Assembly (NCBI RefSeq): GCF_009696275.1
Contig: NZ_VUMI01000006.1
Location: 1 to 64,000, forward strand
DNA: 64,000 nucleotides
Direction of reading: 5' to 3'
Source: Eisenbergiella porci
GTDB lineage: Bacteria; Bacillota; Clostridia; Lachnospirales; Lachnospiraceae
Of this stretch, positions 1-64,000 are shown piece after piece; the first letter of the stretch is position 1, and each line of letters opens with the position of its first letter. A model generated the notes under the pieces. That model saw only the letters and a program-made list of their open reading frames with translations, did not search any database and had not been told where the DNA came from. The position numbers and the translations under genes are program-made.

Positions 1-366
1 TCGCAGCAGTTCCATGTTTCATTTGAGCGAGACCAGTGTGCAAACTGTCCGAATAAGGACCGATGTAAAGCAAAAATCCATAAACGTGTCAGCAATGTTA
101 CTGTATCGATAAAATCCCATGAGAGAGCAAAACAACAGCGATTCATGGAAAGCGAAGAGTTTCGAAATCTATTCAAAATCCGTAATGGAGTTGAAACCCT
201 GCCGTCCCTGTTGCGCAGACAATATCATGCAGACAGGATGCCTGTCAGAGGACTAATCCGGGGACGTTTTTTCTTTGGATGTAAAATCGGAGCATTGAAC
301 TTTAAAAAGCTCTTTACCTATCGAAAGGGCTTGGGGCATTATGCTCAAAATCCAGTATTGGAATAA
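1..366 (+). CDS. IS1182-like transposase, C-terminal part (cut by window start)
   Basis: The frame is open from base 1 to a TAA at 364-366, so the start lies outside the window. The visible 121 residues begin with a Cys-rich knuckle (CANCPNKDRC, about residues 13-22), followed by a basic stretch and a C-terminal block with RNGVET, LLRRQY, MPVRGL and NFKKLF. This order matches the end of IS1182-family DDE transposases, where the last catalytic acidic residue lies in the R.GVE block. No inverted repeat could be identified downstream, so whether the insertion sequence is complete is unknown. It sits upstream of glnA in the same orientation. Confidence 0.65.
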   Translation, partial: SQQFHVSFERDQCANCPNKDRCKAKIHKRVSNVTVSIKSHERAKQQRFMESEEFRNLFKIRNGVETLPSLLRRQYHADRMPVRGLIRGRFFFGCKIGALNFKKLFTYRKGLGHYAQNPVLE

Positions 367-757
367 CGAAAGGACTGACAGTCATTTTGGTATTGACTAC
401 TAACATCTGGAAAATGATAAAAATCCAATTGTGTAAAATTTTCAAGGTACTATATGGTAGGTCAGAGAGTTTTTACAAACTCTTTTGACCCCAACATCTT
501 TTTTTAATGCAAGTATAAAAAAGTTGTGATAATATAAGTTGAAAAAACCCGGGCTGCCGGTACTTTGTGATAAGGGCAGCAGAAAATCCGGGGAAGGCGG
601 GGAGTTATGGCAACGGCGCAGCTTTGTTTTTTCCGAAGGTGGAAAGTCGGTTTCCGTCAGGAACCGCATACATAACGGATGCGGGATGCCTGCGGGACTG
701 CGGGCGTGAAAATTTAGTGAGAAAGCCGTAATTCGCGGCGGCGGAATGGAGGATAAA
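367..757. other. Gene-free leader before glnA
   Basis: No plausible gene is seen. The first ~70 bases may include the end of the insertion sequence. An AT-rich stretch around 500-540, with TATAAA- and TAATAT-like hexamers, may hold the glnA promoter, but no -35/-10 pair has good spacing. From about 541 to 745 the sequence is GC-rich and probably transcribed as a ~200-nt leader. No known riboswitch or T-box motif was recognised. Confidence 0.4.
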
Positions 758-2869
758 ATGAGCGAAGTTTTGAACGTTGAAGCAATTTTCGGCGAAAACG
801 TATTCAACCTGGGCACTATGAGAGAGCGTCTTCCCAAGAATGTATATAAAGAGGTGAAGAAGGTCATGGACCAGGGCGGGGAGCTTTCCCCTGCAACCGC
901 GGACATTGTGGCGAAGGCCATGAAGGACTGGGCTGTAGAACACGGCGCGACCCATTATACCCACTGGTTCCAGCCGCTGACAGGCATTACGGCTGAAAAG
1001 CATGACTCTTTTATCGGTCATCCGGATGAAAACGGCAGGATGCTGATGGAGTTTTCCGGAAAGGAACTGATCAAGGGAGAGCCGGATGCGTCTTCCTTCC
1101 CCTCAGGAGGCCTGCGGGCCACCTTTGAAGCAAGAGGCTATACGGCGTGGGATATTACCTCTCCCGCTTTCCTGAAGGAGGATGCCACGGGGGTGATTCT
1201 CTGTATTCCTACTGCCTTCTGTTCCTATACGGGCGAGGCGCTGGATAAGAAAACACCGTTGCTTCGTTCCATGGAAGCAATCGGGGAGCAGGCGCTGCGT
1301 ATTGTTAAGCTGTTCGGGAATACGAGAGCTACCAAGGTAACGGCTTCCGTGGGACCGGAGCAGGAGTATTTCCTGGTGGATCGCCAGAAATATCTGAAAA
1401 GAGAGGATTTGATTTTCGCAGGCCGTACGCTGTTCGGAGCGCCGGCGCCTAAGGGACAGGAGCTGGAGGATCATTACTTCGGCGTTATCAGGGAGCGCGT
1501 GGGCGCTTTCATGAAGGATTTGAACATTGAATTGTGGAAGTTGGGCGTCACTGCCAAAACGCAGCATAATGAGGCGGCTCCGGCGCAGCATGAGCTTGCT
1601 CCCATTTATGAAACGGCCAATATTGCGGTAGACCACAATCAGATTATAATGGAAACGATGAAAAAGCTGGCGGAACGTCATGGACTCAGATGCCTGCTGA
1701 ACGAGAAGCCCTTTGCGGGCGTGAACGGTTCCGGTAAGCACAACAACTGGTCTATCACTACGGATGATGGCATGAATATGCTGGATCCCGGCGAGACACC
1801 CAATGAAAACATCCAGTTCCTGCTTGTGCTGGCCTGTATCCTGAAGGCTGTGGATATCCATGCGGATCTGCTTCGTCAGAGCGCTGCTGATGTGGGAAAT
1901 GATCACAGGCTTGGAGCCAATGAAGCGCCTCCGGCTATTATTTCCGTATTCCTGGGCGAGCAGCTGGAGGATGTGGTAAGACAGCTGATTGAGACCGGAG
2001 AAGCCAAGTCCTGCCTTCTGGGCGGCAAACTGATGACCGGTGTATCCACGCTGCCGGATCTCCCCAAGGATGCCACGGACAGGAACAGGACCTCACCCTT
2101 TGCTTTTACGGGGAACAAGTTTGAATTCCGTATGGTGGGTTCCGCGGATTCCGTGGCAAGCCCTAATATTACATTGAATGCCATTGTGGCAGAGGCTTTC
2201 TGCGAAGCGGCGGATATTCTGGAAAAAGCGGATGATTTCGACATGGCCGTGCATGATCTGATTAAACAGTATCTGACCGAGCATCACAGGATTATTTTCA
2301 ATGGAAACGGGTATTCTGAGGAATGGGTGAAGGAAGCGGAGCGACGGGGACTTCCCAATATCAAGTCCATGATTGAAGCGGCAGGCGCCCTGACTACGGA
2401 AAGAACGGTGAAGCTGTTTGAACGGTTTCATATTTTTACCAAAGCAGAGCTGGAATCCCGTGAAGAGATTGAGTATGAGACCTATGCGAAGAGCATTAAT
2501 ATTGAAGCGCTGACCATGATTGACATGGCTTCCAAGCAGATAATCCCTGCGGTTATAAAGTACAGCCAGAAGCTGGCAAAAACAGTGCTTGATGTAAAGG
2601 CGGCAGGCGTGGAGCCTGTTGTGCAGGCGGATCTTCTGTCCAGGGTGAACAGCAAGCTTACTGAGATGAAGGAAGCGCTGGAGGTGCTGCAGAGAGAAGA
2701 GGCGGCGGCCTTCGCCATGGAAGATGTGAAAGCGCAGGCATTCCGCTATAAGGATGTGGTGGTGCCTGCCATGGAAGCGCTGAGAGCGCCTGCGGATGAG
2801 CTGGAAATGCTGGTGGATAAAGCGGACTGGCCGTTCCCTACCTATGGCGATTTGATGTTTGAAGTATAA
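758..2869 (+). CDS. glnA: Glutamine synthetase type III
   Basis: This enzyme makes glutamine from glutamate, ammonia and ATP and is the main route of ammonium assimilation. The protein is about 703 residues, the size of the GlnN/type III class and far longer than type I enzymes (~450). Visible family features are the N-terminal block [24 protein letters not shown], the catalytic GPEQEYFL strand, the glutamate/ammonia region [10 protein letters not shown], and [16 protein letters not shown]. An in-frame ATG exists at 746, but GGAGG at 748-752 lies 5 nt before the ATG at 758, so 758 is chosen. The gene stands alone and ends in a strong hairpin. Confidence in function is high. Confidence 0.95.
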
Positions 2870-2898
2870 AAGAACGGGTTTAAGCCCTGAAAAGGGCC

Positions 2899-2960
2899 CC
2901 GGCGGCTCTCATTTGGAACCGCCGGAGGCTGTTTGCCCGGAAAATCCGGCGGTGTTTTTT
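2899..2960 (+). terminator. glnA terminator with two mutually exclusive hairpins
   Basis: Three 7-nt segments can pair. CCGGCGG (2899-2905) is complementary to CCGCCGG (2919-2925), and CCGCCGG is also complementary to a second CCGGCGG (2946-2952). The second pairing is followed by TGTTTTTT (2953-2960) and would act as a rho-independent terminator. The first pairing would prevent it. Confidence 0.7.
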
Positions 2961-3040
2961 GGCGGAAAGAGTATTTTTAAAGCGCTTTTTGCTGAAATTA
3001 AAAAATTTGAAAAATTTTTAAAAAATTATGAAAAAAGTAC

Positions 3041-3069
3041 TTGCATTATTTCAGGGAATCATATATAAT
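3041..3069 (+). promoter_or_regulatory. Promoter of tRNA-Gln
   Basis: TTGCAT at 3041-3046 and a perfect TATAAT at 3064-3069 are separated by 17 nt. The tRNA begins 43 nt after the -10 box. Confidence 0.8.
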
Positions 3070-3112
3070 CTATTCTTGCAAGCGGCAAAAAAAGCTTGTA
3101 CAAAATACAGAT

Positions 3113-3184
3113 AGGGCTATCGCCAAACGGTAAGGCAACGGACTCTGACTCCGTCATTTCAAGGTTCGAATCCTTGTAGCCCTG
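3113..3184 (+). tRNA. tRNA-Gln (anticodon CTG)
   Basis: The 72-nt sequence folds as a cloverleaf. The acceptor stem is AGGGCTA (3113-3119) with TAGCCCT (3177-3183), and the discriminator base is G3184. The D arm is GCC/GGC, the anticodon stem is ACGGA/TCCGT with loop CTCTGAC (anticodon CTG at 3145-3147), and the T arm is CAAGG-TTCGAAT-CCTTG. CCA is not encoded. The sequence matches the Gram-positive tRNA-Gln pattern, with CTG in place of the commoner TTG. It has its own promoter and terminator. Confidence 0.95.
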
Positions 3185-3190
3185 TTAGGA

Positions 3191-3220
3191 ACCTCAGTGA
3201 AGATATTCACTGAGGTTTTT
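3191..3220 (+). terminator. Terminator after tRNA-Gln
   Basis: A perfect 10-bp stem (ACCTCAGTGA 3191-3200, TCACTGAGGT 3207-3216) with a 6-nt loop is followed by TTTT. Confidence 0.9.
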
Positions 3221-3517
3221 GTTCGTTAAACAGATATGAGGCATATGAGTTGCCTGTTGAGGGAGATAATGAGGTGCAGGGTATGATTGCGCTAAAACAT
3301 ATTCGGAATCAGTATTATACTCATTCAGGCAGGCGGAATAATATGATTATAGCTGAAAGAAAAATGTTGGTTCTGAATGGTTTGCCCCGTATTTTGATAG
3401 TCCTGTAAAGTCCCCAAATTAAGGGAAATTTTTTGCATTAATAATTGCAAGTATTCATAAGGTATGTTAAAGTAGCTGTGTAACAACGAACATGTTTAAA
3501 AGGAAGGAGTGATTGCC
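3221..3517. other. Gene-poor stretch with a possible gene relic
   Basis: The only notable open frame runs from about 3230 to TAA 3406-3408 (ATG at 3283, 41 codons). It has no Shine-Dalgarno site and resembles nothing recognised. The sequence is AT-rich and could be a decayed gene. No RNA or repeat was seen. Confidence 0.3.
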
Positions 3518-3604
3518 ATGCTGCGGATAACAAAAGGGAAAACAGAATATATGAGACAAAAGGCAAAAGGCGCAGATGCTCTTACTCTTGGCAGGACTGT
3601 ATAG
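3518..3604 (+). CDS. Possible 28-residue peptide upstream of rtcB
   Basis: A short frame (MLRITKGKTEYMRQKAKG...) starts at ATG 3518 behind a very strong AGGAAGGAG site (3501-3509, spacing about 8) and stops at TAG 3602-3604. The product would be basic and soluble. It ends before a terminator at 3655-3680, so it may be a leader peptide, an independent small gene, or the start of a broken gene. The 11-mer ATAGACGGTTC occurs at 3601-3611 and again at 3624-3634. No homologue is recognised. The strong ribosome site is the only support. Confidence 0.3.
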   Translation: MLRITKGKTEYMRQKAKGADALTLGRTV

Positions 3605-3654
3605 ACGGTTCGTATTTAGAAGAATAGACGGTTCATATATAGTAAGGCAATCCG

Positions 3655-3680
3655 GCACCTCTTGTTGAGGTGCTTTTTTT
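3655..3680 (+). terminator. Rho-independent terminator upstream of rtcB relic
   Basis: GCACCTC (3655-3661), loop TTGTT, GAGGTGC (3667-3673), then seven T. It lies between the small peptide frame and the rtcB relic. Confidence 0.85.
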
Positions 3681-3723
3681 GCGCCCAAAATCAGAAAACG
3701 GAAGTATGGAGACAGAAAAATAT

Positions 3724-4527
3724 ATGGAAAAGATAACAGGAAAATATGCGCAGGCGGAGATTTTTGCAGACGATGCGGAGGACTACGCAAAGGCGCAGAT
3801 TGAGATGATATGCAATAATGAGGTGAGCGACGGCTGCATAGTGAGAATTATGCCGGATAGGGATGAGGAAGGAAATCTCTATGTGGGGATCCATTCCGGC
3901 AGCCGGCACCTGGGAAAGGAAGTGACCGACTATTATGTGAAAGCCGGGGCGGCGCTTTTAAAGGAGCGTGGGATAGAAACACCCTATCCTCTTACCTGGC
4001 TGGAGGGTGAGCTTATGGAGGATTACCTGCATGACCTGCTTACGGTACAGCGTTACGCACAGCTGAACAGGGAGATTATGGCGGAGGAAATCATGAAGGG
4101 AATGAAGCTGAAGGCTCAGGAAGCCCGTTCCTCCGTCCACAATTATTTTGATGCTTCGGAGGGAATGCGTATTCTGAGAAAAGGGGCTATCTCCGCGCGA
4201 AGGGGCGAACAGATAGTCATACCTGTCAATATGAGGGACGGCATAATCCTGGGAACCGGGAAAGGAAATCCGGAGTGGAATTTTTCAGCGCCTCATGGCT
4301 CGGGAAGAAAAATCCGGCGGGATGAGGTAAAAGAGAGATATACGGTTGCGGCCTTCCGGAAAGAGATGAAAGGGATTTACAGCAGCTGCATCGCGGCGGA
4401 CACCCTGGATGAAGCGCCCTTTGCATACCGCTCTATAGAGGATATCCGGGAAAAAATACGGGATACGGCGGAAATTGAGAAGATACTGAAGCCGGTATAT
4501 AATTTTAAGGCAGGTGATAACAGGTGA
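3724..4527 (+). pseudogene. rtcB: RtcB-type RNA ligase with internal deletion
   Basis: RtcB seals 2',3'-cyclic phosphate and 5'-OH RNA ends, using metal ions and a guanylated histidine. This 267-residue frame starts like the family (KITGKYAQAEIF, RIMPD at residues 41-45) and then jumps directly to RDEEGNLY and HSGSRHLG (57-64). The central part of the family is missing, including the metal-binding Asp/Cys (GCG) region and the GGGNHF-type motif, roughly 110-130 residues. The later motifs SSVHNYF and SAPHGSGR (guanylated His) remain. The join at about 3856-3864 is in frame, so a shortened protein could be made but should not be active. Start 3724 fits the family N-terminus; an in-frame ATG at 3706 is possible. 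The prfH relic overlaps its stop. Confidence 0.8.
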
Positions 4528-4942
4528 TATTTCAGATAAGCGCGGGGCAGGGGCCGGAGGAATGTGAACTGGCGGCGGGCAGGATTTTTGAAGCGCTGCA
4601 GAAGGAGTTTCCACAGATAGTAAAAATATCCGGGAAGACGGGGACTATCGTACTGAAAAATTCCACTGTGGCGGAAATGGCGGGCAAAATGTAAATAAGG
4701 TGGAAACCGGCATAAGAATAGTTCATATTCCTACTGGGATTACGGCAGTTTCCACGGAAGAAAGGAGCCAGTACCGGAATAAGCAGCGGGCAATGGAGAA
4801 AATAGACGCCAGGCTGGCGGATTTGAAGCGGCAAAGGGCGGCAGAGCAGAAAAACCAGGCCTGGAGGGAGCACAGCCGGATAGTCAGGGGAAATCCGGTG
4901 AGGGTGTATACGGGAATGGAATTTTCATTAATGGAAAAATAA
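4524..4942 (+). pseudogene. prfH: Release-factor homologue PrfH, deleted and frameshifted
   Basis: PrfH is a peptide-release factor that frees ribosomes with damaged 16S rRNA, which its partner RtcB then repairs. GTG 4524 overlaps the rtcB stop. The first frame reads VIFQISAGQGPEECELA and ends at TAA 4692-4694 after 56 residues. The -1 frame carries the conserved second half: EKFHCGGNGGQNVNKVETG, with the GGQ codons at 4679-4687, then HIPTGI, STEERSQ and RGNPVRVY, ending at 4942. Thus the catalytic GGQ survives, but about 70 residues between the halves are gone and the frame is shifted. A fused product would be about 137 residues against about 200 for the family. A GTG at 4700 could start the C-terminal piece, but without GGQ. 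Confidence 0.8.
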
Positions 4943-4970
4943 TTTCCGGCCTATGGGGTGAAGCAGTTAA

Positions 4971-5000
4971 CCCGGTGGATTAAATCCACCGGGCTTTTTC
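4971..5000 (+). terminator. Terminator of the rtcB-prfH unit
   Basis: CCCGGTGGAT (4971-4980), loop TAA, ATCCACCGGG (4984-4993), then CTTTTTC. It still lies at the end of the relic operon. Confidence 0.9.
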
Positions 5001-5072
5001 GAAAAATTTTTATCTGTCACACAGATTACATGATTCCTGTGTGTTTCATTATTATCCTGTTTTTTATAAATT

Positions 5073-5420
5073 CTATTTCAGGTAAGGCAGGATTTCTTTA
5101 ATGAATTTTTCCAGCACCAGCATCTGTTTTTCCGACAGGGTGTCCATCAGAGGCAGCAGACGTTCCAGCTTCCGGGCCGGGGATTCGTTTCCGGAATTTT
5201 CAACCGGTGTGATGTCCACAATGTCCTCCACGTTCACATGCAGGACAGAACAGATTTTCACAATCTTTTCCAGGGAGAAATTCCGTTCTCCCCGCTCCAG
5301 CTGGGCGTAGTACTGGGGATCCATTTCCAGGGCCGCAGCCAGCTTTTCCTGGGTCATATTGTTGAGCTTTCTGTATTTTTTTATGTTTTCATGAACCTGT
5401 ATCATTACTTTTTCATTCAT
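5073..5420 (-). CDS. XRE-family transcriptional regulator
   Basis: A 115-residue DNA-binding protein. Residues ~9-65 form an HTH_3/cro-like fold (KYRKLNNMTQEKLAAALEMD, then YAQLERGERNFSLEKIVKIC). The C-terminal ~45 residues form an amphipathic helix (EKQMLVLEKFIKEILPYL), probably for dimerisation. The start is the ATG at 5420, 8 nt after a consensus AAGGAGG; an in-frame GTG 9 nt further up overlaps that site and is unlikely. It is convergent with the rtcB-prfH relic and divergent from the truncated phosphatase gene, so it may control either. Its target is unknown. Confidence 0.85.
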   Translation of the reverse strand: MNEKVMIQVHENIKKYRKLNNMTQEKLAAALEMDPQYYAQLERGERNFSLEKIVKICSVLHVNVEDIVDITPVENSGNESPARKLERLLPLMDTLSEKQMLVLEKFIKEILPYLK

Positions 5421-5495
5421 AAAATGCACCTCCTTATATAAAAAGCATAGAGTGTATTCCTGTAATTAGTAAGATACGATATGCTATATATACCC

Positions 5496-5523
5496 TTGCA
5501 AAAATATATGGTTATGATATGAT
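5496..5523 (+). promoter_or_regulatory. Promoter upstream of the phosphatase relic
   Basis: TTGCAA (5496-5501) and TATGAT (5518-5523) are separated by 16 nt. This promoter is still good although the gene behind it is cut. Confidence 0.5.
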
Positions 5524-5597
5524 GTGCAATGAAAAATGATTTAAGGTATTTTACGGCAAAACAGTAGTGAGATGGAGAGGAAAAGGGAGAAAATGAT

Positions 5598-5948
5598 GTG
5601 GAAAAATTTGATGGTTCGGGCAATTATCCCGAAAAGCATCTGGCAGACTGGCCGGAAAATTATCCGGTAAATTATCTGGTAAATTACCATACACACACCG
5701 CATATTGCAGGCATGCGGGCGGCACGGCGGAGGATTATGCGCAGGAAGCCTTCAGAAAGGGGCTGGAAACGCTGGGTTTTTCCGACCATTTGCCGTTTCC
5801 GGGAGATCCCTTCGGCTACCGTATGCCCTATGAGGAGATAGGGGCTTATATTACAGATGTTTACAGAGAAAAAGAGCGGTATAAGGGACGAATGGAAATT
5901 CTCTGCGGCTTTGAAGAGAAATGGGTAAAAGGCAGGTATTCCGGTTGA
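5598..5948 (+). pseudogene. PHP-type histidinol-phosphatase (HisJ-like), truncated
   Basis: The 116-residue frame has the start of a PHP phosphoesterase: the first metal motif NYHTHTAYCRHA (about residues 29-40), then GFSDHLPFPG. In HisJ-like proteins this is followed by a GFEAE-type glutamate and about 150 more residues carrying the remaining metal ligands. Here the similarity stops at EILCGFE, and the frame ends after a short unrelated tail. A terminator follows at once. The start is a GTG at 5598 behind GGGAG. The enzyme should be inactive, because most metal ligands are missing. Confidence 0.65.
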
Positions 5949-5973
5949 AAAGATTGATCCTGTATACAAAAAA

Positions 5974-5996
5974 CGGCGGTTTTTCCGCCGCTTTTT
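5974..5996 (+). terminator. Terminator after the phosphatase relic
   Basis: CGGCGG (5974-5979), loop TTTTT, CCGCCG (5985-5990), then CTTTTT. The run of A before the stem could let it work in both directions. Confidence 0.8.
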
Positions 5997-6287
5997 GCTG
6001 TGTAAATGATATTTGCCGGTCCGGAGGAGGATTTTATTGGATTATTATATTGCTAATAAATTATTTTTTGTTATGATGTATAATAACCAACTGACAAATA
6101 CTCCGGCGTTCCGGCCTTTGGCTGGTATAAACAGATTGGTTCTTAACGATCCTGGCCGCCGTCTGGGCAAAGGACGGCTATTCCGGGCCTGTGGAATATG
6201 ATATCCGTCGACTTGTTTAATCAAAGAGTTTCCTGTTATCACCCGGTTTACATGCCATTGTCATCCGGTTTACATAAGGAGGAGCAA
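5997..6287. other. Stretch without a recognisable gene
   Basis: Short open frames exist, but none has both a ribosome site and a recognisable sequence. An AT-rich part at 6035-6090 could contain a promoter for the kinase relic. Confidence 0.3.
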
Positions 6288-6566
6288 ATGAAGCTGATAG
6301 GAAGAGGCGCAACTGCGGAGGTCTTTGACTGCGGTGATGGTACGGTGTGCAAGCTGTTTATACCGGGCTGCCCTGTGGATGCGGTAAAAAGGGAATATGA
6401 CAATGCCTGCCTGATGGAAGAAATGCGGCTCCCTGTGCCGAAGGCACATAAATTAGCCACGCTGGACAGCAGGGTAGGAATTATCTATGAAAAGATCTGC
6501 GGCGAATCCGTGTTGGATAAATTAGCAGCAGGGGAAAGCGTTGACGGCCTGAATATCTTTGTATAA
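6288..6566 (+). pseudogene. APH/choline-kinase-like phosphotransferase, N-lobe only
   Basis: A 92-residue frame begins behind a strong AAGGAGGAG site. It shows the N-lobe of an aminoglycoside phosphotransferase/choline-kinase fold: glycine-rich IGRGATAEVFDCGDG, the ATP-binding lysine in VCKLF, the partner acidic residue in VKREYDNA, PVPKAHKL, and the hinge GIIYEKICGES. The C-lobe with the catalytic HxDxxxxN and the metal-binding Asp is absent; related proteins have about 240 residues. The frame ends in LNIFV, followed by TAA. It is probably a 3'-truncated relic, unless a very small N-lobe protein is made on its own. Confidence 0.6.
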
Positions 6567-6641
6567 TCAGGGAATGCCGGAAATATGAGACTCCCCCTGC
6601 CCGTAAAGAGGTTTGACTTTATTTCCCCAAAACAACAGACA

Positions 6642-6670
6642 TTGAATCTCGCGGCATCCTGAGTTATAAT
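6642..6670 (+). promoter_or_regulatory. Promoter of the acyl-ACP thioesterase gene
   Basis: TTGAAT (6642-6647) and a perfect TATAAT (6665-6670) are separated by 17 nt. The gene starts about 60 nt downstream. Confidence 0.8.
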
Positions 6671-6732
6671 AAAATTTCAGACCGGAAAACCGGATAGCCG
6701 CATACAGCGGTTTCCGGAGGAGGAAGATATAA

Positions 6733-7446
6733 GTGTATACATTTCAAAGCAAAGTCAGATACAGCGAGCTGGACCCGGAGCGGAAGCTGAGCATAGCGTC
6801 TATTGTAGATTATTTTCAGGACTGTTCCACGTTCCATTCGGAGCAGCTTGGTGTGGGGATTGATTATCTTGAGGAACGCAGTCTTGTGTGGGTGATGTCC
6901 TACTGGCAGATTGTGATAGACAGATACCCGAAATTATGTGACAATATAACCATTGGCACATATCCCTATGAATTCAGAGGCTTCATGGGCTTTCGTAACT
7001 TTTTTATGGAGGATGATAAAGGGGAGCGCATTATCAGGGCAAACTCTATCTGGAGCCTGATGGATCTGAAGGCCGGGCGCCCTGCGCGTCCCACGGAGGA
7101 AATGGTGAAGGCCTATGTGCCGGAGCCAAAGCTTCCCATGGATTATGAGCCGCGCAAGATAAGCCTGGAGGGAGAGGGCAGGAAAATGCCCTCCTTTACG
7201 GTAGGAAAACAGCATCTGGACAGTAATCATCATGTAAATAACGGGCAGTATATTTATATGGCCCAGGACTATCTGCCGGAAGGGTTTTCCATCGGGCAGA
7301 TGCGTGCGGAATATAGAAAGTCCGCGCTGCTCCATGACTGTATTGTGCCTGAGGTGTTTGAACAGGAGGATACGCTGAAGGTATCCCTGTGTGACGGGGC
7401 AGGACAGCCCTATGCGGTTGTGGAGTTCAGAAAACAGAAGCAGTGA
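6733..7446 (+). CDS. Acyl-ACP thioesterase
   Basis: Releases free fatty acids from acyl carrier protein in the cytoplasm. The 237-residue protein is a double hot-dog protein of the PF01643 type. The first hot-dog begins FQSKVRYSELDPERKLSI and contains FHSEQLGVG. The second contains LDSNHHVNNGQYIYM, where the Asn and His of the family's active site lie. The start is a GTG at 6733 behind GGAGGAGG, with a clear promoter upstream. It overlaps or abuts the cvfB-like gene, so the two are probably co-transcribed. Confidence 0.9.
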   Translation: MYTFQSKVRYSELDPERKLSIASIVDYFQDCSTFHSEQLGVGIDYLEERSLVWVMSYWQIVIDRYPKLCDNITIGTYPYEFRGFMGFRNFFMEDDKGERIIRANSIWSLMDLKAGRPARPTEEMVKAYVPEPKLPMDYEPRKISLEGEGRKMPSFTVGKQHLDSNHHVNNGQYIYMAQDYLPEGFSIGQMRAEYRKSALLHDCIVPEVFEQEDTLKVSLCDGAGQPYAVVEFRKQKQ

Positions 7447-7454
7447 GGAAAATT

Positions 7455-8294
7455 ATGCAGATTGAATTAGGAAAAATGCAGGAGCTGACGGTTGTAAAAA
7501 AGGTGGATTTCGGTGTTTACCTGGCTCCGGAGGACAACAGGGAGGACAAGGTTCTGCTTCCCGGGAAACAGGTGCCGGAGGGCTGCGGGTTGGGGGACCG
7601 GATTACCGTATTTGTATACAGGGATTCCAGGGACCGCCTGATTTCCACAACCACAAAGCCCGGCCTGTGCCTTGGCGAGGTGGCAGTGCTGACTGTGGCT
7701 CAGACGGGAAAGCTGGGCGCTTTTCTGGACTGGGGCCTGGAAAAGGACCTTTTTCTGCCGTTCAAGGAACAGACGAGACGCGTCCAGGAAGGGGAAAGCT
7801 TTCCTGCGGCGCTGTATGTGGATAAGAGCGGCCGTCTGTGCGCAACCATGAAAATTTATCATTATCTGAAAACGGACAGCCCATATCATAAGGATGACCG
7901 TGTGAGCGGCCATCTCTATGAAATCAGCCGCCAGTTCGGTGCGTTTGTCGCGGTGGATAATCAGTATTCCGCCCTGATTCCCCCCAGGGAAATGTACGGG
8001 GAATTAAAGGTGGGAGATACGGTGGAGGCCAGGGTTATCGCTGTTCATGAGGACGGAAAGCTGGATCTGAGCGTGCGCGATAAAGCCTATCTCATCATAG
8101 AAACGGATGCGGATAAGGTCATGAGGCTGATTGAAAGCTTTGACGGCGTGCTTCCCTTCAACGACAAGGTTTCGCCGGAGGTCATTAAAAGAGAGACCAA
8201 TATGAGCAAGAATGAATTCAAAAGAGCGGTGGGCCATCTGCTGAAAAACGGCCGCATTGAGATTACGGAAAAATCCATCAGAAAGATAAAATAG
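7455..8294 (+). CDS. cvfB: S1 domain RNA-binding protein, CvfB/YitL family
   Basis: About 279 residues. CvfB-like proteins bind RNA through S1 folds and affect virulence-gene expression in staphylococci; the role here is not known. S1-like segments are visible at about residues 1-60 (LTVVKKVDFGVYLAP), 60-130 (GEVAVLTVAQTGKLGAFLDWG) and 145-215 (VSGHLYEISRQFGAFVAVD...KLDLSVRD). A C-terminal winged helix follows (NDKVSPEVIKRETNMSKNEFKRAVGHLLKNGRI). A GTG at 7443 overlaps the previous stop, but the ATG at 7455, 5 nt behind GAGGA, is the better start. Confidence 0.9.
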   Translation: MQIELGKMQELTVVKKVDFGVYLAPEDNREDKVLLPGKQVPEGCGLGDRITVFVYRDSRDRLISTTTKPGLCLGEVAVLTVAQTGKLGAFLDWGLEKDLFLPFKEQTRRVQEGESFPAALYVDKSGRLCATMKIYHYLKTDSPYHKDDRVSGHLYEISRQFGAFVAVDNQYSALIPPREMYGELKVGDTVEARVIAVHEDGKLDLSVRDKAYLIIETDADKVMRLIESFDGVLPFNDKVSPEVIKRETNMSKNEFKRAVGHLLKNGRIEITEKSIRKIK

Positions 8295-8303
8295 GAGCAG
8301 GGC

Positions 8304-9230
8304 ATGAATTACAAGAAAGTAAACTGGTATTTCCTGGGTGTGATAATGCTGCATCTGGCGGTGGTCGGGGTTCTGATAGCGCTGCAGAATGTGTATCAGA
8401 TGGGGATGGCCGTCAATCTCCTGGTAAGCGAGCTGATACTGGCGGTACCCGCGGTAATTGCCCTGCTTGCTTCCAAAGAAAAACCGAACCGGGTGCTGGG
8501 ATTTCATAAGCTGAAAATATCTTCAGTGCTGATGATTATCCTCTATACCTTTCTGATGCAGCCGCTGACGACGCTTTTAAATGCGATCAGCATGCTTTTT
8601 GTGGACAATGCCGTCACTTCCATCAGCAATGAGGTGATGAACCTTCCCTTCTGGCTGACCTTTTTCATGATGGCGCTGTTCGGGCCGTTCTGTGAAGAGT
8701 TCTGTTTCCGAGGCGTAGTATACAGAGGTTATCTGAAAAGCGGGAACGTAACGGGAGCGGTTCTTCTGTCTTCCCTGCTTTTCGGGCTGATGCATATGAA
8801 TTTTAACCAGGCGCCCTACGCGTTTGCCCTGGGCGTTGCCATGGCCGTGCTTGTTGAAGCTACGGGAAGCCTGTGGTCCTCCGTTCTGATGCATGTGATA
8901 TTCAATGCCCAGTCGGTGCTGCTGATGTATTTTTACCAGCATTTTATGCCTGAGGTATGGCTGCAGCAGACGCAGGCGGCGGTTACCGCCGAGGATATGC
9001 TTCCGTTAATCGGCATATACCTGGTTATTGCCGTAGTATGTACGGCGCTGGCAGCCTGCGTGCTCGTATGGCTGTGCAGGAACCAGGGACGGGATGAATA
9101 TGCGGCGTGGCTTTTGCAGGAGCGGAAAAGCGGGAAGAAAAAGGGCAGGCTGGTAAGCGTGCCGCTGGTAATAGGTATTGTGGTCTGCCTGGCCTACATG
9201 CTGCTGAACGTTTTTCTCAGCCGGGGGTAA
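8304..9230 (+). CDS. CPBP family intramembrane metalloprotease
   Basis: A 308-residue polytopic membrane protein with about eight hydrophobic segments. The CPBP (Abi) signature is complete: EEFCFRG near residue 132, HMNFNQ near 165, and HVIFNA near 199, the metal-binding residues of this Rce1-like family. Some members mature peptides or confer bacteriocin immunity; the substrate here is unknown. It starts 9 nt after the cvfB-like gene behind AGGAGC, the third gene of this unit. A moderate terminator follows. Confidence 0.9.
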   Translation: MNYKKVNWYFLGVIMLHLAVVGVLIALQNVYQMGMAVNLLVSELILAVPAVIALLASKEKPNRVLGFHKLKISSVLMIILYTFLMQPLTTLLNAISMLFVDNAVTSISNEVMNLPFWLTFFMMALFGPFCEEFCFRGVVYRGYLKSGNVTGAVLLSSLLFGLMHMNFNQAPYAFALGVAMAVLVEATGSLWSSVLMHVIFNAQSVLLMYFYQHFMPEVWLQQTQAAVTAEDMLPLIGIYLVIAVVCTALAACVLVWLCRNQGRDEYAAWLLQERKSGKKKGRLVSVPLVIGIVVCLAYMLLNVFLSRG

Positions 9231-9253
9231 GCTGTAACGAATCCTGTACCTGT

Positions 9254-9281
9254 TCAGTCCCTTCACGGGTACTGAGTTTTT
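9254..9281 (+). terminator. Weak terminator after the CPBP gene
   Basis: TCAGTCCC (9254-9261) pairs with GGG-ACTGA (9267-9275, one bulged T), followed by GTTTTTC. Confidence 0.5.
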
Positions 9282-9302
9282 CTATAAAACGCCCGCATAA
9301 GA

Positions 9303-9339
9303 CAGGCGCGTTGCGCGCCTGGATATTATCTGTTATAAT
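9303..9339 (+). promoter_or_regulatory. Promoter overlapped by a GC-rich palindrome
   Basis: The -35 hexamer TTGCGC (9311-9316) and a perfect TATAAT (9334-9339) are 17 nt apart. The -35 lies inside the inverted repeat CAGGCGCG-TTG-CGCGCCTG (about 9303-9320), a possible operator. Confidence 0.6.
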
Positions 9340-9340
9340 A

Positions 9341-9556
9341 GGGCGTAGGTTATGTGCGGACCGAAAGGCCGCCTGCCGGACAGCTGTTGTAGGACGGCCG
9401 TGCCGGCGGAACGATAATGGCTGGGGGGTCTGTGCGCAGAAGGTGCCGGTCTTATTCCTGTAGGCTTTTTTGGGGAAGCCTACGAAGGAAGCGGATATAC
9501 TGCAGGTGTTGCAGAATATCATGTCGGGGACAGGCATTTTTTGTCAGGGTGAAGGT
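9341..9556 (+). other. Long structured leader, possible cis-regulatory RNA
   Basis: Transcription from the promoter above would give ~210 nt before the next start codon. The GC-rich segment holds several helices: GCGG-a-CC-gaaa-GG-CCGC (9356-9372), GCCGG/CCGGC within 9370-9410, and GTAGGCTT/AAGCCTAC (9460-9482). AAGCCTACG can alternatively pair with CGTAGGTT at the very 5' end (9344-9351), which would allow a switch. It matches no riboswitch, 6S or SRP RNA pattern that could be recognised by eye. Confidence 0.4.
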
Positions 9557-10234
9557 ATGCAGAAATATACGATATTAGGAATTAAATTATATGATTACGG
9601 GGCGCGCGAAGCGCTGCGCAATACAGACAGCTTCCTGCACAACGGGGCGCTTAATACGATTGCGTATATTTCCAGTTCCAACCTGGCGCAGGCATCCAAG
9701 GATGAACAGCTGAGGGAGTGCCTGGAGGCTGTTGACATGACGATTTGTACGGAACCGGATGTGCTTGAGGCAGCAGGGATAGCCGGAAGGAACAGAATCC
9801 GCGAGATTGACGAAAAGGTTTATCTGCGGGAGCTTCTGAAGAAATTTGGCAGAAACCGCAACAGTGTGTATCTTCTGGCGGATACCCATGACAATCTGGA
9901 GGTGCTTGGGGAAATCATTTCCGAATATCAGGATAATCTCCTGATCCGGGGCTGCGGCGCCTATGAAGATTTTGGGAACCAGCCGGAAAGACTTGTTAAT
10001 GCACTTAACGACCTGGCGCCGGATGTGGTGATATCCAGAATGCCGTGGCCGGAGGATCTTTATCTGATGCATGACTATGGACATTTTGTTAATGCGGAGC
10101 TGTGGGTTTCCCTCCCCTTTGGAGCGGTGACCTGGGTGCAGAATCCCTCCCTGTTCGCGCGGCTGAAGCGCAAGCTGGTATACCGGGCTTTTGCACATAA
10201 TGTGAATGAATACAATAAGAAAATGGACGGGTGA
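9557..10234 (+). CDS. WecG/TagA/CpsF-like protein
   Basis: A 225-residue protein resembling the GT26 WecG/TagA family, which adds N-acetylmannosamine-type sugars in wall or exopolysaccharide linkage units. The family-like order is a substrate block (LNTIAYISSSNLAQASKDEQ, then CLEAVDMTICTEPDVLEAAGI), a Rossmann-like strand (SVYLLADTHDNLEVLGEII), a second strand (LLIRGCGAYED), and LAPDVVISRMPWPEDLYLM in place of the usual PDxLxVGxG(x)PxQE block. The divergence means the enzyme activity is uncertain. A long leader precedes it. It stands between a membrane-protease unit and the regulator of the ftsEX operon. Confidence 0.6.
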   Translation: MQKYTILGIKLYDYGAREALRNTDSFLHNGALNTIAYISSSNLAQASKDEQLRECLEAVDMTICTEPDVLEAAGIAGRNRIREIDEKVYLRELLKKFGRNRNSVYLLADTHDNLEVLGEIISEYQDNLLIRGCGAYEDFGNQPERLVNALNDLAPDVVISRMPWPEDLYLMHDYGHFVNAELWVSLPFGAVTWVQNPSLFARLKRKLVYRAFAHNVNEYNKKMDG

Positions 10235-10441
10235 ATGAGCCTGTCTTTTTTTGTTTAGGTTGCCCAGAAGGTAAAAAATAGGATAAATGAAAAAAAAGCT
10301 CAAAAGTGCATAAATTTTTTGAGTTTCCTATGGATCTTTTTGTGGTTTTCAATTAAAATGGAAAAAGGGTGTTACAATAGGCAATTTTCCGGCGGCCATA
10401 ACGTTTGTGGAAATTGCATAGAGAAGGAGTGGGGTAAGAAT

Positions 10442-11530
10442 ATGATATCAAATCAGGTATTACAGACGACAATTGACGGGCTGCGCAGCATCGCACGGGT
10501 TGACCTGTGTGTCGTTGACGTGGACGGCAAAATGATCGCAACGACATCCGAGGAAATGAGCAATTGTCTGGGTGCTGCACAGGATTTTTCCAGATCCCCC
10601 GCAGACAGCCAGGAAGTGCAGGGTTACCAATTTTTCAAAATTTTTGATGAAGCGCAGCTGGAATATATCCTTGTGATCGGAGGCTCCGGCGAGGACGTTT
10701 ACATGATCGGGAAGATGGTTGCTTTCCAGATCCAGAGCCTTCTGGTAGCTTACAAGGAACGGTTTGACAAGGATAATTTCATTAAGAACCTGCTCCTGGA
10801 CAATCTGCTTCTGGTGGACATTTACAGCAGGGCGAAGAAGCTTCATATTCCCACGGACGTGTCCAGAGTCGCGCTGATCATCGAATCGGAGAACAGCAGG
10901 GACAGCAATGTCCTGGAACTGATGCGCGGCAGCTTTGACAGCAATAACAAGGATTTCATCACGGCAGTGGATGAAAATAATGTAATCGTTGTAAAGGAAC
11001 TGGTGGAGGCTGACGCCGGCAAGGAAATCGAACGCGCGGCCAGGACCATTGACGATTTTCTGGAAAAAGAAGGAATTGCGGGCGTGCGTATCGCCTACGG
11101 AACCATAGTAAAGGAAATCAAAGAGGTGAGCCGCTCCTACAAGGAAGCCAAAATGGCACTGGATGTGGGAAAAATTTTCTTTGACGAACGAAACATTATC
11201 GCATACAATGAATTGGGTATCGGAAGGCTGATTTACCAGCTTCCCATTCCTCTTTGCAAGATGTTTATCAAGGAAATTTTCGGCGGGAAAAGCCCGGATG
11301 ATTTCGATGAAGAGACGCTTACCACAATCAATAAATTTTTTGAAAACAGCCTGAATGTATCAGAGACAAGCCGTCAGCTGTTTATCCACAGGAATACGCT
11401 TGTATACCGCCTGGATAAGCTGCAGAAGAGCACCGGTCTTGATTTGCGTGTGTTTGAGGATGCCATTACCTTTAAGATCGCGTTGATGGTTGTAAAATAT
11501 ATGAAGTACATGGAAACGTTTGAATATTAG
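10442..11530 (+). CDS. PucR/CdaR-type transcriptional regulator
   Basis: A 362-residue regulator. Residues ~5-130 form a sugar-diacid-recognition-like sensor domain (LRSIARVDLCVVDVDGKMIATT). A degenerate GGDEF-like segment occupies the middle (VRIAYGTIVKEIKEVSRSYKEA). The C-terminus is a PucR-type HTH_30 (TTINKFFENSLNVSETSRQL, then HRNTLVYRLDKL). It is not related to the YbbR protein also called CdaR. The ATG at 10442 follows GGGG and AAGGAG sites. It directly precedes ftsE in the same direction and may control the cell-wall operon, though the ligand is unknown. Confidence 0.8.
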   Translation: MISNQVLQTTIDGLRSIARVDLCVVDVDGKMIATTSEEMSNCLGAAQDFSRSPADSQEVQGYQFFKIFDEAQLEYILVIGGSGEDVYMIGKMVAFQIQSLLVAYKERFDKDNFIKNLLLDNLLLVDIYSRAKKLHIPTDVSRVALIIESENSRDSNVLELMRGSFDSNNKDFITAVDENNVIVVKELVEADAGKEIERAARTIDDFLEKEGIAGVRIAYGTIVKEIKEVSRSYKEAKMALDVGKIFFDERNIIAYNELGIGRLIYQLPIPLCKMFIKEIFGGKSPDDFDEETLTTINKFFENSLNVSETSRQLFIHRNTLVYRLDKLQKSTGLDLRVFEDAITFKIALMVVKYMKYMETFEY

Positions 11531-11571
11531 GCTGCCGTTTTTTAGGCCGCCGGGATAGCGAGGTGTAGGTT

Positions 11572-12312
11572 TTGGGACTTTTTGGTACGAGGAAGACAAA
11601 AAGGAGAATTAAGGATGACGGCTCCGTCATAGTTCTTGACAGGGTAAGCAAGAGCTATTCGACGGGCGCTCCTGCTTTGAACGGAGTGAACCTGCGGGTA
11701 AAAAAGGGAGAGTTTGTTTTTATCGTGGGTGACAGCGGTTCCGGAAAGTCCACCCTCATCAAGCTTCTGCTGCGGGAACTGACGCCCACCTCCGGCACCA
11801 TTCTGGTGAACGGACAGAGCGTGGCGGATTTGAAGCCGCGCCAGATACCAAGGTACAGAAGGAACCTGGGGATCGTATTCCAGGATTTCCGTCTGCTGAA
11901 GGACAGGAATGTCTATGAGAACGTGGCGTTCGCACAGCGGATCATCCAGGTACCCACAAAGGAAATCAAACGGAATGTCCCGGCGATTCTGGCGACCGTG
12001 GGGCTTGCGGGGAAATATAAGGCAAAGCCGAAGCAGCTTTCCGGCGGGGAGCAGCAGAGAGTGGCCTTGGCCAGGGCGCTGATCAACAGGCCGCCCATCC
12101 TGCTTGCCGACGAACCTACCGGAAACCTGGATCCCAAGAACTCCTGGGAAATCATGAAGCTTCTGGAGAAAATCAACGAAGGGGGAACCACAATACTGGT
12201 AGTAACCCACAACCGTGAAATCGTAAATGAAATGCGTAAGCGGGTTGTTACGATGAAGAAAGGCGTCATCGTGAGCGACGAAGAAAAAGGTGGTTATATC
12301 GATGAGAATTAG
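11572..12312 (+). CDS. ftsE: Cell-division ABC transporter ATPase FtsE
   Basis: A 246-residue ABC ATPase that pairs with FtsX to gate peptidoglycan hydrolysis. It has Walker A GDSGSGKST, the Q-loop in VFQDFRLL, the signature LSGGEQQRVALARA, Walker B ILLADEPTGNLDP and the H-loop in VVTHNRE. The predicted start is a TTG at 11572, 6-7 nt behind GAGGTG. No better in-frame start exists, and this gives an ~18-residue basic extension before the usual FtsE start. It overlaps ftsX by 11 nt. Confidence 0.95.
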   Translation: MGLFGTRKTKRRIKDDGSVIVLDRVSKSYSTGAPALNGVNLRVKKGEFVFIVGDSGSGKSTLIKLLLRELTPTSGTILVNGQSVADLKPRQIPRYRRNLGIVFQDFRLLKDRNVYENVAFAQRIIQVPTKEIKRNVPAILATVGLAGKYKAKPKQLSGGEQQRVALARALINRPPILLADEPTGNLDPKNSWEIMKLLEKINEGGTTILVVTHNREIVNEMRKRVVTMKKGVIVSDEEKGGYIDEN

Positions 12313-13201
12313 TACATTTTTTTATACGCTGAAACAGGGTATTATCAATATTTTCCGTAATAAATGGTTTTCTCTCGCTTCAGTGGCGACTATCAGCGCC
12401 TGCCTGTTTCTTTTCGGATTGTTTTATGCGGTGATTGCCAACTTCCAGAGTATTGTGAAAACGGCGGAGGAAGGCGTGTCGGTTACGATTTTCTTCCAGC
12501 CGGGTACCACGGAAGAGCAGATGAAGGAAATCGGGGATAAGATAGAGGCGCGGGAAGAGGTGTCCAAGGTGGAATTTACCTCTGCGGATGAAGCCTGGGA
12601 TTATTACAGGGCAAACTGGATTCCTGAGGAATTTTCTGACGGCTTCCCGGATAACCCCCTTGAGAATTCGGCCAGCTACGCGATCTATATGAAGGATATC
12701 GCGGAGCAGGCGGCGCTGGTGGATTATCTGAACACCATACCGGAGATCAAGACGGTCAACCAGTCGGAGCTTGCGGCAACCACCCTGACGGGTGTGAATG
12801 CACTTGTGGCATATGTGTCGGCGGGCATTATCCTGATCCTGCTGCTGGTTTCTGTTTTCCTGATCAGCAATACTGTTACCATTGGTATTTCTGTCAGAAA
12901 GGAAGAAATCAGTATTATGAAATATATCGGAGCGACGGATTTCTTTGTAAGGGCGCCCTTCGTAATTGAGGGTATCCTGATAGGTATCCTCGGATCCGCA
13001 TTCCCTCTGGGAACGATTTATGTGTTATACAATAAGGTTGTGGATTATATAGGGACCAAATTTTCCGTACTGTCTAATCTGCTGCATTTCCTGCCTGTAA
13101 ATACAATTTTTACAACATTGGCCCCGGTCATAGTAATCGTTGGCGTGGGCATCGGTTTCATGGGTAGTTTCATTACGGTCCGCAAGCATCTGCGTGTCTG
13201 A
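12302..13201 (+). CDS. ftsX: Cell-division permease-like protein FtsX
   Basis: A 299-residue membrane protein, with one N-terminal TM segment (about 20-45), a large extracellular loop (about 50-165, starting VTIFFQPGTTEEQMKEI) and three C-terminal TM segments (about 170-295). In the family the loop binds a wall hydrolase and the C-terminal part forms the FtsE-driven helix bundle. The motif SVRKEEISIMKYIGATDFFVRAPF is the conserved coupling region. ATG 12302 lies inside the end of ftsE behind AAGGTGG; a GTG at 12290 is less likely. Confidence 0.95.
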   Translation: MRISTFFYTLKQGIINIFRNKWFSLASVATISACLFLFGLFYAVIANFQSIVKTAEEGVSVTIFFQPGTTEEQMKEIGDKIEAREEVSKVEFTSADEAWDYYRANWIPEEFSDGFPDNPLENSASYAIYMKDIAEQAALVDYLNTIPEIKTVNQSELAATTLTGVNALVAYVSAGIILILLLVSVFLISNTVTIGISVRKEEISIMKYIGATDFFVRAPFVIEGILIGILGSAFPLGTIYVLYNKVVDYIGTKFSVLSNLLHFLPVNTIFTTLAPVIVIVGVGIGFMGSFITVRKHLRV

Positions 13202-13240
13202 TAAGACGAAGCGGTTTGTCTGTGCGGTGCGGTGGAGAAT

Positions 13241-14467
13241 ATGATAAAGAACAGAAGAGATATCAGTCTTTTGCTCTGCCTTGTGCTTCTTTTTTCCTGG
13301 TTTTTTCCGGAAATAGGAAGCGAAGCGGCAACCTCCAGCGAACTGGAGCAGAGCATTAAGGAAAAGGAATCTGCGATAACGGAGGCACAGGAGCAGAAAA
13401 AACAGCTTCAGTCCACAATGTCGGATATACAGGCCATGGTAGACAGCCTGGAGAACTCCAAAAATGACCTGGAGGCATATGTAAAGCAGCTGGATGGCAA
13501 TCTTGCACAGATTCAGTCTAAAATAAATGAGCTGAAGTCCATGATTACTGAAAAGGAAGAGGAAATCAGGGAGACCCAGAAGCAGCTGGAGGAAGCCATT
13601 GAGCGGGAGGAGCAGCAGTATGCGGCCATGAAGGTGCGCATCCAGTATTCCTATGAACGGGGAAGCAGTAACTATATTGAGATGCTGCTGGCTTCAAAGA
13701 GCTTTGGGGAATTTCTCAACAATGCCAATTACATGGAGCAGATGAATGAATATGACCAGCGGCAGCTGGAAGAGTACCAGAAGAACCGTGAACTGGTGGA
13801 AACGTGTAAAAAGGCGCTGGAGGAAGAGCAGGAGGTGCTGGAGCAGGCCAAGGCTGAGGTGGAAAAGGAAGAAGCCGGCCTGGAAACGCTGATCAGCCAG
13901 AAGGAACAGCAGATTACTGCTTTTCAGGGCGATATCAGCAATAAAGAGGCTGCCATCAAGGAATATGAAGCGGATATTGCGGCGCAGAATTCCACAATCG
14001 CCGCTTTGGAAGCGGCGGCAGCGGCGGAAAGAAAGCAGCTGGAGGAATTAAATAAGCCGAAGGTGACCTATGACGGAGGCATGTTCCAGTTCCCGCTTAC
14101 TTCTTATAAAAGGATTTCAGATGAATACGGCTACAGAATCCATCCGACGCTTGGTGTGAAGAAGTTCCATAACGGTGTGGATTTTGCAGCGGCCAGCGGC
14201 ACGCCGATACTGGCGGCCTATGACGGAACCGTGGTGGGCGCCGCATATAACAGCTCCATGGGAAATTACGTCATGCTCAACCATGGGGACGGGCTTTATA
14301 CAATTTACATGCATGCTTCCTCACTGAATGTCTCCCAGGGGCAGACGGTGACCAAAGGACAGCAGATCGCAGCGGTAGGCTCCACGGGACGTTCCACCGG
14401 ACCTCATCTGCATTTCAGTGTGAGATTGAACGGGGAATATGTAAACCCCTGGAATTATTTAAAATAG
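13241..14467 (+). CDS. Secreted coiled-coil M23 peptidase, likely FtsEX partner
   Basis: About 408 residues. A signal peptide (RRDISLLLCLVLLFSWFF, cleavage near SEAA) is followed by long coiled coils (about 30-265, rich in E, Q and K) and a C-terminal LytM/M23 domain. The zinc site looks complete: FHNGVD for the HxxxD, YMHAS, and GPHLHF. In Proteobacteria the FtsEX partner EnvC has a degenerate M23 domain that activates other enzymes, whereas here the partner probably cuts peptidoglycan itself. Start ATG 13241 has a close GGTGGAG; GTG 13232 is an alternative. The position right after ftsX supports the pairing. Confidence 0.9.
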   Translation: MIKNRRDISLLLCLVLLFSWFFPEIGSEAATSSELEQSIKEKESAITEAQEQKKQLQSTMSDIQAMVDSLENSKNDLEAYVKQLDGNLAQIQSKINELKSMITEKEEEIRETQKQLEEAIEREEQQYAAMKVRIQYSYERGSSNYIEMLLASKSFGEFLNNANYMEQMNEYDQRQLEEYQKNRELVETCKKALEEEQEVLEQAKAEVEKEEAGLETLISQKEQQITAFQGDISNKEAAIKEYEADIAAQNSTIAALEAAAAAERKQLEELNKPKVTYDGGMFQFPLTSYKRISDEYGYRIHPTLGVKKFHNGVDFAAASGTPILAAYDGTVVGAAYNSSMGNYVMLNHGDGLYTIYMHASSLNVSQGQTVTKGQQIAAVGSTGRSTGPHLHFSVRLNGEYVNPWNYLK

Positions 14468-14501
14468 TTTACTATATACTAGAACAGGACGTAAACTTTG
14501 G

Positions 14502-14548
14502 AACCGGGCGGGGGCAGCGGATAAAGCTTGCAGCCCGGTTTTTATTTT
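14502..14548 (+). terminator. Terminator after the M23 peptidase gene
   Basis: AACCGGGC (14502-14509) pairs with GCCCGGTT (14533-14540), followed by TTTATTTT. A 23-nt loop makes it weaker than average, so some read-through into ctpA is possible. Confidence 0.6.
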
Positions 14549-14613
14549 CCGGAGCCACTGACGGATAAACATTTAGTAAAACGGCCTGACAGCCGCAGGA
14601 ATCGAGGTTAACG

Positions 14614-15861
14614 ATGAGTAATAAGAAAAGCTTCTTGGGAGGGATAGTTACAGGAGTACTGGCGGCAGCGCTGATTTTAAGCGGTGTTTTCATGGGGCGT
14701 TCCGCCTGGAATCTGTTTCAGGCGTCAAGAGCGCAGGAGGCAGCGTCACAGAGCGCGGCGGAAAACACAGGCAGCGATACTGTTGCCAATCAGCGGACTA
14801 TGGATAAGCTGAAGCTGCTGGAGGATACCATAGGGAAGTATTATCTGGAAGGCGTGGACGAACAGACACTGGAAAAAGGCGTGTACGATGGGCTGGTTAA
14901 AGCTCTGGGAGATCCTTACTCCGTTTATTATTCAGCTGAGGAACTGAAAGAGCTGCAGGACAAAACTGAGGGTATCTATTATGGCATCGGCGCTTATATC
15001 GGCATTGATGCGGACACCAGCCTGCCCCGCCTGACGGGGATTATCGAAGGTACGCCCGCCCAGGAAAGCGGGCTGCGGGCAGGAGATCTTCTTTATAAGG
15101 TGGATGGGGAAGAGGTCCAGGGACTGGAGCTGACGCAGGTAGTCAGCAAAGTAAAGGGCGAGGAAGGCACTACGGTGCATCTGACCATTATCAGAGAGGG
15201 TGAGTCGGACTATCTGGAAATTGACGTTGTGCGCAGAAAGGTGGAAAGCCCTACTGTTAACCAGAAGATGCTGGACAACAACATCGGATATATCCAGATT
15301 ACCGAGTTTGACACGGTAACCCTGGATCAGTTTACGGAAGCCCTGGCAGTATGCCGCGGTTCGGGAATGAAGGGGCTGATTCTTGATCTGAGAGGAAACC
15401 CGGGTGGAAATCTGAACACGGTCTGCGATATCGCCCGCGAGATCCTTCCCAAAGGCCTGATTGTATATACGGAAGACAAGAACGGGAAAAGGACGGAATA
15501 TACCTGCGATGGAACAAACCAGATGAAGGAGCCGCTGGTAGTCCTTGTTGACAGCGGCAGCGCCAGTGCTTCGGAGATCCTGGCCGGGGCGATTAAGGAT
15601 TATGGAATCGGAACGCTGGTGGGCACAACGACCTTTGGAAAGGGTATTGTGCAGCGGATTATTTCCCTTTCCGATGGATCGGCTGTAAAGCTTACCGTGA
15701 GTAACTATTATACCCCGAATGGGAACAATATCCATAAAATCGGTATTGCACCGGATATTGAGGAGAAGTTTGACGGGGAAGCTTATTATAATGACGGTGT
15801 GGATAACCAGCTGAATAAGGCGATTGAAGTAATGAACGGGAAGCTGGGGGATGGGCAGTAA
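14614..15861 (+). CDS. ctpA: C-terminal processing peptidase, S41 family
   Basis: A 415-residue serine protease anchored by an N-terminal TM segment (GIVTGVLAAALILSGVFMG). A PDZ domain (about 115-200, GIGAYIGIDADTSLPRLTGI...AGDLLYKVDGEEVQG) is followed by the S41 domain with the nucleophile in DSGSASASEILAGA and the general-base lysine in TFGKGIVQ. Such proteases act outside the membrane on wall-associated substrates, often hydrolases and their regulators. Its place behind ftsEX and the M23 hydrolase suggests it may process them (inference). SD is GAGGTTAACG-ATG. Confidence 0.95.
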   Translation: MSNKKSFLGGIVTGVLAAALILSGVFMGRSAWNLFQASRAQEAASQSAAENTGSDTVANQRTMDKLKLLEDTIGKYYLEGVDEQTLEKGVYDGLVKALGDPYSVYYSAEELKELQDKTEGIYYGIGAYIGIDADTSLPRLTGIIEGTPAQESGLRAGDLLYKVDGEEVQGLELTQVVSKVKGEEGTTVHLTIIREGESDYLEIDVVRRKVESPTVNQKMLDNNIGYIQITEFDTVTLDQFTEALAVCRGSGMKGLILDLRGNPGGNLNTVCDIAREILPKGLIVYTEDKNGKRTEYTCDGTNQMKEPLVVLVDSGSASASEILAGAIKDYGIGTLVGTTTFGKGIVQRIISLSDGSAVKLTVSNYYTPNGNNIHKIGIAPDIEEKFDGEAYYNDGVDNQLNKAIEVMNGKLGDGQ

Positions 15862-16033
15862 ACTGTTGGCCGCACGTGTTTGCCGTGCAGGGCTGTGATA
15901 CAATGGGTACGGTATCATAGCTCTGTTTTTATATAAATATTGAAGAAAAGAATTGAAGTTGAGGACGAAGCGGTTATTCGAAGGCTTCGAAAGAACAGGA
16001 TTGATAAAATCAAGCGATTCAGCGAGGTGGATT

Positions 16034-17044
16034 ATGGATATAAAAGAAATAATTGACAGTAATTTCAGAGGGAATATATACGTTGTCCAAGACGGTAAGG
16101 TGATAATAGAAAATGTATCAGGCTTTGCTGATTTGGCCAATGAAATTCCAAATACGATGGAAACAAAATTTGCAAGCGCATCAGCAGGAAAAGTCTTTGT
16201 TGCGGTAGCCATTTTGCAGTTAATTGAACAAGGGAAACTGAATTTTGATGATACATTAGGAAAACTGCTGGATATTGATTTGCACGATATAGATGCAGAT
16301 GTGACAGTAGAACAATTATTAAATCATACTTCGGGAGTCCCGGATTATTTTGATGAAAGCATTATGGACGAATACGAGGATTTATGGGTTGATTTTCCTA
16401 ATTACAAAATCAGACATAACAATGACCTGCTCCCGTTGTTTATAGAGAAGCCTATGATGTATCCGAAGGGTGAAAAATTCCAATATAATAATTCAGGGTA
16501 TGTGCTGCTTGCGTCAATAATTGAAAAAGTAACGGGAATGTATTTTGACAAATATCTGCAGACAAATATCTTTGATGTATGCGGTATGAGCGGAACGGGT
16601 TACTATGCACTGGACAGATTACCGGCAAAATGTGCAAATAATTATATTTATTGTGCTGACACAGATGATTACCGTACCAATATTTTTTCTGTTGATGTAA
16701 ATGGAACAGGCGCAGGGGGAGCGTTTATCACGGTAAAAGATATCCTTAGCTTTTGGACGAATTTATTGAGCGGAAAACTTATTTCAAAGGAGCTTCTCTC
16801 AAAAATGTTTACTAAGCAAAGCGGGGACGGTATTGATGCCGAAGAAGGCTATTATGGCTATGGGATATGGATTATTGACAATCCATGTGGCAAAGACTTT
16901 GTTTACTTTCAGGGCTGTGACCCCGGTGTGAGTTTTATTTCTGAATATAATCCTAATAATGGCATGATTACTGTTTTGGTAAGTAATTATGGGGATAATG
17001 TTTGGAAAGAAATGAGAAAGATCAGAAAGAAATTTTATAAGTAG
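16034..17044 (+). CDS. Serine hydrolase, beta-lactamase class C-like
   Basis: A 336-residue protein of the class C beta-lactamase/penicillin-binding-like family. It has the SxxK motif in FASASAGKVF (Ser about residue 49), HTSGVPDYF, and the YxN motif in FQYNNSGYVLL. No signal peptide or TM segment is visible, so it is probably cytoplasmic; such proteins are often esterases or peptidases rather than lactamases. ATG 16034 follows GAGGTGG closely. Base composition is clearly more AT-rich than the neighbouring genes, and it opens the accessory block up to 20.5 kb, suggesting acquisition by transfer. Confidence 0.85.
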   Translation: MDIKEIIDSNFRGNIYVVQDGKVIIENVSGFADLANEIPNTMETKFASASAGKVFVAVAILQLIEQGKLNFDDTLGKLLDIDLHDIDADVTVEQLLNHTSGVPDYFDESIMDEYEDLWVDFPNYKIRHNNDLLPLFIEKPMMYPKGEKFQYNNSGYVLLASIIEKVTGMYFDKYLQTNIFDVCGMSGTGYYALDRLPAKCANNYIYCADTDDYRTNIFSVDVNGTGAGGAFITVKDILSFWTNLLSGKLISKELLSKMFTKQSGDGIDAEEGYYGYGIWIIDNPCGKDFVYFQGCDPGVSFISEYNPNNGMITVLVSNYGDNVWKEMRKIRKKFYK

Positions 17045-17209
17045 TATTGTAAAGGTTCAGGATGGTGCGCTGAACTGTTGCCAGAGAAGAAAAAAGCCTC
17101 GATATGTATTGCTCTTGTGCCATTGCTTTCTGGGCTGTCTGGTTAATGAAAGCTATATGAGGGGGCTCTTGCATAACTGAGTCTGTCCATTTATTTTTTC
17201 ATCTACCTA

Positions 17210-17269
17210 TTGAATATTTCGTCCATATTAAACTATAATATGGACGAAAGGGTAAAAGGCTGGACGAAA
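17210..17269 (+). promoter_or_regulatory. Fic-gene promoter covered by a TTTCGTCCA palindrome
   Basis: TTGAAT (17210-17215) and TATAAT (17234-17239) are 18 nt apart. A perfect 14-bp inverted repeat, TTTCGTCCATATTA (17217-17230) with TAATATGGACGAAA (17236-17249), spans the spacer and the -10 box. A third copy of the 9-mer (TGGACGAAA) lies at 17261-17269. This arrangement is typical of a repressor operator. Confidence 0.7.
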
Positions 17270-17295
17270 AGATTCTGTCAAAGCCGGGTACGGAT

Positions 17296-18145
17296 ATGAG
17301 AACATTTGATTATATGAAACTGGCAGACCGGATGTGGGATAGCGAAATTCTTACTTATGTTGCAAAAATACATGAATATAAAGGAAAGCAGGAACTATAT
17401 GTGCGGCAGAAGCCTGTGGAGCTGGGACGCCCATCGTGATTTATTAAAACATGCCGGCTTGTCATATGGCGGTCAATTTAAGAACACACAGAACTATATC
17501 AATGAGACAAAACCAGACGGAACTGTAGTGACACGCTTTATTCCGCTGGCCCCTTATGAAACAGAACCAGCGATTGAGGCCATCTGTGAAAGCTATCGTC
17601 AGACATTGGCCATGGAGGTCATAGACCCTCTGATTCTGATTCCGACTTTTATCTGCGACTTTCTGTGCATCCATCCATTTAATGATGGAAATGGAAGAAT
17701 GAGCCGACTGCTCACCTTGTTACTTCTCTATCAAAATGGCTATGAAGTGGGTAAGTATATCAGTGTTGAAAAGAAGATAGAGGAAACCAAAGATGTCTAT
17801 TACGGTGTACTGGAATGCATTGATGCAGGATGGCATGAGGAACAGAATGATCCCACGCCATTCATTAAGTATATGCTTCAAATGATTCTTGCCTGCTATA
17901 CTGAGTTTGAAGCCAGAGTAGGTTTGGTATCCGACAGTAATCGAAGCACGGTCTATGATGTGGTAAAAGCCTATGTGACCGGAAAAATTGGTAAGTTTAC
18001 CGGCGCAGAAGTGATTGCTGATTGTCCCAGCGGAAGCCGTTCTGCTGTGCTGGGAGCATTGAAACGACTTACTGATGAGGAGGTCATTGTGAAATGCGGA
18101 ACTGGTCGCAGAACCTTTTATGTGCGGAAGGACGCTATGGAATGA
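17296..18145 (+). pseudogene. Fic family protein, internally deleted and frameshifted
   Basis: Fic enzymes AMPylate target proteins. The first frame (ATG 17296, MRTFDYMKLADRMWDSEIL...KQELYVRQKPVEL) ends at TGA 17437-17439 after 47 residues. Another frame then continues with HRDLLKHAGLSYGGQFKN, LAPYET, IPTFICDFLCIH, the catalytic HPFNDGNGRMSR and a C-terminal winged-helix-like part to TAA/TGA at 18145. Related proteins have about 75 further residues between the two parts, including the (S/T)xxxE(G/N) inhibitory helix. That segment is lost and the frame is shifted at about 17415-17433. The catalytic core is intact, but no ribosome site was found to start it separately. Confidence 0.75.
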
Positions 18146-18150
18146 TAGGG

Positions 18151-18179
18151 TTTCGTCCAGCTATGGAAGCTTTCGTCCA
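18151..18179. promoter_or_regulatory. Two TTTCGTCCA copies downstream of the Fic relic
   Basis: Exact copies of TTTCGTCCA at 18151-18159 and 18171-18179, 20 nt apart, match the three sites in front of the gene. Five copies within 1 kb cannot be chance, so they are likely protein-binding sites or flanks of a mobile unit. Confidence 0.6.
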
Positions 18180-18213
18180 AATGGAACAAAGAAATAGATG
18201 ATAATTGAATTAG

Positions 18214-18330
18214 TATTATCTTGGATATGATAAAATTACACCTATTACTATCAGTAGACCTTCTGTATATGAAGAGTATGAACTATATCACTTTACTGAT
18301 ACAGAGGCAGAATTAAAAAAGCTGTTGTAA
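18214..18330 (+). pseudogene. Orphan 3' gene tail
   Basis: A 38-codon open stretch without a start codon reads YDKITPITISRPSVYEEYEL and ends ELKKLL-TAA, followed at once by a strong terminator. This looks like the tail of a gene whose body has been deleted. The family is not recognised. Confidence 0.4.
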
Positions 18331-18345
18331 ATATGTTGATGAAAT

Positions 18346-18399
18346 AAAAACAAAGTATAGAACAAACATTCGATGTTTCTCTGTACTTTGTTTTTATAT
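18346..18399 (+). terminator. Long-stem terminator after the orphan gene tail
   Basis: AAAAACAAAGTA (18346-18357) pairs perfectly with TACTTTGTTTTT (18384-18395). Inside it AAACAT pairs with ATGTTT (18364-18378, loop TCG). The T-rich 3' arm gives the U tract, and the A-rich 5' arm would allow function in both directions. A TGATATAAT extended -10 box follows at 18402-18410. Confidence 0.7.
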
Positions 18400-18483
18400 T
18401 CTGATATAATGAGGTTTACGTAAGAAGAATATTACTGATTATGAAGAAGAGAATAACTAATGTATTCATAAAAGAGGACTTTT

Positions 18484-18732
18484 ATGGATCATTTTGAAAT
18501 AGTTTCAGAATATAAACTAACCTTGATCATAGCCAATAACAAAACATTGGCAGGCCAGCTATATGGAGAATTCAAAGAGTTTTTCCAAATAACGCGGTGG
18601 AGTATTTTGTCTCCTGCTAAGAAGTTATATTATTTATCTTTATTATCTCGTATGGATTTAGATTTGGAAAAATTGAAGAACCAGAAAAATTGGGATAAAA
18701 CATCCGGAGATAGTAAAATGTATGCCTTGTAA
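18484..18732 (+). pseudogene. Partial uvrB copy with 138-nt internal deletion
   Basis: The first 11 codons ([11 protein letters not shown]) match the start of the intact uvrB 2.1 kb downstream. The frame then continues at the residue matching UvrB 58 ([18 protein letters not shown]), so residues 12-57 with the P-loop GVTGSGKT are missing in frame. The intact gene has AAACCAAC and AAGCCAAC at the two break points. A single lost C near 18590 then shifts the frame. DNA similarity ends near 18619, and the rest of the 82-codon frame is unrelated. A GAGGA site precedes the ATG. Substitutions relative to uvrB show that the copy is old or came from another strain. Confidence 0.75.
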
Positions 18733-18956
18733 ATTAGTAATAGCAAACTGTAAAGTTTAGGAGAAGAACCCTTATTTATCAGCATAATGATAGGAGAACG
18801 GATTGGAAAATTAAGTATGAGAAAATTTTGATAAAAGGGCATAAATGGAATATATATGGGTAATTTGGGATTGGCGTTATCTTTAATACACTTATTCTGA
18901 AAGGAGAGTTACCGCAGATTAAATGCGAGTGTCGGGGAGATGCAACTGAGTGTGCC
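18733..18956. other. AT-rich stretch without a supported gene
   Basis: No promoter, terminator or recognisable coding sequence is seen. The frame of the next entry is open from about 18860 without a start codon, hinting at a decayed 5' end. Confidence 0.3.
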
Positions 18957-19217
18957 ATGATAATCTCGGGAGAGGAAAGTAACTATCGCTTGTTGTTAGA
19001 GTGCATGGAGATATATGGATGTTTATTTGAGTGTAAAATTGAGGAAATATTTAAACATTATATAGATGAAATAGAAGCCGTACAGCATGCAAAAGATATA
19101 GAAGAAGCATATGTAAAGATTATTGAAACAGGAATAACAAAAGCGCAGCCGCATGTTATTACAATAGAAAAGTTAAAAACTAAGATAGAGCAGTTGTTAC
19201 AAAATTACAATATATGA
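18957..19217 (+). CDS. Hypothetical protein, possibly a C-terminal relic
   Basis: An 86-codon frame (MIISGEESNYRLLLECMEIY..., acidic and helical, with KLKTKIEQLLQNYNI at the end). No ribosome site lies before the ATG. The frame is open about 95 nt further upstream (VIFNTLILKGELPQIKCECR), so this may be the tail of a longer gene. No family is recognised. It lies between two relic genes. Confidence 0.3.
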   Translation: MIISGEESNYRLLLECMEIYGCLFECKIEEIFKHYIDEIEAVQHAKDIEEAYVKIIETGITKAQPHVITIEKLKTKIEQLLQNYNI

Positions 19218-19268
19218 TTATTCTTTTGACTATAAAACGGATATGGAACGTATATGGAGCGCAATATG

Positions 19269-19294
19269 AATTCGCTACACGCATGTAGCGAATT
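19269..19294. promoter_or_regulatory. 11-bp perfect palindrome before the AlbA_2 relic
   Basis: AATTCGCTACA (19269-19279), loop CGCA, TGTAGCGAATT (19284-19294). No U tract follows, so an operator is more likely than a terminator. Confidence 0.5.
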
Positions 19295-19422
19295 TAATCA
19301 GAGGTTAGATGTGCGAAAAAACTGTTGAAAAATCTATCGAAGGAATTGTTAGATGAATTTGGGAACAGTGAAAATGAGAGAATTATTTGTTGAAAAAATA
19401 GAAGAGAGGCAGGTGAAGATAG

Positions 19423-20527
19423 ATGGATTTTGATATAAAACTCTTTGATGATTATCGGGAAAATAATCGCCTGGAGGCAAAAAAAGCAAGAGGCGGTTTG
19501 CCAAATAGCTTATGGGATACGTACTCTACCATGGCAAACTGTTATAGCGGGGTAATTCTGCTTGGTGTAATTGAGCGTGAGGATGGTAGTTTTGCAACAA
19601 CCGGTTTAAAAGATATTGAAAAATTGAAAAAGGATTTCTGGAATGTAATCAATGATAGAAAGAAGGTCAGTATTAACCTGCTTACCGATGAGGATGTAGA
19701 AGCATATGAGATTCATGACGATGTTGTTATGGCTATTCATGTGCCACAGGCAACACGTGAGGAAAAACCGGTTTACCTGAATGACAATTTATTTGGCGGA
19801 ACATTCCGACGAAATGGAGAGGGTGATTATCATTGCACTCCAGGTGAAGTGCGTGCCATGCTTCGAGATCAGACAGAAGAAACATCGGATATGAAGGTGT
19901 TGGATGAGTTGGAAATCAGTGATTTAAACTTGGATACCATACATGCCTATCGCAGCAGACATGCAGCGCTGCGCCCAAATCATGTGTGGGAAAAACTTTC
20001 GGATGCAGAGTATTTAGAGCAGATTGGGGCTGCCAGACAATCACGTACCGATAAACGGATTCGTCCAACCGGGGCAGGCCTTTTGATGTTTGGCGAGGAG
20101 TGCGCTGATGAAGATGTTTAATATCATTGGAATCGGTGAGCGTGCTGGTAGTGGGGTGCCAGATATTTTTGATGTTTGGAAATCACAGGGCTGGGAAACG
20201 CCAGTGATTGAAGAGCAGTATAATCCGGATAGAACGATTTTAATATTGCTATTCGTTCAGAAGCAATTGTCACAGGGAAATAACGGTTCAAAAATTAAAA
20301 ATGAACCGATAAATGAACCGATAAATTCAACTGGGTATGAGAAAACTTTGCTTGAAAAAAGAATAATTGATATTTTAGTAATGAATTCAAATATCAGTCA
20401 ACCTCAAATGGCAGAAATAATAGGAGTTTCATTATCCAGTGTGAAAAGAACTATAAAAAAGATGGTTGAATCTGGACAGATTAAACATGAGGGTAGCAAA
20501 AAGTCTGGTCGCTGGATTGTATTATAA
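19423..20527 (+). pseudogene. AlbA_2/Schlafen-type ATP-binding protein, deleted and frameshifted
   Basis: The first frame (ATG 19423 behind AGGTGA) encodes an AlbA_2 domain: NNRLEAKKARGGLPNSLWDTYSTMANC and GVILLGVIE at ~16-60, FRRNGEGDYHCTPGEV, then RPTGAGLLMFGEE, where it runs into an unrelated tail ending at 20121. The continuation, SALMKMFNIIGIGERAGSG, lies in another frame from about 20100 to 20527 and ends with a winged-helix HTH (ISQPQMAEIIGVSLSSVKRT). In intact relatives the two blocks are separated by roughly 100-130 residues of ATPase-like domain. That segment is deleted out of frame near 20092-20103. These proteins are usually regulators or defence-related; the function of this one was probably lost. 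Confidence 0.7.
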
Positions 20528-20619
20528 AATAAATGCGTTTTAAAATGCTTTTTTAGCAATAAAATGCGTTAATATCCTTTAAACTTAGTGTAATAGATTT
20601 GCACAATATGGAGAAAAAT

Positions 20620-22608
20620 ATGGATCATTTTGAATTAGTATCAGAATATAAACCAACCGGTGATCAGCCCCACGCCATCGCCGAACTGGTGAAAGGTTTT
20701 CAGGAAGGCAATCAGTTTCAGACATTACTTGGTGTTACCGGCTCCGGTAAGACCTTTACCATGGCTAATGTTATCCAGGCCCTGAATAAGCCAACTTTGA
20801 TTATTGCCCATAACAAGACATTAGCAGGCCAGTTATATGGAGAATTCAAAGAATTTTTCCCAAACAACGCAGTGGAGTATTTTGTTTCCTACTACGACTA
20901 TTACCAGCCGGAAGCCTACGTCCCTTCCTCAGACACCTACATTGCCAAGGATTCCTCCATCAACGATGAAATAGACAAGCTGCGCCTGTCAGCTACCGCA
21001 TCGCTGGCGGAGCGCAAGGATGTCATTGTGGTGGCCAGCGTGTCCTGCATTTACGGTCTGGGAAGCCCGGATGAATACAAGGACATGATTGTTTCATTGC
21101 GCCCCGGCATGGTGAAGGACAGGGATGCGGTTCTGCGGGAACTGATAGACATACAATATGACAGAAATGATATGGATTTAAGCCGCGGCTGCTTCCGTGT
21201 CCGCGGGGACAGTGTGGAGATTTATCCGGCGCAGGGCGGCGATTACCTGATAAGGGTGGAATTTTTCGGGGACGAGATTGATCGGATTGCCCAGGTGGAT
21301 CCGCTGAGCGGGAAGCTGCATGCTACATTGGAGCATATCGCTATTTTCCCCGCCTCCCATTATGTGGTTTCCCAGGGAAAGATAAATATAGCCTGTGATA
21401 ATATTGAACAGGAGCTGGAAGAGCGTATCCGGTATTTTAAGGGAGAAGACAAGCTTCTGGAGGCACAGCGTATTTCTGAAAGGACTAACTTTGATATTGA
21501 GATGCTGCGTGAGACCGGGTTCTGCTCCGGTATTGAAAACTATTCCAGACATCTGAACGGCACGCAGCCCGGTGAACCGCCTATGACACTCCTTGACTTT
21601 TTCGGGGATGATTTCCTGATTATGATAGATGAGTCCCATATTACTATTCCCCAGATCAGAGGAATGTTCGCGGGCGACCGTTCCAGGAAGATGACGCTTG
21701 TTGATTATGGCTTCCGACTGCCCTCCGCGTTGGATAACCGGCCGCTGAATTTTGAAGAGTTTGAATCACATATTGATCAGCTGCTTTTTGTGTCCGCAAC
21801 GCCTTCCGCTTATGAAGAGGCGCATGAGCTGCTGCGTACGGAGCAGATTATCCGTCCTACCGGACTGCTTGATCCGGAGGTTATCGTGCGCCCTGTGGAA
21901 GGACAGATCGATGACCTGATCGGTGAAATCAGAAAGGAAACGGATAAACACAACAAGGTGCTGGTGACTACGCTGACAAAGCGTATGGCAGAGGATTTAA
22001 CCGATTATATGCGTGAGGTGGGAATCCGGGTGAAGTACCTGCATTCCGATATTGATACGCTGGAACGGGCGGAAATCATCCGGGATATGCGGCTGGATGT
22101 ATTCGATGTCCTTGTGGGTATCAACCTGCTCAGAGAAGGCCTGGATATCCCAGAGATTTCCCTTGTGGCCATCCTGGACGCCGATAAAGAGGGCTTTCTG
22201 CGTTCCGAGACTTCATTGATACAGACGATTGGCCGTGCGGCCAGAAATGCGGAAGGGCATGTTATCATGTATGCGGATAACATGACGGATTCCATGAATG
22301 CCGCCATCAGCGAAACTAACAGGCGTAGGGAAATCCAGCAGAAATATAACGAAGAACACGGAATTACGCCGCAGACCATTAAAAAGAGCGTGCGTGATTT
22401 GATTAGTATATCGAAGGTAATCGCCAAGGAAGAGGTACGCTTTGAAAAGGATCCTGAATCCATGGACGAGAAGGAGCTGGAGAAGCTGATTGGAGATATC
22501 CAGAAGAAGATGAAGCAGGCCGCTGCGGATTTGAATTTCGAAGCTGCCGCAGAACTGCGTGACAAGATGGTAGAGCTTAAGAAAACATTGGCAAAAATGA
22601 AGGAATAA
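20620..22608 (+). CDS. uvrB: Excinuclease ABC subunit B
   Basis: The damage-verifying helicase-like subunit of nucleotide excision repair, 662 residues. Motifs: P-loop GVTGSGKT (38-45), beta-hairpin [25 protein letters not shown] in [16 protein letters not shown], motif [13 protein letters not shown], and the C-terminal UVR helix pair ([14 protein letters not shown]) that binds UvrA/UvrC. Start 20620 has GGAG 6 nt upstream and matches the relic copy's start; ATG 20608 and TTG 20599 are less likely. No SOS box was seen upstream. uvrA follows after 89 nt. Confidence 0.95.
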
Positions 22609-22697
22609 GGATAACTGTCCGGAAACAGGATGGTTAGGAAAGAATACGGCGCGGGCCGGCGGGTCCGGCCTGCTTTGAAAGGAGCACAGACCAGAGC

Positions 22698-25571
22698 ATG
22701 GAACAGGAAAGCATAAAGATGAGACCCCGTGAATTTATAAAAATCCGTGGGGCGAATGAGCATAATCTGAAGAATATAGACGTGGATATACCCAGAAATG
22801 AACTGGTAGTCCTGACCGGATTGTCCGGTTCGGGAAAATCTTCACTTGCATTTGACACAATTTATGCGGAGGGACAGAGAAGGTATATGGAGTCCCTGTC
22901 GTCCTATGCAAGACAGTTCCTGGGACAGATGGAAAAGCCTAACGTGGAAAAAATCGAAGGGCTTTCTCCGGCGATATCCATCGACCAGAAATCCACCAAT
23001 AGAAACCCCAGATCTACAGTGGGAACCGTAACCGAGATTTATGACTATTTCCGTCTTTTATATGCCCGGATCGGTATCCCCCACTGCCCCAAGTGCGGAA
23101 AGGAAATTAAAAAGCAGACGGTAGATCAGATGGTAGATCAAATTATGGGCCTGCCCGACGGTTCCAGGATACAGCTGCTGGCGCCCGTAGTAAGGGGCAG
23201 GAAGGGCGAGCATGCCAAGGTGCTGGAACGCGCCAAAAGAAGCGGCTACGTCCGTGTAAGAGTGGACGGAAACCTGTATGAGCTGTCGGAAGAAATCAAG
23301 CTGGATAAAAATATCAAGCATAATATAGAAATCGTTGTGGATCGTCTGGTGGTTAAGGAGGGTATCGAACGCCGCCTTACGGACTCCATTGAAAGCGTGC
23401 TTGCGCTTACGGACGGACTGCTTATTGTGGATGTCATAGACGGGGAAACCATGACCTTCAGCCAGAGCTTCGCCTGCCCTGACTGCGGAATCAGCGTTGA
23501 TGAAATCGAGCCAAGAAGCTTTTCCTTCAACAACCCCTTCGGCGCCTGCCCGGAGTGCTTCGGCCTGGGCTATAAGATGGAATTTGATGTGGATCTGATG
23601 ATTCCCGATAAACGGCTGAGCATCAATGAAGGCGCGATTGCGGTAATGGGATGGCAGTCCTGCAACGATACTTCCAGCTTTACCAATGCAATCCTGCAGG
23701 CGTTGGCCAAGGAATATCATTTCAGCCTGGATACCCCTTTTGAAAAGTATCCGGATAAGATAAAGGATGTACTGATTCATGGAACCGGCGGCCGTGAGGT
23801 GGAGGTCTTCTATCAGGGACAGCGGGGAAAAGGCGTGTATCCGGTGGCCTTTGAGGGGCTGATTAAGAATGTGGAGCGCCGCTACAGGGAGACTGCGTCA
23901 GATGTTATGAAGCAGGAGTATGAAACCTTCATGAGCATTACTCCCTGTAATGTCTGCCAGGGGATGCGACTGAAAAAAGCAGCGCTGGCCGTAACGGTAT
24001 GCGACAGGAATATTTACGAGGTTACTTCCATGTCCATCCGCAATCTGAAGGAATATCTGGATAATATGCAGCTGACAAAACAGCAGGAGCTTATCGGCAA
24101 ACAGATCCTGAAGGAAATCAGGGCGAGGGTCGGTTTCCTGGTGGATGTGGGACTGGAATACCTGTCCCTGTCAAGAGCTACGGGAACACTGTCAGGCGGT
24201 GAGGCGCAGCGTATCCGTCTTGCAACCCAGATTGGATCCGGCCTGGTAGGCGTATGCTATATCCTGGATGAGCCAAGTATCGGACTGCATCAGCGTGACA
24301 ACGATAAGCTTCTGAACACGCTGAAAAATCTCCGTGATTTAGGAAATACGCTTCTCGTTGTGGAGCATGACGAGGATACCATGCTGGCGGCGGACTATAT
24401 CGTGGATATCGGTCCCGGCGCAGGCTCTCATGGCGGTGAGGTGGTTGCCTGCGGTACGGCGCAGGAGCTGATGAATATACCGGAATCCATCACGGGACAG
24501 TATCTGAGCGGGGCGCTATCCATTCCGGTTCCCGAAAAACGCAGGAAGCCTGCGGGATGGATTAAGGTAAAGGGCGCCGCGGAGAATAACCTGAGGAATA
24601 TTGATGTGAAGTTCCCCCTGGGAGTCATGACCTGTGTAACCGGCGTTTCCGGTTCGGGAAAAAGCTCCCTGGTGAATGAAATACTTTATAAGACACTGGC
24701 ACGCGACCTGAACAGAGCCAGAACAATACCCGGGAAAAATAAGGGAATCGAAGGAATCGACCAGCTGGATAAGGTCATTGATATTGATCAGTCCCCCATC
24801 GGCCGTACGCCCCGTTCCAATCCGGCCACCTATACCGGCGTATTTGATATGATCCGTGATCTGTTTGCGTCTACCCAGGATGCCAAGGCAAAGGGATACA
24901 AGAAAGGAAGATTCAGCTTCAATGTGAAAGGCGGAAGATGCGAGGCCTGCGGCGGCGACGGAATCATCAAGATTGAAATGCATTTCCTGCCCGATGTATA
25001 TGTACCCTGCGAGGTCTGCGGCGGCAAACGTTATAACAGGGAGACTCTGGAGGTTAAGTATAAAGGAAAAAGTATTTTTGACGTGCTGGATATGACCGTG
25101 GAGGAAGCGGTTGGCTTCTTCGAAAACGTTCCCAGTATCCGCAGAAAGATAGAAACGCTCTACGATGTGGGCCTTTCCTACATCAAGCTGGGACAACCCT
25201 CCACAACCCTTTCAGGCGGCGAGGCACAGCGGATCAAGCTGGCTACGGAGCTGAGCCGCAGGAGTACGGGAAAGACAATCTATATTCTGGATGAACCTAC
25301 AACAGGCCTTCATTTTGCGGATGTGCACAAGCTGGTGGAAATACTGCACCGGCTGGCCGACGGAGGCAATACGGTTATCGTTATTGAGCACAACCTGGAT
25401 GTGATCAAAACTGCGGATTACATCATAGATATGGGGCCGGAAGGCGGAGATGGCGGCGGAACCGTGATCGCGGAAGGCACGCCGGAAAATGTGGCGGCCT
25501 GTGAAGGCTCCTATACCGGCTATTATGTAGGGAAGATGCTGGAAAAGGCGAAACACTCGCCGATGGATTAA
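22698..25571 (+). CDS. uvrA: Excinuclease ABC subunit A
   Basis: The DNA-damage sensor of nucleotide excision repair, 957 residues, with two ABC ATPase halves. The first half has Walker [15 protein letters not shown] and the signature [14 protein letters not shown]. The second has [27 protein letters not shown] and [14 protein letters not shown]. Zinc modules are CPKCG, CPDCG...CPECFG and CEACGGDG...[12 protein letters not shown] 22698 is assigned; an in-frame ATG at 22719 ([11 protein letters not shown]) has a comparable weak site and fits the family start. It is probably co-transcribed with uvrB. Confidence 0.95.
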
Positions 25572-25679
25572 TTATGTAAGAACAGAAAACTGCATAAAAT
25601 TTCCGCTTAGAAATTCTGCTGTAAACTGGATGCAGAGAAAAAAGAACCAGGCAGATTGAAAAAACCAATAGATTCTAAG

Positions 25680-25767
25680 GAATACATCGCTTTACCGTTA
25701 ATATTTTGCGCTGTAAGGCCCTGATTCTGTATTGCCGCCTGCAACTATGCGGTAAAGCGGTGTATTC
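25680..25767. repeat. 18-bp inverted repeat with 52-nt loop
   Basis: GAATACATCGCTTTACCG (25680-25697) and CGGTAAAGCGGTGTATTC (25750-25767) are complementary at all positions, with one G.T wobble. A T-rich run (TTTAAATTTTT) follows. It could be the uvrA terminator with an unusually long loop, a small RNA, or a remnant of a short mobile element. The rest of 25572-26004 holds only this element and the mreB promoter. Confidence 0.6.
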
Positions 25768-25901
25768 TTTAAATTTTTATGAAAAGACTTTCCATAAGAA
25801 CGTTTTTAGGTTATAATAACAGACGGTATATTTTACGCTTGCGTCCGACAGGTTTTTTTCATTGATATTTCGCAATTTTACGTAATTTGTAAAATATATG
25901 C

Positions 25902-25932
25902 TTGATTCATAAAGAATGGTCCATAATATAAT
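25902..25932 (+). promoter_or_regulatory. Promoter of mreB/mbl
   Basis: TTGATT (25902-25907) with TAATAT (25924-25929, spacing 16) or TATAAT (25927-25932, spacing 19). Start codon about 75 nt downstream. Confidence 0.55.
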
Positions 25933-26004
25933 AGAGGCAGAAGGAAGCGCAGGGGATTTATTGGACAGTCTTCCGCGCCATCTTCATTTGGAATGGAGGA
26001 AATT

Positions 26005-27000
26005 ATGCAGTATACAGATATTGGAATTGACCTGGGTACCGCCAGTATTTTAGTGTATATCAGAGGAAAGGGCGTTGTTCTGAAAGAGCCCAGCGTAGTA
26101 GCGTTTGACAGAGACACGAATAAAATCAAGGCCATCGGCGAGGATGCCAGACTGATGCTTGGACGTACGCCCGGCAATATTGTTGCGGTAAGGCCGCTTC
26201 GCCAGGGTGTTATTTCCGATTATACAGTTACTGAAAAGATGCTGAAGCATTTTATCCAGAAGGCGCTTGGCAGGAAGACCTTCAGAAAGCCCAGGATCGC
26301 AGTCTGTGTTCCCAGCGGTGTAACAGAGGTTGAGAAGAAGGCTGTTGAGGATGCAACCTATCAGGCAGGCGCACGCGAGGTTTCCATTATAGAGGAGCCG
26401 ATTGCGGCAGCCATTGGTGCAGGCATCGATATTTCCCGTCCCTGCGGTAATATGATTGTGGATATCGGCGGCGGTACTTCGGATATCGCTGTAATTTCTC
26501 TGGGCGGTACGGTAGTCAGCGCCTCTATTAAGATTGCCGGTGATGATTTTGACGAGTCATTGGTACGCTATATGCGTAAAAAACATAACCTTCTGATTGG
26601 CGAAAGAACCGCAGAGGATATCAAGATAAAGATTGGTTCCGCCTATAAGCGTCCCGAACCTGATTTTATGGATGTCAGGGGACGTAACCTGGTAACCGGC
26701 CTTCCCAAAACAGTGAAGGTTTCCTCTGAGGAAACGGAGGAAGCCCTCAGAGAGCCTACCCTGCAGATCGTGGAAGCCATCCACAGCGTGCTGGAGAGAA
26801 CTCCTCCGGAGCTGGCTGCGGATATCGCGGATCGCGGAATCGTGCTTACCGGCGGCGGCAGCCTTCTGCGCGGGCTGGAGGAGCTGATTTCCGACAGGAC
26901 GGGAATCAACACCATGACCGCAGAGGATCCCATGACGGCAGTGGCAATCGGCACAGGTAAATATGTGGAATTCCTGGTAGGATATAAGGACGAAATTTAA
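26005..27000 (+). CDS. MreB/Mbl actin-like cell-shape protein
   Basis: A 331-residue bacterial actin that organises lateral-wall synthesis. Motifs: phosphate-1 DIGIDLGTASILVY, VCVPSGVTEVEKKAVEDA, phosphate-2 MIVDIGGGTSDIAVI, the adenosine region LTGGGSLLRGLEELI, and the C-terminal GTGKYVEFL. An ATG at 25993 is in frame, but GGAGG at 25995-25999 points to ATG 26005. It is monocistronic with its own promoter and terminator and is not followed by mreC/mreD, so it is more likely an Mbl/MreBH-type paralogue than the principal mreB. Confidence 0.9.
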   Translation: MQYTDIGIDLGTASILVYIRGKGVVLKEPSVVAFDRDTNKIKAIGEDARLMLGRTPGNIVAVRPLRQGVISDYTVTEKMLKHFIQKALGRKTFRKPRIAVCVPSGVTEVEKKAVEDATYQAGAREVSIIEEPIAAAIGAGIDISRPCGNMIVDIGGGTSDIAVISLGGTVVSASIKIAGDDFDESLVRYMRKKHNLLIGERTAEDIKIKIGSAYKRPEPDFMDVRGRNLVTGLPKTVKVSSEETEEALREPTLQIVEAIHSVLERTPPELAADIADRGIVLTGGGSLLRGLEELISDRTGINTMTAEDPMTAVAIGTGKYVEFLVGYKDEI

Positions 27001-27025
27001 GCAGTATTTGACAAGGTATAGATTC

Positions 27026-27054
27026 AGGGCTACTCCGTCGGGGTAGCCCTTTTG
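27026..27054 (+). terminator. Terminator after mreB/mbl
   Basis: AGGGCTAC (27026-27033) pairs with GTAGCCCT (27043-27050), followed by TTTTG. Confidence 0.85.
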
Positions 27055-27095
27055 ACACCCGGTCTGATTAGAACAGAGATGTTAGGAGTTTACCG

Positions 27096-29345
27096 GTGGA
27101 AAAAATATCAGGTTACGTGGAACATATTATATACAGAAATACCGGAAACGGTTATTCGGTTTTTGAGCTGGTGGCCGAAGGCGAAGAGGTTACCTGCGTG
27201 GGCACCTTCCGCGCCCTGGATGAGGGCGAAAATCTGGAGCTGACAGGCGGCTATGTGGAGCATGCGGTATACGGAAGCCAGTTCAAGGTGGAAAGCTATG
27301 AAGCTGTGGCCCCTGAGGATGAAAGCAGCATCGAACGCTATCTGGGATCCGGCGCTATCAAGGGGATCGGCCCGTCTCTGGCGGCCCGTATTGTAAAAAA
27401 ATTCGGTAAGGATACCTTCCGTATCATAGAACAGGAACCGGAGCGGCTGGCTGAAATCAAAGGGATCAGTGAACGGAAGGCCATGGAAATCAGCACTCTG
27501 ATGGAAGAAAAGAAGGGTATGCGGGAGGCCATGATTTATCTGCAGAAATTCGGCATTTCCAATACGCTTGCCATTAAAATATATAATACCTATGGCATGG
27601 AGGTTTATGGAGTACTGGAGGAAAATCCTTATCGCCTGGCGGAGGACATAGAAGGCATCGGCTTTAAAAGAGCGGATGAGCTGGCGGCAAGAATTGGTAT
27701 CCACACGGATTCGGATTTCCGTATCAGGAGCGGCATTCTGTATACCCTGCAGCTGGCGGCCATGGACGGGCATACCTTCCTTCCTTATCAGGAGCTGACT
27801 GCAAAAGCGGCGGCGCTTCTGGGGCTGCAGAAGGATTATGTAAGCATCCAGATTCCCAACCTGGCCATGGATAAAAAAATCATGGTGAAGCAGGACGGAG
27901 AAAATAAATCGGTGTATGCCTCCTCCTTCTATTATGCGGAGCTTGCCTGTGCGCGTATGCTGCAGGAGCTGAATGTAAGCATGGTTTTCGGCGGGGAGCT
28001 GCTTCCCTCTGAAGAAGAGAAGATGCTTGCGGAGATAGAAAAGCTGGCCCGCAGACTGGGTATTGAACTGGAGGAGCTGCAGCAGCAGGCGGTTCTGGAA
28101 AGCATTAAGCATGGTATTTTTATCCTTTCAGGAGGGCCGGGAACGGGAAAAACAACCACGATCAATACTATGATCCGTTATTTTGAGGCGGAGGGGCTGG
28201 ATATCCTTCTGGCAGCGCCTACCGGCAGGGCGGCAAAGCGGATGACGGAAGCCACCGGCTATGAAGCGCGCACCATTCACCGTCTGCTTGAGCTCAACGG
28301 CGCCATGCTGGAGGAGGAGAATCGATACGGTAAGAATGCCCGTTTTGAGAAAAATGAGGAAAATCCACTGGAAGCGGATGTTGTCATTGTGGATGAGATG
28401 TCCATGGTGGATATTCATTTGTTCCAGTCGCTTCTGCGTGCAGTTACGCCGGGAACCAGGCTGATTCTGGTGGGGGATGTGAACCAGCTGCCGTCTGTGG
28501 GACCGGGACAGGTGCTCCGTGATTTGATAGACAGCGGAAGCTTTTCCGTAGTTGAGCTGAAAAAGATTTTCCGCCAGGCCGGGGAAAGCGATATCGTGGT
28601 CAACGCCCATAAAATCAATAATGGCCAGGAGATTCCGCTGGATAATAAAAGCAGGGATTTCTTTTTCCTAGAACGCAGCGATGTCCAGGTTATTTATAAG
28701 CATATGATTCTGCTGATTCAGGAAAAGCTTCCCAGATATGTGAAGTCCGGGCCTTTTGATATCCAGGTGCTGACACCCATGCGTAAGGGAAATCTGGGAG
28801 TGGAGGCACTGAATCAGATTCTGCAGGCCTATCTGAACCCGAAGGACGCCTCCAAGAAGGAGTATCAGTCCGGCGCCACGCTGTTCCGGGAAGGGGACAA
28901 GGTAATGCAGACGAAAAACAACTATCAGCTGGAGTGGGAAATCGTGAGTAAATACGGGATACCTGTGGATCATGGCGTGGGGATTTTTAATGGGGATATG
29001 GGAATCCTGAAGGAGATCGATGAATATGGGCAGACTGTGACGATTGAGTTTGATGAGCAAAGACGTGTTTCTTATGCCTTCGCCCAGCTGGAAGAGGTGG
29101 AGCTGGCGTATGCCATCACCATCCACAAGTCCCAGGGAAGCGAGTATCCGGCGGTTATCATGCCGCTGCTGGGCGGCCCGAGAATGCTTTTTAACCGGAA
29201 TCTTCTTTACACGGGCGTGACCAGGGCGAGAAGCTGTGTGACGATCCTGGGAAGCAGGCAGGTGGTGCAGGATATGATCGCCAATGAAAGTGAGGCCAGG
29301 CGCTATACAAGCCTGGATGTGAGGATTAAGGAAGTCATGGCTTAA
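27096..29345 (+). CDS. recD2: RecD2-type SF1B DNA helicase
   Basis: A 749-residue ATP-dependent 5'-3' helicase of the RecD2/YrrC type, acting alone in repair or fork maintenance rather than in RecBCD. It has an N-terminal OB-like domain (GYVEHIIYRNTGNGYSVFEL), helix-hairpin-helix repeats (IKGIGPSLAARIVKKFG, IEGIGFKRADELAARIG), Walker A ILSGGPGTGKTTTIN, Q/III motifs VVIVDEMSMVDI and VGDVNQLPSVGPG, and the C-terminal UvrD-like motif AYAITIHKSQGSEYPAVIMP. The start is GTG 27096 behind TTAGGAG. comF follows after 9 nt, suggesting an operon. Confidence 0.95.
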   Translation: MEKISGYVEHIIYRNTGNGYSVFELVAEGEEVTCVGTFRALDEGENLELTGGYVEHAVYGSQFKVESYEAVAPEDESSIERYLGSGAIKGIGPSLAARIVKKFGKDTFRIIEQEPERLAEIKGISERKAMEISTLMEEKKGMREAMIYLQKFGISNTLAIKIYNTYGMEVYGVLEENPYRLAEDIEGIGFKRADELAARIGIHTDSDFRIRSGILYTLQLAAMDGHTFLPYQELTAKAAALLGLQKDYVSIQIPNLAMDKKIMVKQDGENKSVYASSFYYAELACARMLQELNVSMVFGGELLPSEEEKMLAEIEKLARRLGIELEELQQQAVLESIKHGIFILSGGPGTGKTTTINTMIRYFEAEGLDILLAAPTGRAAKRMTEATGYEARTIHRLLELNGAMLEEENRYGKNARFEKNEENPLEADVVIVDEMSMVDIHLFQSLLRAVTPGTRLILVGDVNQLPSVGPGQVLRDLIDSGSFSVVELKKIFRQAGESDIVVNAHKINNGQEIPLDNKSRDFFFLERSDVQVIYKHMILLIQEKLPRYVKSGPFDIQVLTPMRKGNLGVEALNQILQAYLNPKDASKKEYQSGATLFREGDKVMQTKNNYQLEWEIVSKYGIPVDHGVGIFNGDMGILKEIDEYGQTVTIEFDEQRRVSYAFAQLEEVELAYAITIHKSQGSEYPAVIMPLLGGPRMLFNRNLLYTGVTRARSCVTILGSRQVVQDMIANESEARRYTSLDVRIKEVMA

Positions 29346-29354
29346 AGGAGCCTG

Positions 29355-30083
29355 ATGAAGAAAAATGTATGGAGTACACTACCGCAAATGCTTTTGGATC
29401 TGGCATTTCCCAGACGCTGCCCCGTGTGTGACAGGCCTGTAAAGCCTTCCAACGCATATATCTGCAGCGAGTGCAGGGATAAACTGATTTACATAAAAGA
29501 ACCAAGATGCCGGAAATGCGGAAAACAACTTGAGAAGGCAGAAAACGAATATTGTTATGACTGCGGGTCTAAAAGGCATATATATGACAGAGGGGCCGCA
29601 CTGTATTCCTATGGCAGTATAAGGCTGTCCCTGTACCGCCTAAAATACGGCGGAAGACAGGAATATGCAGTGTTTCTGGGGAAGGACATGGCCAGCCGGC
29701 TGGGGAGGGAAATACTGTCATGGAAGCCGGATGCGCTGGTACCTGTACCGCTGCACCCCGCGAGGGAGAAAAAAAGAGGGTATAACCAGGCGGCTCTGCT
29801 GGCGGCCGAACTGGGGAAACAGCTGGATATCCGGGTTCTTACGGGCTTCGTGGAAAGAACCCGGAATACAAGGCCGCAGAAGGAGCTGGAGGGTGCAAAG
29901 CGTCAAAATAATTTGAAAAAAGCTTTTAAAATAGTACAGAATGATGTAAAATTAAATACGATTGTAATTATAGACGACATATACACTACCGGCAGCACCA
30001 TTGACGCGGTGGCACAGGCCTGCAGGGAAGCAGGTGTGAAGCATGTGTATTTTGCAGCACTGGCAATTGGCAGAGGAATGTAG
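29355..30083 (+). CDS. comF: ComF family phosphoribosyltransferase-like protein
   Basis: A 242-residue protein. N-terminal zinc motifs CPVC...CSEC and CRKCG...CYDCG (about 22-73) precede a PRTase domain with PVPLHPAREKKRGYNQAALLA and the PRPP loop IVIIDDIYTTGSTIDAV. In competent bacteria ComF works with the helicase ComFA in DNA uptake and recombination. Here it lies behind recD2, so a DNA-processing role is likely. Start ATG 29355 has AAAGGAG. Confidence 0.9.
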   Translation: MKKNVWSTLPQMLLDLAFPRRCPVCDRPVKPSNAYICSECRDKLIYIKEPRCRKCGKQLEKAENEYCYDCGSKRHIYDRGAALYSYGSIRLSLYRLKYGGRQEYAVFLGKDMASRLGREILSWKPDALVPVPLHPAREKKRGYNQAALLAAELGKQLDIRVLTGFVERTRNTRPQKELEGAKRQNNLKKAFKIVQNDVKLNTIVIIDDIYTTGSTIDAVAQACREAGVKHVYFAALAIGRGM

Positions 30084-30085
30084 GT

Positions 30086-30490
30086 ATGATTAATAAGGAT
30101 AAAGTGGCGGTTATGACGAAAATGGCCGCATATGAGGCGGGTGACGGCAGGAAGAATCTGGCCGTCTGCAGTTATTTCAGAGGTGACTATGTCGGCTTCC
30201 AGATGCTGAAGACCTGGATTGCAGTGACTATTGCATTCTGTATCCTCTTCGCTGTTTATCTTGTTTATGAGATGGATAGCCTGATGACGGATTTTTACAG
30301 CATTAATCTGCTGGGGCTTGGGAAAAAGTTCGGCTTTGCCTATCTGGCGCTCTGCGGAGTGTATCTGCTGGCGGCCTTTGTGATCAGCCAGAGAAGATAC
30401 GGCCTTGCCCTGAGAGCAACGGTTAAATTTGACAAAGAGCTGGATCTGCTTTCGGGCGGTGAGGATGACGGCTTTGAGGAAGAGGAATAA
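30086..30490 (+). CDS. Small membrane protein, unknown function
   Basis: A 134-residue protein with two TM segments (about 44-64, WIAVTIAFCILFAVYLVY, and 84-103, FAYLALCGVYLLAAFVIS) and an acidic tail ending GGEDDGFEEEE. It starts 3 nt after comF and is followed 57 nt later by another membrane protein. No family with known function is recognised. Position suggests co-expression with the c-di-AMP genes downstream. Confidence 0.7.
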   Translation: MINKDKVAVMTKMAAYEAGDGRKNLAVCSYFRGDYVGFQMLKTWIAVTIAFCILFAVYLVYEMDSLMTDFYSINLLGLGKKFGFAYLALCGVYLLAAFVISQRRYGLALRATVKFDKELDLLSGGEDDGFEEEE

Positions 30491-30546
30491 GGGAGTGGGC
30501 CCCTGTTGCCCGGGGCGGCTGCCATGAATTCTTGAGAGGGACATTT

Positions 30547-31527
30547 ATGACAACATCATTACTTGTAGTAAGAGAATATATCAGGAACTTTTATGTAAAA
30601 TATGAGGAATATATAGTGCCGGTGCTGAAATTTCTCCTGGCGCTCGTTTCCATGCTGATGATTAACAGCCAGCTGGGATTCATGAGCCAGCTGGATAATG
30701 CGGCGGCGGTGCTGGTGGTGGCTCTGATTTGTTCCTTTATGCCCAAGAACTTTATTCTGTTCGTTGCGGCGGGATTTGTAACGCTTCATCTTTATGAAGT
30801 ATCCCTGGAATGCGCGGCTGCCGCGCTGGTCGTATTTTTATTGATGTTCCTTTTGTACTTCCGTTTTTCCCCGGGAAGCGCGGTTCTTGTTATCGTGACT
30901 CCCATGCTGTTTGCGTTTAAGATCCCTTATGCGGCTCCTCTTGTGGCCGGTCTGCTGGGCAATCCCTTTGCCGCAGTTACCGTAGCCTGCGGGGTGATCG
31001 TATATTATCTGATTACCTATATGAATGTCAATGCCTCCATACTGGGTTCTTCGGAGGCAGAATCCGTAATCCAGAGGTTCCGTGATATTTTTGACGGTAT
31101 TTTCGGAAACAGGGCCATGCTGATTATTATTGCCGCTTTTGCGGTGACGGTGATTATGGTTTATCTGATTAGGAAGCTTTCCGTGGATTATGCGTGGACA
31201 ATTGCCATTGTCGCAGGGGCTTTACTGGATATCGTAATCCTGATGGTGGGGGATTTGATTTATGACGCCAATTTTTCCATCGGGGGTGTAATTCTGGGAA
31301 GCATCGCAGCGATGGCTGCGGCGTTTGTCGTACAGTTTTTCAGGTTCAATCTGGACTATTCCCGGACGGAAAAGGTGCAGTTTGAGGATGACGAGTATTA
31401 TTATTATGTAAAGGCGGTGCCCAAAATGACGGTGGCCACGCCTGAGAAAAAAGTGAAAAAGATTACCACGCAGCGTAACAGCAGAAATGCCAGACATACG
31501 CATTCGAGAGACACTGCGCGGAAATAG
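30547..31527 (+). CDS. Polytopic membrane protein upstream of cdaA
   Basis: A 326-residue protein with about nine hydrophobic segments, a short N-terminal cytoplasmic stretch (LVVREYIRNFYVKYEEYI) and a basic C-terminal tail after EYYYYVKAVPKM (TPEKKVKKITTQRNSRNARH). ATG 30547 follows GAGAGGG; an earlier in-frame start at 30532 lacks a site. It ends 9 nt before cdaA, so it is probably part of the same operon and may work with c-di-AMP synthesis or envelope stress. No established function is known to me. Confidence 0.7.
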   Translation: MTTSLLVVREYIRNFYVKYEEYIVPVLKFLLALVSMLMINSQLGFMSQLDNAAAVLVVALICSFMPKNFILFVAAGFVTLHLYEVSLECAAAALVVFLLMFLLYFRFSPGSAVLVIVTPMLFAFKIPYAAPLVAGLLGNPFAAVTVACGVIVYYLITYMNVNASILGSSEAESVIQRFRDIFDGIFGNRAMLIIIAAFAVTVIMVYLIRKLSVDYAWTIAIVAGALLDIVILMVGDLIYDANFSIGGVILGSIAAMAAAFVVQFFRFNLDYSRTEKVQFEDDEYYYYVKAVPKMTVATPEKKVKKITTQRNSRNARHTHSRDTARK

Positions 31528-31536
31528 CGGGTTTGG

Positions 31537-32412
31537 GTGGATATGGAACTGATTAAGACCTTTGCAGACAAATATTTTGCACATGTACCATCTCTGAGGA
31601 TAACGGATATTGTGGAGATACTCATCATCTCCTTTCTCGTTTACCACATCATGGTATGGATAAAGAATACAAAAGCCTGGGCGCTTTTCAAGGGCGTTGT
31701 GCTGATTATGGTATTTATCATACTTGCGGCCGTTTTTGAGATGAATACCATTCTGTGGATAGCCAGGAATGTGGTTATGTATGGTGCGGTTGCATTGGTC
31801 GTGGTGCTGCAGCCGGAGCTGCGTAAGGCCCTGGAGCAGCTGGGGAAAAAGGAATTTCTGGCATCCCTGCTGCCTTTTGAAATCGGAAAGACAGAACAGG
31901 GCCTTTTTTCCGATAAGACGGTCCATGAAATCGCAAAGGCCTGTGTGGAGATGGGCAAGGTCAAAACCGGCGCCCTCATTGTTGTCCAGCAGAACGATCC
32001 CCTGACGGAGTATGAAAGAACAGGAATCGAAGTGGACGGCATCATTACCAGCCAGCTGTTGATTAATATTTTTGAACACAACACACCGCTTCACGACGGT
32101 GCTATTATTGTACGCGGAGATCGGATTACCTCCGCAACCTGTTATCTTCCGCTGTCAGATAATATGTCATTGAGCAAGGATTTGGGAACGCGTCACAGAG
32201 CTGGCGTGGGTATCTCGGAGGTAACGGATTCCATGACCGTAATTGTTTCCGAAGAAACGGGCAAAATAAGCGTGGCATACAGCGGTGTGCTTTACCGCGG
32301 CCTGTCTTCTGCAGAATTGGAGGAGCAGCTGAAGAAAATACAGAATAAACCGGTGGAGGAGAAGGAACACAGGCTCTGGAAAGGATGGCCGAAGAATGAA
32401 AAAAACAAATAA
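31537..32412 (+). CDS. cdaA: Diadenylate cyclase CdaA
   Basis: Makes cyclic di-AMP from two ATP at the membrane. About 291 residues, with three N-terminal TM helices (about 20-95) and a DisA_N catalytic domain with the metal/ATP motifs LHDGAIIV and GTRHRAGVGISE. GTG 31537 is assigned; ATG 31543, two codons later and very close to GGGTGG, is possible. It overlaps cdaR by 17 nt, and glmM follows: the classical CdaA-CdaR-GlmM cluster in which both partners modulate the cyclase. Confidence 0.95.
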   Translation: MDMELIKTFADKYFAHVPSLRITDIVEILIISFLVYHIMVWIKNTKAWALFKGVVLIMVFIILAAVFEMNTILWIARNVVMYGAVALVVVLQPELRKALEQLGKKEFLASLLPFEIGKTEQGLFSDKTVHEIAKACVEMGKVKTGALIVVQQNDPLTEYERTGIEVDGIITSQLLINIFEHNTPLHDGAIIVRGDRITSATCYLPLSDNMSLSKDLGTRHRAGVGISEVTDSMTVIVSEETGKISVAYSGVLYRGLSSAELEEQLKKIQNKPVEEKEHRLWKGWPKNEKNK

Positions 32413-33712
32413 GCTTTGGAATAATCTTGGCCTGAAAATTATGGCGGTGATATTTTCCATTCTGCTGTGGCTTGTGGCTGTCAATATCAATGACCCGGTG
32501 GAACGGAAGGTTTTCCGGGATGTGAGGGTCGAGACAAGGAATACAAATCTTCTGACAGATGAAAATAAACTTTACAAGGTGCTTGATGATACGGATACGG
32601 TTACAGTGACGGTCCGTGCCAGCCGTTCTGTCCTGGAGAATATCAATGTGAGTGACATTACGGCGACTGCTGATTTTTCAGAGCTGTCCTTTACCAATAC
32701 AGTGCCGATCAGGCTGTCTGTAAATAAGTATATTGACAAACAGATAGAGGATATCAGCGGAAGCGTAGACAGCATGAAGCTGGAGGTTGAAGATAAGAAG
32801 GAAAAACAGTTTGTAATAGAAATAGTACAGATAGGAGAGCCTGCGGATGGTTTTATCGTGGGCAAGGTTACCACAACCGACGGAAATGCCATGAAGATTT
32901 CAGGGCCTGAATCAGTGGTGGAAAAAGTTAAAAATGCGGTGGTAGAGGCTGATGTCAGCGATTTGACGGACAGCATAAATATTACGGAAAAAATCAGGCT
33001 GCTGGATGCACAGGGCAAGGAAGTAACGGACAGCAGCATTACCAGAAGCGTGAATACCTCCAAGGTTTCCATAACAATACTGGAGACGAAAACCGTACCT
33101 GTCAGCCTGTCTGCAACAGGAGAACCGGCGGTCGGTTATGTGGCTACGGGTGAAGTGAGCTGTGCCCCTGAAACTGTGACGATTGCAGGTAAGAGCAGTG
33201 TGGTGAAGGATATTTCCGAAATCGTTATTCCTGCGGATGAGTTGGATCTGACAGGCGCTACGGCGGATGTTACAAGGCTGATTGATGTAAGGAATTATCT
33301 TCCTGAGGGAACAAGCCTGACTAATACGAATGGGGAAGAATTCAATGGTAAGGTAGCTGTTACTGTGAAGATAGAGCCTCTTGTGGATATCACCAGAGAG
33401 GTAGCAGCTTCCAGAATCCAGATTCAGAATGTGCCGGAGGGCTATACCGTTACTTTGGACGAGGGCAGCCGTGTATCCCTGAGGCTCAGGGGACTGCAGG
33501 CGAATCTGGATCAGGTAAATGTGGATAATCTGGCGGGTTCTATTGATATTGCCGCATGGATGCAGAAATCGGATCAGACAGAACTGGCCGAAGGAAGCGC
33601 AGAGGCGGAGGTTACGTTTACCCTGCCTCCGGGAGTGACGCAGACAGCGCCGGCGAAGGCCCGCCTGAATATACAGAAGGCAGCTGAAGCAGAGGGAGAG
33701 GGCGGCGAATAA
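32396..33712 (+). CDS. cdaR: YbbR-domain regulator CdaR
   Basis: A 438-residue membrane-anchored regulator of CdaA. One N-terminal TM segment (LKIMAVIFSILLWLVAVNI) is followed by an extracellular chain of YbbR repeats of ~80 residues each, starting near 35, 120, 215 and 310 (for example EIVQIGEPADGFIVGKVTT and PVSLSATGEPAVGYVATGEV). It is longer than minimal family members because of four repeats. An ATG behind AAAGGATGG lies within the end of cdaA. Confidence 0.95.
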   Translation: MKKTNKLWNNLGLKIMAVIFSILLWLVAVNINDPVERKVFRDVRVETRNTNLLTDENKLYKVLDDTDTVTVTVRASRSVLENINVSDITATADFSELSFTNTVPIRLSVNKYIDKQIEDISGSVDSMKLEVEDKKEKQFVIEIVQIGEPADGFIVGKVTTTDGNAMKISGPESVVEKVKNAVVEADVSDLTDSINITEKIRLLDAQGKEVTDSSITRSVNTSKVSITILETKTVPVSLSATGEPAVGYVATGEVSCAPETVTIAGKSSVVKDISEIVIPADELDLTGATADVTRLIDVRNYLPEGTSLTNTNGEEFNGKVAVTVKIEPLVDITREVAASRIQIQNVPEGYTVTLDEGSRVSLRLRGLQANLDQVNVDNLAGSIDIAAWMQKSDQTELAEGSAEAEVTFTLPPGVTQTAPAKARLNIQKAAEAEGEGGE

Positions 33713-33823
33713 GCCGGAAGCCTGCTGTTTCCGAGAATGCGGCTGTAGATTAATAAATGAAGCTGCAGCCGGGGACAGATAGATTAGATTACAGCCGTTG
33801 TTAAGGCAGAATGAGAGGAAAAT

Positions 33824-35173
33824 ATGGCTAGATTATTTGGTACTGACGGCGTGCGCGGCGTTGCAAATGAAGAACTGACACCGCTTCTTGCCATGCAGCT
33901 TGGCCAGGCAGGCGCGACCGTACTGACAAAGGAAAATGAACACAGGCCCACCATTATGGTAGGCTGCGATACCCGTATTTCAGGAGATATGCTTGCCAAT
34001 GCGCTGATGGCGGGAATCTGCAGCGTAGGCGCGAATGCCGTTTATGTAGGCGTCATTCCCACGCCGGCGGTAGCGTATCTTACCAAGAAGTACAAGGTGG
34101 AAGCGGGCGTGGTGATATCCGCATCCCATAATCCCGTGGAATTTAACGGGATCAAGTTTTTTGACGGAAACGGCTATAAGCTGCCTGACAGTCTGGAGGA
34201 TGAAATCGAGGACCTTATCCGCAATGGGATGCAGGGAGTGGAGCTGCCTACCGGTTCCAGAGTAGGGAAAATCAAATACCGGACGGATGCCAGGGAAGAA
34301 TATATCAATCACGCGATTCAGTCGGTGCCGGTGAATTTATCGGAGCTGAAAATTGTTGTTGACTGTGCGGAGGGCGCTTCCTACTACACTTCCGTAGAAG
34401 CGCTCAGGGAGCTGGGGGCCAATGTGGTTCCCATACACAATATGCCTGATGGAACGAACATCAATGCCAACTGCGGATCCACTCATATGGAAGAGCTACA
34501 GGCCAGAGTTGTTTACGAAAAGGCTCATGTAGGCCTGGCTTTTGACGGGGATGCCGACAGGCTTCTTGCGGTGGACGAAAACGGCACAATTATCGACGGT
34601 GACCAGATTATGGCTATTGTGGGCACCCATATGAGAGATCAGGGCAAGCTGAAAAAGGACACCATTGTTGCTACCGTAATGAGTAATCTTGGCTTCTTTA
34701 AAATGGGAGAAAGAGAACATCTGCAGATGGAACAGACTAAGGTGGGCGACCGTTATGTGCTGGAGCGCATGCGTGAAATCGGAGCCAGCCTGGGCGGAGA
34801 GCAGTCGGGCCATGTGATTTTCCTGGATGAGAATACCACCGGGGACGGCCTGTTAAGCGCGCTGCACCTTCTGGAGGTAATGGTGGATACCGGGAAGCCT
34901 CTTTCCGAACTGGCAAAGGTGATGACCGTTATGCCGCAGGCGCTTGTGAATGCGAAGGTGCCCAACCACAAGAAAGAGAAATATATGGAATACCCTGAAA
35001 TTGCCGGGGCAATTGATGAGCTTAACCGTAAGTTCGCAGGAGAGGGAAGGGTGCTTATCAGGCCCTCCGGAACGGAACCTAAGGTCCGCGTAATGATTGA
35101 AGGCAAGGATCAGAGGATGATTGAGGAAGAGGCTCATAAGCTGGCAGATTTGATTCAGAATATTATGCTTTGA
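33824..35173 (+). CDS. glmM: Phosphoglucosamine mutase
   Basis: Converts glucosamine-6-P to glucosamine-1-P on the way to UDP-GlcNAc and peptidoglycan. 449 residues with all four phosphohexomutase elements: the phosphoserine loop ISASHNPVEFNGIKFF, metal loop AFDGDADRLLAVD, sugar loop GGEQSGHVIF, and phosphate loop RPSGTEPKVRVMIEG. It follows cdaR after 111 nt; GlmM is known to bind and inhibit CdaA in several Firmicutes. Confidence 0.97.
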   Translation: MARLFGTDGVRGVANEELTPLLAMQLGQAGATVLTKENEHRPTIMVGCDTRISGDMLANALMAGICSVGANAVYVGVIPTPAVAYLTKKYKVEAGVVISASHNPVEFNGIKFFDGNGYKLPDSLEDEIEDLIRNGMQGVELPTGSRVGKIKYRTDAREEYINHAIQSVPVNLSELKIVVDCAEGASYYTSVEALRELGANVVPIHNMPDGTNINANCGSTHMEELQARVVYEKAHVGLAFDGDADRLLAVDENGTIIDGDQIMAIVGTHMRDQGKLKKDTIVATVMSNLGFFKMGEREHLQMEQTKVGDRYVLERMREIGASLGGEQSGHVIFLDENTTGDGLLSALHLLEVMVDTGKPLSELAKVMTVMPQALVNAKVPNHKKEKYMEYPEIAGAIDELNRKFAGEGRVLIRPSGTEPKVRVMIEGKDQRMIEEEAHKLADLIQNIML

Positions 35174-35299
35174 CGCTGAAGGGTAAAAACTGCCATAAAA
35201 CGCGGGGCAAAGCCCTTGAGAAGTAAGCAGAATGATGATATACTTAATGCAGGCAGGGAGTGCTTTCCCTGCAGGGCAGAAGAAACAGGAGGTATTTTC

Positions 35300-35563
35300 A
35301 TGGTAAGCCAGAAGGTTGTTATAAAGAATCCTACAGGGCTGCATCTAAGACCGGCAGGCATCCTGTGTAAAGAAGCGATGCAGTTTAAATCGCTGATTAC
35401 GTTTACGTTCCGAGACAGTACGGCGAATGCCAAAAGTGTTCTCAGCGTACTTGGTGCATGTGTGAAGTGTGGTGATGAGATAGAGCTTACCTGTGAGGGT
35501 GAAGATGAAGAAGAGGCTTTGAAGGCTTTGGTCAATGCGATCGAAAGCGGTCTCGGTGAATGA
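35300..35563 (+). CDS. HPr family phosphocarrier protein
   Basis: An 87-residue HPr. The phosphorylation site His15 lies in NPTGLHLRPAG, and Ser46, the HPr-kinase site, is present in ANAKSVLSVLG. It could be the general PTS HPr or a Crh-like relative; the presence of His15 favours HPr. Cys residues at 23 and near 55 are unusual for HPr. Start ATG 35300 has a strong AGGAGG. It is monocistronic, 126 nt after glmM, with its own terminator. Confidence 0.9.
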   Translation: MVSQKVVIKNPTGLHLRPAGILCKEAMQFKSLITFTFRDSTANAKSVLSVLGACVKCGDEIELTCEGEDEEEALKALVNAIESGLGE

Positions 35564-35573
35564 TAGATAGGTT

Positions 35574-35622
35574 AATCAGCCCAACTCAAATGCTCCGGTA
35601 GCCAGAGAGGGCTGATTTTTTG
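35574..35622 (+). terminator. Terminator after the HPr gene
   Basis: AATCAGCCC (35574-35582) pairs with GGGCTGATT (35609-35617), followed by TTTTG. The loop is 26 nt. Confidence 0.8.
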
Positions 35623-35736
35623 TGCTATTATTAGTTGAGTGTTTCGCTGCATAATTTCTGCGTAATTATACAGTAAGAAACCGGGAGCCGGACGGGAAAG
35701 CCTCTGACGGTTCTGTTTTTGTACAGGAGGTAGCGT

Positions 35737-37413
35737 ATGCTGAATTATAAGAGATACAGGAAGAATCCGGTAATTGATTACCCGGAAAGAGAATGGCCGG
35801 GGAAGGAGATTGAGAAGGCGCCGGTGTGGTGCAGCGTTGACCTGCGGGATGGAAACCAGGCGCTGATCGATCCCATGATTGTGGAAGAAAAAATTGAGAT
35901 GTTCCAGTACCTGGTAAAGCTGGGCTTTAAGGAGATCGAAATCGGCTTTCCGGCTGCGAGCCAGATAGAGTTCGATTTCCTGCGTCAGCTGGTAGACCGT
36001 AAGCTGATACCGGATGACGTGCGGGTACAGGTGCTGACCCAGTGCAGGGAAGAGCTGATTGACCGCACCTTTGAATCCATTGAAGGCTGTAAACAGGCGG
36101 TTGTACATATTTACAATTCCACCTCCACCCTGCAGAGGGACGTGGTATTCCATGCTTCCCGGGAAGAAATAATTGCTATCGCGGTGAAGGGCACCAAAAT
36201 GGTGAAGGAACGCGCCGAAAAGTTCCCGGGTAAAATTATTCTTGAATATTCCCCGGAGAGCTTCACGGGAACGGAGCTGGATTTTGCGCTGGAAATCTGT
36301 ACGGCAGTCCAGGATACCTGGGGGCCTACGAAGGAAGAGCCTATGATCATAAATCTTCCTTCCACCGTGGAGATGAATACGCCCAATGTTTATGCGGATC
36401 AGATTGAATGGATGAACCGGCATTTCAAAAACAGGGAAACTATCGTGCTCAGCGTACATCCCCACAATGACCGGGGAACCGGCGTGGCAAGCTCGGAGCT
36501 GGCGCTTCTGGCCGGGGCGGAAAGAGTGGAGGGAACTCTTTTTGGAAACGGAGAGCGTACCGGAAATGTGGATCTGCTGACCATCGCTTATAATATGTTC
36601 TCTCAGGGAATCGATCCCCAGCTGAATATTGAGCACATTAATGAAATTATCGAGATATATGAAAGATGCTGCAAGATGCCCATCGATGCCAGACACCCCT
36701 ATGCGGGCAAGCTGGTATTCACCGCATTTTCAGGTTCCCACCAGGATGCCATCAACAAGGGCGTGCAGGCGATGAAGGAAAGAAACAGCCAGATTTGGCA
36801 GGTACCTTATCTGCCGATCGATCCATCCGATATCGGACGGGAATATGAGCCGATTGTCCGTATCAATTCCCAGTCCGGGAAGGGCGGCGTTGCCTTCATT
36901 ATGGATACTTATTTCGGCTTTAAGCTGCCGAAGGCCATGCATAAGGAATTTGCGAATGTGATTCAGAAGATTTCCGAGAAGCAGGGCGAGGTATCACCGG
37001 ATGAAATCATGGAATCCTTCCGTGCAGAGTATCTGGATAAGAAGGAACCCATTCATTTCCGCAGGCTGAAGATTGATGATCTGACCGGGGAAACGAATTC
37101 GGAGTTTGATACCAGGGTGACCGTGGAGTATACGGATCACGGGGAGACGAAGCAGTATACCGCTGTGGGCAACGGTCCTATTGATGCCGTACAGAGGGGA
37201 CTGCAGATGGAGCTGGGCGTGCGGATTAAGGTGCTTGATTACGAAGAGCATGCGCTGCAGAGCGGATCCAATTCCCAGGCAGCGGCTTATATCCATCTTC
37301 TGGATGCGGACAGCGGCCGGGTTACCTACGGCGTGGGTGTAAGCTCCAATATTACAAGAGCCTCCGTGAGGGCTATTTTCTCCGCAGTCAACAGACTGGG
37401 ATTAGGAGAATAA
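35737..37413 (+). CDS. leuA: 2-isopropylmalate synthase
   Basis: First committed step of leucine synthesis (2-ketoisovalerate plus acetyl-CoA). 558 residues, the long LeuA2-like form. Catalytic TIM-barrel motifs: SVDLRDGNQALIDPM, HPHNDRGTGVASSELALLAGA, GTLFGNGERTGNVDLLT. The C-terminal ~130 residues form the LeuA dimer/leucine-sensing domain (GPIDAVQRGLQ...). SD is ACAGGAGG. No T-box or leucine-rich leader peptide was found in the ~110 nt upstream, so control by attenuation is not evident. It is monocistronic. Confidence 0.95.
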   Translation: MLNYKRYRKNPVIDYPEREWPGKEIEKAPVWCSVDLRDGNQALIDPMIVEEKIEMFQYLVKLGFKEIEIGFPAASQIEFDFLRQLVDRKLIPDDVRVQVLTQCREELIDRTFESIEGCKQAVVHIYNSTSTLQRDVVFHASREEIIAIAVKGTKMVKERAEKFPGKIILEYSPESFTGTELDFALEICTAVQDTWGPTKEEPMIINLPSTVEMNTPNVYADQIEWMNRHFKNRETIVLSVHPHNDRGTGVASSELALLAGAERVEGTLFGNGERTGNVDLLTIAYNMFSQGIDPQLNIEHINEIIEIYERCCKMPIDARHPYAGKLVFTAFSGSHQDAINKGVQAMKERNSQIWQVPYLPIDPSDIGREYEPIVRINSQSGKGGVAFIMDTYFGFKLPKAMHKEFANVIQKISEKQGEVSPDEIMESFRAEYLDKKEPIHFRRLKIDDLTGETNSEFDTRVTVEYTDHGETKQYTAVGNGPIDAVQRGLQMELGVRIKVLDYEEHALQSGSNSQAAAYIHLLDADSGRVTYGVGVSSNITRASVRAIFSAVNRLGLGE

Positions 37414-37497
37414 TTAACAAAATAATAAACAGAATAAGAAGCAGGATAAAAAGAAGGATAATTGCAGCGGTCCAGGCTGGGCTGCCGCAATGAATGT

Positions 37498-37570
37498 CCG
37501 CCGCGCTGTGAATGCGTCAGCTTTTCTGTTGGGAAGAGACTGCCGATTTACAGTGCGGCGGTATTTTTTA
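37498..37570 (+). terminator. Terminator after leuA
   Basis: CCGCCGC (37498-37504) pairs with GCGGCGG (37555-37561), with further pairing of CTGT/ACAG inside, then TATTTTTTAT. The rest of 37414-37738 has no recognisable gene. Confidence 0.7.
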
Positions 37571-37738
37571 TCCCAAGGAATGAGGCTGGCGGCAGTTTGG
37601 CAGCGTTTTCTTACGCTGTCAGGACTGTCAATGTTGGCGGTTGTTCGAAGACTGTGCATATGTTAAAATGGTAACAGCAGTTTTTGTTTTAACAAAAAGG
37701 CCGGTAATGAATAGGCATCGTACTGCAGGGGGGAAGGT

Positions 37739-40087
37739 ATGAAACGTTTTTCTTTGTTCTGGCAGATTTTCATAATGATTTTTTGTGTCCTGATCATTCC
37801 CACTTCTTTGTTTTCCTATTATGCCATGGATCGTGTATCCAAATACTCGGAGGAAAGTATTGCGGTATCCAAGGTGGATAACCTGGAATCGCTCAGCAAG
37901 GCGACAGAAATGGTTCTGAACAGCTTTTCCAGGAATGTAATACAGTTTGCCAACAGCGCCTCGTACAGGAATTTGGGGGGAATCAATTCCTATCAGATCC
38001 TGAATTCTGATTTCGGAATGGTGAAAACAGCCTGGGAAGCGCAGTCCTATCTGAACAGGCTGTTCGGTACGGAAAAAATGGTGCAGTCCTGCTTTTATAT
38101 CAGCGAGGACAGCGATTATGTAATCTCCACAGATAAAGGGATCTGCCGGGCGGATAACTATTCCCCTCAGGACTGGCTTGAGGAGGAGACCAGTGAGAAG
38201 CCAGGACTTTCTGGAAAATGGGTGGCGAGGAATCTGTACACCACTCAGGAGACTGAGGAAGGAAAAAGCAACCGGAACCAGGTTGCTGTGCTCTCTTATG
38301 TATATTCCATTAACCCGCTGATTTCAGCCAAAGGAGGCACGATTGTCTGTAATATTTATTTGTCGAAGCTCAGCGATTTCCTGAATCCATCCAGGCAGGC
38401 CCAGGGGATCTGCTATATCCTGGATGAAAATAATAATGTGATCTGCCATCCTGATAAGGCGTTGTTTTCATCCGGAGATGAGGAACGTAAAATCATGGAA
38501 CGAATTTCAGCTATGAAGCTGGAAAAGGGGTATTTCGGCTATGAAGAGGCGGACGGACGCTATTTATGCGCTTTTAAAAGGTCAAGCTTCAACAACTGGA
38601 CCTATGTGGCAACCTACAATCAGGAGGAGGTAATGAGGCAGGCCAAGGAAATTTCCTACAGCGCCGTGCTGATGATTATCCTTGCCGTGGCAGTGGAAAC
38701 GATTCTGGTGCTGCTTATATCCTACCGGATATTTAAGCCCTTCCGTATGCTTTTCAACAGTGTAAAGGAAAACATGACGAAGAAAATGGCCGGTAAAATG
38801 ATGGATAAAGAAGCGCCGAGAAATGAAATATATTATCTGAACGATGTATTTGAAAAGATGAAGTTCGAAGAAAGCCAGATCCACGATATTCTGGAAAAAA
38901 GGAACTCGGACGCCCAAAGGCTTCACTTGCGTGAAATGCTTACCGGGACGCTGGAATCCAGCGAGAAAAAGGAAAACCTGGAGAAGCTGTTCCCTTATGA
39001 GCATTTCATGGTGCTTCTGGCAAGCGTGGACGGGGGAAGCGATCTGCTGCGCAAATATAATTCTGACGAGCGTATGTATTATTTCCTGCAAATAGAGGAT
39101 CTTTTCAGTAAGAAACTGAACCAGGAGGGATATGCGGCCAGGGCCATGCGCTTCCGTTCCACCACCTGTGCGGTGGTCCTGAACATCAAAACCTATGATC
39201 AGCGTAAAGTGGCGTCCTTTATAACCGGACGCATGGGAATTTTTAAGGAGGAACTGAAAAAGATTCTGGATTATACGATGACTATCGGCGTCAGCTCTGT
39301 GCATGCGGATATTGATGATCTGAATGAATGCCTGGCGGAGGCCACGGCGGCGATGAAGCACAGGATTATAGCGGGTAAGGATCAGATCATCTTCTGGAAT
39401 GACCGGATAAATGAGAGCCAGAGATACTATTATCCCTATGACAGTGAGAATAAAATCATCAATTACCTGCGACTGAAGAAAATGGATGCCATTGATCAGG
39501 AGCTGGAGCACATCAGGGAGCAGATAGTGGCCATAGAGGATATTTCCTATGATAATGTGGTGCTTATTTACCAGCAGCTGATTGGGGCGATTATCAAGGC
39601 GCTTGTGGAAGAAAAGGTGAAGATATCCCGTTTTCTGGGTAATGGGAGAAAGGCTTATACGGCAATTGCGGAAAAGGATACCATAGAGGAGATAGAAGCC
39701 TTTCTGAAGGAATTTATTCAGACCATACTGACCTATCTGGAGCAAAGCGATGAACAGAAGGAGAATATGAAGCTGTATGACCGGATCACCTCCTATCTGG
39801 ACGGGCATTATAAGGAAGATATTGATTTTGAGGAGGCCGCCGCCAATATGGGCATCAGCTATTCCTATATGCGCCGCGTGATGAAGGAGGATGGGGATAT
39901 CAGTATTGTGGATTATGTGAACCGCCTGAGAATCAAGGAAGCAAAAAGGCTGCTCCAGACAACGGAGCTGAAAACCCACGAGGTAGCGGAGCAGGTGGGC
40001 TACCACAATGTACAGAGCCTGAACCGGTTTTTCAAAAAATACGAGGGCACAACCCCGAATGCGGTAAGAAGCTTGGACAAAAAGTAG
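37739..40087 (+). CDS. Membrane-bound AraC-family regulator with Cache-like sensor
   Basis: A 782-residue one-component regulator. TM1 (about 8-28, IFIMIFCVLIIPTSLFSYY) is followed by an extracellular Cache-like sensor (about 30-300), TM2 (about 305-328, SAVLMIILAVAVETILVLLI), a cytoplasmic linker with a degenerate GGDEF-like segment, and a C-terminal AraC HTH (about 680-782, DIDFEEAAANMGISYSYMRR and HEVAEQVGYHNVQSLNRFFKKY). Such proteins sense a sugar outside and switch on the adjacent transporter; here the three ABC genes start 350 nt downstream in the same direction. Strong GGGGGGAAGG precedes the ATG. Confidence 0.9.
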   Translation: MKRFSLFWQIFIMIFCVLIIPTSLFSYYAMDRVSKYSEESIAVSKVDNLESLSKATEMVLNSFSRNVIQFANSASYRNLGGINSYQILNSDFGMVKTAWEAQSYLNRLFGTEKMVQSCFYISEDSDYVISTDKGICRADNYSPQDWLEEETSEKPGLSGKWVARNLYTTQETEEGKSNRNQVAVLSYVYSINPLISAKGGTIVCNIYLSKLSDFLNPSRQAQGICYILDENNNVICHPDKALFSSGDEERKIMERISAMKLEKGYFGYEEADGRYLCAFKRSSFNNWTYVATYNQEEVMRQAKEISYSAVLMIILAVAVETILVLLISYRIFKPFRMLFNSVKENMTKKMAGKMMDKEAPRNEIYYLNDVFEKMKFEESQIHDILEKRNSDAQRLHLREMLTGTLESSEKKENLEKLFPYEHFMVLLASVDGGSDLLRKYNSDERMYYFLQIEDLFSKKLNQEGYAARAMRFRSTTCAVVLNIKTYDQRKVASFITGRMGIFKEELKKILDYTMTIGVSSVHADIDDLNECLAEATAAMKHRIIAGKDQIIFWNDRINESQRYYYPYDSENKIINYLRLKKMDAIDQELEHIREQIVAIEDISYDNVVLIYQQLIGAIIKALVEEKVKISRFLGNGRKAYTAIAEKDTIEEIEAFLKEFIQTILTYLEQSDEQKENMKLYDRITSYLDGHYKEDIDFEEAAANMGISYSYMRRVMKEDGDISIVDYVNRLRIKEAKRLLQTTELKTHEVAEQVGYHNVQSLNRFFKKYEGTTPNAVRSLDKK

Positions 40088-40105
40088 ATGGAATTTTATT
40101 GATAA

Positions 40106-40148
40106 AGGCCATATTTCATCAAAATGATGGTGGAATATGGCTTTTTTA
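40106..40148 (+). terminator. Terminator after the AraC sensor gene
   Basis: CCATATT (40109-40115) pairs with AATATGG (40134-40140), with CATC/GATG inside, then CTTTTTT. Confidence 0.8.
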
Positions 40149-40281
40149 ATTGCTTAATATACAAAATGCTGTATGGTTTTTGATTTTGACTTTTAAAAAT
40201 GACACAAAATTGGGCATAAATCAGGCTGAAAATGAAAGCAGGGTAATTATAAAAAGAAAATTAAAAAAGTATAAACTCTGG

Positions 40282-40309
40282 AAAAGCCCATATTTTCAGG
40301 CTTTTTTTT
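40282..40309 (+). terminator. Second terminator before the ABC operon
   Basis: AAAAGCC (40282-40288) pairs with GGCTTTT (40299-40305), followed by a T run. Together with the preceding one it insulates the transporter promoter. Confidence 0.65.
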
Positions 40310-40346
40310 AACACTCAAAATTGATTCCGGCTATCAAAAATGATAA

Positions 40347-40375
40347 TTTACAAAATTTTGTATGACGGATATACT
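40347..40375 (+). promoter_or_regulatory. Promoter of the first sugar ABC operon
   Basis: TTTACA (40347-40352) and TATACT (40370-40375) are 17 nt apart. AT-rich repeats between 40310 and 40350 may hold the AraC-type binding site. Confidence 0.65.
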
Positions 40376-40433
40376 GAGGGCAAGAAAACGGCAGACGAAA
40401 TGTCGTTGCGGAAGGGAAGGAAGGGAAATTATT

Positions 40434-41405
40434 ATGAGTGCTGTAAAGAAAGCAGTGGCAACTGATAATAAGATGACAGTGAAAAATGCCAGGAAGAAAC
40501 AGCGAAGCTTTGCATCCTGTTTTAAACGGGACTGGCAGCTATATTCATTACTGTTAATACCGCTTGCGTTTTGTATCATTTTCAAATATGTTCCTATGGG
40601 ATGGCTGCAAATCGCTTTTAAGGACTGGAAAATAAAGGATGGCTTTTTCGGAGGTGAATGGGCCGGGCTGGAGATATTCTCCAAGGTGTTCCATCACAGA
40701 AACTTCTTAAAGTCACTGAGGAACACGCTTCTGTTAAATGTACTGGATTTGGTGGTAAGCTTCCCGATGCCGATTATCCTGGCCTTGCTGCTGAATGAAA
40801 TCAGGAGCCTGAAATTTAAAAAGGTTACGCAGACATTATTATATTTGCCTCACTTCCTTTCATGGGTTATCATCGGCGGCCTTGCTTACCAGCTCCTTTC
40901 CGTAAATACAGGTGTGGTAAACGCGCTGATTCAGAGCCTGGGAGGCACGCCGGTCAACTTCCTCCAGGAAAACGCAAGCTGGCTTGTCACTTACATTATA
41001 GTAGGGGCGTGGCAGTCCATGGGATGGGGGACCATCATTTATCTGGCCTCCATCACCTCAGTAAATCCGGAGCTGTACGAAGCGGCCAGGGTGGACGGGG
41101 CAAACAGATGGCAGCAGATGCTGCATGTAACGCTTCCCTGTATTCGGAGTACCATTGTTGTCCTTCTGATTATGCAGCTGGGCAAGATTATGGGAGGTTC
41201 CTTTGAACGTATCATGGCGCTGATGAATTACGCGGCTACGGAATATACCACAACCATTCCGGTACTGGTATATCAATGGGGTATCCAGGATATGAAGTTC
41301 AGTCAGTCTACAGCTTTAGGGCTGTTCCAGTCGGTAATCGGACTGCTGCTGGTTCTTGCCTCGGATTTCATTGCGAAACGAATGGGCGAGAACGGCCTGG
41401 TATAA
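40434..41405 (+). CDS. Sugar ABC transporter permease, LplB-like
   Basis: A 323-residue inner-membrane subunit of a CUT1-type importer with six TM segments. The coupling EAA loop reads YEAARVDGANRWQQMLHVTLP. ATG 40434 follows GGAAGGG; upstream in-frame codons have no site and follow the promoter too closely. No ATPase gene is present in the operon, as usual for LplABC-type systems that share a general MsmX-like ATPase encoded elsewhere. The substrate is probably an oligosaccharide. Confidence 0.9.
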   Translation: MSAVKKAVATDNKMTVKNARKKQRSFASCFKRDWQLYSLLLIPLAFCIIFKYVPMGWLQIAFKDWKIKDGFFGGEWAGLEIFSKVFHHRNFLKSLRNTLLLNVLDLVVSFPMPIILALLLNEIRSLKFKKVTQTLLYLPHFLSWVIIGGLAYQLLSVNTGVVNALIQSLGGTPVNFLQENASWLVTYIIVGAWQSMGWGTIIYLASITSVNPELYEAARVDGANRWQQMLHVTLPCIRSTIVVLLIMQLGKIMGGSFERIMALMNYAATEYTTTIPVLVYQWGIQDMKFSQSTALGLFQSVIGLLLVLASDFIAKRMGENGLV

Positions 41406-41420
41406 GGAGGAGTTGAAAAA

Positions 41421-42341
41421 ATGGCGGAACAGTTAAAAGTAAAAAGAAAAAAAGTATGGAATAAATCAAGGGTCTGCACCCTGATTGCCAATATTCTTAT
41501 CTATACATTTGTGGCGGTTGTCAGCCTCAGCTGCGTGCTTCCGTATATCCATGTCATTGCCAAATCTCTCAGCTCGGAGAGCTATGTAATTGCCAAAAAG
41601 GTTTTCCTGCTTCCAAGAGGTTTTACCACGGAAGCATACATTAAGGTTTTTCATGATAATTCCTTTATCGTATCCTTTTTTGTAACGGTTATCATGACGG
41701 TCCTTTTCACCCTGTTAGGTATGGTAATCACCCTGTGCGCCGCGTATCCTCTTTCCAGAAAGGAGCTGCGGGGCAGAAGAGTCATCAACTTTTTCTTCAT
41801 CTTTACCATGTATTTTGCAGGTGGGATGATTCCTGACTACATACTGATTAACAAGCTGGGAATGCTGGAGAAAATGTCTGCGCTGGTTCTGCCGCTGGCC
41901 TTCAGCGCCTATAACCTGGTCATTATGAAGAACTCGCTGGAATCCAGCATCCCGGACAGCCTGGTGGAATCGGCGGTTATCGACGGCGCGAATCATTATA
42001 CGATTCTCGGGAAGATTATTATCCCGCTGTCCAAACCGATTCTGGCAACCCTGACCCTGTTCTATGCGGTAGGGCGCTGGAATACATACAGTGACGCGAT
42101 GTTTTATATCAAACAGAATGTGTCCTTAAGGCCCCTGCAGCTGAAGCTGTACTATCTGATTGTGGCCGCTACGGAAAGTATCCAGGGCTCCGTCAATGAT
42201 GTGAATATGTCCACCATAACGGATCCGGAAATCCTGAAGGCGGCCTGTATCGTATTTGCAACAATTCCTATTATCTGTGTCTATCCTTTTGTACAGAAGT
42301 ATTTCGTACAGGGCACCATGATCGGCGCGGTAAAGGGATAA
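41421..42341 (+). CDS. Sugar ABC transporter permease, LplC-like
   Basis: A 306-residue second CUT1 permease with six TM segments and the EAA-type loop VESAVIDGANHYTILGKIIIP. It ends with the family tail FVQGTMIGAVKG. It starts 15 nt after the first permease behind AAGGAGG and would form the heterodimeric pore with it. Confidence 0.9.
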   Translation: MAEQLKVKRKKVWNKSRVCTLIANILIYTFVAVVSLSCVLPYIHVIAKSLSSESYVIAKKVFLLPRGFTTEAYIKVFHDNSFIVSFFVTVIMTVLFTLLGMVITLCAAYPLSRKELRGRRVINFFFIFTMYFAGGMIPDYILINKLGMLEKMSALVLPLAFSAYNLVIMKNSLESSIPDSLVESAVIDGANHYTILGKIIIPLSKPILATLTLFYAVGRWNTYSDAMFYIKQNVSLRPLQLKLYYLIVAATESIQGSVNDVNMSTITDPEILKAACIVFATIPIICVYPFVQKYFVQGTMIGAVKG

Positions 42342-42408
42342 TGCACCCATTAACTATGGCAGTTCCCGCGAAAGCGGATGAATGTAAAACAATTTAGGAG
42401 GTAGTAAA

Positions 42409-44103
42409 ATGAAAAAAGCTTTACAGAAAATCGTTACTGCTGGTCTGATTTCCGCAATGGCAATCGGCACCCTTGCAGGATGCGGCAGCTCTAATGAGAC
42501 CGCTTCAACACCGTCACAGCCCTCTGAAACCAAGGCTGAAGCATCCACGGAAGCGGCAGCGGAGTCCACAGAGGCAGGCGATACGGCAGCCGCCGGAGAA
42601 TTTACGGATTATTCCGCCGGATTCCCGGAGACAGTAACACTCCAGGTTCCCGTATATGAAAGAGGCTGGGAAGGCTGGAATCCCACGGACAACTACTGGA
42701 CCAAATGGATTCAGGAAAATTTCGGCGACAAATATAATGTAAACGTAGAATTTGTTTCCATCGGCCGCTCCACCGAGGTACAGGACTTTACACAGCTTCT
42801 GTCCGCAGGAAGCGCTCCCACTTTTATTTTCCACTATGATTATCCCAATATCCTGGCGTACTATTCCCAGGGCGCATACCAGGAACTGAACGCGGATGAA
42901 ATCGCTTATTACGCTCCCACCTTCTGGGGAACCATGGGAGAAACCATCCAGGATTACGGCGTAATCGACGGCAAGCTGATGGTAGTTATGGGCAACAGGA
43001 CAGAGCTGGTATCCTCCAACTGGGGTACTCTGGTACGTAAGGACTGGATGGACGCGCTGGGAATCGATATGCCCACCAACCTTGACGAATACAACGACAT
43101 GCTGATGAAATTCAAGGAAGCCGGCTATGGCTATGCATCCGCCCCGCTGCTTGCAAAATCCTTCAACTTTGACTACAACTTCAGAGGCTGGCCGTATGAC
43201 GAAGAAGGCAGAGCTCTTAACTCCGACCTGGCAGTTGCTTCCTTTACCTGGGAGCCTACCAAGGCTTATCTGAAAAACCTGAATTATCAGTACCAGAACG
43301 GTCTGGTTGACCCGGACTTCTATCTGGATACCGACGGAAACCAGTCCAAATCCAACTTTGTTGCAGGCAAGGCAGCAACCTATCCATGCTACATCAATGC
43401 AGGAACCCAGGAAAACGTAATCGATCCGCTGCTTGAGCAGAACCCGGATGCTGAAATCGTGATTCTTGACCCTGCTGCAGAAGTACCCGCAGGCGACAAG
43501 CCCCAGGGACGTAAATACTGGCCTTTCGGCATGATTTATGGTATTAATGCGGACGCTACCGACGAAGAAAGAATTGCAGCCTGGATGTATATCGAATGGA
43601 TGAGCCAGGAAGACGTAATCGATACCTTGCAGAACGGCTTTGAAGGCAAGAACTACGAAGTAAATGAAGAAGGCGTTAAGGTTCCTACCGGCTACACAGG
43701 AGAAGAGAAGCTGTCCAATAACGACAACGGCGACTACTGGTGCATGGTAAATGCCAACAAGCAGTATGCAACCGAAGAAGAATGGAGAAAATCCATCATC
43801 TACGTAAATGCTCCCGTAGGCTATGAATACCTCATCGAAAATATCCTTTCCTACAATGACAAATATGATGAATACCGTACGCCGGATACCTGCTTCACAG
43901 TACCGATTGAAACACTGGCTGAGTACTCCTCCGACCTTGCTGAGCTGTGGAAGGAATCCTATGTACAGATTGTTACCAAGGCGGCCACAGAGGAAGATTT
44001 CGAATCTATGTATGAGCAGATGAGCCAGAAGTATCTGGATGCAGGCTATCAGGAAATCCTGGATGAGAAGAAAGCGGCATATGATGCCGGAGAATTCCAC
44101 TAA
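42409..44103 (+). CDS. Sugar-binding lipoprotein, LplA/YtcQ-like
   Basis: A 564-residue extracellular solute-binding protein. The lipoprotein signal (MKKALQKIVTAGLISAMAIG, lipobox LAGC) is followed by a Ser/Thr/Glu/Ala-rich linker (about 25-65) and a two-lobe binding domain of the large LplA type with many Trp and Tyr. AGGAGG lies 8 nt upstream. It is the last gene of the operon; ligand unknown. Confidence 0.92.
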   Translation: MKKALQKIVTAGLISAMAIGTLAGCGSSNETASTPSQPSETKAEASTEAAAESTEAGDTAAAGEFTDYSAGFPETVTLQVPVYERGWEGWNPTDNYWTKWIQENFGDKYNVNVEFVSIGRSTEVQDFTQLLSAGSAPTFIFHYDYPNILAYYSQGAYQELNADEIAYYAPTFWGTMGETIQDYGVIDGKLMVVMGNRTELVSSNWGTLVRKDWMDALGIDMPTNLDEYNDMLMKFKEAGYGYASAPLLAKSFNFDYNFRGWPYDEEGRALNSDLAVASFTWEPTKAYLKNLNYQYQNGLVDPDFYLDTDGNQSKSNFVAGKAATYPCYINAGTQENVIDPLLEQNPDAEIVILDPAAEVPAGDKPQGRKYWPFGMIYGINADATDEERIAAWMYIEWMSQEDVIDTLQNGFEGKNYEVNEEGVKVPTGYTGEEKLSNNDNGDYWCMVNANKQYATEEEWRKSIIYVNAPVGYEYLIENILSYNDKYDEYRTPDTCFTVPIETLAEYSSDLAELWKESYVQIVTKAATEEDFESMYEQMSQKYLDAGYQEILDEKKAAYDAGEFH

Positions 44104-44170
44104 TCCGCTGCTAGGTATAAGCTGAGAAATACTTGCAATATAAGTACAGAGTCCGGCTTTTGATACAGAA

Positions 44171-44186
44171 CGCGCCTGCAGGCGCG
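44171..44186. repeat. Perfect 16-nt palindrome
   Basis: CGCGCCTGCAGGCGCG reads the same on both strands. It lies between the binding-protein gene and the bidirectional terminator. It is probably part of a compound terminator or a regulatory site. Confidence 0.5.
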
Positions 44187-44202
44187 GTAAGATAAAAAAG
44201 AA

Positions 44203-44236
44203 TGCCGCTTCAGAAATTTCTGAAGCGGCACTTTTT
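44203..44236. terminator. Bidirectional terminator between convergent genes
   Basis: TGCCGCTTCAGAAA (44203-44216) is directly followed by its complement TTTCTGAAGCGGCA (44217-44230), flanked by AAAAAAG on one side and CTTTTT on the other. It serves the ABC operon (+) and the DUF3048 gene (-). Confidence 0.9.
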
Positions 44237-44299
44237 ATTGGAGTAAGGCGGAACCGCAGAGCGGGTCAGCCGCTGCCTTTGCTGCATGGCAGGACGGTT

Positions 44300-45466
44300 T
44301 TATTCGTCGTAGCCGAAGGTATCTCCGTCTTTTACAATACAAATCATGGTCTTTCCGGTGTTCAGCTCAATTTCGTTGCCGTTGTCATCATAGAACTTTG
44401 TAGGTTCGTAATCTGCCGTCTTTTTCCAGTTGACATGGATGCCTCTGCCATTTGTGAAATAATAGCCGTCCCGTTTGGTATCATGTACCTGAAAGGAAAG
44501 ATAACCGTTGTCATCCCTTACTTCCTGATAAGCGAACTGGATCAAGACGTTTTTGAAAGCCAGCTGCTTGTTATCGAATCTGGCATCCACATGGGGCTTG
44601 CCGTATTCGAAGCGGTAGTAAAGCCCGTCATCCGCATTGTATTCGAAAGAAGTTTTGGAAACGGTGTAGGTCTTTGCCATATCAATCTTGCTTGCAGAAA
44701 ATGAATTCTGGTATTGCTCCAGGGTGTTGGGTCTGGATTCGGGAGCAAACTTAAAGTGATCCGGCTTGTAATAATCTCCCCGGTAGGTTTTGGAGATTCC
44801 CAGCTTGTCCATGGCCTCATTTGCCCCTTTGGCGCTCAGATAAGCATTCTGGGGAGCCTTCCTGTCGGAGGTACGATAATAGGCATTGCCGTATACGCCC
44901 TTTTTCCCTGTGCCGCCGTAATTGGCGCCGGTAACATTGTTGGTGCTCTTCTGCTCAATGACAGGCGCGATATAAAAAGGACCGCCAAAATGAAAATAAA
45001 CGGCATCCCATTCAAAAGACCAATATACAAAATAATCACGGCAGCTTCTTACATTGCCGATCCGATCCATGTCGTCCCGGTCCCAGTCCTTGAAAACAGC
45101 CATAAGACGGGTGATCCTGGCTTCTACGGGGCATTCGTACAGGATGTCCGCTCTGGAAAGGCTGTAATGGGGCAGCGCTGAAGAATCATTGGGAACCATC
45201 ACTGCAATGGGCCGCTGGTCTGCGATGTCTCCTGAAATCCATTCATTTGTCAGCGTGCTTCTCACCATTCCTTCTTCGGGAGGAACTTCCTCATTGGCTT
45301 CTTGCGTTGCCGTTTCGCTTTCTGTTTCCACAGGAACGCTTTCCGGTGTTTCCTGTACCGCGGCTGAAGTCGTTTCTTCCGCAGGCGATTCTTCCTTCTT
45401 CCCGCAGCCAAAAAGGAGCGCGGCGCAGGAAAGGCCTGCCAGGAGTAATACGCTCAGTTTTTTCAT
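44300..45466 (-). CDS. DUF3048 (YerB-like) lipoprotein
   Basis: A 388-residue secreted lipoprotein with signal MKKLSVLLLAGLSCAALLFG, lipobox Cys and an acidic Glu/Thr/Pro linker to residue ~70. The DUF3048 N-terminal domain starts at RPIAVMVPNDSSALPHYSLS and includes ITRLMAVFKDW; the C-terminal domain ends with MICIVKDGDTFGYDE. The biochemical role of this Firmicute family is not established, though envelope function is likely. It is divergent from the two-component genes and convergent with the ABC operon. Confidence 0.9.
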   Translation of the reverse strand: MKKLSVLLLAGLSCAALLFGCGKKEESPAEETTSAAVQETPESVPVETESETATQEANEEVPPEEGMVRSTLTNEWISGDIADQRPIAVMVPNDSSALPHYSLSRADILYECPVEARITRLMAVFKDWDRDDMDRIGNVRSCRDYFVYWSFEWDAVYFHFGGPFYIAPVIEQKSTNNVTGANYGGTGKKGVYGNAYYRTSDRKAPQNAYLSAKGANEAMDKLGISKTYRGDYYKPDHFKFAPESRPNTLEQYQNSFSASKIDMAKTYTVSKTSFEYNADDGLYYRFEYGKPHVDARFDNKQLAFKNVLIQFAYQEVRDDNGYLSFQVHDTKRDGYYFTNGRGIHVNWKKTADYEPTKFYDDNGNEIELNTGKTMICIVKDGDTFGYDE

Positions 45467-45696
45467 TGTAAATCCTCACTTTCCTCACGATTTTTCTCAG
45501 GTAAAGAACGGCGCCCTGTGTGAAGGCGCCGTTTTCTGCCCGGCCCTCTGTAGAAGAGGACCGGTGTAAACTTATAAGCCTTAATTGCCATTATAGTCAA
45601 AAAGGGAGGGCTTGTCACTATGCTTTAATGAAAATTAAGGAATTGACTGGCCTGTATTTTTCGTACGGAAATGTGCCTTTTCAAGGATTTCCATTT
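45467..45696. other. Intergenic region with a GC-rich hairpin
   Basis: Between divergent genes. AACGGCGCC (45507-45515) pairs with GGCGCCGTT (45525-45533), followed by TTCTG, and could act as a weak terminator on the + strand or an operator. No gene is seen. Confidence 0.5.
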
Positions 45697-45725
45697 TTGA
45701 TATACTTTACAAGGATGGGTAAAAT
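45697..45725 (+). promoter_or_regulatory. Promoter of the two-component operon
   Basis: TTGATA (45697-45702) and TAAAAT (45720-45725), 17 nt apart, 44 nt before the start codon. Confidence 0.6.
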
Positions 45726-45768
45726 AATAAAGGGATGATAGCAATTTTGTACAAAGAAAAGAGGAAAA

Positions 45769-46965
45769 ATGTATAGGGTATTATTTGCGGAGGATGAACT
45801 GCTTGTAAGGCTGGGCCTGAAAAATTCTATCAGGTGGGCCGATTATGAAATGGAAGTGGTGGGGGAGGCGGACAATGGGATTACGGCGCTGGAGCTTTTC
45901 CGCAGGCTGAAGCCGGATGTTCTTATCACCGACATTAAAATGGGAGGCATGGACGGCTATGAGCTGATCCGCAGGGTCAGGGATATTGACGGCAGCTGCG
46001 CTATTGTGATCATTTCCTGCCTGGATGATTTTGAGACGCTTCGGAAAATGATGGGCTACTGCATTATCGGGTATATCCTCAAGGCCAGCATGACCTTTGA
46101 GGAAATCGGCGACGTGCTGAAGAGGACAAAACAGTATCTGGAAAATATCCGGAGGCAGCAGGCGGAACCGGAGCCGGAGGAAGAAGGGAAAAAGGAGGCG
46201 CGTCTTTGCAGCTATCTGTGCAGCGCCGAAAAGCCGGAGGAAACGGTGCGCTGGATGGCGGATTGGGCGGTTCCGCTGGAAAGCCTGCGTTTTATGGTGC
46301 TCCTTTCGCTTCGCAGGGAAGACAGTGGGAAGATTAACGCGCTGGGAATGAAGCTGGTGCGTCAGCTTCTGGAGCAGTGGCTGCCGGGTGCCGTCTGTGC
46401 GCAGACGAGCCGGACAGAGGTGGCCGTGCTGTGGCCGGGGGAGGAGGAGAAGCTGGAGGAGGGACTTGCCCGGCTGGATGATGCCGTGGATAATTTTCTC
46501 GGCGTTAAATTCCTGAGGAAAAAAGCGGCGCTTAAGAAGGACCGGAGCGTCTGGGAGGCTTACCGGGAGCTGCTGTATCAGGAAACGCAAGCCAGGGAGG
46601 AGGATCCCCTGATGGAAAAAGCTGTCCGTTTTATGCAGGAAAGGTATCGGGAACAGATAACGCTTCACGAGATATCCGATTATCTGTGTATCAGCCCCAG
46701 CTACTTTTCCGCCCTGTTTAAGAAAAATACCGGAAAAAGCTTTGTGGAATACCTGAATGATATCCGTCTGGAAAAGGTGCTGGCGGAGCTTCGCATCTCA
46801 AAGGATAAGATCGCCTGCATCGCACAGCGCCACGGTTTCCGCAATCAGGAGTATTTTACCCGGTTTTTCAAGAAAAAGATGGGGATATCCCCGGTGAAAT
46901 GGAGACAGCAGAATTTCCGGACGAAAAAGGGGGCTGCCCATGAAAAGACTGAACTGGAAAGTTAA
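45769..46965 (+). CDS. YesN-type response regulator
   Basis: A 398-residue response regulator. The receiver domain (1-120) has acidic pocket E8/D9, phosphoacceptor Asp55 in LITDIKMGGMDG, and conserved Lys in GYILKAS. After a variable linker, an AraC-type double HTH (about 295-390, ITLHEISDYLCISPSYFSAL and IAQRHGFRNQEYFTRFFKKKMG) binds DNA. It overlaps the sensor kinase gene by 26 nt and probably activates the binding-protein/permease/fucosidase genes downstream. Confidence 0.92.
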   Translation: MYRVLFAEDELLVRLGLKNSIRWADYEMEVVGEADNGITALELFRRLKPDVLITDIKMGGMDGYELIRRVRDIDGSCAIVIISCLDDFETLRKMMGYCIIGYILKASMTFEEIGDVLKRTKQYLENIRRQQAEPEPEEEGKKEARLCSYLCSAEKPEETVRWMADWAVPLESLRFMVLLSLRREDSGKINALGMKLVRQLLEQWLPGAVCAQTSRTEVAVLWPGEEEKLEEGLARLDDAVDNFLGVKFLRKKAALKKDRSVWEAYRELLYQETQAREEDPLMEKAVRFMQERYREQITLHEISDYLCISPSYFSALFKKNTGKSFVEYLNDIRLEKVLAELRISKDKIACIAQRHGFRNQEYFTRFFKKKMGISPVKWRQQNFRTKKGAAHEKTELES

Positions 46966-48652
46966 GCTTGTGATCACGATCATCGGAGCCATCAGCCTTG
47001 TTGTGGCGGTGCTGTATCTGGTGACCTATTTATTTTTTTCCGCGCAGCTGAAACGGAATGATGAAAAAATAGCGCAGATGAATTTCCGGCAGGCGGAGGA
47101 AAACCTGGAGCAGATCATAAAGCTGGGAATCAGGGACGCCAACCGTTATGACATGGATATGATGGCCTGGACTTTTGGGAACCGTGAGTTTGAGGGAGAT
47201 TCCCAGCGGACCGCGCTGACAAGAAAAATGATTCTTCGTTTCGAGGAGATCCTTGCCATCAACCCGAATCTGAGCGCAGCGGCCCAGATGAATGGGGACG
47301 GTGAAACGGTAATTGCCAGCGTGTCCAAAAACCGCACCGGAATCACGCAGGTTTCAGAGGAACTGAGGGCAGTGCTGGAGGAAAGTACAAAGATCTATCC
47401 GGCTTTTCAATGGGTGCCGGGTGATGTGCTGGGAGAGGATGAGGTTCTAAGTAAGGCAGTGGAGGAGCCTGCCGTGCTGGGAATCCGGTCTATCGGCCGT
47501 TCCGGCCGGGCGGAGGAGGACAGCTTCATCATCCTGAGCATTTCGGAGGAGCGTATCCGCAGATGCTACGAATCTGTAGTATACAACGGCAGCCAGGCAG
47601 TGCTTCTGGATGAAAACAACCGGGTGATTTCCAGTACGAAGGAAGGCCTTCTATATCAGGAATTTGAACCGGAAAAGGACTGCCGGATCGTGGTGTATCC
47701 GTTATCCTACAATAACTGGACCATGGTGAATATGATCCCGGTGAAAAATTATCAGAAGGAGATCCGCACCTTCCGGAATTTTTCCCTGGTCATCATACTG
47801 ACCGCCGCGGTGTGCGTGATATTTATTGCGGTGATATGGAGCAGAAGATATACATCGCCTATCCAGAACCTGATGGATAATATGGAAAAGGTGGGAAAGG
47901 AACAGCTGGATATTACGCTTCCTGAGCGCACAGGCCTTTGTGAGCTGGACAATCTCAACCGGGAATTTTGTGAAACGGTGCGGAAGCTGAAAATGTATAT
48001 TGCAGACCTGCAGCAGGCGGAGAAGGATAAGGCGGCGGAGGAGCTGAAGGCGCTGCAGTACCAGATCAATCCGCATTTTCTGTATAATTCACTCAATTCC
48101 ATCCGCTGGATGGCCATGATGACGAATAATATAAAGGTGGCGGATTCCATTGTCATGCTTACAAGAATTATCACTCCCGTGTTCCGTAATCCCAGCCTGA
48201 CGTGGAAAATCAGGGACGAGCTGGAATTTATTGACAACTATATCGGGATGATGATGCTGCGCTATTCCGGCAGCCTGGAGTACAAAATGGAATGCAGGGA
48301 GGATCTGAAGGAGGAAAGCTTTCCCCGGTTTGTGCTGCAGCCTGTCATAGAGAACTGTTTTGTGCACTGCAGAAACAAAGCGGAGGACATGAAAATCCGT
48401 GTCGCCATTGACAAAACGGAAGCGGGCTTTGTCATCGAGGTGCGCAATACGGCGGAATATGCGGAGGAAGAGCGTCTGGCTCAGGTAACTGAACAGCTGC
48501 GGAATACGAAGGAGGCTTCCGGGGAGGATGTGGGGCTGTACAACGTGGTGAAAAGGCTCCGTTATCTGTATGGGGAAGAATGCAGCATTATCCTTTTCCG
48601 GGAAAAAAATGAGGTGGTCAGCCGCATCAGCTTTCCGGAGAAGCCCAGTTAA
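46940..48652 (+). CDS. YesM-type sensor histidine kinase
   Basis: A 570-residue membrane kinase. TM1 (about 8-33), an extracellular Cache-like domain (35-275), TM2 (about 277-300, FSLVIILTAAVCVIFIAVIW) and HAMP precede the His_kinase box QINPHFLYNSLNSIRWMA (phospho-His), the ATPase N box LQPVIENCFVHC and the G box GEDVGLYNVVKRL. It is the partner of the preceding regulator. The ATG lies inside the regulator gene behind AAGGGGG. Confidence 0.92.
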   Translation: MKRLNWKVKLVITIIGAISLVVAVLYLVTYLFFSAQLKRNDEKIAQMNFRQAEENLEQIIKLGIRDANRYDMDMMAWTFGNREFEGDSQRTALTRKMILRFEEILAINPNLSAAAQMNGDGETVIASVSKNRTGITQVSEELRAVLEESTKIYPAFQWVPGDVLGEDEVLSKAVEEPAVLGIRSIGRSGRAEEDSFIILSISEERIRRCYESVVYNGSQAVLLDENNRVISSTKEGLLYQEFEPEKDCRIVVYPLSYNNWTMVNMIPVKNYQKEIRTFRNFSLVIILTAAVCVIFIAVIWSRRYTSPIQNLMDNMEKVGKEQLDITLPERTGLCELDNLNREFCETVRKLKMYIADLQQAEKDKAAEELKALQYQINPHFLYNSLNSIRWMAMMTNNIKVADSIVMLTRIITPVFRNPSLTWKIRDELEFIDNYIGMMMLRYSGSLEYKMECREDLKEESFPRFVLQPVIENCFVHCRNKAEDMKIRVAIDKTEAGFVIEVRNTAEYAEEERLAQVTEQLRNTKEASGEDVGLYNVVKRLRYLYGEECSIILFREKNEVVSRISFPEKPS

Positions 48653-48851
48653 ACAATTGTAAGATTTATACATAAATTATAAAATAAGTCAATTAAAAAA
48701 AGGCATAATTATAAACTGGATGAAATACGACAATTGAAAAATAAAATAGAACATATAAAAATCCCCTTTATTTGTTATTGTTTATATGCGGGTAGCACAA
48801 GACGTCTTATGCATGACAGTAGTAAACTATTATGATGGAAGGGGATGTACT

Positions 48852-50642
48852 ATGAAAAAGAAAAAAATGATGGCACTGCTTTGTGCCATGACATTAACGA
48901 CCGGTTGTCTTTATGGCTGCGGCCAGTCGGACGGCGGCAGCGTGCAGACGGATTCCGGGGCGGGTACGGCGGCAGCTTCGGATACCGGCAGCGTTGGGGG
49001 AGAGACCGCCGACATATCCGAGCATGTGGATATTTCCATCGGCGGGATCAATGTGGGAAATTCCAGCTCTTCCGAAGGCTGGCCCTCGGAAATTGTTACT
49101 TATATAGAAGAAAAATTCAATGTGACGCTGGAAACAAAATCCTATGATAATGAAAGTCTGAACCTGGATCTGTCAGGCGGCACCACCTGCGATATTCTGC
49201 AGATCAATGATGAACATATCGAATCCATTCTGAAGGGAAAGCATGCGGTGGATCTATCCCAGTATCAGGATACGCTGGCAAAAAATATTTTTTCCGATAC
49301 CTATTCCTTCCGCAATGAAGTTTTAAAAAGCTTCAAAAGCAACGGAGAGGATAAGCTGTACTTTGTAACGCCCCGCGTGACCTCTGACAACGCCCAGTCC
49401 ACTTTTGGGGCCACATTAAATTATGGTTATGCGGTGCGCTGGGATTTGTACAAGGAAATCGGCAGCCCGGAAATCAAAAATGATGATGATTATGTGGAAG
49501 CGCTGAAGAAAATGAAGCAAATCTATCCGGAGACAGAGGACGGACTTCCGGTCTATGCCCTCAGCGCCTATAACGACAGCAATCTGCACCCCTATTTTTT
49601 CATCGGATGTCTGACACAGGGCTATTCCAATATGGAGAGCGGGCTGTATGTGAAGAACATGAAAACAAACGAGCTGGTTCCGGATATCTATGATGTGAAT
49701 CTGGATGGTGTGACAACGCCCTTCTGGGCAGGAATCTCCTTCTATAACAAGCTGTATAAGGCCGATCTGCTGGATCCTGACTGCTTTATTACCAAGGGAG
49801 AGGACCTGACGGAAAAATACACCAAGGGACAGTATCTGGGAGGATATGTAAACTGGCATTACGGCAACTGGAATAAAAATGCAAAAGCCGAGGATCCGGA
49901 GACAATGAAGCAGTTTGTGATACTTCCCGCCTACATGGGATGGGCTAATGAAAGGAATTTCGCCGGCTGGCAGGGAAAATACTTCCTGGTATCCTCCCAC
50001 AGCAAGAACATTGAACGGGCTGTCATGATTCTGGATTATCTGCAGAGCGAGGAATGCGCAAGGATTGTGGACAGCGGTGTGGAAGGCAGATGGGAAATCG
50101 GCGCGGACGGAAAACCGGCCCTGACGGAGGATACAATTGACATGAAGTCCAATACGGCCCGGGCCGAGGAATGGACCAAGAGCGGCATCGGCGCCACCTT
50201 CTCCGATATGGTGGGCTTTGATCCCAACAATATTGCTTCGGACGGAAGCGCAATCAGCCTGTGGGAGAAGCCGGATATCATGGTGAGAAACCTGACGGCG
50301 GCGGAAAAGGATATGTGCAAGGAGTTTGGTATTGAGCTGCCCTCCGATCTGCTGAAGAAAAAGATGGAGGCCGGTGAAAGCATGGATATGAGCGCAGGCA
50401 ATTCCGCCATCCAGTTCGGCATGGAAATCGTTCCCAGCGATATCGGGCGGATCGACAGCAATTGTGAACAGATCACAATCAATGCAATTCCCGGACTTGT
50501 CCAGGCAAAAACGGACGAAGAGTTCCAGGCGGCCAAGGAGGCTTTGATGGCGGAGCTGAAGGCAGCAGGAGCAGAGGATTCCATCGCCTGGTGGACGCAG
50601 GCCTGGAATACCTCCAAGGAAGCAGTTGAAAACATGCAGTAA
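48852..50642 (+). CDS. Sugar-binding lipoprotein, LplA-like
   Basis: A 596-residue solute-binding protein with lipoprotein signal (MMALLCAMTLTTGCLYGC; lipobox Cys near residue 22) and a Gly/Ser/Thr-rich linker before the large binding domain. Only distantly similar to the binding protein at 42.4 kb. ATG 48852 follows AAGGGG; an earlier in-frame ATG at 48786 has no site. The 200-nt AT-rich gap before it probably holds the regulated promoter. The downstream fucosidase suggests a fucosylated oligosaccharide ligand (inference). Confidence 0.9.
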   Translation: MKKKKMMALLCAMTLTTGCLYGCGQSDGGSVQTDSGAGTAAASDTGSVGGETADISEHVDISIGGINVGNSSSSEGWPSEIVTYIEEKFNVTLETKSYDNESLNLDLSGGTTCDILQINDEHIESILKGKHAVDLSQYQDTLAKNIFSDTYSFRNEVLKSFKSNGEDKLYFVTPRVTSDNAQSTFGATLNYGYAVRWDLYKEIGSPEIKNDDDYVEALKKMKQIYPETEDGLPVYALSAYNDSNLHPYFFIGCLTQGYSNMESGLYVKNMKTNELVPDIYDVNLDGVTTPFWAGISFYNKLYKADLLDPDCFITKGEDLTEKYTKGQYLGGYVNWHYGNWNKNAKAEDPETMKQFVILPAYMGWANERNFAGWQGKYFLVSSHSKNIERAVMILDYLQSEECARIVDSGVEGRWEIGADGKPALTEDTIDMKSNTARAEEWTKSGIGATFSDMVGFDPNNIASDGSAISLWEKPDIMVRNLTAAEKDMCKEFGIELPSDLLKKKMEAGESMDMSAGNSAIQFGMEIVPSDIGRIDSNCEQITINAIPGLVQAKTDEEFQAAKEALMAELKAAGAEDSIAWWTQAWNTSKEAVENMQ

Positions 50643-50737
50643 CAGTTTGGCCGAAGGATGAACTGCTACGTAGTAATACTTTCTGCGGCGGACAGGAGCT
50701 CCTGTCTGCCGCAGTCTGGTAAAGGAGAAGAATTGCC

Positions 50738-51643
50738 ATGGGAAAAAAAGTGATACCGGGGCGGCGGAAAAAGTATAATCTGCTTTTTATGACACTGCCT
50801 TTTATGATAATTGTGCTTCTTTTTAACTATGTGCCGATATTCGGCTGGATTTATTCCGTATTTGACTACATACCGGGGGTATCCGTTTTTGACTGTGATT
50901 TTGTGGGGCTGGATTTTTTCCGGCTGATTTTCAAGGATGCCAATGTGGTGAGAACGCTGAAAAACACCTTTATTTTTGCCGTGATAGGAATTGTGCTTAC
51001 GCCGCTTCCCATGTTTTTTGCCATACTGCTCAATGAGATTAAATGCGGCCCCGTACGGAGAGTGGTGCAGACCTTTACAACGCTTCCCAATTTCATCAGC
51101 TGGGTGATCATTTTTTCCCTGGCGTTTTCCCTGTTCGCCACCGACGGCGTGGTGACAACGCTGATAGCGCGGATTACGGGCAGTGAAGTGAATTCCATTT
51201 TAAGCTCGGGGGAATCGGTGTACTGGTTCCAGACAGCGCTGGGAATCTGGAAATCGCTGGGCTGGAGCTCCATCATTTATCTGGCGGCCATTGCGGGGAT
51301 TGATCAGGAGCAGTATGAGGCCGCAAGAGTGGACGGCGCCGGGTATGTACAGTGTGCGCTGCATGTGACGCTGCCAGCGTTGATGGAAACCTATGTGGTG
51401 CTTTTTATCCTGCAGATAGGGAATTTCCTGAATACGGGTTACGAACAGTATATGCTGTTCAAAAATGCGCTGACGGCCAATAACATTGAGGTGCTGGATC
51501 TCTACACCTACCGCATCGGTCTGGAAAATATGGATTATTCCTACGGCGTGGCCATCAGTATCCTGAAATCCATTGTCAGCATTACCCTGGTGGTGCTGGC
51601 CAACATGGTCGCAAAGAAAATCCGCGGGAATACGGTGATCTGA
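50738..51643 (+). CDS. Sugar ABC transporter permease, LplB-like
   Basis: A 301-residue permease with six TM segments and EAA loop YEAARVDGAGYVQCALHVTLP. It starts 95 nt after the binding-protein gene behind AAAGGAG. As in the first locus, no dedicated ATPase is encoded. Confidence 0.9.
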   Translation: MGKKVIPGRRKKYNLLFMTLPFMIIVLLFNYVPIFGWIYSVFDYIPGVSVFDCDFVGLDFFRLIFKDANVVRTLKNTFIFAVIGIVLTPLPMFFAILLNEIKCGPVRRVVQTFTTLPNFISWVIIFSLAFSLFATDGVVTTLIARITGSEVNSILSSGESVYWFQTALGIWKSLGWSSIIYLAAIAGIDQEQYEAARVDGAGYVQCALHVTLPALMETYVVLFILQIGNFLNTGYEQYMLFKNALTANNIEVLDLYTYRIGLENMDYSYGVAISILKSIVSITLVVLANMVAKKIRGNTVI

Positions 51644-51730
51644 CAAAAGGAGGCAAGTTTGAAAGTTCCTTTCAAACTACTTATTAATGCAGTATCGCAG
51701 GCAAGCCTGTGATATGCGGGAGGTATAAAA

Positions 51731-52633
51731 ATGAAAATAAAACCGTCAAAATCAAGAGTTATTTTCCAGATATTTAACTATTTTTTAATGCTGCTGACCA
51801 CCTTTATCTGCGTATATCCCTTCTGGTATATCGTGATTTATACCTTCAGTGATTCCAGAAAGGCAGGGATCAACAGCCCTGTTTTCCTTCCCAGGGGATT
51901 TTCCGTTTCCAATTACATAGATATATTCAAGCTGAACGGTTTTTTCCCCGCGCTGGGAATATCTGTCCTGCGTACGGTGCTGGGAACGGTTTCGGCCGTG
52001 CTGGTCTGCTCTTTTCTGGGATATATGTTCACAAAGGAGGAAATGCCGGGCAGGAAGGTGATGTACCGTTTCCTTGTCATGACGATGTATATCAACGGCG
52101 GCCTGATTTCCACCTTTATCGTCATGAAATCCTATGGGCTTCTGAATACATTCTGGATTTACATTCTGCCGATGCTGATTTCTGCATATAATATCGTGCT
52201 AATTAAGACCTATATGGAATCCTTGCCGGCATCCCTGGAGGAATCCGCCATGCTGGACGGGGCGGGCTACATCAGGGTGTTTACGAGCATCATCCTGCCG
52301 CTTTCCAAGCCCATTATTGCGACCGTGGCGGTATTTGTGGCGGTAGGACACTGGAATTCCTGGTTTGACAATCATATTTATACGAGAGGCGAAAGTTCGC
52401 TGACAACCCTGCAGTATCTGTTGTATAATTACCTCAACGAATCACAGCGTCTGGCGGACCAGATTAAAAATACCAGCAATTTAAGCAGCATTGAGAACGC
52501 CATGGAAACCATTTCACCCAAAGGGGTGAGAATGACGATTACCGTGCTGGCCTCGCTGCCGATCTTTGCGGTTTATCCTTTTATGCAGAAGTATTTTGTC
52601 AAAGGAATTATGGTGGGGGCGGTGAAGGGATGA
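51731..52633 (+). CDS. Sugar ABC transporter permease, LplC-like
   Basis: A 300-residue permease with six TM segments, EAA-type loop EESAMLDGAGYIRVFTSIILP and the family tail KYFVKGIMVGAVKG. GGGAGG precedes the ATG. It pairs with the preceding permease. Confidence 0.9.
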   Translation: MKIKPSKSRVIFQIFNYFLMLLTTFICVYPFWYIVIYTFSDSRKAGINSPVFLPRGFSVSNYIDIFKLNGFFPALGISVLRTVLGTVSAVLVCSFLGYMFTKEEMPGRKVMYRFLVMTMYINGGLISTFIVMKSYGLLNTFWIYILPMLISAYNIVLIKTYMESLPASLEESAMLDGAGYIRVFTSIILPLSKPIIATVAVFVAVGHWNSWFDNHIYTRGESSLTTLQYLLYNYLNESQRLADQIKNTSNLSSIENAMETISPKGVRMTITVLASLPIFAVYPFMQKYFVKGIMVGAVKG

Positions 52634-52729
52634 CGTGCGGGAGAACGGTTCAGGTATCGGAACGTTTTCTGAATTGTTATCCGTATTGTTATCCGCCGGA
52701 ATGGATTTGAAAAAGGAGGAGGAAAAAAG

Positions 52730-54178
52730 ATGGACACGAAAGAGCTGTACCCCGGTTATGGGGAGGATGTGAGGCTTACCCGCGTGGCGCCCGCGCCGAG
52801 GCAGATTGTACATCAGGAGCTGGAATATTTCGGCTTCATTCATTTTACGGTCAATACCTTTACGGGAAGGGAATGGGGGAACGGGGAGGAATCCCCCTCC
52901 ATTTTCAATCCGGAGAAGCTGGATGCAGGGCAGTGGGTGGAAACGGCGGTCAGGGGAGGAATGACGGGCCTGATTCTCACCTGCAAGCATCATGACGGCT
53001 TCTGCCTGTGGCCCAGTGCATATACGGAGCACAGCATTAAAAATTCTCCCTATAAAGGGGGAAAAGGTGACATCGTAAGGGAGCTTTCCGACGCCTGCCG
53101 GGAAGCGGGACTGAAATTTGGCGTTTATTTGTCTCCCTGGGACAGAAACCAGGAAACCTATGGTACGGGTAAGCCCTATGATGACTATTATGTAAACCAG
53201 CTTACGGAGCTTCTTACCAATTACGGGGAAGTATTTACCGTTTGGCTGGACGGCGCCTGCGGAGAGGGGCAGAACGGCAAAAAACAGGTGTATGACTGGG
53301 AACGCTATTATGAGGTGGTGCGCCGGCTGCAGCCGGAAGCCAATATTTTCGGCTGCGGGCCGGACGTAAGATGGTGCGGCAATGAGGCCGGGGACACAAG
53401 GCCCAGCGAATGGAGCGTGGTGGCCGCAGAGCTGGCGGATGCGGAGAAGGTAGCCTCCGAAAGCCAGCAGGAGGACAGCGAGGAATTCCGGCAGAAAAAG
53501 CTGGTCAGCACAGATATGGATCTGGGCAGCAGAGCTGTCCTGAAGAATAAAAAGAATCTGATCTGGTATCCTGCAGAGGTGGATGTATCCATCCGCCCCG
53601 GTTGGTTTTATCATGAGGAAGAAAACGATAAGGTGAGATCCTTTGAAAACCTGAAGGAAATCTATTTAAAATCCGTGGGCGGTAACTGTACGCTGCTGCT
53701 GAACATCCCTCCGGATACGGACGGACTGATCCGGGAGGAGGACAGAAGGAGCCTGTTTATGCTGGGGGATTTCATCCGGGAGTCCTTTGGCAGGAATCTG
53801 GCGGAGGAAGCGGTACTTACCGTAAAGCCGGAGAAAGACCGGGATGGGAAGGACGGAAGCGTTCTTCTTAAGAAGGGTGAGGAAACCTGGTTCGGCAATC
53901 CGGACGGCCTGTGTGAGCTGGAGGTGGAGTTTACCTGGGCAGAGGAGCGCTGCCTTAATTATCTGGTGGTACAGGAGGCGATCCGGTTCAGCCAGCGCGT
54001 GGAGCAGTTTGAAGTATACTGCCTGGATGGACAGGGCTGCTGGAAGCAGATCGAAAAAGGGACGACCGTGGGATATAAGCGGATTGTGCCGCTGCATGGG
54101 GCGCCAACGAAGGGGCTTAAGCTTGTGATCACGGACGCGCGGGTGGCGCCTGTCCTGGCATTTACGGGCGTTTATTAA
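52730..54178 (+). CDS. Alpha-L-fucosidase, GH29
   Basis: Removes terminal alpha-L-fucose from glycans. 482 residues with no signal peptide, so cytoplasmic. GH29 landmarks: FGFIHFTVNTFTGREWGNGEE, LTCKHHDGFCLWPS, LKFGVYLSPWDRN and VFTVWLDGACGEG, whose Asp is the expected nucleophile; the acid/base Glu is not conserved in position across GH29 and was not assigned. A C-terminal beta-domain follows from about 340. Strong GGAGGAGG site. As last gene of the operon it probably trims fucosylated oligosaccharides brought in by the transporter, for instance from mucin or milk glycans (inference). Confidence 0.92.
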   Translation: MDTKELYPGYGEDVRLTRVAPAPRQIVHQELEYFGFIHFTVNTFTGREWGNGEESPSIFNPEKLDAGQWVETAVRGGMTGLILTCKHHDGFCLWPSAYTEHSIKNSPYKGGKGDIVRELSDACREAGLKFGVYLSPWDRNQETYGTGKPYDDYYVNQLTELLTNYGEVFTVWLDGACGEGQNGKKQVYDWERYYEVVRRLQPEANIFGCGPDVRWCGNEAGDTRPSEWSVVAAELADAEKVASESQQEDSEEFRQKKLVSTDMDLGSRAVLKNKKNLIWYPAEVDVSIRPGWFYHEEENDKVRSFENLKEIYLKSVGGNCTLLLNIPPDTDGLIREEDRRSLFMLGDFIRESFGRNLAEEAVLTVKPEKDRDGKDGSVLLKKGEETWFGNPDGLCELEVEFTWAEERCLNYLVVQEAIRFSQRVEQFEVYCLDGQGCWKQIEKGTTVGYKRIVPLHGAPTKGLKLVITDARVAPVLAFTGVY

Positions 54179-54452
54179 AGAGCGGATTCTGATGGGGGCA
54201 TTCCGGCGTTATATATTCTGGCCTGGCCGTGATAATTCAATCGTCCGGATTGGGGAACCGCCGCGTCTGACTGCCTGTTCCATGCTTTCCTGAAAACATA
54301 CCGGAAAATTTTACTGAAAACATTCCTGAAAACAACCCTGTGGTAAAATCGCGGCCTTGGTGATATAATAAGAAAAAATGTAACCACGCAGGCAGATTTT
54401 CCCGTACTTTCAGGAAAACGGCTTCTGTCCGCGGAGAATTTGGAGGTTTTCG
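54179..54452. other. Intergenic region with short repeats and an rfbD promoter
   Basis: CTGAAAACA occurs three times between about 54290 and 54335 (CCTGAAAACATACC, ACTGAAAACATTCC, CCTGAAAACAACCC). An extended -10 box TGATATAAT ends at 54369, with no clear -35. The repeats could be regulator sites. Confidence 0.5.
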
Positions 54453-55295
54453 ATGAAGAAAATAATTGTAACCGGATGCAACGGACAGCTGGGACGGGCT
54501 GTTAACCTTTTTTTTAAAGATGCGGCAGATATCGGCTTTGTGAACACGGATGTGGGAGAACTGGACATTACTAATATTGATAAGGTAATGGAGCTGGCAA
54601 GGGAAGTAAAGCCCTATGCAATCATCAACTGCGCGGCCCATACGGGCGTGGATGCCTGTGAAACGGAATATGACAAGGCTTTTAAAATCAATGCCATCGG
54701 CCCCAGGAACCTGGCCATTGCGGCAAGGGAGACCGGCGCAAAGCTGATGCATATTTCCACGGACTATGTATTTGACGGAAAAGCGACAAAGCCCTATGTG
54801 GAGACGGATGCCACCAATCCCCATGGCGCTTACGGATCCACTAAGCTGGCAGGCGAGAATTTTGTGAAGGATTTTGCGGACAGGTATTTTATTTTGAGGA
54901 CGGCCTGGCTGTACGGCGATGGCAAGAACTTTGCCAAGACCATGCTCCGGCTTTCCGAAGATCATGATATGGTAACGGTGGTAGAGGATCAGTTCGGTTC
55001 CCCCACCAGCGCGGCTGAGCTGACCAAGGCCATTAATGCGCTGCTTTTTACGGAAAATTACGGAACCTTCCACGCAACCTGTGAAGGCTCCTGCAGCTGG
55101 GCTGAGTTTGCAAAGGAGGTATTCCGGCTGGCAGGTAAGGCAACGCAGGTAAAGGCGATTACCACCGAGGAATACGGCGCGGCCGCGCCCAGGCCGGCTT
55201 ATTCCGTACTGGAAAACAGGATGTTCAAGCTGACCACGGACTTTATGTTTGCGGACTGGCATGATGCGATTGCGGAATATATTAAGACGCTGTAA
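54453..55295 (+). CDS. rfbD: dTDP-4-dehydrorhamnose reductase
   Basis: Last step of dTDP-L-rhamnose synthesis. 280 residues, SDR fold: NADPH motif GCNGQLGRAV, INCAAHTGVDACE, catalytic YGSTKLAGE (YxxxK), and ILRTAWLYGDGKNF. rfbA, rfbB and rfbC are not next to it. GGAGG site 10 nt before the ATG. It opens the surface-polysaccharide region. Confidence 0.95.
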   Translation: MKKIIVTGCNGQLGRAVNLFFKDAADIGFVNTDVGELDITNIDKVMELAREVKPYAIINCAAHTGVDACETEYDKAFKINAIGPRNLAIAARETGAKLMHISTDYVFDGKATKPYVETDATNPHGAYGSTKLAGENFVKDFADRYFILRTAWLYGDGKNFAKTMLRLSEDHDMVTVVEDQFGSPTSAAELTKAINALLFTENYGTFHATCEGSCSWAEFAKEVFRLAGKATQVKAITTEEYGAAAPRPAYSVLENRMFKLTTDFMFADWHDAIAEYIKTL

Positions 55296-55315
55296 AAGAT
55301 ATAAAGGATATGAGG

Positions 55316-55358
55316 GAAGCTGCAGTACTCGCAAACAGTACTGCAGCTTCTTTCATTT
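55316..55358. terminator. Terminator between convergent rfbD and membrane-protein genes
   Basis: A perfect 14-bp stem, GAAGCTGCAGTACT (55316-55329) with AGTACTGCAGCTTC (55337-55350), loop CGCAAAC, then TTTCATTT. Confidence 0.85.
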
Positions 55359-55380
55359 CGTGATTTTCAGATATCTGTAA

Positions 55381-57291
55381 TTACTTATTTCTTTGGAACG
55401 GAGATTTTTGCCTGCTGTTTTCTTTCCGGTCCGCTTTTTTGGCATTGGCTTCCGGTCCGGGGCCGGCGATCTCAAGCCCTGCATGTATCAGCAGCGGCAT
55501 GGACAGAATGAGCGAGTAGGCATATCTTACGTCGGACGCCACCGGTGTTGCGGCGCACAGCGTAAGAAGGACGGCAAAGAACGGCAGGTACAGAATCCAA
55601 TTCTCTTTTTTCCCATTTAACAGACAGTTGGCAAACAGGAACACAGCCGCCCAGGTAAATGTGCCGATGCTGTAAAGCAGTCCGTAGAGCGGGAAAATAG
55701 TATACAGCTTGGAAAGGATCTCCACAATTTTCGTCACAGCCTGACCGCGCAGCACAGGCTGCCAGGACAGGCCCAGTTCATTGGGGGAAATCCCTTCATT
55801 TGTAAGAAGGCCCGGCGCATCCGGGAACCAGTAGCCCTTCGTCTGATCCACAAAAGCATTCCAGTAATCCAGCGGATATTTAAGCCCCAGCTGCACCCAG
55901 AGCCTGAGATACTCGCCCTTATGCGCCTCCAGATATTCCGGATGCCCATACTGGATCAGCGCCTTCACCGGATCGGAAAGCTCCGGCTGATAATAATCCG
56001 CAATTACCGAATATTCCACGGTTTTTCCCAGCAGCTCCTTCTGTTCCCCGGACAGCTCTCTTCCTTCATAAACCACCCGCGCTATCTGCTGGGCCGGAAT
56101 AGAGAGCGATTCGGAAAACGCAGGCTGCGCCACATCAAAGGCCTCCATGACAGGCCCTTTTACCAGGAACACAACAGCCAGTACCAAAACCTGCAAAGGT
56201 AAGATTATCTTCCAATGCCTTCGGAAGGCATATACCAGAAAAGGCATGGAAAACACAAAGGCATATAGCCCGTTAGAGCGCATCAGGCACACCAGGACGC
56301 CGCTTATGCCAAACAAAACAAGCAGCCCGGGCCTCTCTCCAAACCTGCGCCCTTCGCAGCAGAGCGGCAGCAGCTGGTAAACGCTCAGCACGAACAGAAG
56401 AAACAGCCCGGAAAAAAGAATATCTTTCCACATGGTCACCGCAAAAATCCCGTTATAAGGCACCAGGGCATAAAAAAGCAGGAAACAGAAGCACAGCTTT
56501 TTCCCCGCGCCGCGCCGGAACAGAACCTGCAGCCCGTAAGTAACGATCAGAGCCATGGCAATCATCTGAAAAACTGTATAACATGCAATCCCCGCATACA
56601 CATCATGAAATACCGCATTCCCCAGGGAGGTAAACAGCTGAATCAGCAGCGTATGCACAAAAGGATGATGATTGCTGTACCCGATAAGCCCGCCCGCCTG
56701 GCTGAACTGGCTTAAGCTGTCGGGCGTCATGACCCCGGGAAAATCATAAAGGAACCAGGGAAACCAGCATGCCAGCAGAAGCAGGAAAATCAGCCAGAAC
56801 GGCTGCCCTGAATTTTTCACTCCGTCCGCCTGCCCCGTCCCGGCTTTCTTCGCATTTCCCTCCACAATTCTCCGGATCCGCTCCGAACGCTTCTCCAGCA
56901 GCAAAAACAAAACCCCGCAGCCCCTGAAAAACAGCAAAAACAGCCCCGCCGCCGTCAGACCCAGATAAATCAGCCGGAACAGCCCGTTTTCCAACGTCCC
57001 GGTCAGTTCCCCATGCGCCGCCGCAACATAACAGAACGTATAAAAAATACCCAGGACCAACGCCGCTGTCCGCCGCTTCCCCGCGCTGCGCCCATGAACC
57101 AGCTTCTTCCCCTCCTCAGAAAGCGCGCACTCCCTTTCCCTGCCGGCAGCATACTTGAAAAACTGGAAACACAACAGAAAAAGAACCAGAGTTATTATAT
57201 TCGTAGTCGCAATTCCCCCAATATTCGCCAAAGCAAAAGCAGCCAGATAACCCTCCAGCAAAAAAGGAAGCCTTTCTTTCACACTATTCAT
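55381..57291 (-). CDS. Large polytopic membrane protein, DUF6020-like
   Basis: A 636-residue protein with about a dozen TM segments and a long loop near the C-terminus. A DFPGVMTPDSLSQ block after a TM segment, with HHPFVHTL soon after, resembles the first acidic loop of GT-C glycosyltransferases (DxD-like), which use polyprenyl-linked donors. The annotated start is the ATG at 57291, 6 nt behind AAAGGA; an upstream in-frame ATG at 57351 has no site. Role probably in surface glycan assembly or glycosylation, by fold and neighbourhood; not proven. Confidence 0.7.
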   Translation of the reverse strand: MNSVKERLPFLLEGYLAAFALANIGGIATTNIITLVLFLLCFQFFKYAAGRERECALSEEGKKLVHGRSAGKRRTAALVLGIFYTFCYVAAAHGELTGTLENGLFRLIYLGLTAAGLFLLFFRGCGVLFLLLEKRSERIRRIVEGNAKKAGTGQADGVKNSGQPFWLIFLLLLACWFPWFLYDFPGVMTPDSLSQFSQAGGLIGYSNHHPFVHTLLIQLFTSLGNAVFHDVYAGIACYTVFQMIAMALIVTYGLQVLFRRGAGKKLCFCFLLFYALVPYNGIFAVTMWKDILFSGLFLLFVLSVYQLLPLCCEGRRFGERPGLLVLFGISGVLVCLMRSNGLYAFVFSMPFLVYAFRRHWKIILPLQVLVLAVVFLVKGPVMEAFDVAQPAFSESLSIPAQQIARVVYEGRELSGEQKELLGKTVEYSVIADYYQPELSDPVKALIQYGHPEYLEAHKGEYLRLWVQLGLKYPLDYWNAFVDQTKGYWFPDAPGLLTNEGISPNELGLSWQPVLRGQAVTKIVEILSKLYTIFPLYGLLYSIGTFTWAAVFLFANCLLNGKKENWILYLPFFAVLLTLCAATPVASDVRYAYSLILSMPLLIHAGLEIAGPGPEANAKKADRKENSRQKSPFQRNK

Positions 57292-57388
57292 ACACAATCC
57301 TTTCCCGAATCCAAACAATACCTTTGAAATCCCGCCGCCCTGTGCCCTCAAGGCTGCAACTATTTTACCACGAATTCCTTTCCCCTGC

Positions 57389-58231
57389 CTACCATTTCCG
57401 GCGATATTCCAACGGCGTCATATTTTCCGCCTTTTTAAACACCTTAATAAAATATCCCGCGTCCGCAAATCCGCACAACAACGCGATTTCTTCAATAGAG
57501 CTGTCCGAAAAACGAAGCAGTGACTTGGCATGGGAAATCCGCCGCCCCGTCAAATCACTCCCAATCGTAATCCCATACTTCTTCTTATATTCCCTGGAAA
57601 GATGATATTTACTAATAAAAAAAAGCCCCGACAGCTCCTCCAGAGATATTTTTTCCTGATAATGCTCCTCCAGGTACTTTCTCACCTGCATCAGCTTCGG
57701 AGAAAGCTCCCTTCCCTCCCCGGCCTCAGCCCTGTTTTCCAGAAAACAAAGCGTAATCAAATCCGTAAGATATTTATGCGCGCTCAGCTCCATCAAAGAA
57801 GGCTTCTCCTGCATCAAACCGAAAAGGTCGGTTAAACTATCCGTAAAGGCCGCGGCATTGGCCGGATGAAAAATCGATCCCCGATCCTGTTCCTGATAAG
57901 CCTTATAAAAATCATCCGCCCCATTCCCGTTAAAATGCACCCACATCAAAGTCCACGGATGCTCCGCCGTACTTTCGTGGGCATACTGGTTCCGGCAGTT
58001 GATATACACACAATCCCCCGCCCGGATAAAATGCTTCTTCCCCCGGTAAGTCAGATATCCTTCCCCCTGAATTACCGTCAGAAAAAGATAAGAACTGATA
58101 TTTTCCCTGGAGCTGATATGCGGCTCCATACTCGTCAGCGTCCCGATCTCCTGCACATAAAGATAATGCTGCCTTGCATAAGCAGAAGGCGTCGCCAACA
58201 CACGATCCGACAAAGACTTCCCCATAACCAT
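57389..58231 (-). CDS. AraC-family transcriptional regulator
   Basis: A 280-residue cytoplasmic regulator. The N-terminal cupin (about 25-150, FLTVIQGEGYLTYRGKKHFI, CVYINCRNQYAHES) senses an effector. Two HTHs follow: ISLEELSGLFFISKYHLSREYKKKYG and IEEIALLCGFADAGYFIKVFKKAE. Perfect AGGAGG before the ATG. It lies upstream of the DUF6020-like gene in the same direction (98 nt apart), and its 5' side faces the giant hairpins. Confidence 0.9.
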   Translation of the reverse strand: MVMGKSLSDRVLATPSAYARQHYLYVQEIGTLTSMEPHISSRENISSYLFLTVIQGEGYLTYRGKKHFIRAGDCVYINCRNQYAHESTAEHPWTLMWVHFNGNGADDFYKAYQEQDRGSIFHPANAAAFTDSLTDLFGLMQEKPSLMELSAHKYLTDLITLCFLENRAEAGEGRELSPKLMQVRKYLEEHYQEKISLEELSGLFFISKYHLSREYKKKYGITIGSDLTGRRISHAKSLLRFSDSSIEEIALLCGFADAGYFIKVFKKAENMTPLEYRRKW

Positions 58232-58257
58232 AAAACCTCCTTTTGGGTGGGGGATAT

Positions 58258-58703
58258 CTTTGAGGTGAGTATCGGTTTCCCGGGCGCCTTCCCGGGCGGG
58301 GGTGAGGGGATGGTGTGTGGGCCGGGTGGGGACATGGGGCTGGGGGAGGGCTGTTTCTGCTGCGGCCTCTGTTCCCGGTCCCTGTTCTGTGCGGTCGAAC
58401 TCAAAAATGGGGGATTCCTAACTGTTTCTTTTTCCCGCAGCCAGTCTGGTCGGCTTGAACTCCTCGCAGACGACTGGCGTCGTCTGTTCGTCAGACAAAG
58501 CCTCCCGGGCAGACTGGCTGCGGAAAAAAGAAACAGTAAGGAATCTCACCATTTTTTCGTGACTCCCTTACAGAATCAGGGACCGGAAACAGAGGCCGCA
58601 GCAGAAACAGCCCTCCCCCAGCCCCATGTCCCCGCCCGGCCCACACACCATCCCCTCACCCCCGCCCGGGAAGGCGCCCGGGAAACCGATACTCACCTCA
58701 AAG
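58258..58703. repeat. Giant hairpin element, copy 1 (446 nt)
   Basis: The 5' arm from 58258 (CTTTGAGGTGAGTATCGG...) is complementary to the 3' arm ending at 58703 (...CCGATACTCACCTCAAAG) over about 130 bp, with only wobble pairs and a one-base bulge. Inside lies a 185-nt core (58387-58571) that on the - strand matches copy 2 with about 19 differences. The core has its own stem, the apical closing pair GGCTT/AAGCC and the inner hairpin CAGACGAC-GCCA-GTCGTCTG. Open frames across it are by-products of high GC and show no codon-like conservation. Nature unknown: foldback mobile element, structured RNA or strong insulator. Confidence 0.9.
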
Positions 58704-58872
58704 CCCACTACATTACGCAGTCCGTAAGGTTAAAAAGATAAAAGACAAAAAATAAAGGACTAAAAAACAAATGATAAAAGATTAAAAACCAAGGTACACT
58801 TTCGCTAAAGAAACTTTTTCCATATTACTATCGATTGCTTTATTCTGCTGGGCTATTGAGAAGGAACTTGGC
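58704..58872. other. A-rich spacer between the giant hairpins
   Basis: From 58730 to 58795 irregular A-rich repeats occur (variants of ATAAAAGAYTAAAAA). The rest is AT-rich without a gene. The two flanking cores are inverted relative to each other, so this segment could in principle be flipped by recombination. Confidence 0.5.
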
Positions 58873-59171
58873 GCCCTGTGGCGGCGGGGGGTTTGGGGGC
58901 GGGAGGAAGGCGGGGGCGGCGGGCTGGTCTGCAAGGGAGTCGCGAAAAAATGGTGAGATTCCTTACTGCTGCTTTTTCCCGGAAACGGTCTGCCCGGGAG
59001 GCTTTGTCTGACGAACAGACGACGCCAGTCGTCTGCGAGGAGTTCAAGCCGACCAGACCGTTTCCGGGAAAAAGCAACAGTTAGGAATCCCCCATTTTTA
59101 AGCCCGACCGCGAAGACCAGCCCGCCGCCTCCGCCTTCCTCCCGCCCCCAAACCCCCCGCCGCCACAGGGC
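58873..59171. repeat. Giant hairpin element, copy 2 (299 nt)
   Basis: The outer arm from 58873 (GCCCTGTGGCGGCGGGG...) pairs with the arm ending at 59171 over about 60 bp with one G.T wobble. It is unrelated in sequence to the arms of copy 1. The core (58931-59115) is the same as in copy 1 but in opposite orientation. The apical ~58 nt (from CCCGGGAGGCTTTGTC to GTTCAAGCCGACCAGAC) are identical in both copies. Stem bases that differ do so in complementary pairs. Confidence 0.9.
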
Positions 59172-59260
59172 TCACAATTCCTCCCTCAACAACCCTCCTA
59201 CATTATAAAGCAATCCCCACCAGATAGCAATATATTACTATTTGTGGGCAAGATAGTAAA

Positions 59261-59289
59261 TTGTAATGAGGAAAATTAAGTGGTATATT
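59261..59289 (+). promoter_or_regulatory. Promoter of the GDP-fucose/polysaccharide operon
   Basis: TTGTAA (59261-59266) and TATATT (59284-59289) are 17 nt apart, 57 nt before the gmd start and 90 nt after hairpin copy 2. Confidence 0.65.
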
Positions 59290-59345
59290 CTTTTGCAGTC
59301 ACAGCAAAATAAGCCTAATAGATTAAAAACAGAGAGGTAAACAGT

Positions 59346-60410
59346 ATGAATAACGTTGCATTGATTACAGGGATTAACGGGCAGGATGGTTCTTATCTTG
59401 CGGAGTTTTTATTGGAGAAGGGGTATGAGGTGCATGGCCTGGTGAGGCGTCACAGTATTTCTGTTACCAGCAGGATTGACCATCTGATTCATTCCCCCTA
59501 TAATAATGTTAAATTCTTTCTTCATTATGCGGACACGACGGATTCCAGCGGACTGATGCGGCTGATGGCGGAAATCAAGCCTACCGAAGTGTATAACCTG
59601 GCGGCGCAGTCTCATGTTGGTATTTCCTTTGAGGTCCCGGAATATACGGCGGATGCTACAGGAATGAGTACGCTGAAGCTTTTGGAGGCCATTCGGATCA
59701 ATGGGGGGCCGTGCCGTTTTTATCAGGCGTCTACCTCCGAGCTGTTCGGCGGGCTGCCGGAGACGGCTCCCCAGAGTGAGAAAACGCCTTTTTATCCCAA
59801 GAGCCCTTATGGTGTGGCGAAGCTGTATTCTTACTGGATTACGGTGAATTACAGGGAGTCTTATAATATGTTCACCTGTAACGGGATTCTGTTTAATCAT
59901 GAATCACCCAGAAGGGGCGAGAATTTCGTTACCAGGAAGATTACGCTGGCCATTGCCAATATTCTGGCAGGAAAGCAGGAGAAGCTTTCCCTGGGGAATA
60001 TGAATGCCAAGAGGGACTGGGGCTTTGCAGGGGATTATGTGGAAGGTATGTGGCTGATGCTGCAGCAGGATAAGCCGGGGGATTATGTGCTGTCTACGAA
60101 TGAAACCCATACGGTAAGAGAATTTGCGGAGGCGGCTTTCCAGGAGGTGGGCATTACTGTCCGCTGGGAAGGGACCGGGGTGAATGAAAAGGGTTATGAT
60201 TCCCGGACCGGCAGGCTGCTTGTGGACGTAAATCCTGAATTTTACCGTCCGGCGGAGGTGGAGTTCCTCTGGGGAGATTGTTCCAAGGCGGAGAAAGAAC
60301 TGAACTGGAAGAGAAAAGTGGATTTTAAAGGCCTTGTGGCTATGATGATGGATGCGGATATGCAGGCCGTTGTCGGCGTGGGCTGTGAGGAATTTAAAAA
60401 CAGAAAGTAG
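59346..60410 (+). CDS. gmd: GDP-mannose 4,6-dehydratase
   Basis: First step from GDP-mannose to GDP-L-fucose. 354 residues, SDR fold: NADP motif [41 protein letters not shown], catalytic Ser/Thr in [19 protein letters not shown] (YxxxK) and [16 protein letters not shown], typical of Gmd. AGAGAGG precedes the ATG. Followed after 6 nt by a membrane protein and then fcl, with manC further on: a complete GDP-fucose route. Confidence 0.97.
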
Positions 60411-60416
60411 GATTTT

Positions 60417-62258
60417 ATGTTAACTGTGCTGTTCAACTGGGGATATATTTTCGTTACGGCATTTCTGATTGGCTTTGCGGTATTGCTGCCTTTTGAAAGG
60501 GGCGGCGCGGCGGCCGGCAGGGCGCCCGGAGGCGGGACGGGTGCTGTCCGCCGGAAGATGACGGCGGTCCTGATGGCGGGGCTTGCGGCGGTAACGGTAT
60601 ATTCCCAGGTGTTCAGCCTTTTTGCGGGAGTGGGGCTTTGGGCAAATGTGCTGTTGGTGGCGGCGTGTGCGGTCATTGCGGTGGTCTGTCGCCGGCCTTT
60701 GGCTGTTTATTGGCGGGAAAGGGCCGGTCAACGCAGCAGGGGGTATGTGGTGTTTTTGGCGGGACTGGTCCTGCTGATGGCCTATGGGACCTCCAGAGGG
60801 TATATGCATGTGGATACCGGGCTGTATCATGCCCAGGCCATACGGTGGATCGAGGAGTATGGCGTGGTTCCGGGGCTGGGTAACCTGCACAGCCGGTTTG
60901 CCTATAACAGCGCGGCGTTTCCGTTGTGCGCGATTTACAGTATGCGGTGGCTGGGAGGAAGCCTGTTCCCGGGGGGAATCCATGCGGTGCAGGGTTTTCT
61001 GGCGCTGCTGGTGGGTATCCAGTGCAGCGGGATCCGGACGTTGGCGGCGCGCAGAAAGGTGAGGGTCTCCGACTTTGTAAGGGTGGGAGGCATCTATTAT
61101 CTGACTGTGCTGTTTGGTGAGATGGTGTCGCCGGCGTCGGATTATTTTGCCATGCTGCTGCTGCTTTTTATCCTGATTGACTGGCTGGATTTGCTGGAGA
61201 GCGGGGAAAAGGAGGCGGCGCCCTATGCCCTGCTTTCCCTGCTTCTTGTATTTACGGTTACAGTGAAGCTGTCGGCGGCGGTGATTCTGCTGCTGGTGCT
61301 CAAGCCTGCGGTGCAGCTGCTGTGGGAAAAAAGGTGGAAGGAAATCGGGCTGTATCTGGGGCTTGGTTTTGGGATTGCGCTTCCCTGGCTGATACGGGGC
61401 GTGCTGATTTCCGGCTGGCTGTTTTATCCTTTTACTTTTCTGGATCTGTTCCCTGTGGACTGGAAAATCGAAAAGGGCTATGCGGATTGCGATTCCAAGG
61501 AGATCCAGGTGTTTGCCAGACTGCTTTATGATGTAAATCTGTATGACACGCCGTTTTCCGGCTGGGCGGGCAAGTGGTTTGCTTCCCTGAAGGGGCTGGA
61601 AAAGCTTTGGGTGGCGGCAAGCGCCGCATGCACCGGGCTGGGGGCTGTAACCATTGTGGGAGCGGGCCTGAGAGTATGGAAAGCAGGATTGGAAGAACGG
61701 AAAAACAGGGCACGGGAAAAGGAGATACAGAAAAAGGATACACAGGAAAACAGGCCGGAGGCGGACGAAATTCTTCCCTGGGACTGGATTTTGTATGCGG
61801 CGGTCCTGATAACAGGTTATTTTTTCTGGCAGTTTTCCGCGCCATTGGTGCGTTATGGTTATGTCTATGTGCTGGCGCTGCCTATGGCGGTGCTGGGCTG
61901 CTGTTATACATGGGTGCAGGGGAAAATTGAAAAGGGCAGCCGGTACGGATATTATGTATTCGAAGCCGGTTTCCTCCTGTTCCTTATATTTAAGGCTGTG
62001 GGCCTGGCCGGCGGCATGGCGGCGTCTGCGGGGGAGCCTTATTATGTGAGGCAGCAGGGCTATGGAAGCTTTGACGCTGTCACCTATGATGTGGACGGTG
62101 TGACGGTTTATGTGCCTGCGGACGGCGGGCAGATTGGATATGATAAATTCCCTTCCTCCCCCAGGATCCAGAATATTGAGCTGCGGGGAGAAGGAGAGCA
62201 TGCGGGAGATATCAGGTATGGCTTCCGCGAGAATAGAAAAGAGGAAGATGCACAATGA
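60417..62258 (+). CDS. Polytopic membrane protein of the GDP-fucose operon
   Basis: A 613-residue protein with about 12 TM segments, high GC, and a loop after TM3/4 with [21 protein letters not shown], resembling the acidic loop of GT-C enzymes (LIC_10190-like). A charged stretch ([20 protein letters not shown]) lies near 420-445. It overlaps fcl by 4 nt. A glycosyltransferase or polymer-handling role is inferred from position; a function cannot be assigned from sequence alone. Confidence 0.65.
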
Positions 62259-63205
62259 GTACAATCGAAAAATCAGATAAAATATATGTGGCGGGTCACC
62301 GGGGACTTGTGGGCAGCGCTATCGTGAGGAACCTGCAGGCAAAGGGCTATGAAAATGTGATCGGCAGGACACACAGGGAGCTTGATCTGACAAGCCAGGC
62401 GCAGGTAAGGGATTTTTTTGAAAAGGAAAGGCCGGATGTGGTGGTACTGGCCGCTGCGAAGGTGGGCGGAATCAATGCCAATAATACCACGCCTGCGGAG
62501 TTTGCCTATGAAAATATGCAGATTCAGTGCAATGTCATTAAATGCTGCCATGATTTTCATGTAAAAAAGCTGCTTTTTCTGGGAAGCACCTGTATTTATC
62601 CGAAAATGGCGCCCCAGCCCATTCCGGAGGATGCGCTTCTCACCGGACCTTTGGAGGAAACGAATGAAGCCTATGCGATTGCCAAAATTGCGGGGCTGGA
62701 AATGTGCAAATTTTATAAAAGGCAGTACGGCGATGATTTTATCAGCTGTATGCCCACGAATCTGTATGGCCCCCATGATAACTATGATCTGAAGGGAAGC
62801 CATGTGCTGCCCGCCATGATCCGGAAGTTCCATGAGGCAAAGGTGAACGGCGCGTCCACGGTGGAGCTGTGGGGCACCGGGACTCCCCTGCGCGAGTTCC
62901 TTTACGTGGATGATATGGCGGATGCCTGTGTGTTCCTTCTGGAAAATTATAGCGGTGAGCAGCATGTAAATATCGGCACCGGCAAAGAGATTACAATTAA
63001 GGAGCTGGCGGAGACCGTGCGCAGGACGGTGGGCTTTACCGGTGAAATCGTATGGAACAGCGCCATGCCTGACGGAACGCCCCGGAAGCTTACCGATGTG
63101 ACCAAGCTGCACGGGCTGGGCTGGACACATAAGGTTGAGCTGGAGGAAGGCGTAAGGCTGGCTTATGACTGGTTCAGGGAAAATGTGGAGGCGGCAAGGC
63201 TGTAA
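62255..63205 (+). CDS. fcl: GDP-L-fucose synthase
   Basis: Epimerase/reductase that converts GDP-4-keto-6-deoxymannose to GDP-L-fucose. 316 residues: [28 protein letters not shown], active-site Ser in [29 protein letters not shown] (YxxxK), and [25 protein letters not shown] overlap with the preceding gene and GAGGAAGA site. Confidence 0.97.
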
Positions 63206-63320
63206 TTGACGGCAGCATGGAGCTGCGGGAATTTTAAAGAAATGGCGGCAGCCGTAAACGAACAGTTAAAGTAACGGTCCGGTTATCTGAGCCGTTACCG
63301 GTTAAGAATGGAGAATGGAC

Positions 63321-64000
63321 ATGAAAACATACGGAGTAGTAATGGCCGGGGGCGGAGGCACCAGATTGTGGCCGCTTTCCACGAAAAAGCTGCCCAAGCA
63401 GTTTCTGAACCTGTCCGGCAGGGAAACGCTGGTGAATGAGGCTGTGGACCGGCTTCTGGGCGTTGCGGACAAGGACGATATTTTTATTGTGACCAATGCC
63501 TCGCAGACGGAGGTGATGCTTTCGCAGACCGCAGGACGGGTGAAGGCGGATCATATCCTGGCGGAGCCGGCGGCGAGGAATACGGCGGCCTGTATCGGCT
63601 ATGCGGCCATAACCATTTTGAAAAAGTACGGCGACGGCATCATGTGCGTGGTGCCCTCCGATCCTTATATCAGGGATGAAAAAGGGTTCCAGGCAACGCT
63701 GCAGGAAGCGGTAAAGGCCGCTGAGGAAACGGACGCTCTTGTGACCATCGGCATCAGCCCCACCTTTGCCGCTACCGGCTACGGCTATATCCGGAGCACT
63801 GCGGTGGAAGGGAAAGCGTACCGCAAGGTAGAGGAGTTTGTGGAAAAACCGGATGAGGAAACGGCAAGGGGATACCTGGAGGCAGGCAGCTATGCCTGGA
63901 ACAGCGGCATGTTTATCTGGAAGGCTTCCACCATCCTTTCTTATTATAAGAAACTGCTCCCGGATATTTACGAATGCCTGATGAAGCTGGCGGAGGGCTT
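63321..64000 (+). CDS. manC: Mannose-1-phosphate guanylyltransferase (cut by window end)
   Basis: Makes GDP-mannose, the substrate of Gmd. The first 226 residues are visible: nucleotide-binding signature MAGGGGTRLWPLSTKKLPKQ, AEPAARNTAACIGYAA, VVPSDPYI, ATGYGYIR, FVEKPDEETA and YAWNSGMFIWKA. ATG 63321 follows GGAG at 7 nt. The 3' end is outside the window, so a fused isomerase domain cannot be judged. Confidence 0.93.
   Translation, partial: MKTYGVVMAGGGGTRLWPLSTKKLPKQFLNLSGRETLVNEAVDRLLGVADKDDIFIVTNASQTEVMLSQTAGRVKADHILAEPAARNTAACIGYAAITILKKYGDGIMCVVPSDPYIRDEKGFQATLQEAVKAAEETDALVTIGISPTFAATGYGYIRSTAVEGKAYRKVEEFVEKPDEETARGYLEAGSYAWNSGMFIWKASTILSYYKKLLPDIYECLMKLAEG

Follow-up and report, generated by a model that had tools for sequence, protein, structure and literature searches.

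Genomic context of the two giant hairpins

The window, a 64,000-nucleotide (64-kb) stretch of the Eisenbergiella porci genome, contains two giant hairpins, copies 1 and 2, which lie 5′ end to 5′ end between genes coding for an AraC-type regulator (araC) and a GDP-mannose 4,6-dehydratase (GMD). The hairpins are the only long inverted repeats in the window at the thresholds used. Throughout, + denotes the orientation of copy 2, in which the apical motif TGTCTGACGA...GAGGAGTT lies on the + strand of the window, and copy 1 has the same orientation on the - strand. Genomes and loci are referred to by G and L numbers, with G000 denoting E. porci itself. The following features can be distinguished:

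57389..58231, - strand: neighbouring gene for an AraC-type regulator, starting 27 nt away from copy 1
58258..58703, - strand: copy 1, entire giant hairpin (446 nt; inverted-repeat search and folding)
58258..58384, no strand: copy 1 outer arm (127 nt, 98% complementary to 58577-58703)
58382..58574, - strand: copy 1 conserved core (90% identity with the copy 2 core)
58458..58497, - strand: copy 1 apical motif TGTCTGACGA...GAGGAGTT
58537..58540, - strand: CTTA half of the copy 1 CTTA/TTAG site, with a U-U mismatch (partner TTAG at 58418-58421)
58577..58703, no strand: copy 1 outer arm, partner of 58258-58384 (inverted-repeat search)
58704..58861, no strand: A+T-rich spacer separating the two divergent copies
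58862..59182, + strand: copy 2, entire giant hairpin (321 nt; weaker pairing extends to approximately 58833-59215)
58862..58930, no strand: copy 2 outer arm (69 nt, 93% complementary to 59114-59182)
58928..59120, + strand: copy 2 conserved core (90% identity with the copy 1 core)
58962..58965, + strand: CTTA half of the copy 2 CTTA/TTAG site (partner TTAG at 59081-59084)
59005..59044, + strand: copy 2 apical motif TGTCTGACGA...GAGGAGTT
59114..59182, no strand: copy 2 outer arm, partner of 58862-58930 (inverted-repeat search)
59346..60410, + strand: flanking GMD gene

Copies 1 and 2 fold with energies of -421.7 and -260.7, against means of -178.8 and -133.3 for their shuffled sequences (z: -38.0 and -20.7, respectively), and none of 100 shuffles was as good in either case. 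The outer arms of the two copies are unrelated, and the core is common to both. The original prediction of about 19 differences among 185 core positions (58387-58571 on the - strand and 58931-59115 on the + strand) proved to be exact, with 19 differences in a gap-free alignment. The stem letters which it quoted, the four changes on one arm that are matched on the opposite arm, and the identity of the apical region between the two copies were all confirmed.

Distribution of the hairpin family

Further copies of the core were found in the E. porci genome by BLAST, while the exact motif pattern occurs at 21 places in this genome and at none in a reversed control. A covariance model built from 19 copies returned 78 rows in this genome, which reduce to at least 42 distinct places when a palindrome matched on both strands is counted once, a lower bound in that 150 of 1481 first-look candidates were scored. 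Among 61 genomes, for each of which 45 candidates were scored under stricter filters, the model matched four (E. porci included), all of the same genus, with 44, 43, 10 and 3 matches; the 43 matches are those of Eisenbergiella tayi. Distant relatives are missed by this model, as G036 is unmatched among the 61 genomes, yet carries five matches to a looser pattern.

A pattern scan of a named genome collection identified 28 stretches, 21 of them in E. tayi DSM 26961, three in Candidatus Cryptobacteroides onthequi (Bacteroidales), one in an uncultured Lachnospiraceae MAG and three elsewhere. The matches in an Acidobacteria MAG, Rubripirellula and Methylolobus have no long hairpin around the motif and were taken as chance. 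The Cryptobacteroides element forms, by eye, a hairpin of approximately 230 nt, and a 184-nt query against this genome gave 37 matches, ten of which are near full length at 89-100% identity. The looser pattern was found in nine of 397 Lachnospiraceae genomes (E. porci included; 26, 16, 7, 5, 3 and 3 copies and three singletons; two reversed-control matches) and ten of 393 Bacteroidales genomes (10, 6 and 5 copies and seven singletons; one reversed-control match). Three of the singletons (G364, G380 and G428) and six of the seven in Bacteroidales were taken as chance, without folding; the remaining Bacteroidales singleton, in G663, looks related by its letters, but its hairpin measures just 65 nt. 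The distribution is thus patchy, with three or more copies in 6/397 Lachnospiraceae and 3/393 Bacteroidales genomes (9/790 sampled). Hairpins of at least 160 nt surround the motif at 17/20 places in one folded set and 8/12 in another, the remainder showing a short, poor or no fold.

No matches were found in a viral collection with two patterns, nor in phages and plasmids with the window core by blastn. The only hit at threshold in the window against Rfam 15 is a tRNA, with the hairpins giving no match, and further Rfam scans listed only microRNA, CRISPR-repeat, lncRNA and IRES models below their gathering scores. The earlier view that the loop belongs to no named RNA family is supported in that the hairpins reach no Rfam gathering score, and the conserved loop motif was confirmed. 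No description of the family was found in a literature search of partial coverage, which took in few subscription papers and the accessible parts of PMC11109978, PMC3733652 and PMC6006769. The two hairpins thus belong to a large family of non-coding elements that is apparently previously undescribed, and the case in which no further copies would exist anywhere is contradicted by those in the E. porci genome, other Lachnospiraceae and Bacteroidales.

Architecture of the element

Each element is a near-perfect palindrome with an asymmetric core, 289-489 bp in length (median 362.5; 80 measured Eisenbergiella copies). The outer arms show no relation between copies and are ~97% complementary within a copy. 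Moving inward, they are followed by an internal loop beside an A-run/T-run helix, a helix containing the CTTA/TTAG site with its U-U mismatch, a variable helix, and a loop in which GCCCTTA or GCCCGGGA faces GTT or GACC. Beyond a short helix comes the internal loop TGTCTGACGA/GAGGAGTT, and the structure is closed by an apical hairpin whose length varies. Within the internal loop, GACGA opposite GAGGA can form G-A, A-G, C-G, G-A and A-G pairs, and in a diverged copy (L012:1206-1363) the central C-G is swapped to G-C (CTGAGGA...GACGAGTTC). Several genomes have an apical loop of their own, e.g. G202 (GCTTGC), G036 (GGCGAAGCC) and G336 (ACGAAGT).

Regular expressions applied to 86 unique cores, drawn from the best 150 of 183 model matches, show that GACGA...GAGGAG is kept in 79 and CTTA/TTAG in 78. 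Among the eight exceptions to the latter, L009 keeps the mismatch in changed letters, L030 has lost the 5′ half, and in six the mismatch has become a perfect pair, through copying of the right arm to the left in L012, L104, L125 and L126 and in the opposite direction in L066 and L122. A paired CTTA/TTAG was found for 57/62 motifs in G000 and E. tayi, 3/4 in G336, 3/3 in G200, 4/5 in G036, 2/3 in G011 and 4/4 in G002, and for neither of the two motifs in G202. Its distance to the apical motif is near-constant across six groups, at 39-46 nt on the 5′ side and 39-44 nt on the 3′ side. For G000 and E. tayi, the values are 43-46 nt from CTTA to the motif and 39-42 nt from the motif to the end of TTAG, the respective distances being 40 and 43 nt in G336 and G200, 40 and 42 nt in G036, and 39-40 and 43-44 nt in G011 and G002.

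Truncated, core-deleted and mini versions of the element also exist (L030; L136, L152). Several E. tayi copies (L114, L116, L120 and L123-L126) carry a small hairpin such as AGCGACTAAAGTCGCT inserted in the loop TGT-[..]-CGACGA. At paired positions, the 5′ outer arm is A-poor and T-rich (A 355 and T 982 in G000; A 426 and T 1066 in E. tayi), the 3′ arm therefore being the reverse.

Insertion sites and apparent mobility

The elements appear to be mobile, based on an empty-site comparison at two loci. At L054, the conserved flanks are 464 nt apart in E. porci, where the element lies 8 nt past a TAG stop codon, compared to 85 nt in E. tayi. GTAG is present without an element at this locus in E. 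tayi and in G012, and the G004 gene ends in TGA, with no GTAG. The araC-GMD interval has no element in G002, G003 and G011, one in E. tayi, and an unrelated giant hairpin in G012. The exact junction is unreadable at both empty sites, as the flanks have diverged.

Flank pairs of the same copy match at 6.40 of 9 positions, compared to 6.38 for crossed pairs (p 0.44, n=80), and as such no target-site duplication accompanies insertion in these copies; L026 had looked convincing in this regard, but the 80-copy comparison showed no excess likeness. The ends carry tags which are enriched approximately tenfold, yet a minority of copies have them. For CTAC, 20/80 copies carry the tag no more than 18 nt from the right end (background windows: 0-3 of 78-79), leaving 60/80 without it, and for CTRCC the number within 18 nt of the left end is 27/80 (background: 2-5 of 80). 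Copies 1 and 2 of the window have no CTAC within this distance of the right end. The CTAC tags cluster 3-14 nt from the hairpin foot, away from the foot itself, and read on the opposite strand the arrangement is GTAG, a G-rich stretch, the hairpin and GYAG. Left ends have CCA in front of them (A 59%, C 62%, C 55%), and behind right ends comes a tail of some ten nucleotides that is rich in C and poor in G.

In 25/80 copies, a convergent open frame (at least 80 codons) has its stop codon within 16 nt of the right end, and in 7/80 within 16 nt of the left end. The stop at the right end is TAG in 15/25 cases, compared to 42/327 other open frames (p 2e-7), the latter being frames of at least 150 codons from the same loci and possibly including spurious ones; the cases are not all independent, given that L089 and L104 are orthologues. 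Insertion at GTAG would leave a TAG-ending gene intact, which would explain both the position of right ends at stops and the TAG excess.

Among the copies listed, six close pairs in G000 (less than approximately 600 nt apart; the window, C13, C65, C73, C79 and C95) all point apart (- then +). G makes up just 9-16% of the motif strand over ~280 nt upstream of the 80 Eisenbergiella copies, and on the right it rises to at least 21% beyond 60 nt. Three copies occur within 5 kb in a cassette-like arrangement at L311 (G656, Bacteroidales), alternating by eye with HipA/Xre-type and GNAT/DUF1778-type toxin-antitoxin-like genes and a type I restriction subunit. A gene-cassette reading derived from G656 was not upheld at the Eisenbergiella locus L054, where the gene is present without the element in relatives.

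Covariation and the maintenance of arm pairing

The original prediction regarded compensated change around an invariant loop as a hallmark of selected RNA or ssDNA structure, and held that many dispersed copies with significant covariation would support a new family. Dispersed copies with strong covariation were indeed found: in an alignment of 19 copies 96.5% of 1058 cells pair and 37/56 pairs change on both sides, a value which none of 500 shuffles reaches. The reading of this compensation as a hallmark of selected RNA structure found no support. A total of 161 cells are changed on both sides vs 16 on one side, so that G-U intermediates are nearly missing; two alignment positions are themselves mostly G-U. 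Isolated mispairs in the outer arms number 67 against 3775 Watson-Crick pairs in G000 and 69 against 4006 in E. tayi, from 83 cores (86 less three dropped beforehand), three of which, with fewer than 30 pairs, are excluded from the sums. When these isolated mismatches are typed on the motif strand, leaving aside clustered ones (171 in G000 and 93 in E. tayi), A-C exceeds G-U by 32 to 20 in G000 (p 0.13) and 43 to 14 in E. tayi (p 0.00015), or 75 to 34 when pooled, the reverse of what selection for motif-strand RNA pairing predicts. Across 18 loci of other genomes the two are equal (A-C 18, G-U 19), with no A-C excess. Wobble tolerance on the opposite strand, or strand-biased mutation, would fit the excess.

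Copying of one arm onto the other was observed in both directions. Furthermore, at three loci where an element is found in both E. porci and E. tayi (window/L077, L089/L104 and L092/L072), with flanking matches 72-86% identical, the cores can be aligned but the outer arms for the most part cannot, and each copy retains nearly perfect arms (0-12 mismatches to 79-97 pairs). This divergence of arms with retained pairing fits template switching between inverted repeats, a known process according to the accessible parts of PMC8604942 and PMC7202029. The rarity of one-sided intermediates, the A-C excess and the copying of arms both ways thus suggest that much of the covariation reflects DNA-level homogenisation of inverted repeats. 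The conserved core mismatches are a better sign of selection, since arm copying would erase them, yet approximately nine in ten copies keep them. The target of selection therefore looks to be the asymmetric core that resists homogenisation, and its mismatched loops rather than its stems. As such, the family separates two things which are usually confused, covariation through DNA copying and true structural selection as seen in conserved mismatches.

The same data bear on whether the hairpins are a structured RNA, acting as a leader, in a 3′-UTR or in trans, which is multi-copy by chance and whose arms are double-stranded RNA under selection for pairing. Such an RNA would account for the strong covariation, the near-constant spacing between two non-Watson-Crick motifs, the possible tandem G-A pairs with the C-G to G-C swap within the motif of L012, the 3′-UTR position of right ends after 25 stop codons, and the divergent orientation of the six close pairs. 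It is, however, at odds with the near lack of one-sided intermediates and with the motif-strand excess of A-C over G-U in G000 and E. tayi, which the other genomes do not show. Furthermore, a crude ORF call places 25/86 copies in intervals between divergent genes, out of reach of transcription from either neighbour, and promoter-like boxes of several downstream genes are located, by eye, beyond the element (e.g. L102 and L097). We thus consider a structured RNA unlikely. Regulation as a 5′-leader, suggested by the location of copy 1 27 nt before araC and copy 2 before GMD, was dropped as the main reading on account of these promoter-like boxes and the frequent location of right ends at the stops of opposing genes.

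Proposed mode of mobility and comparison with known systems

We favor, with about even confidence, a reading of the hairpins as non-autonomous mobile giant palindromes whose folded strand is recognised by a candidate trans-acting enzyme. This enzyme would recognise the core as a folded single strand, through the GACGA/GAGGAG loop and the CTTA/TTAG site ~40 nt down the stem, and would insert the element at GTAG-like sites, as IS200/REP elements do; on this basis the palindromes would work like a REP/IS200-type element. The outer arms would need only to pair, and their sequence could drift, with complementarity restored when one arm is copied onto the other during replication by template switching, and selection would preserve the mismatched core. 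Weighing against this reading are the statistical nature of the tags, the comparison of empty sites at two loci with diverged flanks, the TGA ending without GTAG in G004, the equal A-C and G-U counts in other genomes, and the results on Y1 genes given below. Moreover, the core is kept in elements at loci that two species have in common, so that it could serve the host.

Actual membership of the REP/RAYT (REPtron) or IS200/IS605 systems, with palindromes moved by a Y1 HUH transposase, is distinctly improbable. The elements resemble the GTAG-tagged REP palindromes, as these are described in the accessible parts of PMC3733652 and PMC6006769, in being multi-copy, mostly extragenic and palindromic, with mismatches in the stem and, in a minority of copies, a GTAG/GYAG-like tag near the hairpin. 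The same GTAG/GYAG-type tag variants are described for REPs in the available portion of PMC3733652, and insertion without target-site duplication (n=80) is shared with IS200/IS605. The elements are, however, far longer, at 289-489 nt against 20-65 nt for REPs (20-40 bp in that portion of PMC3733652), their CTAC tags lie 3-14 nt from the foot rather than at it, and they have two asymmetric loops at a near-fixed distance. The GTAG tags had suggested a RAYT/Y1 mover, but gene presence fails to bear this out: PF01797 (Y1) was not found in 7/11 element-bearing genomes, some of which are drafts, and a model built from G000 only detected no family core in 11 Y1 loci, of which ten are from carriers. 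Membership thus fails on two of the features tested, size and transposase.

MITEs and PATEs (IS200-derived palindromic elements) are short non-autonomous mobile elements with terminal inverted repeats. Like MITEs, the elements are non-coding, apparently mobile (from two loci) and have terminal inverted repeats; they differ from MITEs and PATEs in that their arms are mostly unrelated between copies, with the core conserved instead, and in that no parent was noticed. A search with the end sequences found places in 7/7 genomes, and no autonomous parent was noticed in short stretches (~220 nt per match) of 20 end-match regions, which contain solo ends, a mini and a core-deleted palindrome, and coding sequence. 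Integron attC sites recombine as folded single strands, with a conserved structure and an arm sequence that is free to vary. The elements share the latter two features and, as proposed here, the folded-strand site, but they are much longer, their shared motif does not, by eye, match the attC boxes, and no cassette arrays were noticed in Eisenbergiella. Template-switch correction of quasipalindromes, as covered in the accessible parts of PMC7202029 and PMC8604942, explains how arms turn into copies of each other; it is, however, a mutational process that yields no family and leaves the conserved mismatches unexplained.

A host chromosomal binding or insulation site, e.g. for a nucleoid, topology or termination protein, would agree with the location of elements directly past stop codons and with the maintenance of the core against homogenisation at the loci shared with E. 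tayi (window/L077, L089/L104 and L092/L072). The sites nevertheless differ between species and the family is patchy among the sampled genomes, making this explanation quite doubtful. A single recent duplication followed by random change without function, compatible with the 90% identity of the two window cores, is refuted by the dozens of additional copies, the cross-genus and cross-phylum relatives and the conserved mismatches, and its probability is next to nil.

Other giant-hairpin families

In the scanned loci, which are mostly from Eisenbergiella and mostly chosen for the presence of an element, 101 long inverted repeats were found, 88 of which contain the motif. Six of the 13 motif-less repeats belong to other families of the same build, six are at places where the model finds the family core with a changed motif, and the remaining one is L087:1677-1785. 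A second family (CCGGTCCTTAG/CTTAGTACCGCTGCG, core CGCCGGTCCTTAG...AGTACCGCTGCG) is represented by five distinct pattern matches, one of which is also L107, and a variant identified by eye in L073. Its core, read as CGCCGGTCCTTAG..stem..CTTAGTACCGCTGCGTTTTTA.CCGAGCGAAAGCG, has an apical stem that covaries, and the arms are unrelated. Rfam scans of four loci (L057, L073, L085 and L107) gave no match up to E 0.01. A third family, with the core GATGAGCC...TCTCATC, has two matches, and its letters read GATGAGCC..GGGC ... TCTCATCTCCAT. The loci are:

Second family: L057:2208-2572, L073:2764-2993, L085:2269-2553, L107:1521-1839; also L170, L172 and L173
Third family: L061:1016-1267, L244:1181-1448

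The G012 copy of the third family is located at the same araC-GMD site as the window elements, which looks like an insertion hot spot. As these families share the same build and have distinct cores, giant palindromes may constitute a class of their own. More tentatively, and with less confidence than we place in the mobility of the hairpins themselves, the three families with separate cores could represent a new class of mobile DNA, with the GACGA/GAGGAG family spanning Bacillota and Bacteroidota. Members of this class would move as folded single strands through an enzyme unlike the known Y1 transposases, and would be restored to perfect palindromes when one arm is copied from the other. The family poses a clean problem, namely which enzyme or protein reads the core in two phyla, and the close copy pairs and cross-species loci make this question testable.

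In bacteria, near-perfect palindromes this large are usually considered unstable. An SbcD-like protein (TIGR00619) scores above the cut-off in all eight Lachnospiraceae carriers tested; among three Bacteroidales carriers, two have matches below the cut-off only and G656 has no match. Loss of the SbcCD nuclease is thus ruled out as the reason for palindrome survival in the Lachnospiraceae carriers, and approximately 40 giant palindromes persist in each of two Eisenbergiella genomes that also have the SbcD-like gene.
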